Positions 1 through 49,254 of a DNA stretch of 49,254 nucleotides are shown one piece after another. The position numbers were made by a program, and so were the translations under genes. The DNA is taken from contig CALCCA010000209.1 in the NCBI GenBank assembly GCA_937899725.1, positions 1 through 49,254 on the forward strand, written 5' to 3'. This stretch comes from an uncultured Halomicronema sp. (GTDB lineage: Bacteria > Cyanobacteriota > Cyanobacteriia > Phormidesmidales > Phormidesmidaceae). Position 1 is the first letter of the stretch. The number at the start of each line of letters is the position of its first letter. A model generated the notes under the pieces. The model had not been told where the DNA came from. It saw only the letters and a list, made by a program, of their open reading frames with translations, and made no database searches.

Positions 1-24
1 ATGAACCTCTAGAGTGGCTCTAAA
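1..24. mobile_element. possible IS terminus at left edge
   Basis: Read on the minus strand, this edge (TTTAGAGCCACTCTAGAGG, about positions 8-26) resembles the right edge of the window (TTTAGGGCACCTCTATAA, from about 49199). Both would face outward, as expected if the sequence breaks inside copies of one insertion sequence. No transposase is present, so this is an inference from two short similar strings only. Confidence 0.2.
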
Positions 25-47
25 TGGTAGCTTTATTTACGCCAAGT

Positions 48-665
48 TCAACTAGCACCCGTCAAAGCGTCGATCGCCGATGTGGCCAGACCTAACCCCT
101 GGTCAGCCGGAAAGAAAGACTTGATTTCCTCAGGAGAGCGACCCTTCTGAGACAAATACCAAACGCAGGCAAAATCAAACCGGCGAAACTTCAGGATCGC
201 ATTCCCTGCTGCCGACTCTGCCAGCTCCTTTCGCAAGGTCAGCAACCCAAAGAAGCGATCTTGGGGCTGCACATCCCCCAGCGGCTTTGAGCCAAAATCT
301 AAAAATGCCGTGGGCACTGGGTGGTAAGTGCCTGGTTTTAAACGAGTGACGATAGCCGCCAGTTCAGCATCCGGTTTCGCCTTCACCTTGGCCCAGTCCG
401 TGGGCGAAATTAGCTGCTTGCACACCTTTTGCCGCAGATATTTCAGCAATAGCGATTTGCCATTGCCCCCTTCCCCATAAAAAAACAAAATATTTTGCGG
501 TGCGGGGTCGTCGTTCAACCGCTCCACAAACAGCCGCGTTAGCTCATAACGATCGGTAAACAAGGCGAGGGCGCGATCGCCTGCCGTAATGGATGAGGGC
601 TCTAGCAGGTCGTCTTCAATACTCACGGGGGCGGTGCGATCAGTATTCTCCCAAACTATAGCCAA
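48..665 (-). CDS. truncated P-loop ATPase (N-terminal part)
   Basis: This encodes 205 residues of a P-loop NTPase. A clear Walker A motif, GEGGNGKS, lies at residues 64-71, following a strand of hydrophobic residues. The N-terminus (VWENTD... and ITAGDRALALFTDRYE) matches what I recall of long cyanobacterial ATP-binding proteins, often with repeats behind the ATPase, which run to several hundred residues. Here the frame ends with TGA soon after the motif FACVWYLSQKG, and the following 47 bases have stops in all frames. The protein is therefore cut short, lacking the Walker B/sensor region and any effector part. It starts with TTG, for want of an in-frame ATG. The break lies next to a possible IS end. 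Function unknown; it may be a pseudogene. Confidence 0.65.
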   Translation of the reverse strand: MAIVWENTDRTAPVSIEDDLLEPSSITAGDRALALFTDRYELTRLFVERLNDDPAPQNILFFYGEGGNGKSLLLKYLRQKVCKQLISPTDWAKVKAKPDAELAAIVTRLKPGTYHPVPTAFLDFGSKPLGDVQPQDRFFGLLTLRKELAESAAGNAILKFRRFDFACVWYLSQKGRSPEEIKSFFPADQGLGLATSAIDALTGAS

Positions 666-924
666 GGGGTCAGGGAGCCGCCAGCGATCGCTCTATGCTT
701 TACGGCAAGCGGCGATCGCCCTTTACTTCGAGGTGACGATAGAGCGCGTGCGCCGATCTGGTCAGTTACACCCTGTGCTCAAGCGATCGCCCTGCCATTA
801 GACAGCCATACCCACCCTTAATGGTTGAAAGTTGAAACAATCTGCACCAGGGTCATTCTCGCCAGATTGCGGAAACGACTATCGGATCAGCCTTTCAATT
901 CCGACGTCCGCATTTCGTAGGGCC

Positions 925-944
925 ATACCCTTACCGAAGGGTAT
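925..944 (-). terminator. hairpin 3' of the GGDEF-EAL gene
   Basis: A perfect 8-bp stem, ATACCCTT / AAGGGTAT, with loop ACCG lies 46 bases past the stop of the leftward cyclic-di-GMP gene. There is no T-run after it on the minus strand, so it may be a 3'-end stabiliser rather than an intrinsic terminator. The rest of 666-990 holds HIP1 octamers and no convincing gene. Confidence 0.45.
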
Positions 945-990
945 ACTGCCATATCTAGAAAATTTCTGGATGGCTTAATTCAGATTGAGT

Positions 991-3900
991 CTATACCTCA
1001 TTGAAGCACTGCAAATATTTAGCTTCTAATGTTTGATAGTCAACTGGGGGGCAAAAGAGATACCCTTGGCCCAAAATACAATCCATCTCCTTGAGACAGT
1101 CCATCTGAGCTTCAGTTTCGATGCCCTCAGCAATCATCACCATGTCAAAGTGATACGCCAGCGTCCTAATCGCTTGCACTAAACTCAGATGTTTCTGCCC
1201 TTTGACCATTTGCTGAATAAAAGATTGATCTACTTTCAGAACATCAATCGGGAAGCAGTGTAAATAATTTAAAGAAGAGTAGCCAGTCCCAAAATCGTCA
1301 ATACTCAGACTAATCCCTCGGTTTTTCAGCCGATGCAAAATTTTAATGGCGGCATCTGAATTGGTCATAAGGGCACTTTCAGTAATCTCTAATTTGAGAT
1401 TTTTGCCATTCAAATGAGTCAGCTGCAAAGTTTCATCAATCCGTTTGAGCAAATGCGGGTCATTAAACTGTTGAACCGATAAATTGACGCTCATAAACGT
1501 ATCAGCCGGCAGAATTTTTCGTTGTTGCCACAGCTGCATTTGGCTACAGGCTTCTTGCAGGATCCACTCGCCAATTTGCACGATCAGCCCGGTTTCTTCG
1601 GCAATGGGGATAAACTGCCCCGGCCCAATCATGCCGTGGGTCGGATGGTGCCATCGTAGTAGGGCCTCAAAGCCTTTAATTTGTTTAGACTCCAGAGAGA
1701 AAATGGGCTGATAATACACAACGAACTCATGCCGTCGCAAAGACTGATGCAAGTCAGTCTCTAACTGTAAGGAAGATCGCACCGCTAAGTGCATCTTGGG
1801 CTCAAAGAAGGCATAGCCACTACCGCTGCGTTTGGCGCGATACATCGCAATATCAGCATCGCGGAGAATATCTTCTGCCTGGGTGTAACTGGGGTTGCTG
1901 AGGACAATCCCGATACTGCAACTGCTGTAAAACTGCTGGTCTTGAATAATGAAGGAATTTTGTAGTTGCTGCTGAATGCGTCGAGCCACTTGAACCGCCG
2001 ATCGCGCATTGGGCACATCGGTGAGCAAGATAACAAATTCGTCGCCGCCGAAACGACAGACCAGATCCGTGGCTGCCACACAGCGCCGCAGGCTTTGGGC
2101 AATGGCTTTGAGCAGTTCATCACCGACCCAATGCCCAAAAGAATCGTTGACCAGTTTGAAGCGATCGCAATCGACAAAGAAGACGGCAAATTTAGAATTT
2201 TCTGCCCGGTGGGGCTGCGCGATTAGCTCAGCCAAAATTGACTCTAGGGAGGCGCGATTGGGCAGCCCCGTCAACTTGTCATGCAGAGCCTGATAATGCA
2301 ACTTGTCTTGAGCCTGACGCCGTTCAGAAATTTCTTGCACTAGATTGAGGTTGGTTCTCTCTAATTCTTTCGTGCGCTGTTTGACCTCACTCTCTAGCCC
2401 TTCATTTAGCAATCGCAGCTGTAGCTCAAATCCTTTACGGTGGGTGATGTCTTCAATCAACACCAAAAAAAAGCGCCGCTCATCCTCTAGCAAAGGGCTG
2501 GGCTGAGCAATGCCCTCTAGAACCTGGAAACGCAGCTCGAACCAAGTTGCCCCCTGTTGGCATTCGATCGGCGTGATGGCAATGCCTTGCAAAAGATTCT
2601 GAATAATGGCTTGAAACCGGGCGCGCTCCAGCCACCGAGGCACTAATGTCTGCGTCAACCGCGCCCCCAACTCCATCTCTAAGTAGCGCGTCGCTAACGA
2701 ATTGCAAAACCATACCTGGTCGCGGTCATCGACGGCCAGCATGCCAATGGGGACACTTTCAGAAATCGCCGATTGCGTCGCCTCGGCCCAGCCTAAAGCA
2801 TTCGCTAAAAAGCCTAATTTTTGGACTTCGTTGCCCAAATCTTTCGGAATGGCCCGAGAGGAAGCCGGGCCTAGGGTGAGCTTGGCTTGACTGTGGTGAT
2901 AATGCTGCCAGAGGTCTTCTAACAGCTTTTGGAGGGCGAGATTGGCTCTTAACTGCTGGCTAAAGATGGCGCTGATGCCGGTGATGCCCACGAGCAAAAA
3001 TGGCGGCATCCTCGGCAGTAAATAGTCGCCTCGAAACAGCACCACACTCAGACATAACCAGCCCATTAAACTGCCACTCACCATGAGTAGCTGCCACCGC
3101 AAGGGTCGGCCAATGATGAAATAGCTCACCCCTGGCATGGCGACCAACAACAGCACCCACAGCCCAGGGGCTGAGATCGGCTGCAGATAATGCTGCTGCA
3201 GCAAGTTATCGAGAATGGCCGCTTGCATCACCACGCCACCAGCGGGGGGATTTTGATCAAAGGGGGTCAGCAGAGCATCGATGCCCGTGGCGGTCATGCC
3301 CACAATGACGATTTTCTCTTCAAAGACCGTGGGTGAGATGCGGCCCGCAATGACGTCATTTAAAGAATATTGAGGCAGCGTATGGGTCGAGCCCGGCCAA
3401 TTAATCCACAGCGGTTGGTCAAGCGGGGGCAGCGTCACGGGCGCTTGAGTGAGTGAGTAAACCTCGGCCAAAGTCATGCCAAAGGCCGTCTCACTAGCGA
3501 CCAAAGGTTCGACCGTATGAACCAAACCATCGCTGGCGACCTGCTTGCGCACATGCCCCGTGGCGATCGCCGCTGAGCGCAAGGTGTGGGTAGCCACTAG
3601 TGGCCGCCCCCGTTCATCGGTGCCAGTGGCAAGCACCACATTGCCCGCCGCAGCGATCGCTGCGGCCAACGCTGGGTCAGCTGGGCTCGGCTCGGCAAAC
3701 AGCAGATTGAAGCCAATCACCCGCGGGCGCGACACCGCTAACCGGTTGAGTAGCTGTGTATAGACCTCTCGCGGCAGCGGAAACTGGCCTAACTCTGAGA
3801 ACGTGGCATCATCGATCGCCACTAAGACCACACGACTATCCCAAGGGCGTTCGCCGCGGCTTTGAAACAACCAGCGATAGCTCGCATTCTCCAAATCGTC

Positions 3901-4002
3901 TAGCACTCCGAGCTGACTGAGCACCAAAATAATCAGCGAGGCCAGCACACCCGGCAAAAACCGCCAGCGATTTTTCAAGAGATTAGAGAAGCGGAACGTC
4001 AT
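991..4002 (-). CDS. CHASE2-PAS-GGDEF-EAL cyclic-di-GMP enzyme
   Basis: A 1003-residue inner-membrane signalling protein that should make or break cyclic-di-GMP. Order: N-terminal TM (about 14-33), periplasmic CHASE2 sensor (about 36-285), three closely spaced TM helices (about 283-360), PAS region (about 410-530), a short coiled coil, GGDEF and EAL. The GGDEF signature is intact at residues 652-656. The inhibitory RxxD site just before it is missing (AATD), so product inhibition may be weak. EAL is at 779-781, followed by intact NLSVQQF, EITES, DDFGTGYSS, KVDQSF and EGIET motifs, so the phosphodiesterase half looks competent. Its start overlaps the end of the upstream FecR gene by 20 bases, suggesting translational coupling. 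Which activity dominates cannot be read from the sequence. Confidence 0.93.
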   Translation of the reverse strand: MTFRFSNLLKNRWRFLPGVLASLIILVLSQLGVLDDLENASYRWLFQSRGERPWDSRVVLVAIDDATFSELGQFPLPREVYTQLLNRLAVSRPRVIGFNLLFAEPSPADPALAAAIAAAGNVVLATGTDERGRPLVATHTLRSAAIATGHVRKQVASDGLVHTVEPLVASETAFGMTLAEVYSLTQAPVTLPPLDQPLWINWPGSTHTLPQYSLNDVIAGRISPTVFEEKIVIVGMTATGIDALLTPFDQNPPAGGVVMQAAILDNLLQQHYLQPISAPGLWVLLLVAMPGVSYFIIGRPLRWQLLMVSGSLMGWLCLSVVLFRGDYLLPRMPPFLLVGITGISAIFSQQLRANLALQKLLEDLWQHYHHSQAKLTLGPASSRAIPKDLGNEVQKLGFLANALGWAEATQSAISESVPIGMLAVDDRDQVWFCNSLATRYLEMELGARLTQTLVPRWLERARFQAIIQNLLQGIAITPIECQQGATWFELRFQVLEGIAQPSPLLEDERRFFLVLIEDITHRKGFELQLRLLNEGLESEVKQRTKELERTNLNLVQEISERRQAQDKLHYQALHDKLTGLPNRASLESILAELIAQPHRAENSKFAVFFVDCDRFKLVNDSFGHWVGDELLKAIAQSLRRCVAATDLVCRFGGDEFVILLTDVPNARSAVQVARRIQQQLQNSFIIQDQQFYSSCSIGIVLSNPSYTQAEDILRDADIAMYRAKRSGSGYAFFEPKMHLAVRSSLQLETDLHQSLRRHEFVVYYQPIFSLESKQIKGFEALLRWHHPTHGMIGPGQFIPIAEETGLIVQIGEWILQEACSQMQLWQQRKILPADTFMSVNLSVQQFNDPHLLKRIDETLQLTHLNGKNLKLEITESALMTNSDAAIKILHRLKNRGISLSIDDFGTGYSSLNYLHCFPIDVLKVDQSFIQQMVKGQKHLSLVQAIRTLAYHFDMVMIAEGIETEAQMDCLKEMDCILGQGYLFCPPVDYQTLEAKYLQCFNEV

Positions 4003-4840
4003 ACACGGCCTCGTTGCCCAGCGGTGTGACTACTCTGACCTGAATGCCCACACCATAGCGAGCCGGTACTTCATATTCAAACTCGCCGGCCTCGTTAACG
4101 GTCTGCAATTCGTCTTCCACATACACCTGGTTAATCGGATCAATGCGCCCGCGCAATAGCAAATACCGCAGACTATTGCGAACGACAATCTCAACTTGGG
4201 AATCAAATTCAGGGACGTCGGGAATCGGCGTCGGTGCTAAAGGCGGCTCACCGGGGCGAATCAGCGTTTGAAAGCCCCCCGGTACAGTCACCGTCTCGGT
4301 CTGTGCGGCGGCATACACTTCACCCGTTTCGGTGGCAATGCCCATCCGCTGGTCATCCGGATCAACCAGTACCCCAAACTCAGTGCCTCGGACGCCACTG
4401 ACCCCCGAGGGCGTTTGGATTTCTAACTCAGAGCCCTCGTGGGTAAAACGGCGAAGATTCAGGCTAACGCCCCCCTGAGAGACATAAAGGCGAGTGATGT
4501 AACCGTTATCGTCGGCAAACTCTAGCCCCCGCACCTCAAGCTCTGTATTATTTTGCATGGTAATCGTGCCGACCCCGGTATCCAAAATCAGCGTGCTAGA
4601 GGCGTCATTGCCAGTGCGCACCCCATCGCCCACCGCCGTCAGTCGATCGCCAATGGCCGCCGCTCGACTACCCGTTGGGCTCAGATACCGCACATCACCC
4701 GCCATTTCTTGAATTGATAGCCAGCGCTCGATGCGCACATCAATGGACTGTTGGGCCTGTAGCTGCGGTGCCAAGACGAGCCACCAGCTGCTCACGACCA
4801 TAGCAACTAGGATAAGAACTCTTCTTTGGGTCTTAGACAT
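3983..4840 (-). CDS. secreted FecR-domain protein
   Basis: A 285-residue exported protein. It has a signal peptide or TM anchor at about 7-29 (ending LQAQQ) and then a FecR domain: a LysM-free beta-rich core with the motif GDGVRTGNDASS and the family hallmark SGVRGTEFGV. A proline-rich linker (about 205-215) and a beta-sandwich tail follow. FecR domains in other bacteria sense or transmit envelope signals. In cyanobacteria they commonly sit beside CHASE2 proteins, as here. The stop overlaps the start of the CHASE2-GGDEF-EAL gene by 20 bases, so both are made from one message. I infer that FecR in the periplasm supplies input to the CHASE2 sensor; this is not shown by the sequence. Confidence 0.9.
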   Translation of the reverse strand: MSKTQRRVLILVAMVVSSWWLVLAPQLQAQQSIDVRIERWLSIQEMAGDVRYLSPTGSRAAAIGDRLTAVGDGVRTGNDASSTLILDTGVGTITMQNNTELEVRGLEFADDNGYITRLYVSQGGVSLNLRRFTHEGSELEIQTPSGVSGVRGTEFGVLVDPDDQRMGIATETGEVYAAAQTETVTVPGGFQTLIRPGEPPLAPTPIPDVPEFDSQVEIVVRNSLRYLLLRGRIDPINQVYVEDELQTVNEAGEFEYEVPARYGVGIQVRVVTPLGNEAVYDVPLL

Positions 4841-5688
4841 AACCGATTAAATAAAGTTTTCTTTAAAGGAGGTAATTTTTTGTTGAATCAAGAGCCCTTG
4901 TGAGATCTGACGAGGCTCTTCATGAAGCAGTTTTAACAAACGACTCTAGCAGGCAAAAATCTTGGCGCTGAACCAGAAGTTCAGCGTCAGTAGATCCACT
5001 GAAAGACTAAGCTAGACTCACCGTCATCGAACGTAGACACATCTGAATCAACGTATTTTTGTATAGCGTTGACTTCCCATGGTACAACCTTCACCACTGT
5101 CTCCAGCGTTAGCCAGCCTTAGGTACCTCTAGTATATTTCCTCCCCGATCTTTTCAGCATCTTACCGAAATGCCCTTTCAGGTGCCCGCCACGGCTTCTA
5201 TGGCGATCTCTGGGTAATGGTTAGTTTGCCCAAAACATGCCAAGAAATCAGGCTTTCAAGGCAGGCTTGACATGGTCAATCACTGTCAAAATGGTGAGAA
5301 AATGTGGCCTCTCGTTATCGGCTAAGCCGAAGAAAAAGAGAATATGACATAGGCTTAAAAAGCCGGCAATCCGGGACGTCAGGCAAGATTTAGCGAGCCG
5401 CTAGGGGCGACAGGCACAGCAAAGTCCAGCCCTTTAGTCAGACTCAGAATGGCAAAACTGTCTCAAGGTTGTTGAGACGGCTGCCGTAAAATCAGCCCGG
5501 TTGGTCGAGAGCCATTGATTCCGGCACCCAAGGGTGCGGCAATTGCCCATCGAAAATTGGGGTCAACGTGGGTGAGGCCAGACAAAAGAGGCGTTACAGT
5601 ATGAACACTTGCGATCGCGCTAAGAGGGCTCGATACCGTTGGCCTCGTAGCGCTCTATACGTCGCGATAAAACAGTCTGGATAGCATT
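4841..5688. other. 848-base gap with several small inverted repeats
   Basis: No credible coding region. It contains a 7-bp inverted repeat AAGAGCC / GGCTCTT (4890-4896 / 4914-4920) in the leader of the leftward fecR gene, and a 13-bp palindrome TCGGCTAAGCCGA (5318-5330). There are also a GGCTT-AAA-AAGCC hairpin (about 5353-5365) and a GTCTCAA / TTGAGAC hairpin (5460-5466 / 5472-5478). A TTGACA hexamer at 5267-5272 has no good -10 partner. The gap must hold the divergent promoters of fecR and the DUF1517 gene. Confidence 0.5.
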
Positions 5689-6651
5689 ATGGGTCACATA
5701 TTCCAAAACTTTTTAAGTCGTCTCAAGTCGCTCGTCAAGCCGCTGATGGCGATCGCCCTAGTGGGTGTTTTAGTCCTGGGTCACGCCGATGCCGCCAATG
5801 CGGCGCGCGGGGGCGGTCGCATTGGCGGCGGTAGCTTCCGCGCGCCCAGCCGCACGATTTCGCCCTCGCGCTCCTACCGCGCGCCGACCGGCGGGGGCTA
5901 CTATCCGGGAGGCGGGTTCGGGTTTCCCTTTTTGATGCCGCTGTTTGGCTTTGGTGGTGGCTTTGGCGGTCTGTTTACCATCATCTTGTTTGTTGGCCTC
6001 GCCAACTTCATCCTGCGGACGGTGCGGGAGCTGGGCGATAGCAACGGCGGCGTCGAAGGCTTGGGCAGCAGCAACCCCACTGTTTCAGTGGCCAAGCTAC
6101 AGCTCGGCCTGTTGGCCGAAGCGCGATCGCTGCAGGATGACCTCAGCCGGATGGCGCTGTCGGCTGACACCTCTTCGGCGGCTGGCCTCACCCAGGTGCT
6201 GCAGGAAGCCAGCTTAGCGATGCTGCGTCACCCCGAGTATTGGCAGTACGCGACCGCGACCACCGAATCGACCCGCCTGCTGTCGGCAGAGCAAAGTTTT
6301 AATCAGTTAGTCTTGGCTGAGCGCAGCAAGTTTACTGGGGAAACGTTAACCAACGTCAATAACCGTCTAGAACAGGCGGCATCCCCGTCAGCGGCTGCAC
6401 CAGGGGGTGATTTGGTCAGTACTGAACCGGGTGAATACATCGTGGCTTCGGTCATTGTCGCCACCCAGGGCAAATTGAATCTACCTAAGATTTCGTCGCC
6501 GCAGGAGGTGCGTCAGGTGCTGAGTACCCTGGGTGCCATCTCGAGCGATCGCCTGCTGGCCGTTGAGATTCTCTGGACACCCCAAGCGTCTGGTGAATCC
6601 TTGACGTCTGATGAAATGATTGCCGAATACCCACAGTTGACCTTGATTTAA
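5689..6651 (+). CDS. DUF1517 membrane protein
   Basis: A 320-residue protein of the DUF1517 family, which is shared by cyanobacteria and plastids and has no settled function. It has an N-terminal hydrophobic signal/TM (about 18-37, ending ANAA), an Arg/Gly/Ser-rich stretch with [10 protein letters not shown] and [10 protein letters not shown] (about 40-95), and a second TM (about 92-112). The helical DUF1517 domain carries [13 protein letters not shown] and a conserved RHPEYW. The Gly-rich stretch before the second TM is typical of the family. It stands alone and is followed by a strong intrinsic terminator. Confidence 0.9.
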
Positions 6652-6687
6652 AGGTTCAGGGCAATTTGCTTTGTATTGCATCATGTT

Positions 6688-6718
6688 GCCTGGGTCAATT
6701 GGCCCAGGCTTCTTTGTT
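6688..6718 (+). terminator. intrinsic terminator after the DUF1517 gene
   Basis: A 9-bp GC-rich stem, GCCTGGGTC / GGCCCAGGC (one G-U pair), has loop AATT and is followed by TTCTTTGTT. It lies 36 bases past the DUF1517 stop and argues against any proA start upstream of it. Confidence 0.85.
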
Positions 6719-6754
6719 AAAATGAGTGGCTGCAAGGCTGAGGACAGATTGGTG

Positions 6755-8101
6755 ATGACAGTATCTCAGGTGGCGACGCCCAGTAATTCCGAGCCGAGTC
6801 AGGCCGACGCAGCGGTCGATTTGCTGCCGATTGCGCAAAGCACCCGTGCCGCCGCCCAGCAGCTGGCCAGTTTGCCCACGGCAGATAAGAATCAGGCGAT
6901 CGCCGCCATTGCCGAGGCCCTGTGGGCTGACCGAGAAACCATCTTGCAGGCCAACGTCGCCGACTGTGAAGCGGCAATCGCCGACAATCTGGCCAAACCA
7001 CTCTATGGTCGCCTCAAGCTAGACGCGGTGAAGCTGCAGGGGGCGATCGCGGGCGTTCGTGATGTCGCGAAGCTGCCCGATCCCATCGGGGTGGTCCAAA
7101 TTCACCGCGAGTTAGATCAGGGCCTGGAGTTAAAACGCATCAGTTCACCGCTGGGCGTGCTGGGCGTCATCTTTGAATCTCGCCCCGATGCGGTCATGCA
7201 GATCGCCAGTCTGGCGGTGAAATCAGGCAACGGCGTCATTTTGAAAGGGGGCCGTGAGGCCGTCCGCTCTTGCCAGGCGATCGTCACGGCGATTCGCCAG
7301 GGTTTGGCCGCCGTGGGGCTGCATCCTGATGCCGTGCAGCTCTTAACCACCCGTGAAGAAACCCGTGCCCTATTGGCCTTAGAAGGGTATGTGGATTTGA
7401 TTATTCCCCGAGGCTCCAACGCCTTTGTGCGCTTTGTGCAAGACCATACCCGCATCCCCGTGCTGGGGCATGCCGATGGGATCTGTCATCTCTATGTCGA
7501 TCAGGCGGCGGATGTGGCCAAGGCGATCGCGATCGCCGTTGATGCCAAAGTGGGGTATCCCTCAGCCTGTAACGCCATTGAAACGCTGTTAGTGCATCGG
7601 GCGATCGCGGCTCAGTTTTTGCCTTTAGCAGCGCAGGCTCTGCAAACTCAAGGAGTGGAACTGCGAGGTGATCAGGCCGCGCAAACGCGCTTGCCCACCA
7701 TCGCCGCTGCCACGGCAGAAGATTGGGCCACGGAATATAGCGATTTGATTTTGGCCGTCAAGGTCGTGGATTCGCTAGCCGACGCCATGGGCCACATCGA
7801 GACCTACGGCTCGCGACATACTGAGGCGATCGCCACCGAAGATGCCCAAGCGGCCGAAACCTTTCGGCGTCAGGTCAATGCCGCCGGGGTCTATCACAAC
7901 TGTTCGACCCGCTTTGCTGACGGCTTTCGCTATGGCTTTGGAGCTGAGGTGGGCATCAGCACCCAAACCATGCCGCCGCGGGGGCCGGTCGGTTTAGAAG
8001 GGCTGGTCACTTACAAATATCACCTAGTCGGCGATGGTCACATCGTGGCGACCTATGCGGGGGCAGCCGCGCAGCCGTTTACTCATCAAGATTTGCTGTA
8101 A
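6755..8101 (+). CDS. proA: gamma-glutamyl phosphate reductase
   Basis: A 448-residue enzyme that reduces gamma-glutamyl phosphate to glutamate semialdehyde with NADPH, the second step of proline synthesis in the cytoplasm. It has the aldehyde-dehydrogenase-like fold signatures [22 protein letters not shown] and PRGSN. The catalytic Cys is at about residue 272 in [12 protein letters not shown]. The C-terminal [13 protein letters not shown] is typical. I chose ATG 6755 because the reading frame upstream runs through a strong terminator (6688-6718). A GAGG lies about 12 bases before this ATG, and family length is about 420-450. An in-frame ATG at 6722 is the alternative. No proB partner is in the window. 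Confidence 0.95.
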
Positions 8102-8213
8102 AGGCACCCGCGATTCAGAGCAGCGCTGCGCGGATGACACCCTACGGTTTTTTCCGGTTTGGCGATCGCGCCCGCGTCATCGATCATTGCCCCTCCCCAT
8201 CACACCCGTGTAG

Positions 8214-8273
8214 GGTGGGTCAAATCCTCGCCAATCGCTCACAGTTCCTTACGCAGGCGCTGTCTGACCCACC
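8214..8273. repeat. GGTGGGTCA inverted repeat in a gene-free stretch
   Basis: A 9-bp inverted repeat, GGTGGGTCA (8214-8222) and TGACCCACC (8265-8273), is separated by 42 bases. The left arm is preceded by GTAG, as in the GTAGGGTGGG-type interspersed repeats common in cyanobacterial genomes. It occupies the 375-base gap between proA and folB, which otherwise holds a HIP1 site and no gene. Confidence 0.4.
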
Positions 8274-8476
8274 GCCCCCAACCGAGACGTGGCCCGCTGG
8301 GAGTGTCATGCTCGCGTCATAGGCCACTACGATCGCTCTTCAGAAATGACCACAAGAGTGGCCTCATCACCAAAGCTAAGCCCTGCTACTCAGATCAAAA
8401 ACGTCGCCAGAAATTGCTCAAATTTTCCGGCCGATGCTCAAGCTGTTGTCCGCCTCTAACCTTTAAAGACCTATCT

Positions 8477-8899
8477 ATGGATACGCTTTACATCAACGAT
8501 ATCCGCGCCTATGGCTACACTGGCGCGTTTGCTGAAGAGAATGTATTAGGCCAGTGGTTTCGGGTCGATCTCGCTTTAGATCTCGATCTGGCTCAAGCAG
8601 GAGCCTCTGACCGGCTCAGCGACACTTACAACTATGCCGATGCGGTGCAGGCGATTCAGCAGTTGATTCAACACCAGCCGTTTCATCTCATTGAGTCAGT
8701 CGTCAGCGCAATTGCCAAGACAGTTTTACAGTCAGACGATCGCCTAACTCAGGTCACGGTAAAACTGACTAAGCTGACCCCGCCGGTGCCTGACTTCACC
8801 GGTAATGTAGCCGTGGAAATCACTCGCGATCGCAGCCACCTCAACAGCACGTCTCCATCACCCTTAAAGGGGCATAAATCGGCATCTGGCCTGGACTGA
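8477..8899 (+). CDS. folB: dihydroneopterin aldolase
   Basis: A 140-residue enzyme of folate synthesis that cleaves dihydroneopterin to 6-hydroxymethyl-dihydropterin and glycolaldehyde. Signatures are the start MDTLYINDIRAYGYTGAFAEE, the YNYADAVQAI segment, the FHLIESV motif and VKLTKLTPPVPDF, with the catalytic Lys region. The last about 20 residues (Ser/Pro/Lys-rich) extend past the usual end near 120. The frame is open upstream to 8159, but that part is unlike the family and overlaps repeat DNA, so ATG 8477 is chosen. It converges on accC. Confidence 0.93.
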   Translation: MDTLYINDIRAYGYTGAFAEENVLGQWFRVDLALDLDLAQAGASDRLSDTYNYADAVQAIQQLIQHQPFHLIESVVSAIAKTVLQSDDRLTQVTVKLTKLTPPVPDFTGNVAVEITRDRSHLNSTSPSPLKGHKSASGLD

Positions 8900-8943
8900 G
8901 TTACTCTCAGGGGCATGAGGCCGAGGTCTGGGGGCGAAGCTGC

Positions 8944-10290
8944 TTACAGATCGAGCAGCTGATTGACAAAGTTGGTGTAGATTTCGCCCGCGAGAAACTG
9001 AGGATGATCTAACACGGTTTGGTGAAAGGGAATCGTCGTGGGTAAGCCCGTGATGGCGCATTCCCTCAAAGCCCGCTTCATGCGGCGAATGGCGGTGGGG
9101 CGATCAGGCCCCCAAACGATCAGCTTGCCGACCAGTGAGTCGTAGTAGGGCGGAATTTCGTAGTCAGTATAAACATGAGAATCGATGCGCACGCCGGGGC
9201 CACCGGGGGGCAAGTAGCCATTGATGCGCCCCGGGGCGGGACGAAAATTATATTTGGGGTCTTCGGCATTAATGCGGCATTCGATCGCGTGGCCCCGCAG
9301 CTGCACTTGGTCTTGGGTAAAGGCAAGGCGATCGCCCTGCGCAATCCGAATCTGCTCTGCGATTAGGTCGAGCCCCGTCACCATCTCCGTGACCGGATGC
9401 TCTACCTGAATGCGCGTATTCATCTCCATAAAATAAAAATTGCCGTGGGCATCCACCAAAAACTCCACGGTGCCCGCCCCGACATAGTTGATCGACTTTG
9501 CTACCCGTACGGCAGCATCCCCCATCTGTTGGCGCAATTCTGGGTTCAAGGCGGGACTGGGGGCTTCTTCTAATAGCTTTTGGTGGCGGCGTTGAATCGA
9601 GCAGTCGCGCTCCCCGAGATGCACCACGTTACCGTGACCATCGGCCAAAATCTGAAATTCGACGTGGCGCGGTTTTTCGATGAACTTTTCGAGATACACG
9701 CCGGGATTGCCAAATGCGGCTTCGGCCTCTCCTTGAGCCGCGAGAAACAGTTTTTTGAGATCGCTGGGCTGCTGCACCAAGCGCATGCCCCGACCACCGC
9801 CGCCCGCCGTCGCTTTGATCATGACGGGGTAGCCCATCTGATCGGCGATCGCCCGCGCCTCGAGGTCACTTTTAAGCAAACCATCACTGCCGGGAATGGT
9901 CGGCACCCCCCCTTTTTGCATAGTTTCTTTGGCGGTGGATTTGTCACCCATCGACAACATTGAAGCGGGAGTCGGCCCAATAAAGGTGAGGTTATGATCC
10001 GCGCAGATTTCGGCAAAGCGCGCATTTTCAGCCAAAAACCCGTAGCCCGGATGGATGGCTTCCACGCCCCGTGTGAGAGCGGCCGCGATGATGTTGGGAA
10101 TGTTGAGATAGCTTTTGCTGCTAAGCGCTTCGCCGATGCAAACCGATTCGTCGGCTAATTGCACGTGTAATGCGTGGCGGTCTACCGTGGAATGAACTGC
10201 AACCGTCGCAATTCCCATTTCTTCGCAGGTGCGGAGGATTCGGAGCGCAATTTCCCCTCGGTTTGCAATCAAAATTTTGGCAAAGCGCAT
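8944..10290 (-). CDS. accC: biotin carboxylase subunit of acetyl-CoA carboxylase
   Basis: A 448-residue ATP-grasp enzyme, the usual length for AccC. It carboxylates biotin on AccB with ATP and bicarbonate, the first half of the acetyl-CoA carboxylase reaction for fatty acid synthesis. It shows the start [16 protein letters not shown], the glycine-rich ATP loop GGGGRGMR (about 163-170), [25 protein letters not shown], the catalytic [14 protein letters not shown] and the C-terminal domain ([13 protein letters not shown]). It lies leftward below frr and pyrH but is separated by 313 bases, so it probably has its own promoter. Confidence 0.97.
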
Positions 10291-10603
10291 TCGACTCGTA
10301 GTGCCCTCAGCAGCATAAACGGCGGCTTAACAGCTCGTGAGACAGCGGCCACCAGCGGCCACCGACAGGGCAACTGCCGGGTCGAGCATTAAACCGCAAG
10401 ACGGTAGCTAATCCTACCATGTGGCTAGGGCTGTGGACAGATAGCGCTTGACCAACCTCACCGCTGGCCACCCGGTTCAAGTCGCTAAGTGTTTGCCCAG
10501 GGTGCCAATGGCCTCAGCGATGCGGATCGACCCGGCGGCTCAGCCAGGACAATGATTGAACCATCTCGCCACCAGCAGCATTGCTCAGGGGCACCGCGAT
10601 CGC
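10291..10603. other. gene-free gap upstream of accC
   Basis: No coding signal or RNA gene seen. It contains a short direct repeat of CAGCGGCCAC and a weak GGTAG / CTACC hairpin near 10400. It presumably holds the accC promoter and the 3' end of the pyrH-frr message. Confidence 0.4.
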
Positions 10604-11161
10604 CTAAACGGTCATGATGTCTTCTTCTTTCGCCTTAAACGCGGCGTCAATTTGCGCCACGTACTGGTCAGTCAAAGCCTGCACTTCATCTTGAAAGTCC
10701 CGAGATTCGTCTTTAGAGATCTCGCTGTCTTTCTCTTGTTTGCGAAACAGGTCAATGCCATCGCGGCGGACGTTGCGGACTGAGACGCGGCCCTCTTCAG
10801 CATATTTGTTTGCCACTTTGACAAATTCCTGACGTCGTTCGCTGGTCAGAGGGGGAATGTTGAGACGAATCAACTTACCGTCATTATTCGGTACGAGCCC
10901 GATATCAGACATCGAGATTGACCGTTCAATATTCGTCAAGGCGCTCGGGTCAAACGGCTGAATCATCAGCGTGCTGGCGTCGGGGGTGCTGATGTTAGCC
11001 AATGACTTTAGCGGGGTGGGGCTACCGTAATAGTCAACCATTACCTTATCTAGCAGCGATGTGCTAGCGCGCCCCGTGCGAATGGTGTTGAATGCGCGCT
11101 TTGTCGCATCCACCGCATTTTGCATGGCGATTTCGATATCAGTTAAGTCAGCTAACTTCAC
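10604..11161 (-). CDS. frr: ribosome recycling factor
   Basis: A 185-residue factor that with EF-G splits post-termination ribosomes. Typical features are the helical start [24 protein letters not shown], the conserved TIRTGRAS and [14 protein letters not shown], and [14 protein letters not shown] near the C-terminal helices. I chose GTG 11161 because GGGAGAG lies 7 bases before it and family members begin with (V/M)KLA. A longer start at 11194 would add 11 unlike residues. The GTG start overlaps the stop of pyrH by 14 bases, giving translational coupling. The pyrH-frr pair is a widely conserved gene order. Confidence 0.96.
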
Positions 11162-11876
11162 AGGACTCTCCCACAATTGTGCCAATTGACTCACCCATCA
11201 CCGCCCGGCGAATGTTGCCGGGTACAGACAGGTCAAATATCATGATAGGGATATTGTTGTCTTTGCATAGGGCGATCGCCGTACCGTCCATCACTTTCAG
11301 ATCATGGGCCAAGACGTGGCCATAAGTCAGGCTATTAAATCGCCGGGCATTGGGGTTCACCTTCGGGTCAGAGTCATACACACCGTCGACCTTAGTGCCC
11401 TTAAACATGACCTCAGCGCCGATCTCCGCTGCCCGCAAGGCTGCCGTCGTATCGGTAGTAAAAAAGGGATTGCCTGATCCCGCCCCGAAAATGACGACCC
11501 GGTTTTTCTCTAAATGCCGCATTGCCCGCCGCCGAATGTAAGGCTCTGCCACCTCTTGCATGGTGATCGCCGTCTGTACCCGCGTGGGGGTACCGTTACG
11601 CTCTATGGCGTCTTGCAGGGTCATGGCATTCATCACTGTAGCCAACATACCAATATAGTCAGCCGTGGCACGGTCCATCCCGGCTGCTGACCCTTTGATG
11701 CCCCTAAAAATATTGCCACCGCCGACGACGATGGCAATTTCAATTCCGCTTTTGACGACTTCACTAATCTCTTCAGAAATGGTTTGAACGATATCTGGAT
11801 CAATGCCATACGAGAGGCTGCCCATCAGGGCTTCACCACTCAACTTGAGTAATACGCGTTTATAGGTGTTGCCCAT
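11148..11876 (-). CDS. pyrH: uridylate kinase
   Basis: A 242-residue hexameric UMP kinase of the amino acid kinase fold that makes UDP from UMP in the cytoplasm. Signatures are [12 protein letters not shown] at the start, [13 protein letters not shown], the GTGNPFF-like [28 protein letters not shown] and [15 protein letters not shown]. Length is normal. It is the first gene of the leftward pyrH-frr unit, overlapping frr by 14 bases. Confidence 0.97.
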
Positions 11877-12071
11877 TTATCTTGTCCCCAGCCCACGACT
11901 CCAGGATTCCCGATCCATCTAATCATATCTGGGAGAAGCGTGAGTGGCTGCGTTCGCAGAGACGCCTCATCCGCGTCGTCAAATCTGAGCGATCGCCCCT
12001 CGCGTAGCACAGCTGCGATCGCTGCCGGATGGAATAATGGAATCGAACCTGACTGATTGGTTTCCGAAAGA

Positions 12072-12995
12072 ATGAAAAAGCAAAACTTGTTTGCTTTGAT
12101 TGGCTTGCCAGTGCTAGCTCTATTTGTGTCGTGTGACCCTAGCAGATATGACATAGGCAAAGCGGCTCAAGTAAACCAAGTTATCTTTAAACCCTTTGTT
12201 CTTTTCGACATAAACGCAGATAAGTTGACTACCTTCCTTGACGATTTCATCGGAGCAAATGCAATCGGCAAAAAAGACAGAGTTGAAGTTTCTCTTGAAT
12301 CGATATCAGATGATGTGGTCACTGATGGACGGCAGCTGTCGATTGATAGCAGCACTGTGGATGTGTTTGAATCGGCAAATGAGAGCTGTTTGCTGACGGC
12401 TAGGTATCCTGAAGTTTCTGGAATGAGGAATGAATCTTTGCAAGCGGAGATAAATCAAAGTCTAAGACAAGAGATTGAGGATTTGATAGGTTATTTTCCT
12501 GCTTTCTTCAGTGAAGACGAAGGATGCACGGCTCCAACAGATCTACATAGAATTCACTTAGAAATCGATCCATGTGTAGTCATGTTTGTAAAGGATGATT
12601 TTATTAGCATGAGGTGTAACAGCTTCTTAGCTGGTAGACAAGTCTATCCAATAGTACAAAATAAAGGAATCAACCTCAATTTAAGAACCGGAGAATTCTA
12701 TCACTTCGATGACTTGTTTGATGAAGAATATGACTATGAGAAAAGACTTAAAAGTCTGCTACTTGAGCAAAATAGATTAGATGATTTCGAGATGGATTTA
12801 ATTCCAACCATCAAAGAGGACACAGTTTTCTATATTCGTGCAAATTGTCCCATGCCTACAATGGATTCTATCTGTCTGGCTATTCCCACTAATGGTACGA
12901 GTGGAGCCAATAGAGGACGCATACTTTACATGAACGTTGAACCGATTAGAGACGCTCTAAGTTCAGAGAAAATCGTACAAACTCTATTGAATTGA
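12072..12995 (+). CDS. lipoprotein-like secreted protein, DUF3298/RsiV-like
   Basis: About 307 residues. The N-terminus has KKQ, then a hydrophobic stretch ending ALFVSC, a plausible though imperfect lipobox with Cys at about residue 21. The remainder is acidic, with regularly placed Cys. The segment YPEVSGMRNESLQAEINQSLRQEIEDLI followed by a NLRTGEFYHFDDLF motif is the pattern of DUF3298 / RsiV-like lysozyme-inhibitor-type domains. It therefore probably acts outside the membrane; the exact ligand is unknown. The DNA is visibly AT-rich and I see no HIP1 octamer in it, unlike the genes on both sides, which suggests recent transfer. A TTG 15 bases upstream is an alternative start. Confidence 0.7.
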   Translation: MKKQNLFALIGLPVLALFVSCDPSRYDIGKAAQVNQVIFKPFVLFDINADKLTTFLDDFIGANAIGKKDRVEVSLESISDDVVTDGRQLSIDSSTVDVFESANESCLLTARYPEVSGMRNESLQAEINQSLRQEIEDLIGYFPAFFSEDEGCTAPTDLHRIHLEIDPCVVMFVKDDFISMRCNSFLAGRQVYPIVQNKGINLNLRTGEFYHFDDLFDEEYDYEKRLKSLLLEQNRLDDFEMDLIPTIKEDTVFYIRANCPMPTMDSICLAIPTNGTSGANRGRILYMNVEPIRDALSSEKIVQTLLN

Positions 12996-13130
12996 TTATC
13001 GCCATTTTTGTGAACATAGCCTTGGCCCCATAGCAGAACTATCTCGACTACAGCAAAGCATGTCCGGCAAGAAAACACGTTTGCTTCCCCCAAAATCTTG
13101 CCAGAAAGCCACCAGTGACCCGTGAGCCTC

Positions 13131-13991
13131 TTATCGTAATAAGCGCTCCATCATGCTTTGAGCTTGGCTGCCGTAGCCGCCGCCAAAGAGATTGAAGTGA
13201 TTGAGGATGTGATAGAGGTTGTAGAGAATTTTGCGCTTTTCATAGCCCGCCGTGAGCGGATAGGCGGCGTTGTAGCCCTCGTAAAAAGCTTGAGGAAAGC
13301 CGCCAAACACTTCGGTCATGGCGATATCAACTTCGCGATCGCCGTAATAGGTCGCCGGATCTAAAATCACCGGCGTGCCATCCACCGTCACCGAAGCGTT
13401 GCCCGACCACAGGTCGCCGTGTACCAGCGACGGCAGCGGTTCATGGCCGGCCAGCAGTGAGGGTAGCGCGGCTAGCAGTTCCGCCTGACGAGGAAAATTG
13501 CCCCGCCGGTTGGCGAGCTGCAGCTGATAGCGCAGACGATGTTCGCCATAAAACGTCACCCAGTCCGCCGTCCATGGATTTTTTTGCGGCGTGTCGCCAA
13601 TGGTGTTGTCGCGATGCCAGCCAAACCCGCGATCGCTGACCACCCGATGCATCGCCGCTAGCTGTTGCCCCAGCTGATACCAAGCATCGCGACTGCTGTT
13701 GCCCAGCGGCAGATACTCCATCACGATGTACGACGATCCTTCCACGATGCCCCAGCAAATCGGTCGGGGCACTCGAATGGTGTGGCTATCGGCCATTTCC
13801 TTTAATCCGAGGGCCTCCGCTTCAAACATGGCGTACTGCGCCGCCTGGTTGAGTTTGAGAAAGAAATCGCGATCGCCGTCGGTAAGGCGATAGGCCTGAT
13901 TAATGCTGCCACCGCCAATACTCCGCCGGTCTTGAATTTCAAACGATCGCTCAGTCACTCGGCTGATTTCTTGGGCGATTTCATTCCACAT
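13131..13991 (-). CDS. fructosamine kinase family protein
   Basis: A 286-residue small-molecule kinase of the fructosamine-3-kinase / ketosamine-3-kinase family. It phosphorylates sugar adducts on protein amino groups so that they fall off (deglycation). Features: SIGGGSINQAYRL glycine-rich loop near residue 25, FLKLN with the ATP-binding Lys, YIVMEYLPLG hinge, catalytic LVHGDLWSGN (APH-like) and the metal-binding ILDPATYYGDREVDIAM. ATG 13991 is chosen because MWNEIAQEIS matches the usual start; the frame extends 20 residues further. Singleton. Confidence 0.92.
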   Translation of the reverse strand: MWNEIAQEISRVTERSFEIQDRRSIGGGSINQAYRLTDGDRDFFLKLNQAAQYAMFEAEALGLKEMADSHTIRVPRPICWGIVEGSSYIVMEYLPLGNSSRDAWYQLGQQLAAMHRVVSDRGFGWHRDNTIGDTPQKNPWTADWVTFYGEHRLRYQLQLANRRGNFPRQAELLAALPSLLAGHEPLPSLVHGDLWSGNASVTVDGTPVILDPATYYGDREVDIAMTEVFGGFPQAFYEGYNAAYPLTAGYEKRKILYNLYHILNHFNLFGGGYGSQAQSMMERLLR

Positions 13992-14165
13992 AGGCTGCTG
14001 ACGCTGAGAGATAAACAGAAACGATTGTGACCGAATGAGCGTGAAAAACACCAGCGATCGTGATGGCTCTACCCTCTACTCCCCACCCTCCACTCTTCTT
14101 GAAGCACTGATGCTTCCTCCTATTGCCCCTTGCAGCACGGTGCCGACTCTCGCTATACAGAGAGC

Positions 14166-14783
14166 ATGACACATTCCACCGTTCCCGCCATTGCGACTGA
14201 TTGGCTCCGCCGTCCCGCCACCGATGTGGCCCCCGACCTGATTGGCTGCAGTCTCGTCCGGCGGTTTGATGACGGCAGCCTCTATCGCGGCGTCATTGTT
14301 GAAACTGAAGCCTACACCCCCGGTGACCCGGCCTGTCACGCCTATCGTCGCCGCACCGCTCGCAATGAGGTGATGTTTGGGCCACCCGGTCTTTGCTACG
14401 TTTACCTGATCTATGGCATGTATCACTGCATCAACGTAGTCACCAACCACGACACCGTGCCCAGTGCCGTGCTGATTCGGGCTCTAGAGCTCGATCGCCT
14501 GCCCCCCTGGATCGACGAAAAACAGCGACAAAAACCACAGCGCGTGGCGGCTGGCCCTGGCAAGCTCTGCCGGGCTCTACAGATTGATCGCACCCTCAAT
14601 GGCAACCGCTTTGATGTGGGACAGCCCCTCTGGTTAGAACCCAGAACGGCAGCATTTCAACAATCCATTGTCGATGGCTCGATGAACCTGGTGCAAACGA
14701 CCCGCATCGGCTTGACGCAAGGGGTTGAGTTGCCCTGGCGCTGGTACGTGGCGGACTGCCCAGCGGTTTCTAAACGGGGCTAA
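14166..14783 (+). CDS. 3-methyladenine DNA glycosylase (AAG/MPG family)
   Basis: A 205-residue monofunctional DNA glycosylase that removes alkylated and deaminated purines in base-excision repair. It has the AAG family features: APDLIGCSLVRR, the catalytic Glu in GVIVETEAYTPGDPACHAYR, RNEVMFGPPGLCYVYLIYGMYHCINVV and GPGKLCRAL. It starts at ATG 14166; an upstream ATG at 14130 would add 12 residues without family similarity. Singleton between the fructosamine kinase (divergent) and the CPBP fusion gene. Confidence 0.93.
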   Translation: MTHSTVPAIATDWLRRPATDVAPDLIGCSLVRRFDDGSLYRGVIVETEAYTPGDPACHAYRRRTARNEVMFGPPGLCYVYLIYGMYHCINVVTNHDTVPSAVLIRALELDRLPPWIDEKQRQKPQRVAAGPGKLCRALQIDRTLNGNRFDVGQPLWLEPRTAAFQQSIVDGSMNLVQTTRIGLTQGVELPWRWYVADCPAVSKRG

Positions 14784-15000
14784 TGTCCGCCTGTCCTTCG
14801 CCCGAGCAGTTAGCATCCTACGAGCGGTAAAGTCTTGCTTAGAAATCGCCTCAATCAGGCGCGGTCTGCGACCTCTTTTCGAGCAAAGTCATGGCTGAGT
14901 CATCGCAAGTTCAGCTCGCCCCGTGGGAACAAAAGGTGGGGTAAAGTTTGCAGGGCGTATCAAGATTTCTAAGCTTTTGCAATCAGACAGGAGATGTTCT

Positions 15001-17475
15001 GTGGAGCCGTTCCGATTGGGTCGTGGCGGGCGACTGCTCATTATTGGGCTGCTGGGCTGGGCGATCGCGGCTGGGCTATTTCTGCTCAAGGTCGAGGCGA
15101 TCGCGACCGCGCCCACGCACCGCATCAGTGCTGCAGCGGTTGTCAGCGTTGCCGCGGTCGCTGACTATCCCCCCAATCAGTTGCCCCCAACTCACTATTT
15201 GCCGGTTGCCACCTGGTCAGGCCGCCTCATTTTGCCTGATCACGCCAGCGCCGAGGTCGATCAGCAAGACTGGGTTTGGCTAGAGGTATACACCAGCCCA
15301 CTGCCCCAGCTGATTGGTCAGCGCCTGCGGTTGCAGTGGCAGCCTGATGCCAACATTCAACCCGCATTAGAGTTGGTCACCCAAGACATTGAGTTTGATG
15401 CGGCGGCGATCGCCAGTATTGACGCGGGGCACGTGCATCCGACTCGGCTCAACGGCTGGTCGCAGGTGGGGCCGCTGCAGTCTTTAGCGGGCACGCGCCC
15501 CCAAGACGACATGCTCATGGCGCTACCGGCGGCGGTGGTCAGCGGTGAGGGGGCCGCTGCGGTGATTCGCATCGACGCCATGCCGATGCAAATTCCCGAG
15601 CGGTTTTATGGGCTGGTCAAGATTTTGGGGCCAGACGTAGACTACCCGGCCCCCGCAGCCTGTCCGGGTCAGCAGCCCTGCCTCAGCGACTACCTGCGCG
15701 TGCGGCATTACAACCCGGTCACTCAAGACTTTGATGGCGCGATCGAGACGGTGCATATTCCTCAAGTACCGGTCGATCGCAACGGCATCTTTCAATCCAC
15801 GCCGCAGGGACTGGCTGATTCACCGGCGGGCACAGCGGGGTGGTATGTCTATGGCGCTCCGAACCGTGAGGGCTTGTTTGTTGTGCAGGCGATCGCCCCG
15901 CGCCGCCTGTTTCAGCTGCAGCCTGATGAGGTGATTAATGCTCCGCAAGCGGCACTGAATTACGTTAACTTTGGCAACTGGGACGCCACCCCCAGTCGCA
16001 AGGGCCAGACGCAATCGGTGCTGCTCGCAGCCGACGGGGCCACCGAGCCGTTGACCACCTGGCCAGTAGACGAACAGATGTTAGTCATTCATCTGTTTGG
16101 GGGCATTGGGGGCGAGCAAGCTGAGCCGCGATCGCTGCCTGGCACCGTGACGGGTCACTTTTCCTACGGTATCGGCTCCGTCATTCGTGACCCTTTCACT
16201 CAGGAGCTGCAGCTGCAGATCATCTATGACCAAGTCTATGCCCACGGCCCCCAGGGTATCGTGTCAGGCCGTACGTTGTGGGCGGAATATACGGGCAACC
16301 TGCAGCGCGGCTGGCTGGGGGTGCGGCCCATTTCGGATGTACTGGTCAAAATTCCCGCATTGAGCCACACCTATCAGTTTGGCAACACCACGCTAACCCC
16401 CTTCGCCGAATTTCAGCGCGAGCTGTTGATTATGATGGCCCGCTATCGTACCGGCGATGGCACCGGTGCCGCCATCGTGACGCCAGCTCGCTCCTGCATT
16501 CAAGATTCGAGCCAGGCTCTGTATGAAACGATTCGGGTGATTAGCCATCAGGTGGCCGCCCCCGAGGTGGCCGCTTGGCTGGCGGATCATCCTGACGATC
16601 CGCAAACGCTGCTGCTACAAAACCTGATCGATCTCGGTCAACAGTTACAGCAGCAGCTGGTGCCCCTCGGCATCGCCCGTGCCGACTGGAACGCCAATAG
16701 CGATCGCGTCGCAGGCACTCGTCCTGGTGAGACCCGCGATCGCGACAGCGGCGATCGGGTCAGTACGGCAGTGGCCTATCTGCGCAGCATCATGAGCTGG
16801 CGCACCGTGATTCCGCGCGTGGCCCACGACAGCATTGCCGCAATTTTGCTCGATCACGGGGCTGAGCTGTGGTTTCTGCGCACGAACCAGGTCGGCGGCC
16901 AAGATCCCACCATCTTGCCCCTCGCGCCCACAGAACTGTTCGGCGACTATGTGGTGATTCCAACCGCCTTTTCCCGCCTGATTGAATCGCTGCGCTGGCT
17001 GCGCTGGTCTGACTTGGGCTGGTTTATGTCCGGGATCGCTGGCTATGCGATCGTGCTCAATCTTGGTCGGTTCAATGCCAAGTTGCCGGTCGTCACGTTG
17101 GCGAATTCATCCTTCGTCTCGGTGCGGGCAGGTCTCCTGCTTCCTGCCTTGCTAGAGGAACTCGGCTTTCGGGTGCTGCTATTGCCCCATCCTACGGAAG
17201 CGGTCTTGCCGGTGACGCGAGTGATTTGGACCGGGGTTAGCCTGGGCTTATTTGTCCTCTATTACGGTTGGCGCAATCGCCAGCGGCAGGCAGTGGCCCG
17301 TGCGAGTTGGCTAGACCGTTGGCGAAACTGGGGGACAGTGATCACGTTAGGGCTGGTCACTACGGTTTTGTACCTTACGACCGGCTCACTGTGGGTTGTG
17401 ACCGGCTTTCACTGGGCCGTTTTGGCCGATGAGCCCGTGATCTATCTTCGCCCGCAAGCACCTCCTACCGAGTAA
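15001..17475 (+). CDS. large exported domain fused to degenerate CPBP (CAAX-protease-like) core
   Basis: 824 residues. A TM at about 11-29 is followed by about 640 residues of soluble, probably extracytoplasmic sequence. The last about 150 residues hold about four hydrophobic helices with a CPBP/CAAX-protease signature: EELGFR at 719-724 (EExxxR, motif 1) and GFHW with His 804 (last motif). The middle FxxxH motif reads FVLYY, so its His appears replaced by Tyr. CPBP proteins cleave prenylated or other membrane-bound substrates, but activity here is doubtful. GTG 15001 is chosen for the AGGAGA placed 6 bases before it; a start at 14923 has no such support. The N-terminal domain matches no family that I can name. 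Next gene is purB. Confidence 0.75.
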   Translation: MEPFRLGRGGRLLIIGLLGWAIAAGLFLLKVEAIATAPTHRISAAAVVSVAAVADYPPNQLPPTHYLPVATWSGRLILPDHASAEVDQQDWVWLEVYTSPLPQLIGQRLRLQWQPDANIQPALELVTQDIEFDAAAIASIDAGHVHPTRLNGWSQVGPLQSLAGTRPQDDMLMALPAAVVSGEGAAAVIRIDAMPMQIPERFYGLVKILGPDVDYPAPAACPGQQPCLSDYLRVRHYNPVTQDFDGAIETVHIPQVPVDRNGIFQSTPQGLADSPAGTAGWYVYGAPNREGLFVVQAIAPRRLFQLQPDEVINAPQAALNYVNFGNWDATPSRKGQTQSVLLAADGATEPLTTWPVDEQMLVIHLFGGIGGEQAEPRSLPGTVTGHFSYGIGSVIRDPFTQELQLQIIYDQVYAHGPQGIVSGRTLWAEYTGNLQRGWLGVRPISDVLVKIPALSHTYQFGNTTLTPFAEFQRELLIMMARYRTGDGTGAAIVTPARSCIQDSSQALYETIRVISHQVAAPEVAAWLADHPDDPQTLLLQNLIDLGQQLQQQLVPLGIARADWNANSDRVAGTRPGETRDRDSGDRVSTAVAYLRSIMSWRTVIPRVAHDSIAAILLDHGAELWFLRTNQVGGQDPTILPLAPTELFGDYVVIPTAFSRLIESLRWLRWSDLGWFMSGIAGYAIVLNLGRFNAKLPVVTLANSSFVSVRAGLLLPALLEELGFRVLLLPHPTEAVLPVTRVIWTGVSLGLFVLYYGWRNRQRQAVARASWLDRWRNWGTVITLGLVTTVLYLTTGSLWVVTGFHWAVLADEPVIYLRPQAPPTE

Positions 17476-17590
17476 TGAGACGGCGTTCGGCAAGCTCATT
17501 GTCCGACTCCGTTAACGCGCTGAATCATAAAAAAACACTGCGAAGAAGCATCGGTATGTAGAATGGATCGGTTGTTTTTTGCTGGTCGCC

Positions 17591-18886
17591 TTGATTGAAC
17601 GTTACACACTGCCCGAGATGGGCGAACTCTGGAACGACCTCTATAAGTACAAAACTTGGCTCCAGGTAGAAATTGCTGTCTGCGAAGCGCAGGCAGACCT
17701 GGGCTATATTCCCGCAGAGGCCGTCGAAGAGATCAAGGCAAAAGCTGATTTCAACCCTGAGCGCATTGCCGACATCGAGGCCGAAGTGCGCCATGATGTC
17801 ATCGCTTTTCTCACCAGCGTGAACGAGTATGTGGGGGCAGCAGGCCGCTATATTCATCTGGGCATGACCAGCTCTGACATGCTAGATACCGCGCTCTCGG
17901 TGCAGCTGGTGGAAAGCCTTAAGGTGATCAAAACTCATGTTGAGCATCTGATTCAGGCAATTCGCTACCAAGCGCAGGAACATCGGGATACGGTGATGAT
18001 TGGGCGCTCCCACGGCATTCATGCCGAACCGTTGACCTTTGGGTTTAAGCTGGCTGGCTGGCTGGCCGAAATGATGCGCCACCGCGATCGCCTTACCCAC
18101 TTAGAAGAAAAAATTGCTGTCGGCAAGATCTCGGGTGCCGTGGGCACCTACGCCAACATTGACCCCAGAATCGAGTCCTTAGCTTGCCAAAAGCTGGGTC
18201 TGCGGCCCGACACGGCCTCGACTCAGGTGATCTCGCGCGACATTCACGCCGAGTTTATGAACGCGCTGGCCCTCCTCGCTGCGTCAATGGAGCGGTTCGC
18301 CGTCGAGATTCGCAATCTGCAGCGCACCGATGTATTGGAAGTAGAAGAATTTTTCTCGAAGGGGCAGAAGGGCTCCTCCGCTATGCCCCACAAACGGAAC
18401 CCGATTCGTTCGGAGCGGTTGACCGGCTGCGCCCGAATCATTCGCGGCAATGCCATGGCCGCCCTCGAAAACGTCGCCCTGTGGCATGAACGTGATATTT
18501 CCCACAGTTCGGTCGAGCGGGTGATTTTGCCGGACTCCTGCATTTTGATTCACTTCATGCTGGTAGAAAGCACCAAGCTGATCAAAAAGCTGCTGGTCTA
18601 CCCCGAAAACATGCAGCGCAATATGAATGTCTACGGCGGCGTGGTCTTTAGCCAACGAGTGCTGCTGTCTTTAGTTGAGAAGGGTCTTACGCGGGAAGAC
18701 GCCTACGAAATTGTGCAATCTTTAGCGCATCAGGCTTGGAATACTGAGGGCGGCGATTTTCGGGCTTTGGTGACCCATAGCGATCGCGTTAACGCCCATC
18801 TTTCCACCGCTGACCTGGATGCCTGCTTTGACCCGAAACACCATCTCCGTAACTTAGATGACGTGTATCAACGGCTCGGCATCTAG
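17591..18886 (+). CDS. purB: adenylosuccinate lyase
   Basis: A 431-residue cytoplasmic enzyme that removes fumarate from SAICAR and from adenylosuccinate, in IMP and AMP synthesis. Signatures: IERYTLPEMGELW at the start, TSSDMLDTALSVQL, GRSHGIHAEPLTFG (catalytic His), and the fumarase-superfamily loop GSSAMPHKRNP. The length equals the family norm if it starts at TTG 17591, which aligns with the usual initiator before IERY. A TTG at 17579 in the same frame is the alternative. No good Shine-Dalgarno is seen, common in cyanobacteria. Confidence 0.96.
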   Translation: MIERYTLPEMGELWNDLYKYKTWLQVEIAVCEAQADLGYIPAEAVEEIKAKADFNPERIADIEAEVRHDVIAFLTSVNEYVGAAGRYIHLGMTSSDMLDTALSVQLVESLKVIKTHVEHLIQAIRYQAQEHRDTVMIGRSHGIHAEPLTFGFKLAGWLAEMMRHRDRLTHLEEKIAVGKISGAVGTYANIDPRIESLACQKLGLRPDTASTQVISRDIHAEFMNALALLAASMERFAVEIRNLQRTDVLEVEEFFSKGQKGSSAMPHKRNPIRSERLTGCARIIRGNAMAALENVALWHERDISHSSVERVILPDSCILIHFMLVESTKLIKKLLVYPENMQRNMNVYGGVVFSQRVLLSLVEKGLTREDAYEIVQSLAHQAWNTEGGDFRALVTHSDRVNAHLSTADLDACFDPKHHLRNLDDVYQRLGI

Positions 18887-18894
18887 CGATCGCC

Positions 18895-19092
18895 TTACTC
18901 ATCAACCACGTTAAGTTGGCCACCGCTGATAGCCAGTAACAGGTGATCAATCGCGGTGCGATCGTGGTCTTTTAATTCCCGTGAACTGGCCGCTTCGGAT
19001 AACACCCGCCGATGACTGTGGGTGATTTTCCCGGTTGCGATCGTCCGCGCATATAAATCAGCAATAGCCAAGGTCAGATTTTGAGAAGTCAT
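18895..19092 (-). CDS. small conserved cyanobacterial protein
   Basis: 65 residues with no TM and no cysteine. The pattern LAIADLYARTIATGKITHSHR ... AIDHLLLAI... GQLNVVDE resembles small unstudied cyanobacterial proteins of the form ADLYARILQTGKI...AIDRLL, recognised from memory only. It is probably helical. It converges on purB with an 8-base gap. Function unknown. Confidence 0.7.
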   Translation of the reverse strand: MTSQNLTLAIADLYARTIATGKITHSHRRVLSEAASSRELKDHDRTAIDHLLLAISGGQLNVVDE

Positions 19093-19657
19093 AATGCCAC
19101 AGACATCCTCTAGGAACGTCTTTAGTTTGACCTCGTGACCTCAGAACTGGTGGAATCGTAGCCACCTGTCGCTGTTGGCCACAACTGTCAGCATCGGATC
19201 CACCAACTGCGGGTGGGCTGTGTTAATGTCGAACGTCAGCTGGGAGTATTGGCAAGCGTGATCGCACCCATCTCTGTCTCAAAATTCCCCGCGATACCGA
19301 TAAGATCAGGCAGTTTGAGGCTTTTGCGTTGTCAGATGACTGGGGGTTTGGGTTCACAATTTAGGGTTCAAGGGGGTAATGGCCAAAAGTTAGGGAGACC
19401 AATAGGCGTCGGATGGATACGCCTTCTCACTGGCAACCCAAACTGTGAACAAGCGATAAATGGGATGAAATTGCCGAGCACTGGCGCTAAATTAAGCAAT
19501 ACCCGTCAACTTGCCAGTCAGCGACCCGTGCATCTTTTTTGGCCTTGTTAAAGTGGATGTCTAAGCCATCGCGAGGGCTGAACCTTCAACGGTGAGGTCG
19601 ATCGCAAACCGGGTGAGCTGCTGAGTCTCCCGTTCAATTGTTCAGTGACCTCTAACC
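19093..19657. other. 565-base gene-free gap before truB
   Basis: I see no tRNA-like fold, no family-like protein in any frame and no strong hairpin. An open frame on the plus strand (19213-19551) has no recognisable protein character. A GGTT(T/C)-rich direct repetition (GGGTTTGGGTTCACAATTTA, then GGGTTCAAGGGGG) lies at about 19346-19376. Confidence 0.4.
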
Positions 19658-20569
19658 GTGATCGCCGGATTTCTCAATTTATACAAGCCGGTCGGCTGGA
19701 CCTCTCACGATTGCGTGGCGAAGGTAAGACGCTTGCTCAATCTCAAAAAGGTCGGCCACGGCGGCACCCTAGATCCCAAGGCTGCCGGTGTGCTGCCCAT
19801 TGCTCTCGGGCGAGCGACCCGTTTGCTGCAGTTTTTACCGCCTGATAAAGCCTATCGAGCCATCATTCGCCTCGGCGTCATTACCACCACCGATGATCTC
19901 GAAGGGGAAATCTGTTATTCAGCGGGCGCTTCATCGCTAACCGAATCAGCCGCGATCGCCCCCTTATCCACGTTTATCGGCACCATCGAACAGGTACCGC
20001 CCCGCTACAGCGCCATTCAAGTGCAGGGGCAGCGGCTGTATGATTTGGCTCGCCGGGGCAAAGCCATTGACGTACCCAAACGGACCGTAACCGTGCATCA
20101 CATCACTCCGGTCGCCTGGCAGCCAGGCGAGTTTCCCGAACTCACGGTGGAAATTGCCTGCGGTGCGGGCACTTACATTCGCTCTATTGCGCGGGATCTG
20201 GGCGCTGCTCTCGGCGTCGGTGGTACCTTAGCCGCATTAGAGCGGACAAAAAGCAGCGGTTTCACGCTCGAAAGCAGCCTTTCTCTAGCGCAGCTAGAAG
20301 CCCAGCTGCAAACTGACAGCTACACTCCCATCGCTCCGGCGATCGTCCTAAAGCACCATCCCCGCATTGTGCTGTCTGCAGACGCGGCGAGGCGTTGGCA
20401 GCAGGGACAAAAAATTCCCCATCGCTTTCAAGAGGCAGACTTGAACTGTCAGCACTATCAGGTGTTTGGGCCGGGCGATCGATTTTTAGGCATGACTGAA
20501 TGGGCTTTTGTGCCCGACACCGACGAGACTCGACTGCTGCCCCAAGTGGTATTCACACCGCCTGACTAA
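19658..20569 (+). CDS. truB: tRNA pseudouridine(55) synthase
   Basis: A 303-residue enzyme that makes the invariant pseudouridine 55 in the T-loop of tRNAs. Signatures: FLNLYKPVGWTSHDCVAKVRR, the catalytic Asp in KVGHGGTLDPKAAGVLP, PPRYSAIQVQGQRLYDLAR and the RSIARDLG motif (CGAGTYIRSIARDLG). It starts at GTG 19658, the position where homologs begin. The C-terminal part is a short, PUA-free version (about residues 230-303). Singleton; converges with murJ. Confidence 0.95.
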   Translation: MIAGFLNLYKPVGWTSHDCVAKVRRLLNLKKVGHGGTLDPKAAGVLPIALGRATRLLQFLPPDKAYRAIIRLGVITTTDDLEGEICYSAGASSLTESAAIAPLSTFIGTIEQVPPRYSAIQVQGQRLYDLARRGKAIDVPKRTVTVHHITPVAWQPGEFPELTVEIACGAGTYIRSIARDLGAALGVGGTLAALERTKSSGFTLESSLSLAQLEAQLQTDSYTPIAPAIVLKHHPRIVLSADAARRWQQGQKIPHRFQEADLNCQHYQVFGPGDRFLGMTEWAFVPDTDETRLLPQVVFTPPD

Positions 20570-20620
20570 TGGACTTGTAGCGTTATCTCGTCAACTATTA
20601 CCGATTGCTAGGGAGCAGTT

Positions 20621-20706
20621 GGAGCAAGGGAGCAGGCAGCGAAATTGGAAGGGGCGTCTGATGCCGGTTCTCTGAGGCAAGGCTACAAATCTGGCTCTCT
20701 TGCTCC
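20621..20706. repeat. GAGCA-type inverted repeat between truB and murJ
   Basis: GGAGCAAG (20621-20628) and CTTGCTCC (20699-20706) are inverted, with partial copies (GGGAGCAG, CGGCTCCCCTGC) nearby. It lies between convergent genes, so it may end both messages. It also looks like the GGGAGCAGG-type interspersed repeats of cyanobacteria. Confidence 0.3.
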
Positions 20707-20807
20707 TCGGCTCCCCTGCTTTTCCAAGCTTGCATCGGGAGTTCGATCACTGAGAACGGCTATATACTCCCCCCGACAGTGCTGGTCTATGCTTTCTTGG
20801 CAATCGC

Positions 20808-22415
20808 TTAACGCCGCCTAAAGCGGGTTGTGAGGCGATCAACTAACAGCGTGGCCTCGGGAATCCGCAGGGCGACGGTGCCTAAGCTAAACACAGCAAT
20901 CCCTGCCGTCCCAGCGATCGCGAGCTGCAATAGCCGATTGATAAAGCCTTCGATACCCAAAACCTGCTCTAAGCCTAATCGAGCGCCCCAAGCCGCTAAC
21001 CCGGCCAAACCGCTCAGCACACTCAACATCAAAATGGTGCGGCCCCACTGCAGCCAGGGCAGGCCGTTGAGTTTGCGATCGAGTAAGGCCACTAGGGCGA
21101 TCGTCGAAGTAATGTTGACCCCTACCGTCGCTAGCACTAACCCCGGTGCCCCAAACCAGCGAATAAAGAAAAAGTCGAGAACGGCATTCAGCCCGATGTT
21201 GACCAGACTGATGCGAAAGGGCGTTTGGCCGTCGCCCAAGGCATAGTAAACGCGCACCAAAACATCCCGTGCGAGATACACAAACATGCCCAAGCCATAG
21301 GCCACCAGCACCGAGGTCACAATCTCAGCGGCTCTCAGATCAAAGGCGCCCCGCTCGTAAATCACTTGTACGATGGGCAGCGCTAGGGTCATAATCAGCG
21401 CCCCCAGCGGTAGCATCGTCAGGGCCGCCATCATCAGGCTTTGCCGAATGCGTTCTTTGAGTTCGGGCCAGTCGGCCGGAGCCGTCAGCCGGGAGAAGAT
21501 GGGTAAGAATGGCACCAAAATCACGTTGGAAATGATGCCCAGGGGCGTTTGCACCAGCAAGGTGGCGTATCCCAATGCGGCGGCTGTCGCTGGAATATAG
21601 GAAGCAAAAAACAGATCGGTAAAGACATTGATCTGCATCATGCCGGAAGAAAACGTGGCCGGGGCCAAAATCTTAAAGACATCGCGCACCCCAGGGTCCT
21701 GCCAGTTGAAGCGCAACCGTAACCGCCCTAAGCCCGATCGCCATAGGGCGGGCAGCTGCACGAGCCACTGCATCACTGCCCCCAGCAGCGTGGTACCGGC
21801 CAACACCGCCCCACCTAGTAAAAAATAGTCGGGATTGCTGATATCTGCGCCAATCGCCGCGTACAGCAGCCCCAAGCCCACAATCACCGCCACACTCGAA
21901 AACATCGGGCTGACGGAGGGCAACCAATATTGGTCATCTGCATTCAGCGTGCCAAAGCCAATGCCAATCAAGCCCGCAAAGACCGCCATCGGGGCCATGA
22001 TTTGTAGCTGACTAATGGCGATCTCTCGGGCCAGCGGCTCGGTATCGCCCAAACCCTGGGCCACAAAATCAATGATCGGTGCTGCCAGAAAAACCATCGC
22101 CAGGGCGACGCCGATGAGCCCCACAGTCACCAAGGTGCTGATGGCTTCGACCAGTTCGCCTACATCTTCGCGATCGCGCTTGGCCACCACGCTGACAATG
22201 GCACTGTGAAAGGGGCCGTTGATGCCCCCCAGCAACACCAACAGGAACCCTGGAATGACATAGGCAAAGTTGTAGGCATCGGCCACTGGCCCCACCGCAA
22301 ACGCCGCCGCGATCGCCTGCTGCCGCACCAGACCAAAGACCTTGCTGATCAGCGTCGCGGCGGCAACAATGCTGGCAATGCGGGCAAGAGAACGGCTGGG
22401 CTTGGTATCAGACAC
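20808..22415 (-). CDS. murJ: lipid II flippase
   Basis: A 535-residue polytopic membrane protein of the MOP superfamily (MviN/MurJ), with about 13-14 TM helices. It moves lipid-linked peptidoglycan precursor across the inner membrane. Features: RIASIVAAATLISKVFGLVRQQAIAAAFG-like start with the conserved Arg in GLVRQ, LLGGINGPFHSA, the central LVQTPLGIISNVILVPFLPIFSRL segment and YYALGDGQTPFRISL. Length is normal. Singleton, leftward. Confidence 0.95.
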   Translation of the reverse strand: MSDTKPSRSLARIASIVAAATLISKVFGLVRQQAIAAAFAVGPVADAYNFAYVIPGFLLVLLGGINGPFHSAIVSVVAKRDREDVGELVEAISTLVTVGLIGVALAMVFLAAPIIDFVAQGLGDTEPLAREIAISQLQIMAPMAVFAGLIGIGFGTLNADDQYWLPSVSPMFSSVAVIVGLGLLYAAIGADISNPDYFLLGGAVLAGTTLLGAVMQWLVQLPALWRSGLGRLRLRFNWQDPGVRDVFKILAPATFSSGMMQINVFTDLFFASYIPATAAALGYATLLVQTPLGIISNVILVPFLPIFSRLTAPADWPELKERIRQSLMMAALTMLPLGALIMTLALPIVQVIYERGAFDLRAAEIVTSVLVAYGLGMFVYLARDVLVRVYYALGDGQTPFRISLVNIGLNAVLDFFFIRWFGAPGLVLATVGVNITSTIALVALLDRKLNGLPWLQWGRTILMLSVLSGLAGLAAWGARLGLEQVLGIEGFINRLLQLAIAGTAGIAVFSLGTVALRIPEATLLVDRLTTRFRRR

Positions 22416-22554
22416 AGGGCAGCTACAAAGGTTGAAGGAATCCTCACCTATTTAATCGCGAATTGGTGCCGAAGCTGACTTTCCTAACGGGCTGGGAGAC
22501 TCCCGGATGCCTCTAGTCGCATCACTCGATCGCCATGACACGGGGATAGCAGAG

Positions 22555-22585
22555 TTCGGAATACGGATTCGGAATGCGGAATTAA
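22555..22585. repeat. degenerate CGGAAT heptamer-like repeats
   Basis: Short tandem units (TTCGGAATACGGA, TTCGGAATGCGGAATTA) lie upstream of murJ. Similar text occurs at about 34380-34396 (GTCGGAATGTGGAATTGAG) and at 30291-30321. This is the style of cyanobacterial short tandem repeats. No function is implied. Confidence 0.3.
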
Positions 22586-22689
22586 GAGGCTTGTCAAATG
22601 ACGACTTCATTCATCGAGTGTGACTTGATCGAGTTGTCGTTTGCTGTATTTGAGAGTTTGGCGCAAGCCACAGCAATCGCTGTCTCAAT

Positions 22690-23175
22690 TTAGGGCGCAA
22701 TGCCTTCGATAATGGCCAGGGTGTCGAAGTATTGATCAAGTTTGTCTTGCTGCCGAAAGAGCTGGGCCGCAGTCCAGAGATCCTGAACCCCAGCGCTAAG
22801 TTCTCCCTTGAGCGATCGCGCCAACCCTCTGCCACCATAGGCTGCAGCTAAGGTTTCATCCAGAGCAATGGCGATACTGTAGTCGCTGATCGCGGCTTCA
22901 TACTCTTCTAACTGACCTAAGGCACCGGCGCGAGCGGTGTAGATGGTGGCGGCATCAGGGTCAAGCGTCAACGCCTGGGTATAAAGAGCGATCGCCGCTT
23001 CTAGATCACCTTTCTGATATTGCAATACGCCTTGTCTGTAGCAAGTTTCGGCGGTTGCTTGTGGAGCCGACAGCCCCCCTTCATGCCGCTCACTATCGCT
23101 GGCTGGAGCTGGAGCGATCAGGCTGCCAGCGAGCAGCACTGAGAGCAGGGTTGAGAGCAGGATTTGAGGAGACAT
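22690..23175 (-). CDS. exported TPR protein
   Basis: 161 residues with a signal peptide (about 1-25, ending APAPAS|DSE). About three tetratricopeptide repeats follow (YRQGVLQYQKGDLEAAIALYTQALTLDP and two more, about 45-150). TPRs are protein-binding scaffolds, so it is probably a periplasmic or thylakoid-lumen helper; its partner is unknown. Leftward, followed by a gap and then murJ on the same strand. Confidence 0.8.
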   Translation of the reverse strand: MSPQILLSTLLSVLLAGSLIAPAPASDSERHEGGLSAPQATAETCYRQGVLQYQKGDLEAAIALYTQALTLDPDAATIYTARAGALGQLEEYEAAISDYSIAIALDETLAAAYGGRGLARSLKGELSAGVQDLWTAAQLFRQQDKLDQYFDTLAIIEGIAP

Positions 23176-23435
23176 TAGATCAAGTTTCGGTTAAAGGGCC
23201 TTCAGCTTAACCAAAACTTAATCTCGAATAGGGAACTTCGTCATGAACTGAGATGATTCCCGCTAGACGCTCCGCGCGGCACGATTTCAGCAACGAACTT
23301 AACGACATAGTGGCTTGCTTCCTAAAAAGACAGGCCCTCATCGGTGGTCAGGGCGATCGTTCGTCCTGATTCGACCAATGAGAAGCCATTGTCACGCCTT
23401 GCACGCAGGCAATTGTCGAGAAAAATGCCGTTACG

Positions 23436-23502
23436 GCAGAGGCGGGTTCAGCTAGAAACCTGAATTGCATCACGACCAGGCATTAGCTAAACCCGCCTCT
23501 GC
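23436..23502. repeat. 19-bp inverted repeat (GGCGGGTTTAGC type)
   Basis: The arms GCAGAGGCGGGTTCAGCTA (23436-23454) and TAGCTAAACCCGCCTCTGC (23484-23502) match at 18 of 19 positions across a 29-base spacer. The right arm also makes a small CCCGC-CTCT-GCGGG hairpin. The core GGCGGGTTTAGC recalls dispersed palindromic repeats of cyanobacteria. It sits 30 bases past the stop of the leftward DsbA-like gene and may fold in its 3' end. The surrounding gap (23176-23531) has no gene. Confidence 0.6.
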
Positions 23503-23531
23503 GGGGAGCAGCAGTTTTAACCGGAATCTCT

Positions 23532-24320
23532 TTACTGCGCGGCTTGCACACGGACAAGGGCTTCCGACAAAAAGTCGGCAGGTACTGCGCCTGGAATCAG
23601 CACGTCATTCATGATGAACGTCGGCGTACTGCTGAGCTGTAGCTCTTGGGCGAGGGCCAAATCGCGAGCGACAGCTTTTTTCGCGTCTTCACTGGCGCGA
23701 TCGCTGTTGAACTGATCGAGGTCTAAGTCCAAATCACGGGCAATTCTCAGGTAGAGTCCCTCGCCCAGATTGGGCTGGTTCTCAAAGAGAGCATCGTGGT
23801 AGGCCCAGAATTGACCCTGCTGTCCGGCGGCCCAAGAGGCCAGCGCGGCGGGCAGTGCCTCAGGGTGAATGTTGGTCAGGGGAAAGTTTTTCAAGACAAA
23901 GAGCACATCGTTGTCATGCTCAGCGAGAAACTCATCAATGTGGCCGGTGGCCTGGTTGCAGAACCCGCACTGATAGTCAGAAAATTTCAGCAGGACCACC
24001 GTAGCGTCAGGGTTACCCAGCGTCGGAGAATCACCTACCAAAATTTCTCGACTCAGGTCATCGACAACTTCCGTCACCAAGACTTGATGTGCTTCCTGGT
24101 TGGCAGGGGGCGCGGCTACGGGAGTCGGCGTTGCGGTCGGTGCTTCAGCGTCTAAAGGGGCCGTTGAGTTGCCACCCAGAGAAGTCGTCAATGAAATCAA
24201 AAGTGCTGCACCAACAGCACCGAAGAAGCCAATGCCCAACCATAGCGGCCAGTTTGTGGCTTTGGCTTTGGCTGAGTTAGAAGACTGCTCGGCTGGAATC
24301 TTAGGGGAAGAATCACTCAT
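23532..24320 (-). CDS. membrane-anchored DsbA-like thiol oxidoreductase
   Basis: 262 residues. A cytoplasmic Ser/Lys-rich tail precedes a TM helix (about 26-46), then a Pro/Ala linker and a thioredoxin-fold domain with an inserted helical part (about 95-262). The active site is CGFC at residues 118-121 in KFSDYQCGFCNQ, and the cis-proline loop is STPTF. This is the layout of BdbD/DsbA-like proteins that oxidise cysteines outside the cytoplasm. In cyanobacteria such oxidation can also serve the thylakoid lumen. ATG 24320 is preceded by four phased direct repeats, a likely control site. No VKOR/DsbB partner is in the window. It is divergent from a serine peptidase. Confidence 0.92.
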   Translation of the reverse strand: MSDSSPKIPAEQSSNSAKAKATNWPLWLGIGFFGAVGAALLISLTTSLGGNSTAPLDAEAPTATPTPVAAPPANQEAHQVLVTEVVDDLSREILVGDSPTLGNPDATVVLLKFSDYQCGFCNQATGHIDEFLAEHDNDVLFVLKNFPLTNIHPEALPAALASWAAGQQGQFWAYHDALFENQPNLGEGLYLRIARDLDLDLDQFNSDRASEDAKKAVARDLALAQELQLSSTPTFIMNDVLIPGAVPADFLSEALVRVQAAQ

Positions 24321-24357
24321 GACTGAATCAAAGGGTGGCGGTAAAGAATGCGCTCAA

Positions 24358-24418
24358 TTTATCTCAACAATCTGAGAACACCCTGAGAGAGCACAAAAAT
24401 CTGAGAAGACTCTGAGAA
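24358..24418 (-). promoter_or_regulatory. four phased direct repeats upstream of the DsbA-like gene
   Basis: CTGAGA(A/G) occurs on the plus strand at 24372, 24383, 24401 and 24412. This gives two pairs, each with an 11-base period (7-bp unit, 4-bp gap), separated by 18 bases. On the gene's strand it reads TTCTCAG-N4-TTCTCAG twice, the last unit being CTCTCAG. One-turn tandem repeats are the usual shape of OmpR/PhoB-family response-regulator boxes. A weak -10, GATAAA (24358-24363), would place the near pair across the -35 region, as for an activator. Confidence 0.5.
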
Positions 24419-24728
24419 CAACTAGAGAATTGAGACTAACCCATTGGGGGGCTCTATTACCCGGCCCGGATGAGCGCATTCACCATGGCAGCGCCCGGCT
24501 CTGACGCCGCTCCTCAAAGCAGCCGATGTTTTGTCAGGCGGGGGCCGTGTCCTCCCCAGCGATCGCAACCGGATTTTAGCGCCAGTCAACCGTTCTCTGG
24601 GCGGTGTCTAATGGGAGGCATGGTGATCAGAGAGCAACTGAAATTCCAGACTTTAAGGAAATTAGGGCACCTTGAGTGAAGAGATAAGTAGCTTGGCTGC
24701 TTGTGAACGTTTTGCATGAGGTTGCTGT

Positions 24729-25691
24729 ATGGCGTGGCGTTGGTTTTCTCTCACCGGTTTAGGGCTGGCGACAGTAATTATAAGCGGGTCGGGCCTGGCC
24801 CCCGGCTTCACTCAGCAGCTTCATGAAGTCACCTTAGAGCCCTTGACCCTCAGCGCCTCAGAGGTGGGGGGAACCGCCTACGTGCCCGCCGCCATTGCGA
24901 CCTCCCCCCGGCCAATCGATGGGCCGCTGCGGGCTGTGGTGAATGAAGACGATCGCACCCCCGTCTTGAGTGCTAGCTATCCTTGGTCAGCCATTGGGCG
25001 GGTCGATTGGGTCGCCCCGGACGGTGTCACCGTGCTGGGCGCTTGTACGGGAACGCTGATTGGGCCACAGCTGGTACTCACCAATGCCCACTGTCTAATT
25101 GACCCCGAGAGTGATCTGCCCACGACCCATGCAATCACCTTTCGCCCCAATGTGATTCAGGGCGAGTCTGAGGCCGTGGCGACGGTCATCTCTTACGAAT
25201 ATGGCAGCAGCCCGTTTACCGGCGATGTCTCCGACGACTGGGCACTGTTAACCCTAGACGAGCCTTTGGGCGAGACCTTTGGCTTTTTGGGCTGGCGTCA
25301 TGTTGACTTTGTCGATGCCGACACGCTGGCTGAGATGGATAGCCAAATCAGCGTGGTCGGCTACTCAGCAGATTTTCCCCCAGCGACGCTGAGCGGGTTG
25401 GGCGAGCCCGGCGAAACCGCTGGGCTCAGCGATCGCTGCAGCGTGATTACGGAGCTAGAAGCGGGGGATTTTGCCGGGAGCTTAATTCACACCTGTGACA
25501 CCAACCCCGGCGCATCGGGAGCCCCTCTATTTGCGTTGTTTGATGACGGCGACTACTACATCTTGGGGCTACACGCTGGCAGCGTGACCCTGCTTGAAAA
25601 TGTGACCCTGCCCACCGGTGAGCAAACCGATGTGTTGAATCGCGGCATTCCCGTATCGCGCTGGGCCGCCAGAGCCGCCGCCCTGCGTTAG
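24729..25691 (+). CDS. secreted trypsin-like (V8-type) serine peptidase
   Basis: 320 residues with a signal peptide (about 1-29), a propeptide-like stretch (about 30-85) and a chymotrypsin-fold domain. The catalytic triad is visible: His 121 in LTNAHC, Asp 170 in VSDDWALL, and Ser 263 in NPGASGAPLF. This resembles glutamyl endopeptidase / V8-type enzymes (family S1B) rather than HtrA, as no PDZ domain follows. It has several Cys (CTGTL, CHC-like AHC, DRCS, HTCD) that could form disulfides. It is divergent from the DsbA-like gene with a 408-base shared upstream region. Substrate unknown. Confidence 0.88.
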   Translation: MAWRWFSLTGLGLATVIISGSGLAPGFTQQLHEVTLEPLTLSASEVGGTAYVPAAIATSPRPIDGPLRAVVNEDDRTPVLSASYPWSAIGRVDWVAPDGVTVLGACTGTLIGPQLVLTNAHCLIDPESDLPTTHAITFRPNVIQGESEAVATVISYEYGSSPFTGDVSDDWALLTLDEPLGETFGFLGWRHVDFVDADTLAEMDSQISVVGYSADFPPATLSGLGEPGETAGLSDRCSVITELEAGDFAGSLIHTCDTNPGASGAPLFALFDDGDYYILGLHAGSVTLLENVTLPTGEQTDVLNRGIPVSRWAARAAALR

Positions 25692-25704
25692 TACCACGTC
25701 AGAC

Positions 25705-26208
25705 TCAAAACCGCAGCGTCGAATTGGCGGCTGGGTTGTCTGTCTGCTGGCCAGCGTCCAGCGGTTGGGTATCCCTGTGAACGAGGATCACAGCACCCTT
25801 GGATAGCGGGGCCGGCATCGGAACCTGGGCGCGGTGGTGGAAGGTGTAGAGGATATCGCCGTAGTTAGTCGGTTCAAAGTCGGCAAAAAAATCTTGGGCC
25901 CGCGCATCGAGAAACTTGCGCGCTTGGGAGCCAGTAATATGGGCAGCCATGGCAAAATCCAGCGCGCTAATGCGACCCTGGTAGCTGGGCAAACAGTCAT
26001 AAAAGCAGCTATACAAACGCCGCTGAAAATCGCGATGGCGCTGCCAGCGATACCACCCAGCAATGCCCGTAGCCAACAGCAACAGCCAGGGCAGCAACAG
26101 CTTAAGGAGCCAAATTAGCAGCAAGACGGCGATCGCGACCGCCAACCCCAAACCTAGTCGCAGCGTGATGTGCTCAGCATCAAAAGATTGGGACGGCAAT
26201 CGCGACAT
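25705..26208 (-). CDS. TM protein with winged-helix-like C-terminal part
   Basis: 167 residues. A strong hydrophobic hairpin (about 17-48) is followed by a basic linker (WYRWQRHRDFQRR). A soluble part follows with GRISALDFAMAAHITGSQARKFLDARAQDFFADFEP..GDILYTFH, which reads like a small winged-helix fold. A hydrophilic tail ends it. It looks like a conserved cyanobacterial hypothetical; I do not know a function. It converges with the serine peptidase (13-base gap). Confidence 0.75.
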   Translation of the reverse strand: MSRLPSQSFDAEHITLRLGLGLAVAIAVLLLIWLLKLLLPWLLLLATGIAGWYRWQRHRDFQRRLYSCFYDCLPSYQGRISALDFAMAAHITGSQARKFLDARAQDFFADFEPTNYGDILYTFHHRAQVPMPAPLSKGAVILVHRDTQPLDAGQQTDNPAANSTLRF

Positions 26209-26306
26209 GGGTCTGGCTAGCTAGTGCAGGCGTATTGCTGGCATTCTCTTTGAGTGTAAAAGACTCCGGCAGCTTTGGCTGGGCGATCGCACATCAACTG
26301 TTACAT

Positions 26307-27671
26307 TCAGGCCGTCTGACGTTCTAGCCAGCCGCGCATTTTGCCCGGATTCAGCAACCCGTAGGGATCGACCTGCGCTTTGAAATCGACCTGCGCTGGA
26401 TTGATTTCCTTGCGGCCCCCATCTTCCAAAATGTAGGTGTGGGGGTTGGCGATAAAAGCGCCCTGTGCTTCGAGGTGGTCAATGATGGCCTGTAGCCGTT
26501 CTGGCGTTGAGAAGCGTACCAGCTGCAGCGCGGCGGCAATCACCGACCCACCCACCCGAAAATATTCCAAATGCATCATCACCTCATCGCCAAAGTGCTC
26601 ATACATCTGCTGCACCAGCTGCAGCTCCGGGTCATGGGGAAACAGCGTTTGTAAATAGGTCAAAGCGGGATCGACATTGCGGGCGTGCAGGGTGGTGTGG
26701 TTCCAGGTGAATTCTGCCAGCGAGGTCTTTTTGCCCGCCTCGTCTGCCGCCTTTTGGTAGGTGATGGTGCCCCCAAACTCAGCCACGAGTTCGGCCAATA
26801 GCTCTAGTGACGGCTCAGCCACCATCAGCAGCGCTGCGTGACAACCGGCTGGCAAGGATGCTTTGAGGGCCGCAAAGTAGCTAGGAATCGGGGCCGCATG
26901 GACGCTAATCAGCTTTTTGATCAGACCGTCGGCATCGCCGAGGGCCTGCCCAAACCGCGCCGCCGTCATAAAATCGGCAAAGGTGACAATCACCTCCGCC
27001 CAGGGATAGGCAGGCCCCAGCGGAATTTCTAGCTCGGTAATAATGCCGTTCGTGCCATAGGCATGGTTGACCTGCTGCACGTCATCGCCTCGCAGCTCAA
27101 TGACGCGGGGTTCATCTTCTAAGGTCACGACCCGCACCGCGTTGAGGTTGCCGCGATCGCGCAGTTGGCCATACATAATTGACCCGATGCCGCCGCTGCC
27201 GCCACCGATAAAGCCGCCAATGGTTGCCGTGCGATAGGTTGAGGGATACATGCGAATTTCCCAGCCTGCGGGCCGCGTGACTTTATCAATCGCTGCCAAC
27301 TTGGCACCGGCGGCGACGCAGGCCATCCCCGGTTTCACCCACTTCACCGCGTTCATCCGGCTCAGGTCAAGGATGATGCCCCCCGCTAAGGGAATGCACT
27401 GCCCATAGTTGCCCGTTCCCGCGCCTCGCACGGTAACCGGCACCTTGGCCGCGACACAGGCTTTGGCCACCTGCAGCACCTCGGCCTCGGAGGTGGGCCG
27501 CACGACTAAATCCGCCGTTTTGTCCGCCAGCTGTGCCTGCAAAATCGGGCTGAAGTAGTAGTAGTCCTTTGACAGTTTTTCGACCTGGGTAGGGTCGCGA
27601 ATGACTTCTACGTCACCCAGCGCGGTCGTAAAAGCCTGCCAGTCAATGGTGGGGTTGGTCGTCGAGGTCAT
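26307..27671 (-). CDS. FAD-linked oxidase (GlcD-like)
   Basis: 454 residues of the FAD-binding type 4 / vanillyl-alcohol-oxidase superfamily, as in glycolate oxidase GlcD and D-lactate dehydrogenases. FAD-binding signatures are VVRPTSEAEVLQVAKACVAA, PVTVRGAGTGNYGQ, LDLSRMNAV and TIGGFIGGGSGGIGSIMYG. The C-terminus ends in the expected LLNPGKM. The substrate is probably a 2-hydroxy acid, but the lack of a neighbouring Fe-S subunit gene leaves it open. Preceded by a gap with a dispersed repeat. Confidence 0.88.
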   Translation of the reverse strand: MTSTTNPTIDWQAFTTALGDVEVIRDPTQVEKLSKDYYYFSPILQAQLADKTADLVVRPTSEAEVLQVAKACVAAKVPVTVRGAGTGNYGQCIPLAGGIILDLSRMNAVKWVKPGMACVAAGAKLAAIDKVTRPAGWEIRMYPSTYRTATIGGFIGGGSGGIGSIMYGQLRDRGNLNAVRVVTLEDEPRVIELRGDDVQQVNHAYGTNGIITELEIPLGPAYPWAEVIVTFADFMTAARFGQALGDADGLIKKLISVHAAPIPSYFAALKASLPAGCHAALLMVAEPSLELLAELVAEFGGTITYQKAADEAGKKTSLAEFTWNHTTLHARNVDPALTYLQTLFPHDPELQLVQQMYEHFGDEVMMHLEYFRVGGSVIAAALQLVRFSTPERLQAIIDHLEAQGAFIANPHTYILEDGGRKEINPAQVDFKAQVDPYGLLNPGKMRGWLERQTA

Positions 27672-27869
27672 AGGAGTTTGACTTAGTCAGAAGAGAGTGT
27701 TTAGGGTACGACGCTGCTGAGATCTGTGTCGTAGTTTTACACACTTCCTCATGACCTGAAGAATCAGTTTGATTAGCCGGAGGCGATCGCCCACCTGCTT
27801 CGCAGTCACCAAACGCTTGCGGCCCCTCAAAATACTGGGAAACGCAGTAGAGGCGAGCTTCAGCAGAGT

Positions 27870-27911
27870 GGTGCGTTACAGCGATGCCTAACAGCACCCT
27901 ACGGCATCGCT
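27870..27911. repeat. nested GGTGCGTTA-type palindromic repeat
   Basis: GGTGCGTTA (27870-27878) pairs with TAACAGCACC (27889-27898). Alternatively AGCGATGCC (27880-27888) pairs perfectly with GGCATCGCT (27903-27911). The text CGTTA...TAAC.GCACCCTACG is the form of a very common interspersed repeat of cyanobacteria. It lies in the 292-base gap between the FAD oxidase and DUF2062 genes. Confidence 0.5.
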
Positions 27912-27963
27912 TATTGATGTCTACTCACCAGTCAGCAGCTTGGAAGCTCGGCATGAACGAGCC

Positions 27964-28527
27964 CTAAGAAGACTCGTGATGCTTGAACTGACGATAGCGG
28001 GTACGGGCCCGGCGAATGAGGGGCAGTCCGGCGACATAGGCCAGGGAACCAAAAATTGCCCCCATCACCGCACTGCCGAGCATCAGCGCTAGCCCAACAT
28101 CGGTGCCGGTAGCCAGCCAGTTGTCTAACGACTCCGCGTCGGTAAAAAGATTGACAGCGGGTTGGCCCAAGATCCACGCCCCAAGTCGGTAGTTAAAGGC
28201 ATAGATAGGCACATAGGTAAGGGGATTGCTGATCCAAGTCCCAGCGGCGGCCATCAGCGGATTGCCTTTAATGCGAAAGGCGATCGCCAAACCCATAATG
28301 GTCTGCAGGCCAAATAGGGGAAACATCCCCGCAAACACGCCAGCGGCCAGCCCCCTCGCCAGTTCTTTAGGATGTCCCCGCAGCCGAATGAACTTCAAAT
28401 ACAGGTAGCGAACCCGCCGTTTGAGCTGCGCCAGCGGAGCGCGCTGTAATTTTGACGAAGCGTTCGAAGAGATGGGCACTGCAGATAAATCAGGTGGCTG
28501 GGTTGAGGGCACTGGCAGCAACGACAA
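27964..28527 (-). CDS. DUF2062 membrane protein
   Basis: 187 residues. A polar N-terminus is followed by a basic amphipathic stretch (LAQLKRRVRYLYLKFIRLRGHP) and the DUF2062 core: ARGLAAGVFAGMFPLFGLQTIMGLAIAFRIKGNPLMAAAGTWISNPLTYVPIYAFNYRLG, in separate runs. Three to four TM segments are expected. The family is widespread, sometimes fused to glycosyltransferases, with no known role. The start used is TTG 28527; no Shine-Dalgarno is visible, so the real start may be an internal codon. Divergent from the phycobilin lyase. Confidence 0.85.
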   Translation of the reverse strand: MSLLPVPSTQPPDLSAVPISSNASSKLQRAPLAQLKRRVRYLYLKFIRLRGHPKELARGLAAGVFAGMFPLFGLQTIMGLAIAFRIKGNPLMAAAGTWISNPLTYVPIYAFNYRLGAWILGQPAVNLFTDAESLDNWLATGTDVGLALMLGSAVMGAIFGSLAYVAGLPLIRRARTRYRQFKHHESS

Positions 28528-28712
28528 ATTAAAAGAAAGCGTTAATCATGTCCCATCTTAGGGGGTTCACACTGCCCCTGGCAGCGACGAGACGGCAGAT
28601 CACAGAATCGATAGGGAATTTTGGTATCCCATGAAGCTGTCGCCAAAATTTGGATCAGTAAGATTTCAAGACTTGGCGCAGGCGCGATCGCACATAACCT
28701 CACAGAGGAAAG

Positions 28713-28741
28713 TTGTCGATTTGGAACCGGGCCGATATCAT
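28713..28741 (+). promoter_or_regulatory. candidate promoter of the phycobilin lyase gene
   Basis: TTGTCG (28713-28718), exactly 17 bases, then TATCAT (28736-28741), a sigma-70-like pair. Transcription would start near 28748, giving a leader of about 75 bases before ATG 28824. The 296-base gap also must hold the promoter of the divergent DUF2062 gene. Confidence 0.4.
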
Positions 28742-28823
28742 AGGCTTAAGTTACAAAAGTTAACACTACTGCTTCGCCTGCCGAGGTGTGCCTAGAGTTT
28801 CTCTATAACGGTGGTTTAGATTT

Positions 28824-29360
28824 ATGCCTTACGCTTTAGATACGGCTCAAGTCCTGGCTGAACAGTCAGTCTCCTCCTTTTTTCAGACCTGTGAAGGTGA
28901 CTGGTGTTCGAAGCGTCGTTACTACACCCTCAAAAGCGGTGACGTGCAGGAAGTCGTGAGCTATCTCAACATTCGCTTTCTAGCTTTAGGCCATGAAGCC
29001 TTGCTGCAGCTCCAGCAGCTGCACGAACTGCCAGCCGATGCCCCCCTTGTTTGTGGCGCTCAGGTGACCTGGGAAAGTAACTATGTGCACACCGGGAGGA
29101 AGCCAGTGGAAGGCTCAACGCTGTTTGGCGTTAAGGGGGCAACGCTGTATCGCGATCGCGGTTTTTCGACCACGAAGCCCGTCACCGCTGACTTTGTGTT
29201 TCGCGAGCCTCGCACAATGATTTTGAAAACGGCCTATGACGGCTCCAGCTTTGAAGAGGAGATCAAGCTAATTGGCGATCGCACTCGCACCCGACAAACC
29301 ATCATCTCCCGCGCTGGGGAAGAAATCATGATCGGTCAGTATCTGGAGCAACGTTGCTGA
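28824..29360 (+). CDS. CpcS/CpeS-family phycobilin lyase
   Basis: 178 residues. CpcS/CpeS lyases attach phycocyanobilin or related bilins to Cys of phycobiliprotein subunits, the light-harvesting antenna proteins. They are small lipocalin-like beta barrels. Here the marks are FFQTCEGDWCSKRRYYTLKSGDVQEV (split), WESNYVHTGRKP, GSTLFGV and the C-terminal barrel strand RTRQTIISRAGEEIMIGQYLEQR. The RRYYTL opening differs from the QRTSHHL seen in the best-known CpcS subgroup, so the exact subfamily and bilin target are open. No phycobiliprotein gene is nearby. A strong hairpin follows. Confidence 0.88.
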   Translation: MPYALDTAQVLAEQSVSSFFQTCEGDWCSKRRYYTLKSGDVQEVVSYLNIRFLALGHEALLQLQQLHELPADAPLVCGAQVTWESNYVHTGRKPVEGSTLFGVKGATLYRDRGFSTTKPVTADFVFREPRTMILKTAYDGSSFEEEIKLIGDRTRTRQTIISRAGEEIMIGQYLEQRC

Positions 29361-29369
29361 TCAGCGTCG

Positions 29370-29394
29370 CTGCCTGACCGACCCGGTCAGGCAG
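29370..29394 (+). terminator. 11-bp perfect hairpin after the lyase gene
   Basis: CTGCCTGACCG / CGGTCAGGCAG with loop ACC starts 9 bases past the lyase stop. No T-run follows. The right arm can instead pair as GGCAGGCC with GGCCTGCC just downstream (to about 29411), so two exclusive folds exist. Confidence 0.5.
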
Positions 29395-29587
29395 GCCGAG
29401 CCGGGGCCTGCCAACAGAGCCATCAGCGAGCTACCCGGTGGGATAGACTGCATTAACAGCTAGCCGTTGCCCTAGTGGGTGGCGATATCGCTGGCCAGTT
29501 TGCCCGCTGCCAACCGGTCAGACTTGCCCGTTGAACGCTAGGCTGGCAGCGGGCTCCGGCCCCGCCATTTCTGTCCCGTTTGAATTT

Positions 29588-30322
29588 ATGGTGCTCAAAG
29601 CTATTCTGCTCGGATTTGACGGCGTCGTCATCAAAGATATCGGTTTGCGAGAACGTCTGATTGACGACATTCTGATTGCCGAAAACCTGCGGCCTAACTC
29701 CGCTGAGTATGCCGAGGTCTGCGCCGGTCGTAGCGATCGTGCTTGTTTAGACCAGCTGCTGACTCGCCGGGGTCGAGTCACTACCCCCGCCCTGTTGGAC
29801 AAGCTGCAGGCGCAAAAAGCCCAGGCCCATATTCAGCAGCTGGCCGAGCTGCCGCAGTTGCCGATTTATCCTGGTTTGTCCGATTTGCTGTACAAGGTGA
29901 AAACGGCGGCTTTGCCGTTGGCCCTGGTGGCAAATACGGCCAAAGTTGAAGTGGACTGGATCTTGGCCCAGGCCCAGCTGACCGAATTTTTCTCGGTAAT
30001 GGTGACAGCGCAAGACCTAGAGTTAGCCGCCGAAAAGCCCGCCCCTCAGGGCTACGAACTGGCGATCGCCCGCTTGAATGAGCAGCGCCCGGAGCTGGGT
30101 CTCCAGCCAGAGAACTGTTTGGCCGTCGAAGCTCGCTATGCCGGTATTACGGCTGCCCAAAGTGCTCAGGTGCCGGTCGTCGGGGTGGCTCACTATCACC
30201 CCTATCGCATGGTGCAGCGACGGGCCAACTGGGTAGTCGATTACCTCAATGAGATCGACTTTGACTGGATTCGTGAGGGCTACGGCAAAATGCAGAATGC
30301 GGAGATCGGCAAGCGGAATTGA
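29588..30322 (+). CDS. HAD-superfamily protein lacking the nucleophile Asp
   Basis: 244 residues with the layout of beta-phosphoglucomutase-like HAD phosphatases: core strand AILLGFDGVV, alpha-helical cap, ALVANTAKVEV (motif II), AAEKPAPQGYELA (motif III Lys) and CLAVEARYAGITAAQSA (motif IV region). The nucleophile position of the DxD motif is Gly 9 (GFD instead of DFD/DFN), and motif IV has EA instead of ED. Phosphatase chemistry is therefore doubtful. It may bind a ligand or act as a regulator. ATG 29588 is chosen at the core strand. The last about 10 residues come from DNA resembling a CGGAAT repeat. Singleton. Confidence 0.82.
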   Translation: MVLKAILLGFDGVVIKDIGLRERLIDDILIAENLRPNSAEYAEVCAGRSDRACLDQLLTRRGRVTTPALLDKLQAQKAQAHIQQLAELPQLPIYPGLSDLLYKVKTAALPLALVANTAKVEVDWILAQAQLTEFFSVMVTAQDLELAAEKPAPQGYELAIARLNEQRPELGLQPENCLAVEARYAGITAAQSAQVPVVGVAHYHPYRMVQRRANWVVDYLNEIDFDWIREGYGKMQNAEIGKRN

Positions 30323-30605
30323 CAGGCTGAAGTGCAGGCATAATCAGCCTGCCGCCAAACGGCCCCTCTTCTCAAAGGACGCTCTGATGATCGCCAAAGA
30401 ACTGCCAGACTCTACTCTCCAGAATTCCTTAATGGACACCAGAACTGGCAAGAGGGGGCAAAAGCCGTCTGACCATTGCCGGTTTGGCAGTGTCTCATGC
30501 TAACGACAAGCGTTGCTGGGCCGGGGCATGCGTTAAGCAGAAAGTCCTGAGCAACCATCGCTTTAGGGCGGGGGCGATCGCCGATGGGAATTAGCGAGTG
30601 TCAGT

Positions 30606-30926
30606 TTATGGCTGATCTAAACTGCCTAGGTTGACATCTTCCGGTGTCTGAGCATGGCCATTGCTGCCGAGACGATGACGGACATCGTCGATCGCGGAGT
30701 TGAGTTGAGCAATTTTATCTTCTAGACCGCGCCGCGCCAGTTCCATCTCTTCATCAGAAGGGGGAAGGGCATCGCCCTCGCCCATCTCGGCTCGGTCAAG
30801 GGCCTCCTCTGAGCCCAAACGGGCGCGATTGCGCGATACGGTCACCGCCCCGACAACGCCGCCGATCACCCCACCAAAGAGCGCGCCGAGTAAAAAACCG
30901 CTGCCAAAGTTGTCTTGTTGACTCAT
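30606..30926 (-). CDS. small glycine-zipper membrane protein
   Basis: 106 residues from ATG 30926 (MSQQDNFGSG). One glycine-zipper TM (GFLLGALFGGVIGGVVGAVTV, about 8-28) is followed by an Arg patch and a long acidic helical tail with possible coiled coil (EEMELARRGLEDKIAQLNSAIDDV). The layout is that of small conserved cyanobacterial membrane proteins with a GxxxG anchor; role unknown. An ATG four codons upstream is the alternative start. Confidence 0.78.
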   Translation of the reverse strand: MSQQDNFGSGFLLGALFGGVIGGVVGAVTVSRNRARLGSEEALDRAEMGEGDALPPSDEEMELARRGLEDKIAQLNSAIDDVRHRLGSNGHAQTPEDVNLGSLDQP

Positions 30927-31052
30927 GGTGATTCGCAAAAATTCGTCTAAATCAGCCGGGCAAAATCGGCTGGCATGGCTCTATTGTTGCTGATCTTGGG
31001 CGATCGCAACGACTATTGCCAAAAGCTTACCTTAAGTCAGTGGCCGCGATGG

Positions 31053-31703
31053 CTATGTGCCAAAGGTGCGATCGCCCGCATCGCCCAACCCTGGCACGAT
31101 ATAGCCGTTTTCGTCTAACCCCTCATCAATGATGGCAGCGTAAATTGTCAAGGCCGGATACGCCTCGGCCAGCTTTTGTAGGGCGATCGGCGAAGCGACA
31201 ATCGCCACCACGCGCACATTGTCTGGTTGAATACCGCGCTCCAGCAGATCAGCCATCGCGGCCAACATCGTGCCGCCAGTGGCCAACATAGGCTCGCTGA
31301 TCAGCACTCGGGTTTCTGGCGCTAAGGTCGCAGGCAACTTGTTGAGATAGCAGGTCGCTTCTAGCGTTTCTTCATTGCGCACAAACCCGACATGGTAAAC
31401 CGAGGCCAGAGGCAGCACCGACTGCGCCCCTTCCATCAAGGCCAGCCCCGCCCGCAAAATCGGGATGATCATCATCGGCACTTCAGGATTGACAAAGGTG
31501 GCCGGACAGGGCGCGAGGGGCGTGGTGATTGTGGTGTCGAAGGTCGGTAACCACTCGCGTGCCGCTTCGTAAGTCAGCCAGCGGCCCAGCTCCGTCATGG
31601 CGGTGCGAAACAGTGACGAGGGCGTGTTGGCATCGCGGGCGACTCCTAACCAGTGCTTAACCAGGGGATGGGGAGGGACGAAAACACGGAGTTGCAGAGC
31701 CAT
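31053..31703 (-). CDS. upp: uracil phosphoribosyltransferase
   Basis: A 216-residue pyrimidine-salvage enzyme that joins uracil and PRPP to give UMP. Signatures: VPMMIIPILRAGLALMEGA, the PRPP loop region EPMLATGGTMLAAM and the uracil-binding DEGLDENGYIVPGLGDAGDR at the C-terminus. The PRPP motif has Glu-Pro where many homologs have Asp-Pro. ATG 31703 is chosen because LQLRVFVPPHPLVKHWL is the usual opening; the frame is open six codons further. Divergent from the dioxygenase gene. Confidence 0.95.
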   Translation of the reverse strand: MALQLRVFVPPHPLVKHWLGVARDANTPSSLFRTAMTELGRWLTYEAAREWLPTFDTTITTPLAPCPATFVNPEVPMMIIPILRAGLALMEGAQSVLPLASVYHVGFVRNEETLEATCYLNKLPATLAPETRVLISEPMLATGGTMLAAMADLLERGIQPDNVRVVAIVASPIALQKLAEAYPALTIYAAIIDEGLDENGYIVPGLGDAGDRTFGT

Positions 31704-32018
31704 AGAGGTGTCACGGCACAAAGGTCTGGATCATAATACTCCCTCGCGTGAGCGATCTGATGTTAGGAGATGACTCCGAATGAGAGCAGTTACGACTGCA
31801 TCGCGGTAACGGCGATTCATCAAGAGTGAAAGTTCTGATAAATAGCCTGATTGGGCCAATTGCGATTAGCCCAATACACCGCCAGAGTTGACCTTAGTGC
31901 GTCACGCTCGACGATGACATATCTGACGATAATCAGGATTTTCGGTTTAGCCACATTGTTGAACATCGGGGTGAAATGGCAGGATCAACGGGTTCCTCTC
32001 CCCAACAGGCTGCAAGCA

Positions 32019-32681
32019 ATGCCGAAACCTAGGCGCTTTGACCAGAGCCGTCGCACGCTGTTACGGATCACGCCCCCGATGCTGGCCGCCTTCTTCGTCG
32101 CTACCTGCAGCCGTCGCTTTGCCAACTCGGCGCTGCCGGTGGCGAGCAAAGACACCCCGAATTCAGACATCTCGTCAACCCGCGTTTTATCGCCAACTCC
32201 CACCTGTGGTGATGAGGCGGTCACCCCAGCTCAAACGGCGGGGCCGTTTTTTACGCCTGATTCACCCGAGCGCACCTCTTTGTTAGAACCAGGCATGGTC
32301 GGAACGCGGATTGTGGTCACGGGGCAGGTGCTGTCGACCAGCTGTACGCCCATGGCCAACGCATTAGTCGATTTTTGGCACACCAATGACCAAGGCGACT
32401 ATGACAATCAGGGCTATACCCTACGAGGTCATCAGTTCACTGACAGTGAGGGGCGCTATCGATTAGAAACCATCGTTCCCGGCTTTTATCCCGGCCGGAC
32501 TCGCCACTTTCATGTCAAAGTGCAGGCAGCGAACCAGCCGGTCTTGACCACGCAGCTTTACTTTCCTGAGGAACCCTTGAACCAGCGCGATGGCCTGTTC
32601 CGTCCTGAGCTGCTCATGGCTGTGCGAGATGAGGGCAATGGCCCCCAGGCTCTATTTGACTTTGTCTTGGCCATGAGCTAG
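32019..32681 (+). CDS. exported intradiol ring-cleavage dioxygenase-like protein
   Basis: 220 residues. The N-terminus has a twin-arginine motif (SRRTLLR, residues 10-16), a short hydrophobic stretch and a Cys at 30 in FVATC, so Tat export with possible lipidation is suggested. The rest is an intradiol dioxygenase domain (catechol/protocatechuate type): TAGPFFTPDSPE, LVDFWHTNDQGDYDNQGY, TDSEGRYRLETIVPGFYPGRTRHFHVKV (split). Candidate non-haem Fe(III) ligands are Tyr 133, Tyr 157, His 163 and His 165. The substrate is unknown; exported versions are poorly studied. ATG 32019 is chosen for the signal; the frame extends to 31851. Confidence 0.83.
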   Translation: MPKPRRFDQSRRTLLRITPPMLAAFFVATCSRRFANSALPVASKDTPNSDISSTRVLSPTPTCGDEAVTPAQTAGPFFTPDSPERTSLLEPGMVGTRIVVTGQVLSTSCTPMANALVDFWHTNDQGDYDNQGYTLRGHQFTDSEGRYRLETIVPGFYPGRTRHFHVKVQAANQPVLTTQLYFPEEPLNQRDGLFRPELLMAVRDEGNGPQALFDFVLAMS

Positions 32682-32815
32682 CCCCGGTCAGACTAGCTGA
32701 CGTGAGGGGTCCAACCACGAACCGAGACAATCGTTGCAAAAGTCGGCGACGGGGCCAAATTCCCGCGGTTATGCATCGAGGGCATAGGCTGAAATCAATC
32801 TGCTGGAGGTAGGAG

Positions 32816-34354
32816 ATGTCGATGATCGCGCCGTTAAAAATCGAACCGCGCTGGCCAGACGGCAGTCACTTTGACGTCATTGTGATTGGGTCGGGTTTAG
32901 GCGGCTTGGTAACCGCCACTCAGCTCGTGGCTCAGGGCTTTAAACCGCTGGTGCTAGAGCGCTATCTGATTCCAGGCGGCAGCGCCGGCTATTTTGAGCG
33001 CGACGGCTACCGGTTTGACGTTGGGGCGTCGATGATTTTTGGTTTTGGCCAACAGGGCACGACTAACCTATTGACGCGATCGCTGGCTGCAGTGGGTAAA
33101 TCGCTGCCCACGATTCCCGACCCGGTGCAGGTGCATTACCACTTGCCGGGTGGCCTCGACGTGCGGGTGCACCGTGACTATGAGACCTTTTTGACAGAAC
33201 TGAGCGATCGCTTTCCGCAGGAACGGCAGGGCATTCGGCAGTTTTATGATGCTTGCTGGCAAGTATTCAACTGTTTGAACGCCATTGAGTTGCTGTCGCT
33301 CGAAGAACCCCGCTATGTGGCCCGCGTATTTTGGCAAAATCCCCTCGCCTGTTTGGGACTAGCGCGCCGCTTACCCCAGAATGTCGGCAGCTTGGCCCGG
33401 CGTTATCTCAAAGATCCTCAGCTGCTGCACTTTATTGATATGGAGTGCTACTGCTGGTCAGTGGTACCGGCGGCTAAAACCCCGCTAATCAATGCGGGCA
33501 TGGTATTTAGCGATCGCCACTATGGCGGAGTCAACTATCCCCAAGGCGGCGTGGGCCGGATTGCCCAAACGCTAGCGGAAGGATTGACGGAAGCGGGAGG
33601 CTATCTGCAATATCGCTCGCGAGTCAAGCGGATTGTGACCCAGGGTGGCCGGGCGATTGGTGTGGAGCTGGCCACAGGCGAATGCTACACCGCCGATCGC
33701 ATCGTCTCGAATGCCACCCGGTGGGACACCTTTAACCGACTGCTCGATCAGCCGGTGCCCCCGGCTGAGCAGCGCTGGCAGTCGCGCTATGCCCCGGCGC
33801 CCAGTTTTGTCAGCGTTCACCTCGGCGTGCGGCGTGACGTGATTCCGCCTCACGCCGACTGTCACCAGATCGTGCTGGAAGATTGGGCCGAGCTAGAAGC
33901 GGCGGGCGGCACCTTGTTTATGTCGCTCCCGACGCTGTTAGATCCCAGCTTAGCCCCACGCGATCGCCACATTATTCATGCCTTTACGCCTAGCTGGCTC
34001 ACCGAGTGGCAAGGCTTATCACCGCAGCAGTATGAGCAGCAAAAACAGCACGCAGCCAGCCAGATTATTCACCGCCTAGAGCATCTGTTTCCTGGAGTCA
34101 AGGGGGCGATCGAGCACTGTTCCATTGGCACGCCGCGCACCCATCGCCGCTTCTTGGGCCGGGTCGATGGGACCTATGGGCCCATGCCGCGACGGCAGCG
34201 TCCCAGACTGTTGGGGATGCCCTTTAATCGCACGGTCGTGCCGGGGCTTTATTGTGTGGGGGACAGTACTTTTCCTGGCCAGGGGCTCAATGCCGTGGCG
34301 TTTTCGGGCTTTGCCTGCGCTCACCGCGTGGCAGCTGATTTGGGCCGTCGCTAA
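32816..34354 (+). CDS. crtH: carotenoid (prolycopene) isomerase
   Basis: 512 residues of the CrtISO/CrtH family, which converts poly-cis prolycopene to all-trans lycopene in cyanobacterial and plant carotenoid synthesis. FAD-binding fold at the start: VIVIGSGLGGLVTATQL then LERYLIPGGSAGYFERDGYRFDVG. Further marks are YPQGGVGRIAQTLAEGL, the IVSNATRWDTFNRL segment and the C-terminal GLYCVGDSTFPGQGLNAVAFSG, typical of the family. A GGAGG/AGGAG-rich leader precedes ATG 32816; ATG 32822 is equally possible. Singleton. Confidence 0.95.
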   Translation: MSMIAPLKIEPRWPDGSHFDVIVIGSGLGGLVTATQLVAQGFKPLVLERYLIPGGSAGYFERDGYRFDVGASMIFGFGQQGTTNLLTRSLAAVGKSLPTIPDPVQVHYHLPGGLDVRVHRDYETFLTELSDRFPQERQGIRQFYDACWQVFNCLNAIELLSLEEPRYVARVFWQNPLACLGLARRLPQNVGSLARRYLKDPQLLHFIDMECYCWSVVPAAKTPLINAGMVFSDRHYGGVNYPQGGVGRIAQTLAEGLTEAGGYLQYRSRVKRIVTQGGRAIGVELATGECYTADRIVSNATRWDTFNRLLDQPVPPAEQRWQSRYAPAPSFVSVHLGVRRDVIPPHADCHQIVLEDWAELEAAGGTLFMSLPTLLDPSLAPRDRHIIHAFTPSWLTEWQGLSPQQYEQQKQHAASQIIHRLEHLFPGVKGAIEHCSIGTPRTHRRFLGRVDGTYGPMPRRQRPRLLGMPFNRTVVPGLYCVGDSTFPGQGLNAVAFSGFACAHRVAADLGRR

Positions 34355-34548
34355 GTCCGAAATCGTAATATAGCAGAAGTCGGAATGTGGAATTGAGAAC
34401 ATCGCTAGACAACAGTTCCAGGCATCTGGGGTGACCTGATCAGACTGCGGCTTGCCATCCCAATTCTCTGAAAAAAGACTCTCAATCGATCCCCCTTGCC
34501 CCTCAGCTCCCCAGCGCTGATCAAAATGGAATGGAGGTCCGATCACTT

Positions 34549-35145
34549 TTACAGATCCATCCGCAAGCCCACAAAAGGATCATCAAAAATATTCAGCCGT
34601 CCGGTGCCAGCCCGCTGAAAGACGGGGGTTGCACCAGCGGGAGCGGCAGTGACTTCAAACAAATAGACGCCAGCTCGGGTCGGATTGCGCACCGGCTTGA
34701 GGGCAAAGGTGAGGTGCTGGCCGGGGTCGGCAGCGGTCGCTAACTGCACCGTCAGCGTTTGTGACTCCTCAGTATATTCGGCAAAGTCAACCGCGTAGTC
34801 GCGCTGACGATCGCCCCGATCGCCCGCAAACACCTCAATGTCGTCGATGTGATAATCCAGCCGAGTAAATCGCCCTTCAATCAGGCTGACCTTGAGGGTT
34901 CTCAGCGCTTCGCCGGCTTCGGGGAGGACGTTGACAGTGAGGTAGTAGGTGGCGTTTTTGCGATTAGTGACGTTTTCGGTCGTGACAAAGCTGACCAACC
35001 GCGGCGGACTGGTAAACATTGTGCTGCCGTCGCTGAGTTCGACGGCCCCAACGGGCAGCAACGCAGTGGCGATGGCGCACACCAACGCAGCCATTGCCCA
35101 CATCATGCGCGATCGCCGCTTTAACCAGTGCCTTATCTTGCTCAT
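34549..35145 (-). CDS. DUF2808 secreted protein
   Basis: 198 residues with a basic N-terminus and signal/TM (about 13-35, ending PVGAVE). The DUF2808 domain follows: YYLTVNVLPEAGEALRTLKVSL, YHIDDIEVFAGDRG, LTFALKPVRNPTRAGVYLFEVTA. The family is nearly confined to cyanobacteria; it looks like an all-beta extracytoplasmic protein of unknown role. The acidic DDPFVGLRMDL end is a common family ending. It converges with crtH. Confidence 0.88.
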   Translation of the reverse strand: MSKIRHWLKRRSRMMWAMAALVCAIATALLPVGAVELSDGSTMFTSPPRLVSFVTTENVTNRKNATYYLTVNVLPEAGEALRTLKVSLIEGRFTRLDYHIDDIEVFAGDRGDRQRDYAVDFAEYTEESQTLTVQLATAADPGQHLTFALKPVRNPTRAGVYLFEVTAAPAGATPVFQRAGTGRLNIFDDPFVGLRMDL

Positions 35146-35183
35146 CGCCTTCAGCCTATTTACGTGTTGGTTACCGTCTGTCA

Positions 35184-35295
35184 GGACTTACACGAGAGCG
35201 CTCTCTGTATCCCCAACATTAGGGGGATATTGAATCCGATTTCCCCAGTGTTGGGAATACAGGGAGCCAAAATTCGGATTCAACTGCGTAAGTCC
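35184..35295. mobile_element. 112-bp MITE-like element
   Basis: Terminal inverted repeats GGACTTAC (35184-35191) and GTAAGTCC (35288-35295) enclose nested inverted repeats. CTCTCTGTATCCCCAACA (about 35201-35218) matches the complement of TGTTGGGAATACAGGGAG (about 35249-35266). TTGAATCCGA (about 35230-35239) matches TCGGATTCAA (about 35274-35283). No coding capacity. The GGACTTAC ends and CCCCAACATTAGGGGG core fit non-autonomous cyanobacterial elements. It sits upstream of the leftward DUF2808 gene. The rest of 35146-35656 shows no gene. Confidence 0.6.
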
Positions 35296-35656
35296 GGTCG
35301 GTTTGTTTACCGTCTTGAATTTGTAGGCTACTGCAAACATTCGGCGACTCGCCACCGAGCCGAGATCGGGGACGATCACTGTTCATCGCTGCTGGCAAGA
35401 GCAGAACCCTCGACATCAAACGCCATGAATTGAGAACAAACCGTTGCAGAACCTCACGAATACTTACATTTATCCAACTAATTTCAAGCAAACCGGAGCG
35501 ATCGCAACGGTTCTTGTCGAGATTGGTCTGGCTTCAATTCTTTGACTACAGAATAGAAACATCGATGGCTACAGCATTGATTACTATCGATGCTCCATCT
35601 ATCCTCAGGGGCCTGTAAATGCCCTGCAGGAGCAATAAAATTCTTGGAATAATCTT

Positions 35657-36202
35657 ATGTTCTCTCAACAGACCAATTCGCCGACCCCTTGGGTTTCTTG
35701 GGTGTTGGCGATCGCTGGGTTTTGGCTCAGCAGCAATCTCGTCCTCGACTTTTTGATCATGCCGGTGATGTATGTGTCTGGCATGGGCACTCAGGCCGAC
35801 TTTGCCAGCGCTGGTTATTCGCTGTTTTGGTCGTTTAACCGCGTGGAACTGCTTTGTGCCGCCGTCATTTTGACCGGGGTGCTGGCCCTCCGTCACCGCC
35901 TAGGTGAGTTTGAGGTATCTCACAGCGGTAGCCGCTGTCGCTGGACGCTGCTCCTCGCGGTCAGCCTGCTGAGCTTAACCCTGGTTGACACCTACGTGCT
36001 GGCCCCGCAAATGAGCGCGATGGCCTTTGCGCTAGAGTCGGCAACGCCAACGGCGCTGTCGCCCGTCATGACAGGCCTGCATAGTGCCTACTGGCTGCTA
36101 GAGGCGTTGAAACTGGCTAGCCTGGGTGGACTGGCGACGCTCTGCTTCAAAGATTTGCAGGCGATCGCCCCCCCCGCTGCTTCAACGGACGTGCTGGCTT
36201 GA
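35657..36202 (+). CDS. four-TM protein, possibly DUF4149-like
   Basis: 181 residues with four hydrophobic helices (about 13-38, 57-78, 95-118, 145-165) and short polar ends. The spacing and the FNRVE sequence at the second helix recall DUF4149/TMEM205-like membrane proteins, but similarity is only by eye. Function unknown. A 9-bp hairpin follows the stop by 9 bases. Confidence 0.7.
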   Translation: MFSQQTNSPTPWVSWVLAIAGFWLSSNLVLDFLIMPVMYVSGMGTQADFASAGYSLFWSFNRVELLCAAVILTGVLALRHRLGEFEVSHSGSRCRWTLLLAVSLLSLTLVDTYVLAPQMSAMAFALESATPTALSPVMTGLHSAYWLLEALKLASLGGLATLCFKDLQAIAPPAASTDVLA

Positions 36203-36210
36203 TTTCTTAG

Positions 36211-36238
36211 CTTGAGATGGCTGCTAGTTCATCTCAAG
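36211..36238 (+). terminator. hairpin after the four-TM gene
   Basis: A perfect 9-bp stem, CTTGAGATG / CATCTCAAG, with a 10-base loop starts 9 bases past the stop. There is no T-run, so it may be weak. Confidence 0.45.
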
Positions 36239-36367
36239 CCAGTCAGCTGTTTCATCCCGATGCTCTGACGAAAAGCCAACCAATTTGCCCCTTGGCCTCC
36301 GGACTCCTCTAAGTCACCCAGCGGGCACTGGGAGTCCGAATTCTTGAGCATGAGGATGAATCTCGAC

Positions 36368-36404
36368 AAAAAAGCTGGTCTTGTTTCACAAGACCAGCTT
36401 TTTT
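36368..36404. terminator. perfect 16-bp bidirectional terminator
   Basis: AAAAAAGCTGGTCTTG / CAAGACCAGCTTTTTT with loop TTTCA. The A-run and T-run on either side make it an intrinsic terminator on both strands. It lies 166 bases past the four-TM gene, after a second structured stretch (see finding), and 118 bases before the TPR gene. Confidence 0.88.
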
Positions 36405-36521
36405 GCGCAAACAAACTTTGAAACTCGGTGCTCAGATTAATGCCATGTTGTCTGAGCTGACTTATCATTAGCGCCATCGGCTTTGCAGGATACGGATGAG
36501 CTAAGCGGAGGAACTTAATCA

Positions 36522-37937
36522 ATGAAATTGTCACGAGCCATCATCGCCCTTTTGGGTGCGACTGCGATTGTGGGAGCACCGCCCTTCTACGGCTGGGCTC
36601 AAGAAGAGCCCGAAGCAACTGAAGAAGCGACCCCAGCTGAAGCCGATGTGCCGTCGCCGGTGGAGTTTTACACCAACGGCGTATCGCTGTTTGAGAATGA
36701 AGAGTACGCAGCGGCGATCACGGCCTTTGATGAAGCGATTCGCCTGCGGCCTGATTATGCCGATGCTTACATGTATCGCGGCGCTGCCTACAAAGCGCTA
36801 GGCGACTTAGATGATGCCATCAGTGACTTTAACGAAGCCATCGAACTCAATCCGCAGTTAGGCCGAGCCTATTTGCTGCGAGCCGAGGTGCACTATGAGT
36901 TAGGCAATGCTCAACAGGCCCTCAGTGACGCCCAACTGGCGCTAGCCCTCGACCCAACACTAGGCGATGCCCGCCTGTATCAAGGGCTGGTGGCGTTGCA
37001 AGATGGCGACAGCTTTACCGCCATTAGCGAATTTACGGCGGCGATCGAGCAAGATCCCGAGCAGCTGGCCGCCTATTTGCTGCGAGGCTTTGCGCACGAT
37101 CAAGAAGAAAATTATTTTGCCGCGATCGCCGATTTTACCTACGTGCTTGATCGCGAAACCGACAACACGATCGCCTACATTGGTCGGGGTGCGGCGTATT
37201 ACCACCAAGGGGAGCTGAGTGAAGCTGAAGCCGATCTCAGCCGGGCCTTAGAACTCAACGATGAGCTGCCCTACGCCTACTACAACCGCAGCTTTATCTA
37301 TTCGTCGCAAAACCGCTTGGGGCCAGCCATTGACGATTTAGATATGGCGATCGACCTGCTGCCTAACTTTACCCGCGCTTACCTCAATCGCGGCCTGCTG
37401 CTGGCGCGACAGGGCAACGACGCGGCAGCGATGAGTGACCTTAACCGCGCCCTGGATTTTGATCCCGATTTGCCGGAAGCCTATCGGGGTCGGGCCGAAA
37501 TTCAGCTGGGTCGAGGCCGCGAAGCCGACGCTGTCAACGACTATACCCAGGCCATCAATCTAGCGCCTGACAGCGCCGTGCTCTACAAGCTGCGCGGTGA
37601 TGCCTATTTGGCAGATGGCAATACGGCCTCAGCTCTCGCCGACTACAACCAGGCGATCGCCCTCGCCCCTGACTATACCGAAGCCTATGCGGTGCGGGCA
37701 GAAGTGTATGCCGAAGTGGGGGATATTCAACGGGCCTACGATGACTATTCGCTCGTGATTTCGCTAGAGGATGATGAGGTTGACCCCGATGTGCTCTACA
37801 AGCGAGGGCTGACGCGCATTCGCCTGGGTGACTCTGCTGGTGCGCGCGCTGACCTCGAAGAAGCCGCTGATCGCTACCTCGAAACCGGTCAGGCTGACGG
37901 CTACCGAGAGACGGTGATTTACCTGCGACAGCTGTAA
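36522..37937 (+). CDS. exported TPR repeat protein
   Basis: 471 residues: signal peptide (about 1-25, cleavage after GWA), an acidic Glu/Ala linker and about eleven consecutive 34-residue tetratricopeptide repeats covering about 45-450. Repeat consensus shows AIxDFxxAIELNPxxxxAYxxRG. Such superhelical scaffolds bind other proteins. AGCGGAGGAA gives a good Shine-Dalgarno about 9 bases before ATG 36522. The DUF3122 gene follows by 11 bases, so the two are surely one operon and both products are exported, which suggests a joint role. Confidence 0.88.
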   Translation: MKLSRAIIALLGATAIVGAPPFYGWAQEEPEATEEATPAEADVPSPVEFYTNGVSLFENEEYAAAITAFDEAIRLRPDYADAYMYRGAAYKALGDLDDAISDFNEAIELNPQLGRAYLLRAEVHYELGNAQQALSDAQLALALDPTLGDARLYQGLVALQDGDSFTAISEFTAAIEQDPEQLAAYLLRGFAHDQEENYFAAIADFTYVLDRETDNTIAYIGRGAAYYHQGELSEAEADLSRALELNDELPYAYYNRSFIYSSQNRLGPAIDDLDMAIDLLPNFTRAYLNRGLLLARQGNDAAAMSDLNRALDFDPDLPEAYRGRAEIQLGRGREADAVNDYTQAINLAPDSAVLYKLRGDAYLADGNTASALADYNQAIALAPDYTEAYAVRAEVYAEVGDIQRAYDDYSLVISLEDDEVDPDVLYKRGLTRIRLGDSAGARADLEEAADRYLETGQADGYRETVIYLRQL

Positions 37938-37948
37938 GTTTCACCGCC

Positions 37949-38503
37949 ATGCTGAATCTCCGTCGATGGCAATACGGGCCAGTACTGCTGCTATCTATTG
38001 TGCTGGGGCTCGGGGTGTGGCTCATTCACCCAAGCCCCGCTCAAGCCAGCGTGCATATCTATCGCGAGCGGCCCGGTCAGGTCACCGTGAGATCGCGGCA
38101 AAGTCTGCGTGACTATGATGATCGGGCCTGGCAGGCGATCGCTTTTAAGCGCTCTCAAAAGACGGCCCTACAGGGGCTTTACCTGCGGCTAGTGGGGTTT
38201 CCAGACGCGGTGCAGGTGCAAAGCCAGCAGCCGGTGATGCTCTTCGCCCCCACCGGTCAAAGCTGGCAGTTGCCCTGGTTGGTAGATGCCCAAACCCAGG
38301 CATTGCCCCCTAACGTCGGCCAGTATGACTTGCGGCCCTTGCTGGATGAAATTGATCGGCCATTGCCGCTAGAGATGCAGTTGCCAGTCGCGGGGGCGGC
38401 CCCGATCGAACTGGCGATCGCGCCCTTTATTGTCAAAGAGTGGCTGCAGGTTGTGGCAACTGAAGCCTCACCAACGCCAGTAGGTACGCCCCTGGGAAAA
38501 TAA
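37949..38503 (+). CDS. DUF3122 secreted protein
   Basis: 184 residues with a signal peptide/TM (about 10-33, ending PAQAS) and the DUF3122 domain: VHIYRERPGQVTVRSRQSLRD, WQAIAFKR, LYLRLVGFPDAVQV and QYDLRPLLDEI. The family is cyanobacterial, probably in the periplasm or lumen, of unknown function. Second gene of the unit with the TPR protein. Its last 36 bases overlap the end of the convergent membrane-protein gene. Confidence 0.87.
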   Translation: MLNLRRWQYGPVLLLSIVLGLGVWLIHPSPAQASVHIYRERPGQVTVRSRQSLRDYDDRAWQAIAFKRSQKTALQGLYLRLVGFPDAVQVQSQQPVMLFAPTGQSWQLPWLVDAQTQALPPNVGQYDLRPLLDEIDRPLPLEMQLPVAGAAPIELAIAPFIVKEWLQVVATEASPTPVGTPLGK

Positions 38504-38893
38504 CCCCAACATGAGCCCGACAAACTGCAGGTAGCTCAGCCCCACAAACAATGTCGGCACTGGTTGCAAAAAGCCTTTTAGATATAAAACCAGCACCAAA
38601 CAGCCGACCGAGGCCCACAGCGTCGCCCCATCCAGCAGAATGTGGCGAAACCACCGCTCTAGCAAAATCACCGAGAGGGCGCCAATGCCCCCTGCCGCGG
38701 TGAACTGTAGGAGCTGTTGGGTCATGCCGCCACCCACCAAGAGGTTGGTGCCTTGGGGCCAAATCCTAAACAAGCCAAACAATATCAGCAGCAAGGTGAT
38801 ATCGAGTGCTGTCGCCAACAGGATGGTCAATGCGGCATTCTGTAGTAAAGGGAACCAGGGCAGCGACTTGAGTCGCCTCAGGGGATCTCTCAT
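38468..38893 (-). CDS. four-TM hypothetical membrane protein
   Basis: 141 residues: basic start (MRDPLRRLKSLPW) and four hydrophobic segments (about 18-42, 60-78, 88-104, 112-132). I recognise no family. It is convergent with and overlaps the DUF3122 gene by 36 bases, and is divergent from the next small membrane protein with a 36-base gap. Confidence 0.65.
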   Translation of the reverse strand: MRDPLRRLKSLPWFPLLQNAALTILLATALDITLLLILFGLFRIWPQGTNLLVGGGMTQQLLQFTAAGGIGALSVILLERWFRHILLDGATLWASVGCLVLVLYLKGFLQPVPTLFVGLSYLQFVGLMLGLFSQGRTYWRW

Positions 38894-38929
38894 AGGAACC
38901 CATCATCCATCGTCAATTATCTAACCCGT

Positions 38930-39154
38930 ATGGAGCTATTCTATTTCAACACTTTTCCCGAACTCGCGGCGATCGGCTTACCGTTGTCAGTCGTGTTGCT
39001 GCTGCTGCTCCATTGTCTGATGGGGCTACTCGCCGCTCAACTGGCCGATCGCAAAGGGGCTGACCTGGGCAAATGGCTGATCTGGGGCATGATTGGCGGC
39101 ACCGGGGCGCTCGTGACGGCGCTGCGGCTACCGACACAGTCAACTAAAAAATGA
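38930..39154 (+). CDS. small two-TM protein
   Basis: 74 residues. Two hydrophobic helices (about 13-38 and 49-66) are joined by a polar loop AQLADRKGADLGK. The loop-plus-helix pattern (DRKG...KWLIWGMIGG) is seen in small conserved membrane proteins, but no family is recognised. It lies 94 bases upstream of tsaE on the same strand and could be co-transcribed. Confidence 0.6.
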   Translation: MELFYFNTFPELAAIGLPLSVVLLLLLHCLMGLLAAQLADRKGADLGKWLIWGMIGGTGALVTALRLPTQSTKK

Positions 39155-39248
39155 GCCCCCAGTCTGCTACGGGTGAGCGGGAGCTTGGGGCGGCTGCCCG
39201 GCCGGTTGTATCATCAATATTTCCTCCTCACATTGATTGTGTTGACCT

Positions 39249-39740
39249 GTGCCCACAACGCTGACCTTACCGAGCGATCGCACCACCTTTGCCCTGGGCC
39301 ACTGGCTGGGGCAGCACCTGTCGGTTGGCACCGTGTTGCTGTTAGAGGGTGACTTGGGCAGTGGCAAAACCACCCTAACCAAGGGGCTAGGTGCAGGGTT
39401 GGGGATTACCGAAGCAATTGACAGCCCCACCTTTACCTTGATCAATGAGTATCGAGAAGGTCGCTTGCCCCTCTATCACGTTGATCTCTATCGGCTGACG
39501 ACGACCGATACCAGCAGCCTGTTTTTAGAAAGCTACTGGGAAGGGATAGAATACGCGCCGGGGATTATGGCGATCGAGTGGGCTGAACGCCTGCAGTTTT
39601 TGCCGCCGGAGCCGCTCAAAATTGGCCTCACCTATCGACAGCCGACCGGTCGTCAAGTGAGCTTGATCCCCAGTACCGCACTGCAAACATCCTTACTAGA
39701 GGCCCTCACATCCGATGCGATATTGGCTCATGAAGTCTGA
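39249..39740 (+). CDS. tsaE: tRNA threonylcarbamoyladenosine ATPase subunit TsaE
   Basis: A 163-residue ATPase needed with TsaB and TsaD for the t6A modification of tRNAs reading ANN codons. Walker A is GDLGSGKT at 34-41. The family motifs SPTFTLINEY, LYHVDLYRL and IMAIEWAERL follow in order. It starts at GTG 39249, the position of the usual N-terminus. The 3' end overlaps the EVE-domain gene by 26 bases. Confidence 0.94.
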   Translation: MPTTLTLPSDRTTFALGHWLGQHLSVGTVLLLEGDLGSGKTTLTKGLGAGLGITEAIDSPTFTLINEYREGRLPLYHVDLYRLTTTDTSSLFLESYWEGIEYAPGIMAIEWAERLQFLPPEPLKIGLTYRQPTGRQVSLIPSTALQTSLLEALTSDAILAHEV

Positions 39741-40173
39741 ACCTGACGTCTATAGCATCGCCGATTTGGCGAAAGATCCGGAAGAGATTTGGGATGGCGT
39801 CCGCAACTATCAGGCTCGCAACTTTTTGCGCGCAATGGCCGTGGGCGATCAGGCCTTCTTCTATCACTCCAACACCAAGCCGCCGGGCATTGTCGGCCTG
39901 ATGCAGATTATTGAAGCGGATATTGTTGACCCGACCCAGTTTGACTCAGCCAATAAATATTACGACCCCAAATCAGAACCCGAAAATCCCCGGTGGCGCA
40001 CGGTTAAAGTCGGCTATGGTGAAACGTTTCCGCAGTCAATCACTCTCGATACCTTAAAGGCCACCTTTAGCCCTGAAGAATTGCTGGTCGTCAAGCGTGG
40101 CAATCGGCTTTCGGTCATGCCCGTAGATGGGCCCATCGCCACTCGCCTACTAGCGATGGGCCGCCAGGGGTAG
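39715..40173 (+). CDS. EVE-domain protein
   Basis: 152 residues covering a whole EVE domain, a PUA-like fold related to YTH that binds modified bases. Signatures: YWLMKSEPDVYSI at the start, WDGVRNYQARNFLRAM, GDQAFFYHSNTKPPGIVG and YYDPKSEPENPRW. The bacterial role is not settled; a link to modified nucleic acids is likely. It overlaps the end of tsaE, a tRNA-modification gene, by 26 bases, so the two are translationally coupled. Confidence 0.92.
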   Translation: MRYWLMKSEPDVYSIADLAKDPEEIWDGVRNYQARNFLRAMAVGDQAFFYHSNTKPPGIVGLMQIIEADIVDPTQFDSANKYYDPKSEPENPRWRTVKVGYGETFPQSITLDTLKATFSPEELLVVKRGNRLSVMPVDGPIATRLLAMGRQG

Positions 40174-40375
40174 CCCCTAGCAGCATCCTCAGCTCCTGCC
40201 TCAAGGATGAACTTTACGGATACTGCTTGAGAACGCGGGGGCAGCCAGGCGCAAGGGCGCCAGAGGGATCGAATAATTTCGGATGTCTGACAGGCCGGGG
40301 CATGGAGTCTTCGTCACCCAAGGGGACTTGCCTCTCAGTCCTAACCGGTCAGAGCGCGTTCACCAGCGACAGTGC

Positions 40376-40612
40376 CTACAGCTTGGCGTGAGAACCATCA
40401 CAGAACGGAGCATTGCCAGTCTGTTTGCACTGGCATAAGGCAACTTGTTTTTTCTCTTCAATGGTGAACTTCATCGGGGTGAAGCCGGTGTCTTGGTGAG
40501 CCCCATTGCAAAAGGGCTGATTATCCGAGTTGCCGCAGGTACAGTACCAATAGTCTTTCGCTTCTAGCTCCATCACTTTGGGCTGCTTAGCCGCAATGTT
40601 GGGGTTATCCAT
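40376..40612 (-). CDS. double-CDGSH iron-sulfur protein
   Basis: 78 residues with two CDGSH-type [2Fe-2S] sites. The first is Cys 24, Cys 26, Cys 35, His 39 (CTCGNSDNQPFCNGAH); the second is Cys 60, Cys 62, Cys 71, His 75 (CQCKQTGNAPFCDGSH). Each has the three-Cys one-His ligand set of the MitoNEET family. No TM, so it is soluble; a role in electron or cluster transfer is likely. ATG 40612 is chosen, with AGGAG about 12 bases before it; a longer frame upstream looks non-coding. Singleton. Confidence 0.92.
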   Translation of the reverse strand: MDNPNIAAKQPKVMELEAKDYWYCTCGNSDNQPFCNGAHQDTGFTPMKFTIEEKKQVALCQCKQTGNAPFCDGSHAKL

Positions 40613-40779
40613 CGTGTTCGATTCTCCTCTAGGTGTCAGTGGGCGATCGCCCCGGAAAATGGGGGAGAGGCCGTACCCCACCCCCACACTTTTAGCGCTA
40701 CTGTAACCCCGCTGGCAGCGATCGCATCGCTGGCTAGTGAGATCATCTGTATTGCTAGTGGCAGTCTAGCGAACTCAAG

Positions 40780-41484
40780 TTAAGCGGCCATATCAAACAC
40801 CAGCACTTCGCTATCGTCACCATTGCCGGTGAGCGTCAGCGTGGCTTCATCACTCACCGCCGCGCCATCACCCGCCGTCAGGTCGTAACCGTTGAGATTA
40901 ACCGCGCCTCGGGCCACATGCACCCAGGCCACGCGACCTGGGGAGATCGCCTGAGTCACGGTCTCGGGTGCGCTCAGGTTAGCGGCGTAGAGGTTGAGAT
41001 CTTGGTGAATAGTGACCGAGCCATCACGACCATCGCGAGATCCGACTAACCGCAGCCGACCTTGCTTTTCGGCAGGGGCAAAGTAGGTTTGCTCATAGCC
41101 AGGCTCGATGCCGGTGTGCTCGGGCAGCACCCAGATTTGCAAAAAATGCACGGGCTCAGTCTTAGACGCGTTGTATTCGCTGTGCAAAATGCCGGTACCC
41201 GCCGACATGCGCTGAACGTCGCCAGGGCGAATGATGGAGCCATTGCCGATGTTGTCTTTGTGGGCCAACTCACCGGACAACACGTAGGAAATGATTTCCA
41301 TATCACGGTGACCGTGGGTCGAAAAGCCTTGCGACGGCGTCACCTTATCTTCGTTGATGACACGTAGGGTACCAAAGCCCATGTGAGCAGGATCGTAGTA
41401 GTTGCCAAAGGAAAAGGTGTGGCGACTGTCTAACCAGCCAAAGTTGGCTTTGCCGCGATCGCTACCAGAACGAACTGTAATCAT
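40780..41484 (-). CDS. pirin family protein
   Basis: A 234-residue bicupin. The N-terminal cupin metal ligands are all present: His 57, His 59, His 101 and Glu 103, in STHGHRDME and ILHSEYN. Many bacterial pirins (YhhW type) are quercetin dioxygenases; others act as redox sensors. The C-terminal cupin is the usual degenerate one. ATG 41484 has a perfect AGGAGGT 6 bases before it and a good sigma-70-like promoter. Divergent from a LysR regulator, which probably controls it. Confidence 0.93.
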
Positions 41485-41534
41485 GGAACACCTCCTGAGG
41501 TGGCGTCGAAACTCGGAATATTTCCGATGGCTTT

Positions 41535-41563
41535 ATTATGAATTGAATTACAATAAAAGACAA
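41535..41563 (-). promoter_or_regulatory. promoter of the pirin gene
   Basis: On the minus strand TTGTCT (41558-41563), 17 bases, CATAAT (41535-41540). This leaves a leader of about 45 bases to ATG 41484. It is AT-rich and lies between the divergent pirin and LysR genes. Confidence 0.6.
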
Positions 41564-41576
41564 TACGCAATTTAAT

Positions 41577-41589
41577 AGACAGTTTGTCT
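41577..41589. promoter_or_regulatory. candidate LysR operator
   Basis: The palindrome AGACA-GTT-TGTCT lies 19 bases before the LysR start and just upstream of the pirin -35. Part of it (AGACA) recurs at 41558 within the pirin -35, as expected for recall and activation sites of a LysR protein. Confidence 0.4.
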
Positions 41590-41608
41590 CTTTATCAGCG
41601 ACAATAAA

Positions 41609-42508
41609 ATGGATAAGTTTGAAAGTATGCGCGCCTTTGTCGCGGTGGTTGACGCGGGGGGATTTGCCGCCGCCTCACGCCAGATGGGGCTGTCGCGCTC
41701 GGCGGTCAATAAACTGGTGATCAATCTAGAAAATGCGCTCACCGTGCAGCTGCTGTTGCGCACCACTCGCAAGGTCACCCCCACCCCCACCGGTCTGGCC
41801 TTTTATGAACGGTGTGTCGCGATTTTGGCCGATTTGGCAGAAGCCGAACTCGCCGTTTCACATCTGCAAACAGAACCGAAGGGCCAGCTGCGCATTAATG
41901 CCCCGATGACCTTTGGCACCCGATATTTAGCCCCGGTCATAGCCCAGTTTTTGCAGCGGTATCCAGATCTGCATGTTGAGCTGAGTCTCAGCGATCGCTT
42001 CATCGATCCGATTGATGAGGGGTTTGATCTCACCGTTCGCATTGCGCAGCCCGTGGCATCGGCCAGCTTGATTGTGCAAGAGCTGTTTCCGGCTCCCGTG
42101 ATTTTGTGTGCCGCCCCGAGCTATTTAGCCCAGCGGGGCACGCCCCAGGTCCCCACTGACCTGGCCCACCATCCCTGTTTGGCCTATGGGCACTTAGCAA
42201 CGGATAACCAGTGGCTACTGGTAGAGCCTGAAGGCGAGCACCGCATCAGCGTCAACGGGCCGCTCTGTGCCAACAATGGTGATGTGTTACAGGCCGCCGC
42301 TGTGCAGGGGTTAGGTATCACGCTGCTGCCAGCATTTATTGTGCAGGATGATCTCCAGGCCGGACGGCTACAGCAGCTGATGCCCGCTTACATGGGCCCG
42401 TCGATTTCGGTGTGCGTGCTTTATCCCATCAACCGTCATCTTTCAACGAAGGTGCAGCTGTTGGTGGATTTTTTATCTGCGCAGCTACCGCCAACGGTGA
42501 GGCCATAA
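41609..42508 (+). CDS. LysR-family transcriptional regulator
   Basis: 299 residues, normal length. N-terminal winged helix ([41 protein letters not shown], in parts, about 4-45) reads as a typical LysR DNA-binding domain, followed by [15 protein letters not shown] and an effector-binding domain from about residue 90 ([23 protein letters not shown]). It belongs to the DhcR/aaeR-like group by eye. Divergent from pirin, so pirin is the likely target, with autoregulation. The inducer is unknown. Confidence 0.92.
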
Positions 42509-42780
42509 TCTCGATGCCTTGAGACAGTGCTAAACCGCACCATTTCATGAAGAATCTCTGCGCATGGATTCAGATTGATTTGCACTAGACAGTGCTCTGA
42601 CACCTTTGCATGATAAAAACGTCAAAAAAACTAAAGACCAAGCCTGCAAGCAAAGTCTTCTGTCATGGGTTTGAGTCAAGCAGTGATCGCAGGATCACAT
42701 CTAAAGACAGAAAAAGTAGTATTTTAAGGCTGTGTATCAACCGGTTTTCGTAACAGCGTTGGATTAGGCAAGTATTTTGT

Positions 42781-43191
42781 ATGTTCAGGCGCAAATCAGC
42801 TCCCCTGCTAACGTATCTCAGCCAGAAGACAGAATTTGAAGGCATCCTCCATGCCGAAGGCATGCTAAGAGTCGATGGCATTGTGCACGGCACCGTTGAT
42901 ATTCAAGGCGATTTAGAGATTTCATCGACGGGCTTGATTGAAGGCCCTGAGGTGCAAGCCCACAACATTGTGGTGCACGGTGTTTTGAAGGCACGAGTGG
43001 TCGCCAAAGGCAAACTCACCCTTAGCCGCACCGCCCGTCTCGAAGGCGACGTCGTGGCTGGGTCATTAGAGATTGAAACGGGTGCTTACTACACCGGCTT
43101 TATTGAAACGCGTGACGTGAAAACCCTGCCGCCGTCGCGAGATATCCCAGAGCTTTACGGGACGGTCGATCCGCCTACCTTCAAGCCCTAG
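42781..43191 (+). CDS. bactofilin
   Basis: 136 residues of the bactofilin family, which self-assemble into beta-helical filaments as bacterial cytoskeleton and help place cell-wall or polysaccharide functions. The central repeat-like beta region (about 17-110) carries FEGILHAEGMLRVDGIVHGTV, IEGPEVQAHNIVVHGVLKARV and RLEGDVVAGSLEIETGAYYTG. Disordered ends, the last Pro-rich. It is preceded by a gap with a small GTGATC-GCAG-GATCAC hairpin (about 42681-42696). Its end overlaps the next convergent gene by 11 bases. Confidence 0.92.
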   Translation: MFRRKSAPLLTYLSQKTEFEGILHAEGMLRVDGIVHGTVDIQGDLEISSTGLIEGPEVQAHNIVVHGVLKARVVAKGKLTLSRTARLEGDVVAGSLEIETGAYYTGFIETRDVKTLPPSRDIPELYGTVDPPTFKP

Positions 43192-43438
43192 GTTCACTGA
43201 CAAACCAGGCGAGCAGACTGATGATGATGATCCCGGTTACCCACGGAGGGGCGATCGTCCAAAAGTGCCAAAAGCTCGGAATGCCGCCCATAAATACCGA
43301 CATCAGCCAGGCGACAAAAATTAAACCGAGACCGGCAATCAAAGTCATATTCTGTAAACGGGGAGTTTCCCCATCATCCCATTGCTGAAAGGTCTTGAGC
43401 GCGATCGCCCCAAATATGCGAGTTTTTACAGTGCTCAT
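43181..43438 (-). CDS. small two-TM membrane protein
   Basis: 85 residues: a soluble start (about 1-28), then two hydrophobic helices (about 30-50 and 62-80) joined by FMGGIPSFWHFWTIAPPW. No family is recognised. Converges with bactofilin, overlapping by 11 bases. Confidence 0.6.
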   Translation of the reverse strand: MSTVKTRIFGAIALKTFQQWDDGETPRLQNMTLIAGLGLIFVAWLMSVFMGGIPSFWHFWTIAPPWVTGIIIISLLAWFVSEPRA

Positions 43439-43570
43439 TTGAGGACAGTTTACAAGGCTGCCTAGCAGAACGGTGGCTTTGCCGCCAGCTGCGGCACCAT
43501 AAAATCAATGGGGAATACTGAGATTAGCAACAGATTCCCGTCTATTTTGTGACTTAACCGTGTGAGGGTT

Positions 43571-44065
43571 ATGAAGATGATGACTCAGTTTATGGCCAGA
43601 CTTCGTCGCCCCCTGGTCGCCGCGAGCGGGTTGGCGGTATTTGCCAGCCTTTCCCCAGTACTGGCCCAATCTGCCAACTTTGATGGCATCACCCTATCGG
43701 CCTATCCGCCAGCTGGTGCCACCGTCGAAGGTCGCACAGTGGGGTCTTACTCCCTGTCTAATATCGCCAGCAGTGATGGCAGTGGCAATCTCTGCGCTGG
43801 GTTTGCCGATACCAACCCCGATCACATTCTGACGCTAGAAAGTGACTTTCCGAGCTTGACGGTCACCGTCAACAGCGGCCAAGACACCACAATATTAATG
43901 CAAGGCCCAGATGATAATTCCGTTTACTGCGGCCAAGATATCAGCCGAGCCAATTTAGATGCTCAGGTTGTTTCCAGCAACTTGCAGGCAGGCACCTATC
44001 GCATCTGGGTCGGAGCCCACAATCAGGGTCAGCGGTTTAGCTACTCGCTAACGGTGGCAGAGTAG
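43571..44065 (+). CDS. secreted PPC-like protein
   Basis: About 164 residues with a basic start and signal peptide (about 1-33, ending VLAQS). The mature part is a beta-rich domain with LCAGFADTNPDHILTLESD, LTVTVNSGQDTTILMQGPDDNSVYC and AGTYRIWVGAHNQGQRFSYSLTV (split). It looks like a pre-peptidase C-terminal (PPC) type or similar beta-sandwich. Two conserved Cys may form a disulfide. Several start codons lie close (43562, 43571, 43577). The message ends at a very strong terminator. Confidence 0.72.
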   Translation: MKMMTQFMARLRRPLVAASGLAVFASLSPVLAQSANFDGITLSAYPPAGATVEGRTVGSYSLSNIASSDGSGNLCAGFADTNPDHILTLESDFPSLTVTVNSGQDTTILMQGPDDNSVYCGQDISRANLDAQVVSSNLQAGTYRIWVGAHNQGQRFSYSLTVAE

Positions 44066-44113
44066 CACTCAACTTGATGCGTCACGGGTTCCCTGGCCAT
44101 CGCCAGCTCTCAT

Positions 44114-44157
44114 CATCCCCCCGACCCGCCAGTGGGTTCGGGGGGATGGTTATTTTT
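44114..44157 (+). terminator. strong intrinsic terminator
   Basis: CATCCCCCCGACCC (44114-44127) pairs with GGGTTCGGGGGGATG (44134-44148, one bulge) over loop GCCAGT, then GTTATTTTT. It lies 48 bases past the secreted PPC-like gene. The rest of the gap to 44400 shows no gene. Confidence 0.9.
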
Positions 44158-44400
44158 GAAGCGCCTTCACACCAGGTCGACCAAGGTCGATAGTGGCCGA
44201 TTGGCTCAACCGGCCCGGCACGAACCAGCGGATATTGTCGTGGCAGCGAGAGGTCATGGTGGGGACACTGCGTATTGGCCGCCTGACTGTCGGGCTGACA
44301 ACTCCGCTCAGCCGACGTTCCTTGAGCAGGGTTGAAAGGATGATCTATAGTCCAGCTTCAGAGGACTAGTATTAGACATGATCGATCGATGGACAGCCTG

Positions 44401-46455
44401 CTAGCTTTGAGGTTCACCAAACAAAATCAGCGAACACTTTAGCTGTTGTACTAAAAGGGAAGGAATATCACCGATTTCTAGTCTCCCCCCATGGGTCCGA
44501 CGGCGGCGAGTGCGGGTCACCACCAGATCAAAATGACGTGCTTCTGACATGATCGCTTTGGCCACATGGTCGTGCTTGATCACTTTGGGGGTAATCATGA
44601 CATCTTGTGGGGCTTCTTCTGCTAGTCGCGCTAACTTGTCAGACACCCAGCGCAGGCGCTTGGCCGCAGGTCGCACCGGCAGGACATGCAGCAGGGTAAT
44701 GTCAGCCTGATTGGCTCGGGCGATCGCAATACTCAACTCGACTTTGTGCGCTTCACTTGCCGAAAATTCTTTGATCGGAATCAAAATCGACTGAATGCTT
44801 TGCGGCGCCGCAGTCATGCGCACAATCGCCACCGGACAATGGGATGCCCATAGTACCTTATCAATCAAATCGCCGAACAAACGGGTTGAGAGATTGAAGT
44901 GACGCTCATTGAGGCCCATGACGATCAGGTTGGCATGGTGTTCACGGGCGGTATGACTGATACCCGTGGCGACGTGGCGGTCAATCCGCAATAGGGGATC
45001 AACCTGAATGTTGAGCTGTTCGCCAATGTCAGTCGCCCCTTGAAGCAAAGCTTCTCGCTCAGTGATGACTTGGCGCATGCGCGGGGAGTCCATCTTGGCT
45101 TGTGCCGGGGCGATCGCGAGGGGCTTAATGCAGCCCGCTTGAGAGTGGGCAATCGTCGCGGCCAGCCCCAGCAATGACTGCTCAGTTTGAGGATTGCTGA
45201 TGGGCACCAGCACCGAGAAGTCGGCGGCGCGCCCGTCAAAAATCGCTGGAACGCTCAGGTCCGCCTCCAAATCATCCTCAAAAGTTGGCAGATTACGCAC
45301 CGCCCGTTTCACGATGAGCGGCCCCGCGATCGCCGTCACGAGCATCATCACCACCACGCTGTTGAGCACCGGTTCCGAAATCAAGCCAGCGCGATTGCCG
45401 ACTAGCGCGGCCGCTAACGTAGTCGCCACTTGCGGCAGGGTCATGCCCCACATAGTAAGTAGTTCGGCCCGGTCATAGTGATACAACCGCTGAGCAATCC
45501 AGGCGGCCAAAAATTTGCCGACAAGGAGACCGCCAATCAGCAGCGCGGCAAAAATAATCGATTGCGGATTGGTGAAAAAAGCCGCCACATCAATCAGAAG
45601 GCCAATATCCACAAAAAAGATGGGAATAAATAGCACCGTTCCCACGAACACAATTTTCTCTTTGACGGGACTGTTGCCCACCACTTCATTCACAGCTAAG
45701 CCCGCCAAAAACGCGCCCACAATCTTCTCGACGCCAATGACCTCAGCCCCGATCGCGGCCACAAAAATCACCAGCAGGGCAAACAGAAATTGATTGCCCT
45801 GGTTATCGTCCGAAAACTTAAAAAACAGGCGACCCAGCTGATCAAACCCGTAGAGGATGGCGATCGCATACAAGAGTAAGCCAATTAGTAATCCGACGAT
45901 ACTAATGAGGCTAAAATCACCGGCCCCCAAGCTGATACAAATGGCCAGCACAATCAGCGCCCCAATATCGGTAAAAATCGTGGCCCCCAACGTGGTGACC
46001 ACAGCACCATTGCGAGTCGCGCCCGCCTGACTCACCATCGGATAAGCCAACAAACTATGAGAGGCAATTAAAGACCCAATCAGCACCGCCCCAGCCCACG
46101 GAAACCCCATCAATTTCGCCAGGCCAGTCCCCACCAGCAAGGGGATAAAAAAGGTTAGACTACCGAACCCAGCGGCGCGGTATTTCATTTTTTGAAACTG
46201 CTCCATGTCGATGTCTAACCCAGCGACAAACATGAGATAGAGCAAGCCGATGTCGGATAGCAGTTCCATGATGGGGTCGGCAGGATCGAGGAGAGTGAGC
46301 CCGTGCGGCCCAAAAACAATCCCGGCGGCCAGCAGGCCCACTAGACCTGGCAGCCGCAGTTTCTCAAACAGAATGGGGACTGGCAGAATAATCGCCAATA
46401 GCAACGCGAAGGTGAAAATGGGTTCGGCTCTCAGATGCTCAATAATGGCGATCAT
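44401..46455 (-). CDS. CPA2 cation/proton antiporter with two USP domains
   Basis: 684 residues. About 12-13 TM helices (about 10-390) form a CPA2 monovalent cation:proton antiporter, with the transport Asp 163 in the ATIFTDIGAL segment and the GPHGL loop near 50. The cytoplasmic tail has two universal-stress-protein domains: about 410-540 (FSVLVPISNPQTEQ ... ANLIVMGLNERHFN) and about 545-680 (SILIPIKEFSASE ... HFDLVVTRTRRR). The USP parts presumably gate transport by nucleotide binding. It resembles KefB/NhaS-like proteins of cyanobacteria; ion specificity cannot be told. Singleton. Confidence 0.92.
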   Translation of the reverse strand: MIAIIEHLRAEPIFTFALLLAIILPVPILFEKLRLPGLVGLLAAGIVFGPHGLTLLDPADPIMELLSDIGLLYLMFVAGLDIDMEQFQKMKYRAAGFGSLTFFIPLLVGTGLAKLMGFPWAGAVLIGSLIASHSLLAYPMVSQAGATRNGAVVTTLGATIFTDIGALIVLAICISLGAGDFSLISIVGLLIGLLLYAIAILYGFDQLGRLFFKFSDDNQGNQFLFALLVIFVAAIGAEVIGVEKIVGAFLAGLAVNEVVGNSPVKEKIVFVGTVLFIPIFFVDIGLLIDVAAFFTNPQSIIFAALLIGGLLVGKFLAAWIAQRLYHYDRAELLTMWGMTLPQVATTLAAALVGNRAGLISEPVLNSVVVMMLVTAIAGPLIVKRAVRNLPTFEDDLEADLSVPAIFDGRAADFSVLVPISNPQTEQSLLGLAATIAHSQAGCIKPLAIAPAQAKMDSPRMRQVITEREALLQGATDIGEQLNIQVDPLLRIDRHVATGISHTAREHHANLIVMGLNERHFNLSTRLFGDLIDKVLWASHCPVAIVRMTAAPQSIQSILIPIKEFSASEAHKVELSIAIARANQADITLLHVLPVRPAAKRLRWVSDKLARLAEEAPQDVMITPKVIKHDHVAKAIMSEARHFDLVVTRTRRRRTHGGRLEIGDIPSLLVQQLKCSLILFGEPQS

Positions 46456-46555
46456 ATTTTTCTGTATTTAAAAGAAACTCAAATCATTTCATGAAAAAGC
46501 TGCGAGTGAGGGCATTCACTCGCAGTCAGTTTGGCAAAAAATTTTAGATTGGCAA

Positions 46556-46975
46556 TTAGCCTTCTGTCGTTAAGTCAGACGCTTCAGACAGGGTGCGATC
46601 ATCTTCCGGGGTGCCGGTCATCAGCTGAGGATATTTATCGCCCACATATTTCCCTAAGAAGGTACCGACAAACGACAGAACGACTGGCCCCAGGAGGAAA
46701 CCCAGGATGCCACTCACTTGAAATCCGGGAACCACTAGGGACGACAGCCAAAAGCACAGACCGTTGACTACGTAAGAAAATAAACCAAACGTCAAGAGAT
46801 TCACTGGCGCGGAAAGGGTGCCCAGCGCGGGCTTGACAAAGGCGTTCACCACCCCGATAGAGGCTGCTGCAATCGCCGCCGCTGTCACCGTATCTAACTG
46901 CACGCCAGGAACGATTAAATCGACCACGAGCAGACTTAATGCTGTTACTAAACCGGATAATAAAATGGGTATCAT
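46556..46975 (-). CDS. phage-holin-IV-family membrane protein
   Basis: 139 residues of the Phage_holin_4_2 family, common and not phage-linked in cyanobacteria. Four TM helices: LLSGLVTALSLLVVDLIVPG, AAIAAASIGVVNAFVKPALG, LLTFGLFSYVVNGLCFWLSS, GILGFLLGPVVLSFVGTFLG. The conserved NAFVKP and GLxxFVVNG motifs are there. A polar, acidic tail of about 25 residues ends it. ATG 46975 is chosen; ATG 47002 would add nine residues. Function unknown, no holin role is implied. Confidence 0.87.
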   Translation of the reverse strand: MIPILLSGLVTALSLLVVDLIVPGVQLDTVTAAAIAAASIGVVNAFVKPALGTLSAPVNLLTFGLFSYVVNGLCFWLSSLVVPGFQVSGILGFLLGPVVLSFVGTFLGKYVGDKYPQLMTGTPEDDRTLSEASDLTTEG

Positions 46976-47091
46976 ATTGTCACTTAAAATCTTTGTCTCC
47001 ATACAGCTTTGTGTATGCAGCCATCCTAGGGCGATTGCCCAAGCCGCACCTCTACTGTTAGAGATATTTCTCTCTCTGCTGATCGAGGTGT

Positions 47092-47640
47092 TTAGGTGGA
47101 GAGCAGTTCCCACACTGCACATTCATCGGGGTCGAGATAGGCGATCGTCTGCGCCGTAGATTGCATGAGTGGCAGCAAGTTGCCCCGCCAGATAGGTATC
47201 CGGTACTTTCGGATGCACATAATACTGCCGACAGGCGGCGGGGCGATTGCCGAGCCGTTGCGCCACCGACTTGATGGTTGCTGTCACCTGCTTTGCCGTG
47301 GGCTGAGCGGTTACCTCAGGGGATTGTTGAGTCAGCGTTTGAGCCATCAAAATCGTGCCCGCCCAAGTGCGAAAATCCTTCGCGGTGAAGTCTCCGCCCG
47401 CCACGGTCTGCCGATAGTCATTCACATCGCCAGAATCTACCGACTGGCGGTGGCCGTCCTCATCGAGATATTGAAAACCGCATAGCCTGGCAGCTCAGAG
47501 CAGCGCTAGATTAACTTCGCCAGGCGCTTGTCAGTGAGTTCGATGTGATGCTCAATGCCACTTTTGCCGGTAAATTCATACTCGACCTGATGCCCCTCCA
47601 CCGTGATGTGGCCAGTCCGCAGGATTTAAAGGTCTAAGCG
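47092..47640 (-). pseudogene. decayed DNA topoisomerase IB
   Basis: Pieces of the C-terminal half of a bacterial (poxvirus-like) topoisomerase IB lie in different frames. From the 5' side: HITVEGHQVEYEFTGKSG ... ELTDKRLAKLI, then an in-frame TAG, RCSELPGYAVF, a one-base frameshift, QYLDEDGHRQSVDSGDVNDYR, then TAKDFRTWAGT and LGNRPAACRQYYVHP with the catalytic-Tyr region. A second frameshift leads to the true-looking end LDPDECAVWELLST. A TAA interrupts the 5' edge, and the N-terminal half is absent. The longest intact piece (47123-47425, 100 residues) is not a functional enzyme. Confidence 0.85.
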
Positions 47641-48028
47641 GTAAGCTATCGCTTTTCATTATCATCTAGAGCGACTAGAAAAGGGCACGCGACCGATCAG
47701 TTGGATTCAGAGTAAAACTTATGACCTGCACGGAAGAGATGAATTGATGTGCTTACTCTCTTGAGTGAATAAGACTTTTGGTTCTGAGCTATGTAACCTT
47801 GCTTACACAAATTCAACTAGCAAGATTCAACCTTACGTTTCTTTAACGAGCGGTTTTCACCAAGTTTTGGCAGCCAAGCAAGCTTCACCTGAGGAATTTA
47901 CTTAAGGAGATATCAAAGAGAGAACAATTTAGCGGTTTTTGCTGATCTTTTTTCACCTCTACACAGCAATCATGAAAGCCAGGTGTAGGACAAATTTTGC
48001 AACTCAGACACTGGAGAAAAAGAGAGCT
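47641..48028. other. 388-base leader of the surface-protein gene
   Basis: No gene seen and no further topoisomerase sequence. AT-rich, with AAGGAGATATC and GGAGAAAAAGAGAG Shine-Dalgarno-like runs near its end. It probably contains the promoter and a long leader of the PEP-anchored protein. Confidence 0.4.
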
Positions 48029-48946
48029 ATGGGCTTCGTCACTAAAACGTTAACCATTCTGGCCGGTTGTGTGATGACTTCTGCCTACATTGGACTAGCA
48101 CCGGCTCAAGCCGGAGAATTATTCAATGGTTGGAACTATACGATTGATTCATTTGATGACGGGGCCGATGGTAATCAACGCGGTGCCGAGAGTAGCTATG
48201 AACTTTATGGCATGGCGCTCAAGGAGACTGCCGATCAGGTTTACATCGCAATTAACTCCAACCTGAATCTAGGCGGTCAATATGCCGAGGGCGCAGAGGA
48301 CGAATATATTCACTATGGTGATTTGTTCTTAAACCTTTCTGGCGCAGATTTGGGCGATGCTCAGGGTAATTTGTTTGCTATCCAGTTCGATGCTGGCAAT
48401 GACTCAGGAGTCAACCAGGTCGGCGTTTATGGTGATGTCATCGGCACCAATACCGCTGCAGAAAACAGCGGCTTTGACCAGATGACGGCCCATAGAGATT
48501 GGGCCAACGAAGAGTATGAGGCCAACGGTACCAAGGTGAAGGGGACGGCTTCGATGGGAGATCTGAGCTACACCGAATATTTTCAGCAGGGCCGACATAC
48601 CGTTTCCAGCTCAATCCAATCAGGTGACTACTTAGGTGGCATTACTTTCTTAAATGAGCAGCAGTTAGCTGACGCGGGTCTTAATTTTGGTGCCGTCAAT
48701 TCTGGCGTCGCAGGGCGGCATACGATTGGGTTCAACTTTGACCGCAGTCTGTTGCCTGAGGGCGACTATATTGCCCACGTGTTTACTGAATGCATCAACG
48801 ATGGTTTGGCCATGTTGGGGCAACTCCCACCGGTACAAGTTCCCGATACCGACGATGAAGTGGTAGTGCCAGAACCCAGTTTGCTGATGGGAATCGTACT
48901 GTTCGGTGGACTCGGGTTAGCAAAGCGCCGTATGACAACTGTTTAG
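48029..48946 (+). CDS. exosortase-dependent (PEP-anchored) surface protein
   Basis: 305 residues from ATG 48029. Signal peptide about 1-28 (ending APAQAG), then a calcium-type acidic beta-rich domain (ELFNGWNYTIDSFDDGADGN, YELYGMALKETADQVYIAINSN), and a C-terminal sorting tail: a Val/Asp linker, VPEPS, one TM (LLMGIVLFGGLGLA) and KRRM. This tripartite PEP-TM-basic end is the exosortase sorting signal. The mature domain resembles XDD3/XDD4-type cyanobacterial surface proteins. No exosortase is in the window, so sorting must come from elsewhere. Role in surface layer or matrix is inferred. Confidence 0.86.
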   Translation: MGFVTKTLTILAGCVMTSAYIGLAPAQAGELFNGWNYTIDSFDDGADGNQRGAESSYELYGMALKETADQVYIAINSNLNLGGQYAEGAEDEYIHYGDLFLNLSGADLGDAQGNLFAIQFDAGNDSGVNQVGVYGDVIGTNTAAENSGFDQMTAHRDWANEEYEANGTKVKGTASMGDLSYTEYFQQGRHTVSSSIQSGDYLGGITFLNEQQLADAGLNFGAVNSGVAGRHTIGFNFDRSLLPEGDYIAHVFTECINDGLAMLGQLPPVQVPDTDDEVVVPEPSLLMGIVLFGGLGLAKRRMTTV

Positions 48947-48970
48947 ACAACAGCTTTGGAGAGCAGCAAC

Positions 48971-49016
48971 GACGGTAAGTTAGGCAGGCACGATTACCTT
49001 GCCGTCGAGTTTTCTC
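48971..49016 (+). terminator. hairpin after the surface-protein gene
   Basis: GACGGTAAG (48971-48979) pairs with CTTGCCGTC (48998-49006, one G-U pair), followed by GAGTTTTCTCC. It begins 25 bases past the stop. Confidence 0.5.
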
Positions 49017-49201
49017 CTGGCGGAGACGCTAGCGCGAACGACTCCGCTTAACCCTAAAATTCTTACCCAGCATGCGCTTTAGCTGATTGAGCGGAGCCAA
49101 AATCAGCAACTGACTCTAACGTTTGATTAGACACAGCTGTATGTCGCGATCGCCCGTCTAATTGCACAGACAAACTGTGAACTAGAGGCTGTCATTATTT
49201 A
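49017..49201. repeat. right-end gap with GGAGACGCT-type repeat
   Basis: CGGAG (49021-49025) and CTCCG (49042-49046) flank a palindrome CGCTAGCG and CGAACG, the form of a common cyanobacterial dispersed repeat (GGAGACGCT...GCGAACG...CTCC). No gene in this stretch; one HIP1-like site. Confidence 0.4.
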
Positions 49202-49254
49202 GGGCACCTCTATAAATTAGCTTCTGGGCTGGTTTGAGTCTCAAATGAGACCAC
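49202..49254 (+). mobile_element. possible IS terminus at right edge
   Basis: GGGCACCTCTATAAATTAG resembles the terminal repeat style of small transposons and the complemented left edge of this window. The rest of the element would lie outside. No transposase is visible. Confidence 0.25.

Follow-up and report, generated by a model that had tools for sequence, protein, structure and literature searches.

Upstream of a dsbA-like gene in an uncultured Halomicronema sp., a series of short direct repeats precedes a possible promoter, which raises the question of whether they form a regulatory site and, if so, which protein reads it, with what effect and at which other genes. The first-pass annotation of this DNA predicted that extracytoplasmic disulfide formation is switched on there by a two-component system. 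We followed this up in the whole contig stretch of 49,254 nucleotides (referred to as the window), in the genome to which it belongs and in related cyanobacterial genomes.

Repeat array upstream of the dsbA-like gene

The four CTGAGAA-like 7-mers described at 24372, 24383, 24401 and 24412, in two pairs with an 11-base period, were found in the sequence as claimed. The units at 24372, 24401 and 24412 read CTGAGAA and the unit at 24383 reads CTGAGAG, each pair having an 11-bp period. Gene and array comprise the following features:

23532..24320, minus strand: dsbA-like gene, 262 aa, with a hydrophobic N-terminal segment followed by a DsbA/Thioredoxin_4 domain with C118-x-x-C121 (Pfam Thioredoxin_4 and DSBA)
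24356..24361, minus strand: -10-like hexamer TAAATT, 10 bp after the proximal repeat (0-mismatch match G000:C209:24356-24386)
24372..24389, minus strand: proximal pair CTCTCAG-GGTG-TTCTCAG (units 24372-24378 and 24383-24389), identical in the close relative G002
24401..24418, minus strand: distal pair TTCTCAG-AGTC-TTCTCAG (units 24401-24407 and 24412-24418), present in G002
24423..24429, minus strand: degenerate fifth unit TTCTCTA (plus strand TAGAGAA, 5/7), continuing the distal pair at the same 11-bp spacing; 24412-24429 matches with 2 mismatches

On the minus strand the order is TTCTCTA-GTTG-TTCTCAG-AGTC-TTCTCAG-ATTTTTGTGCT-CTCTCAG-GGTG-TTCTCAG-ATTGTTGAGA-TAAATT, and the array including the -10 stops 35 bp short of the ATG of the dsbA-like gene. 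The box can be written as TTCTCAG-N4-TTCTCAG-N10-TANNNT, that is, two direct repeats with an 11-bp period and then a -10 hexamer. A weak -10 had been placed at 24358-24363, with the near pair overlapping the -35 region. The hexamer is present and the proximal pair covers the -35 position, where there is no -35 consensus, but the register is TAAATT at 24361-24356 and thus two bases off. A divergent gene for a trypsin-like protease (Trypsin_2; 24729-25691, plus strand) lies about 300 bp from the array.

Within the window, 24401-24418 is the sole 0-mismatch match of CTGAGAA-N4-CTGAGAA; with up to 3 mismatches there are 10 matches, a number reached in 0 of 100 shuffles (mean 3.79). The 7-mer alone is not enriched in the window (7 seen, 6.00 expected), and among exact TCTCAG pairs with gaps of 0-30 in the whole genome the 11-bp period is not preferred (4/48, two of them from the dsbA array). 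Bare pairs outnumber the reversed pattern (113 vs 45), but this was set aside as indistinguishable from word frequency; the excess occurs in many genomes, with and without the kinase described below. Lacking enrichment by spacing, bare 7-mers and bare pairs were dropped as evidence. As the bare 7-mer is at chance level and the 11-bp period is not preferred, the weight rests on the pair in combination with the -10 and on conservation.

A dsbA-like homologue was found in 48 of the 59 genomes searched, and C118, C121 and T232-P233 are invariant in 17 aligned homologues. For the upstream survey, the 30 best matches were used, no genome contributing more than one and the window's gene being among them, and the region scored ran from -350 to +160 relative to the first in-frame start. 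The box, at no less than 14 of 17 defined positions, is on the gene strand in six of these 30 regions (the window genome, G002, G003 and G005 of the same genus, and G015 and G024 of other genera), while 0/30 regions reach 14/17 on the opposite strand. The expected conservation upstream of orthologs was thereby found in part: it extends to these six regions, among them those of four of the six genomes of the window's genus, but the box is absent from the other 24 regions (scores 8-12), G001 and G004 of the same genus among them. With the box at 6/30 regions, dsbA is a lineage-limited predicted target. Between the window and G002, identity is 91% in the array (58 columns) and 98% from the array end to the ATG (51 columns), compared to 79% in the 300 bp upstream of the array. 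Of the five changes in the G002 array, four affect linkers or the spacer and the fifth the first base of a unit; in the distal pair, one unit base and one linker base differ.

Box, promoter and a histidine kinase operon across genomes

Since the -10-like hexamer follows the last unit by 10 bp in conserved cases, the 59 genomes were searched with TCTCA-N5-TTCTCAG-N10-TANNNT, allowing up to one mismatch. This gave 71 matches versus 11 for the reversed pattern, with 62 versus 6 in the window's family (36 genomes) and 9 versus 5 elsewhere (23 genomes). The exact core TCAG-N4-TTCTCAG-N10-TANNNT occurs at only three sites in the window's 7-Mb genome, preceding the dsbA-like gene, a DUF4079 gene and a histidine-kinase/response-regulator operon, respectively. 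In seven genomes searched, the core with up to one mismatch was found 38 times in forward and 6 times in reversed form, and an exact core box is located upstream of the kinase in all seven. A search of 388 genomes of the class gave 116 exact core matches versus 12 reversed, distributed as 59 versus 2 in the window's family (60 genomes) and 57 versus 10 elsewhere, and 84 genomes have at least one.

In the window genome (contig C165), the kinase gene and the gene of a 224-aa regulator, the latter at about 3854-4540, are 3 bp apart. The kinase was found at 45 places in 44 of the 59 genomes, and 30 of these 45 places were covered by the upstream survey, in which the -10 hexamer was left out of the repeat scan. 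A repeat pair with at least 11/14 matching positions is present in 24/30 regions, and in 24/24 of them TANNNT stands at exactly 10 bp; at gaps of 3-19, it occurs elsewhere only at 15 and 17, once each. Six of the 30 regions have no repeat at 11/14. Of shuffled regions, 14/600 reach 11/14, one of these with TANNNT at 10 bp. A match to an NblR-like regulator adjoins the kinase on the same contig in 26/30 genomes, the exceptions being G014, G021, G022 and G051. As the operon carries the same box as the dsbA-like gene, it looks autoregulated.

These 11-bp repeats, placed 10 bp from the -10 in every repeat-bearing kinase region, support the proposal of the first-pass annotation that the repeats form a site for an OmpR/PhoB-type regulator. 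The suggested link to a two-component system likewise gains weight, in that the same box precedes a kinase operon with a Trans_reg_C regulator and box numbers follow the kinase. The 44 genomes with the kinase have a mean of 1.55 boxes and the 15 without it a mean of 0.20 (Mann-Whitney p 1e-4, which is optimistic because the genomes are related); p is 0.004 within the family and 0.06 outside. G018, G025 and G052 have one box each with the kinase absent at E 1e-60, and G018 and G025 contain a second NblR-like regulator.

On the opposite strand, 13/30 kinase upstream regions also reach at least 11/14, so that the score alone cannot separate the strands. Most of these matches are a second box, as judged from the hexamer: T-N4-T stands at 10 bp in 11/13, mostly as TTNAAT, and TANNNT in none. 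A divergent gene was recognised at 17 kinase loci, coding for an ArsS-like protein at 15 and a VTT-domain protein at two. Boxes can stand back to back there (e.g. L162, L165 and L176), with TANNNT for the kinase, mostly TTNAAT for the divergent ArsS-like gene and each hexamer 10 bp from its own repeat.

A scan of named organisms for the kinase yielded three clear cyanobacterial relatives, in Leptolyngbyaceae RU_5_1, Xenococcus PCC 7305 and Rivularia sp., while the other 77 loci are mostly kinases of other phyla. At these three kinase loci the full box is not clean.

Candidate regulator, its sensor kinase and proposed mode of action

The box has two features of OmpR/PhoB-type promoters, namely tandem direct repeats of about 11 bp and a fixed place before the -10 instead of a -35. 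The geometry resembles that of the pho box of PhoB and other OmpR/PhoB direct repeats, where 11-bp tandem repeats lie over the -35 region about 10 bp before the -10, and in PhoB-type activation the pho box is positioned 10 bp upstream of the -10. The regulator resembles these systems in its Response_reg and Trans_reg_C (OmpR-type) domains. Differences are the repeat TTCTCAG and other target genes, the present box being a predicted site. We consider it probable that a response regulator of the OmpR/PhoB type binds to the repeats and thereby most likely activates the dsbA-like gene; the 224-aa protein of contig C165 is the most likely candidate. The proximal pair would be bound by one regulator dimer and the distal pair probably by another. 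The dimer bound 10 bp upstream of the -10 would take the place of a -35 and, when phosphorylated, most likely activate transcription as PhoB does at pho boxes. Activation is favoured because a -35 consensus is lacking and the 10-bp distance is that of PhoB-type activation. The gene of the regulator follows directly on that of the histidine kinase, for which an extracytoplasmic sensor is predicted: the sensor part was modelled with a mean pLDDT of 88, and its model resembles the extracellular PAS domain of WalK in Foldseek (4ywz, E 7.1e-5), with CusS as a weaker match (E 0.015). These matches point to a PAS-like fold and do not tell the ligand.

The regulator is classed by sequence as OmpR-type and related to, yet distinct from, NblR. 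Its best NCBIfam model is the NblR model NF045914 and the DNA-binding regions are similar, but the regulators of G009 and of the window genome (G000) score 284.8-290 bits against a cut-off of 300, and the window genome has a separate true NblR with 349.6 bits compared to 290.0 for its operon regulator. True NblR, judged from two complete proteins, has 229-231 aa and 3-4 cysteines and is 47-52% identical to the regulator, whereas the regulators of the window genome and G009 have 224 aa and a single cysteine at position 65. The same length and single Cys65 are given for Rre28 (Sll0396) of Synechocystis PCC 6803 in the accessible part of PMC4361706, and the C-terminus GYVLRD in its cloning primer equals that of the G009 regulator, the window genome's ending with GYVLKD; this match is one of length, Cys65 and C-terminus. 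In the accessible part of PMC2491639, sll0396 is called the nblR orthologue. No target for Rre28/Sll0396 is named in the portions of text examined, and a literature search covering few subscription journals gave no assigned target for the regulator. RppA of Synechocystis is likewise a cyanobacterial OmpR-type regulator, but its motif AAMAWCTCYYWCCCC, as given in the accessible part of PMC13421787, is unlike the present box.

The Mn-sensing ManS/ManR system of Synechocystis also combines a kinase with an extracytoplasmic sensor and an OmpR-type regulator. ManS was considered because the Xenococcus kinase adjoins a cobS-like gene (label by eye). Both regulator and transporter tests spoke against this identity. 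ManR has 234 aa with C64, C154 and C230 and a primer end YCFEAN (accessible part of PMC4361706), in contrast to 224 aa and a single C65. At ZnuA/MntC and Nramp loci, which were scanned to 1500 bp beyond the match so that distant operon starts are missed, 0/39 have a box of at least 14/17 (best 13/17), and a Mn-uptake regulon was rejected.

Repression is an unlikely alternative, in which the box would be an operator overlapping the promoter and the bound regulator would shut off dsbA. The proximal pair spans the -35 position, and ManR is reported as a repressor of OmpR type in Synechocystis (accessible part of PMC7020235), but the constant distance to the -10 together with the missing -35 consensus fits activation better, as an operator need not keep one distance. 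It is rather improbable that a true OmpR-type site is read by another protein, true NblR or a further paralogue, alone or in competition, with the kinase operon as one target. True NblR might read a similar site, since its C-terminal region is nearly identical to that of the operon regulator in three genomes compared, and an NF045914 match above the cut-off exists in 50/59 genomes. However, G016 and G035, both of one genus, keep true NblR while kinase, second regulator and box are all absent, and the box is on the kinase operon's own promoter in 24/30 loci. Despite the similar DNA-binding region, the pattern in G016 and G035 disfavours NblR as the sole reader. That the dsbA repeats are a functionless chance cluster is highly improbable: bare 7-mers and pairs are not enriched and most dsbA upstream regions lack the box, but where found it keeps to the gene strand, in G002 the DNA upstream has diverged more than array and leader, and only two other exact core boxes exist in the genome.

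Candidate regulon

The list of candidates is based on 68 distinct readable sites among the matches of the TCTCA-based pattern (up to one mismatch, 59 genomes), of which 15 are inside coding frames according to our own rule. The downstream proteins of 50 sites were clustered, and nine families recur in at least two genomes:

exported protein, about 190 aa, no Pfam family: 5 genomes
DsbA-like protein: 4 genomes, the window's own not counted
FGE-sulfatase-like protein: 4 genomes, one genus
DUF4079 protein: 4 genomes
the kinase: 4 genomes
pyridine-nucleotide-disulfide oxidoreductase: 3 genomes
SelD-like protein: 2 genomes
thioredoxin: 2 genomes
membrane protein: 2 genomes

Further genes carrying the box, for which the first-pass annotation had suggested a scan, thus include the kinase operon, DUF4079 and other recurrent families. 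Weaker sites in the window genome precede genes for a DM13 protein (3 mismatches), with a two-pair layout like that of dsbA, and for a YHS protein with PCAA repeats (2 mismatches). Single or weaker targets are peroxiredoxin, DoxX, glutamate-cysteine ligase and a CtpA-like S41 protease. The protease gene is preceded by a one-mismatch box in G001 and G004 (L186, L188), both of which have no dsbA box. Among the 116 class-wide sites, downstream genes were read at 30; the kinase follows clearly in three, weakly in one, and a VTT protein in one. Other genes there code for NifU-like, CMD-family, FBPase, EamA and redoxin proteins, one each confirmed by Pfam and further copies assigned by eye.

The recurrent downstream genes are, by predicted function, rich in thiol, electron-transfer and exported proteins, and this little-studied two-component system seems to govern, in many cyanobacteria, a group of redox genes whose products often work outside the cytoplasm. 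This gene content points to a thiol, redox or metal stress of the periplasm or thylakoid lumen as a possible signal. In that respect the system would be Cpx-like: CpxAR of E. coli is an envelope stress system of OmpR type with dsbA as a target, but it uses another motif. The candidate regulon is new, although of the known OmpR/PhoB-type kind.

Tentatively, and with somewhat less than even confidence, we propose that cyanobacteria widely share a so far undescribed two-component response to stress in the periplasm or thylakoid lumen, in which the kinase and an Rre28-type regulator would act via TTCTCAG-N4-TTCTCAG boxes on a thiol/electron-transfer set. This set would comprise DsbA-like, DM13 and DUF4079 proteins, thioredoxin, peroxiredoxin, glutamate-cysteine ligase, ArsS, cysteine-rich PCAA-repeat and YHS proteins and the CtpA-like protease. 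If this holds, the regulator can be assigned a function, and a Cys-rich protein becomes a candidate substrate of the DsbA-like protein. For a widespread cyanobacterial regulator there are now a motif, a list of predicted targets and a candidate pair of kinase and regulator, disulfide formation would fall under this kind of control in some members of the group, and how cyanobacteria sense extracytoplasmic redox or metal damage becomes directly testable.

In Rivularia sp. (L211:7635-10389), genes for DM13, DUF4079 and the kinase are consecutive on one strand, and electrons might be relayed across the membrane by DM13 together with DUF4079. Cysteine repeats of the form PCAA(N/D/x), not found in our literature search, occur in large number in exported proteins that are encoded near a box or beside kinase and DsbA-like genes (L147:3025-3900 in the window genome, L102, L122:1720-1944 and L024:887-1171). 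Two of these proteins are fused to a YHS domain, and the group may serve as DsbA substrates or bind metal. In G013, a PCAA-repeat gene is located between the kinase gene and a DsbA-like gene without a box of its own. Finally, TTCTCAG repeats with an 11-bp period also precede an ECF sigma factor gene in the window genome (contig C146, L148:1740-2502); the gene upstream of them codes for an exported protein, labelled by eye as spondin-like.
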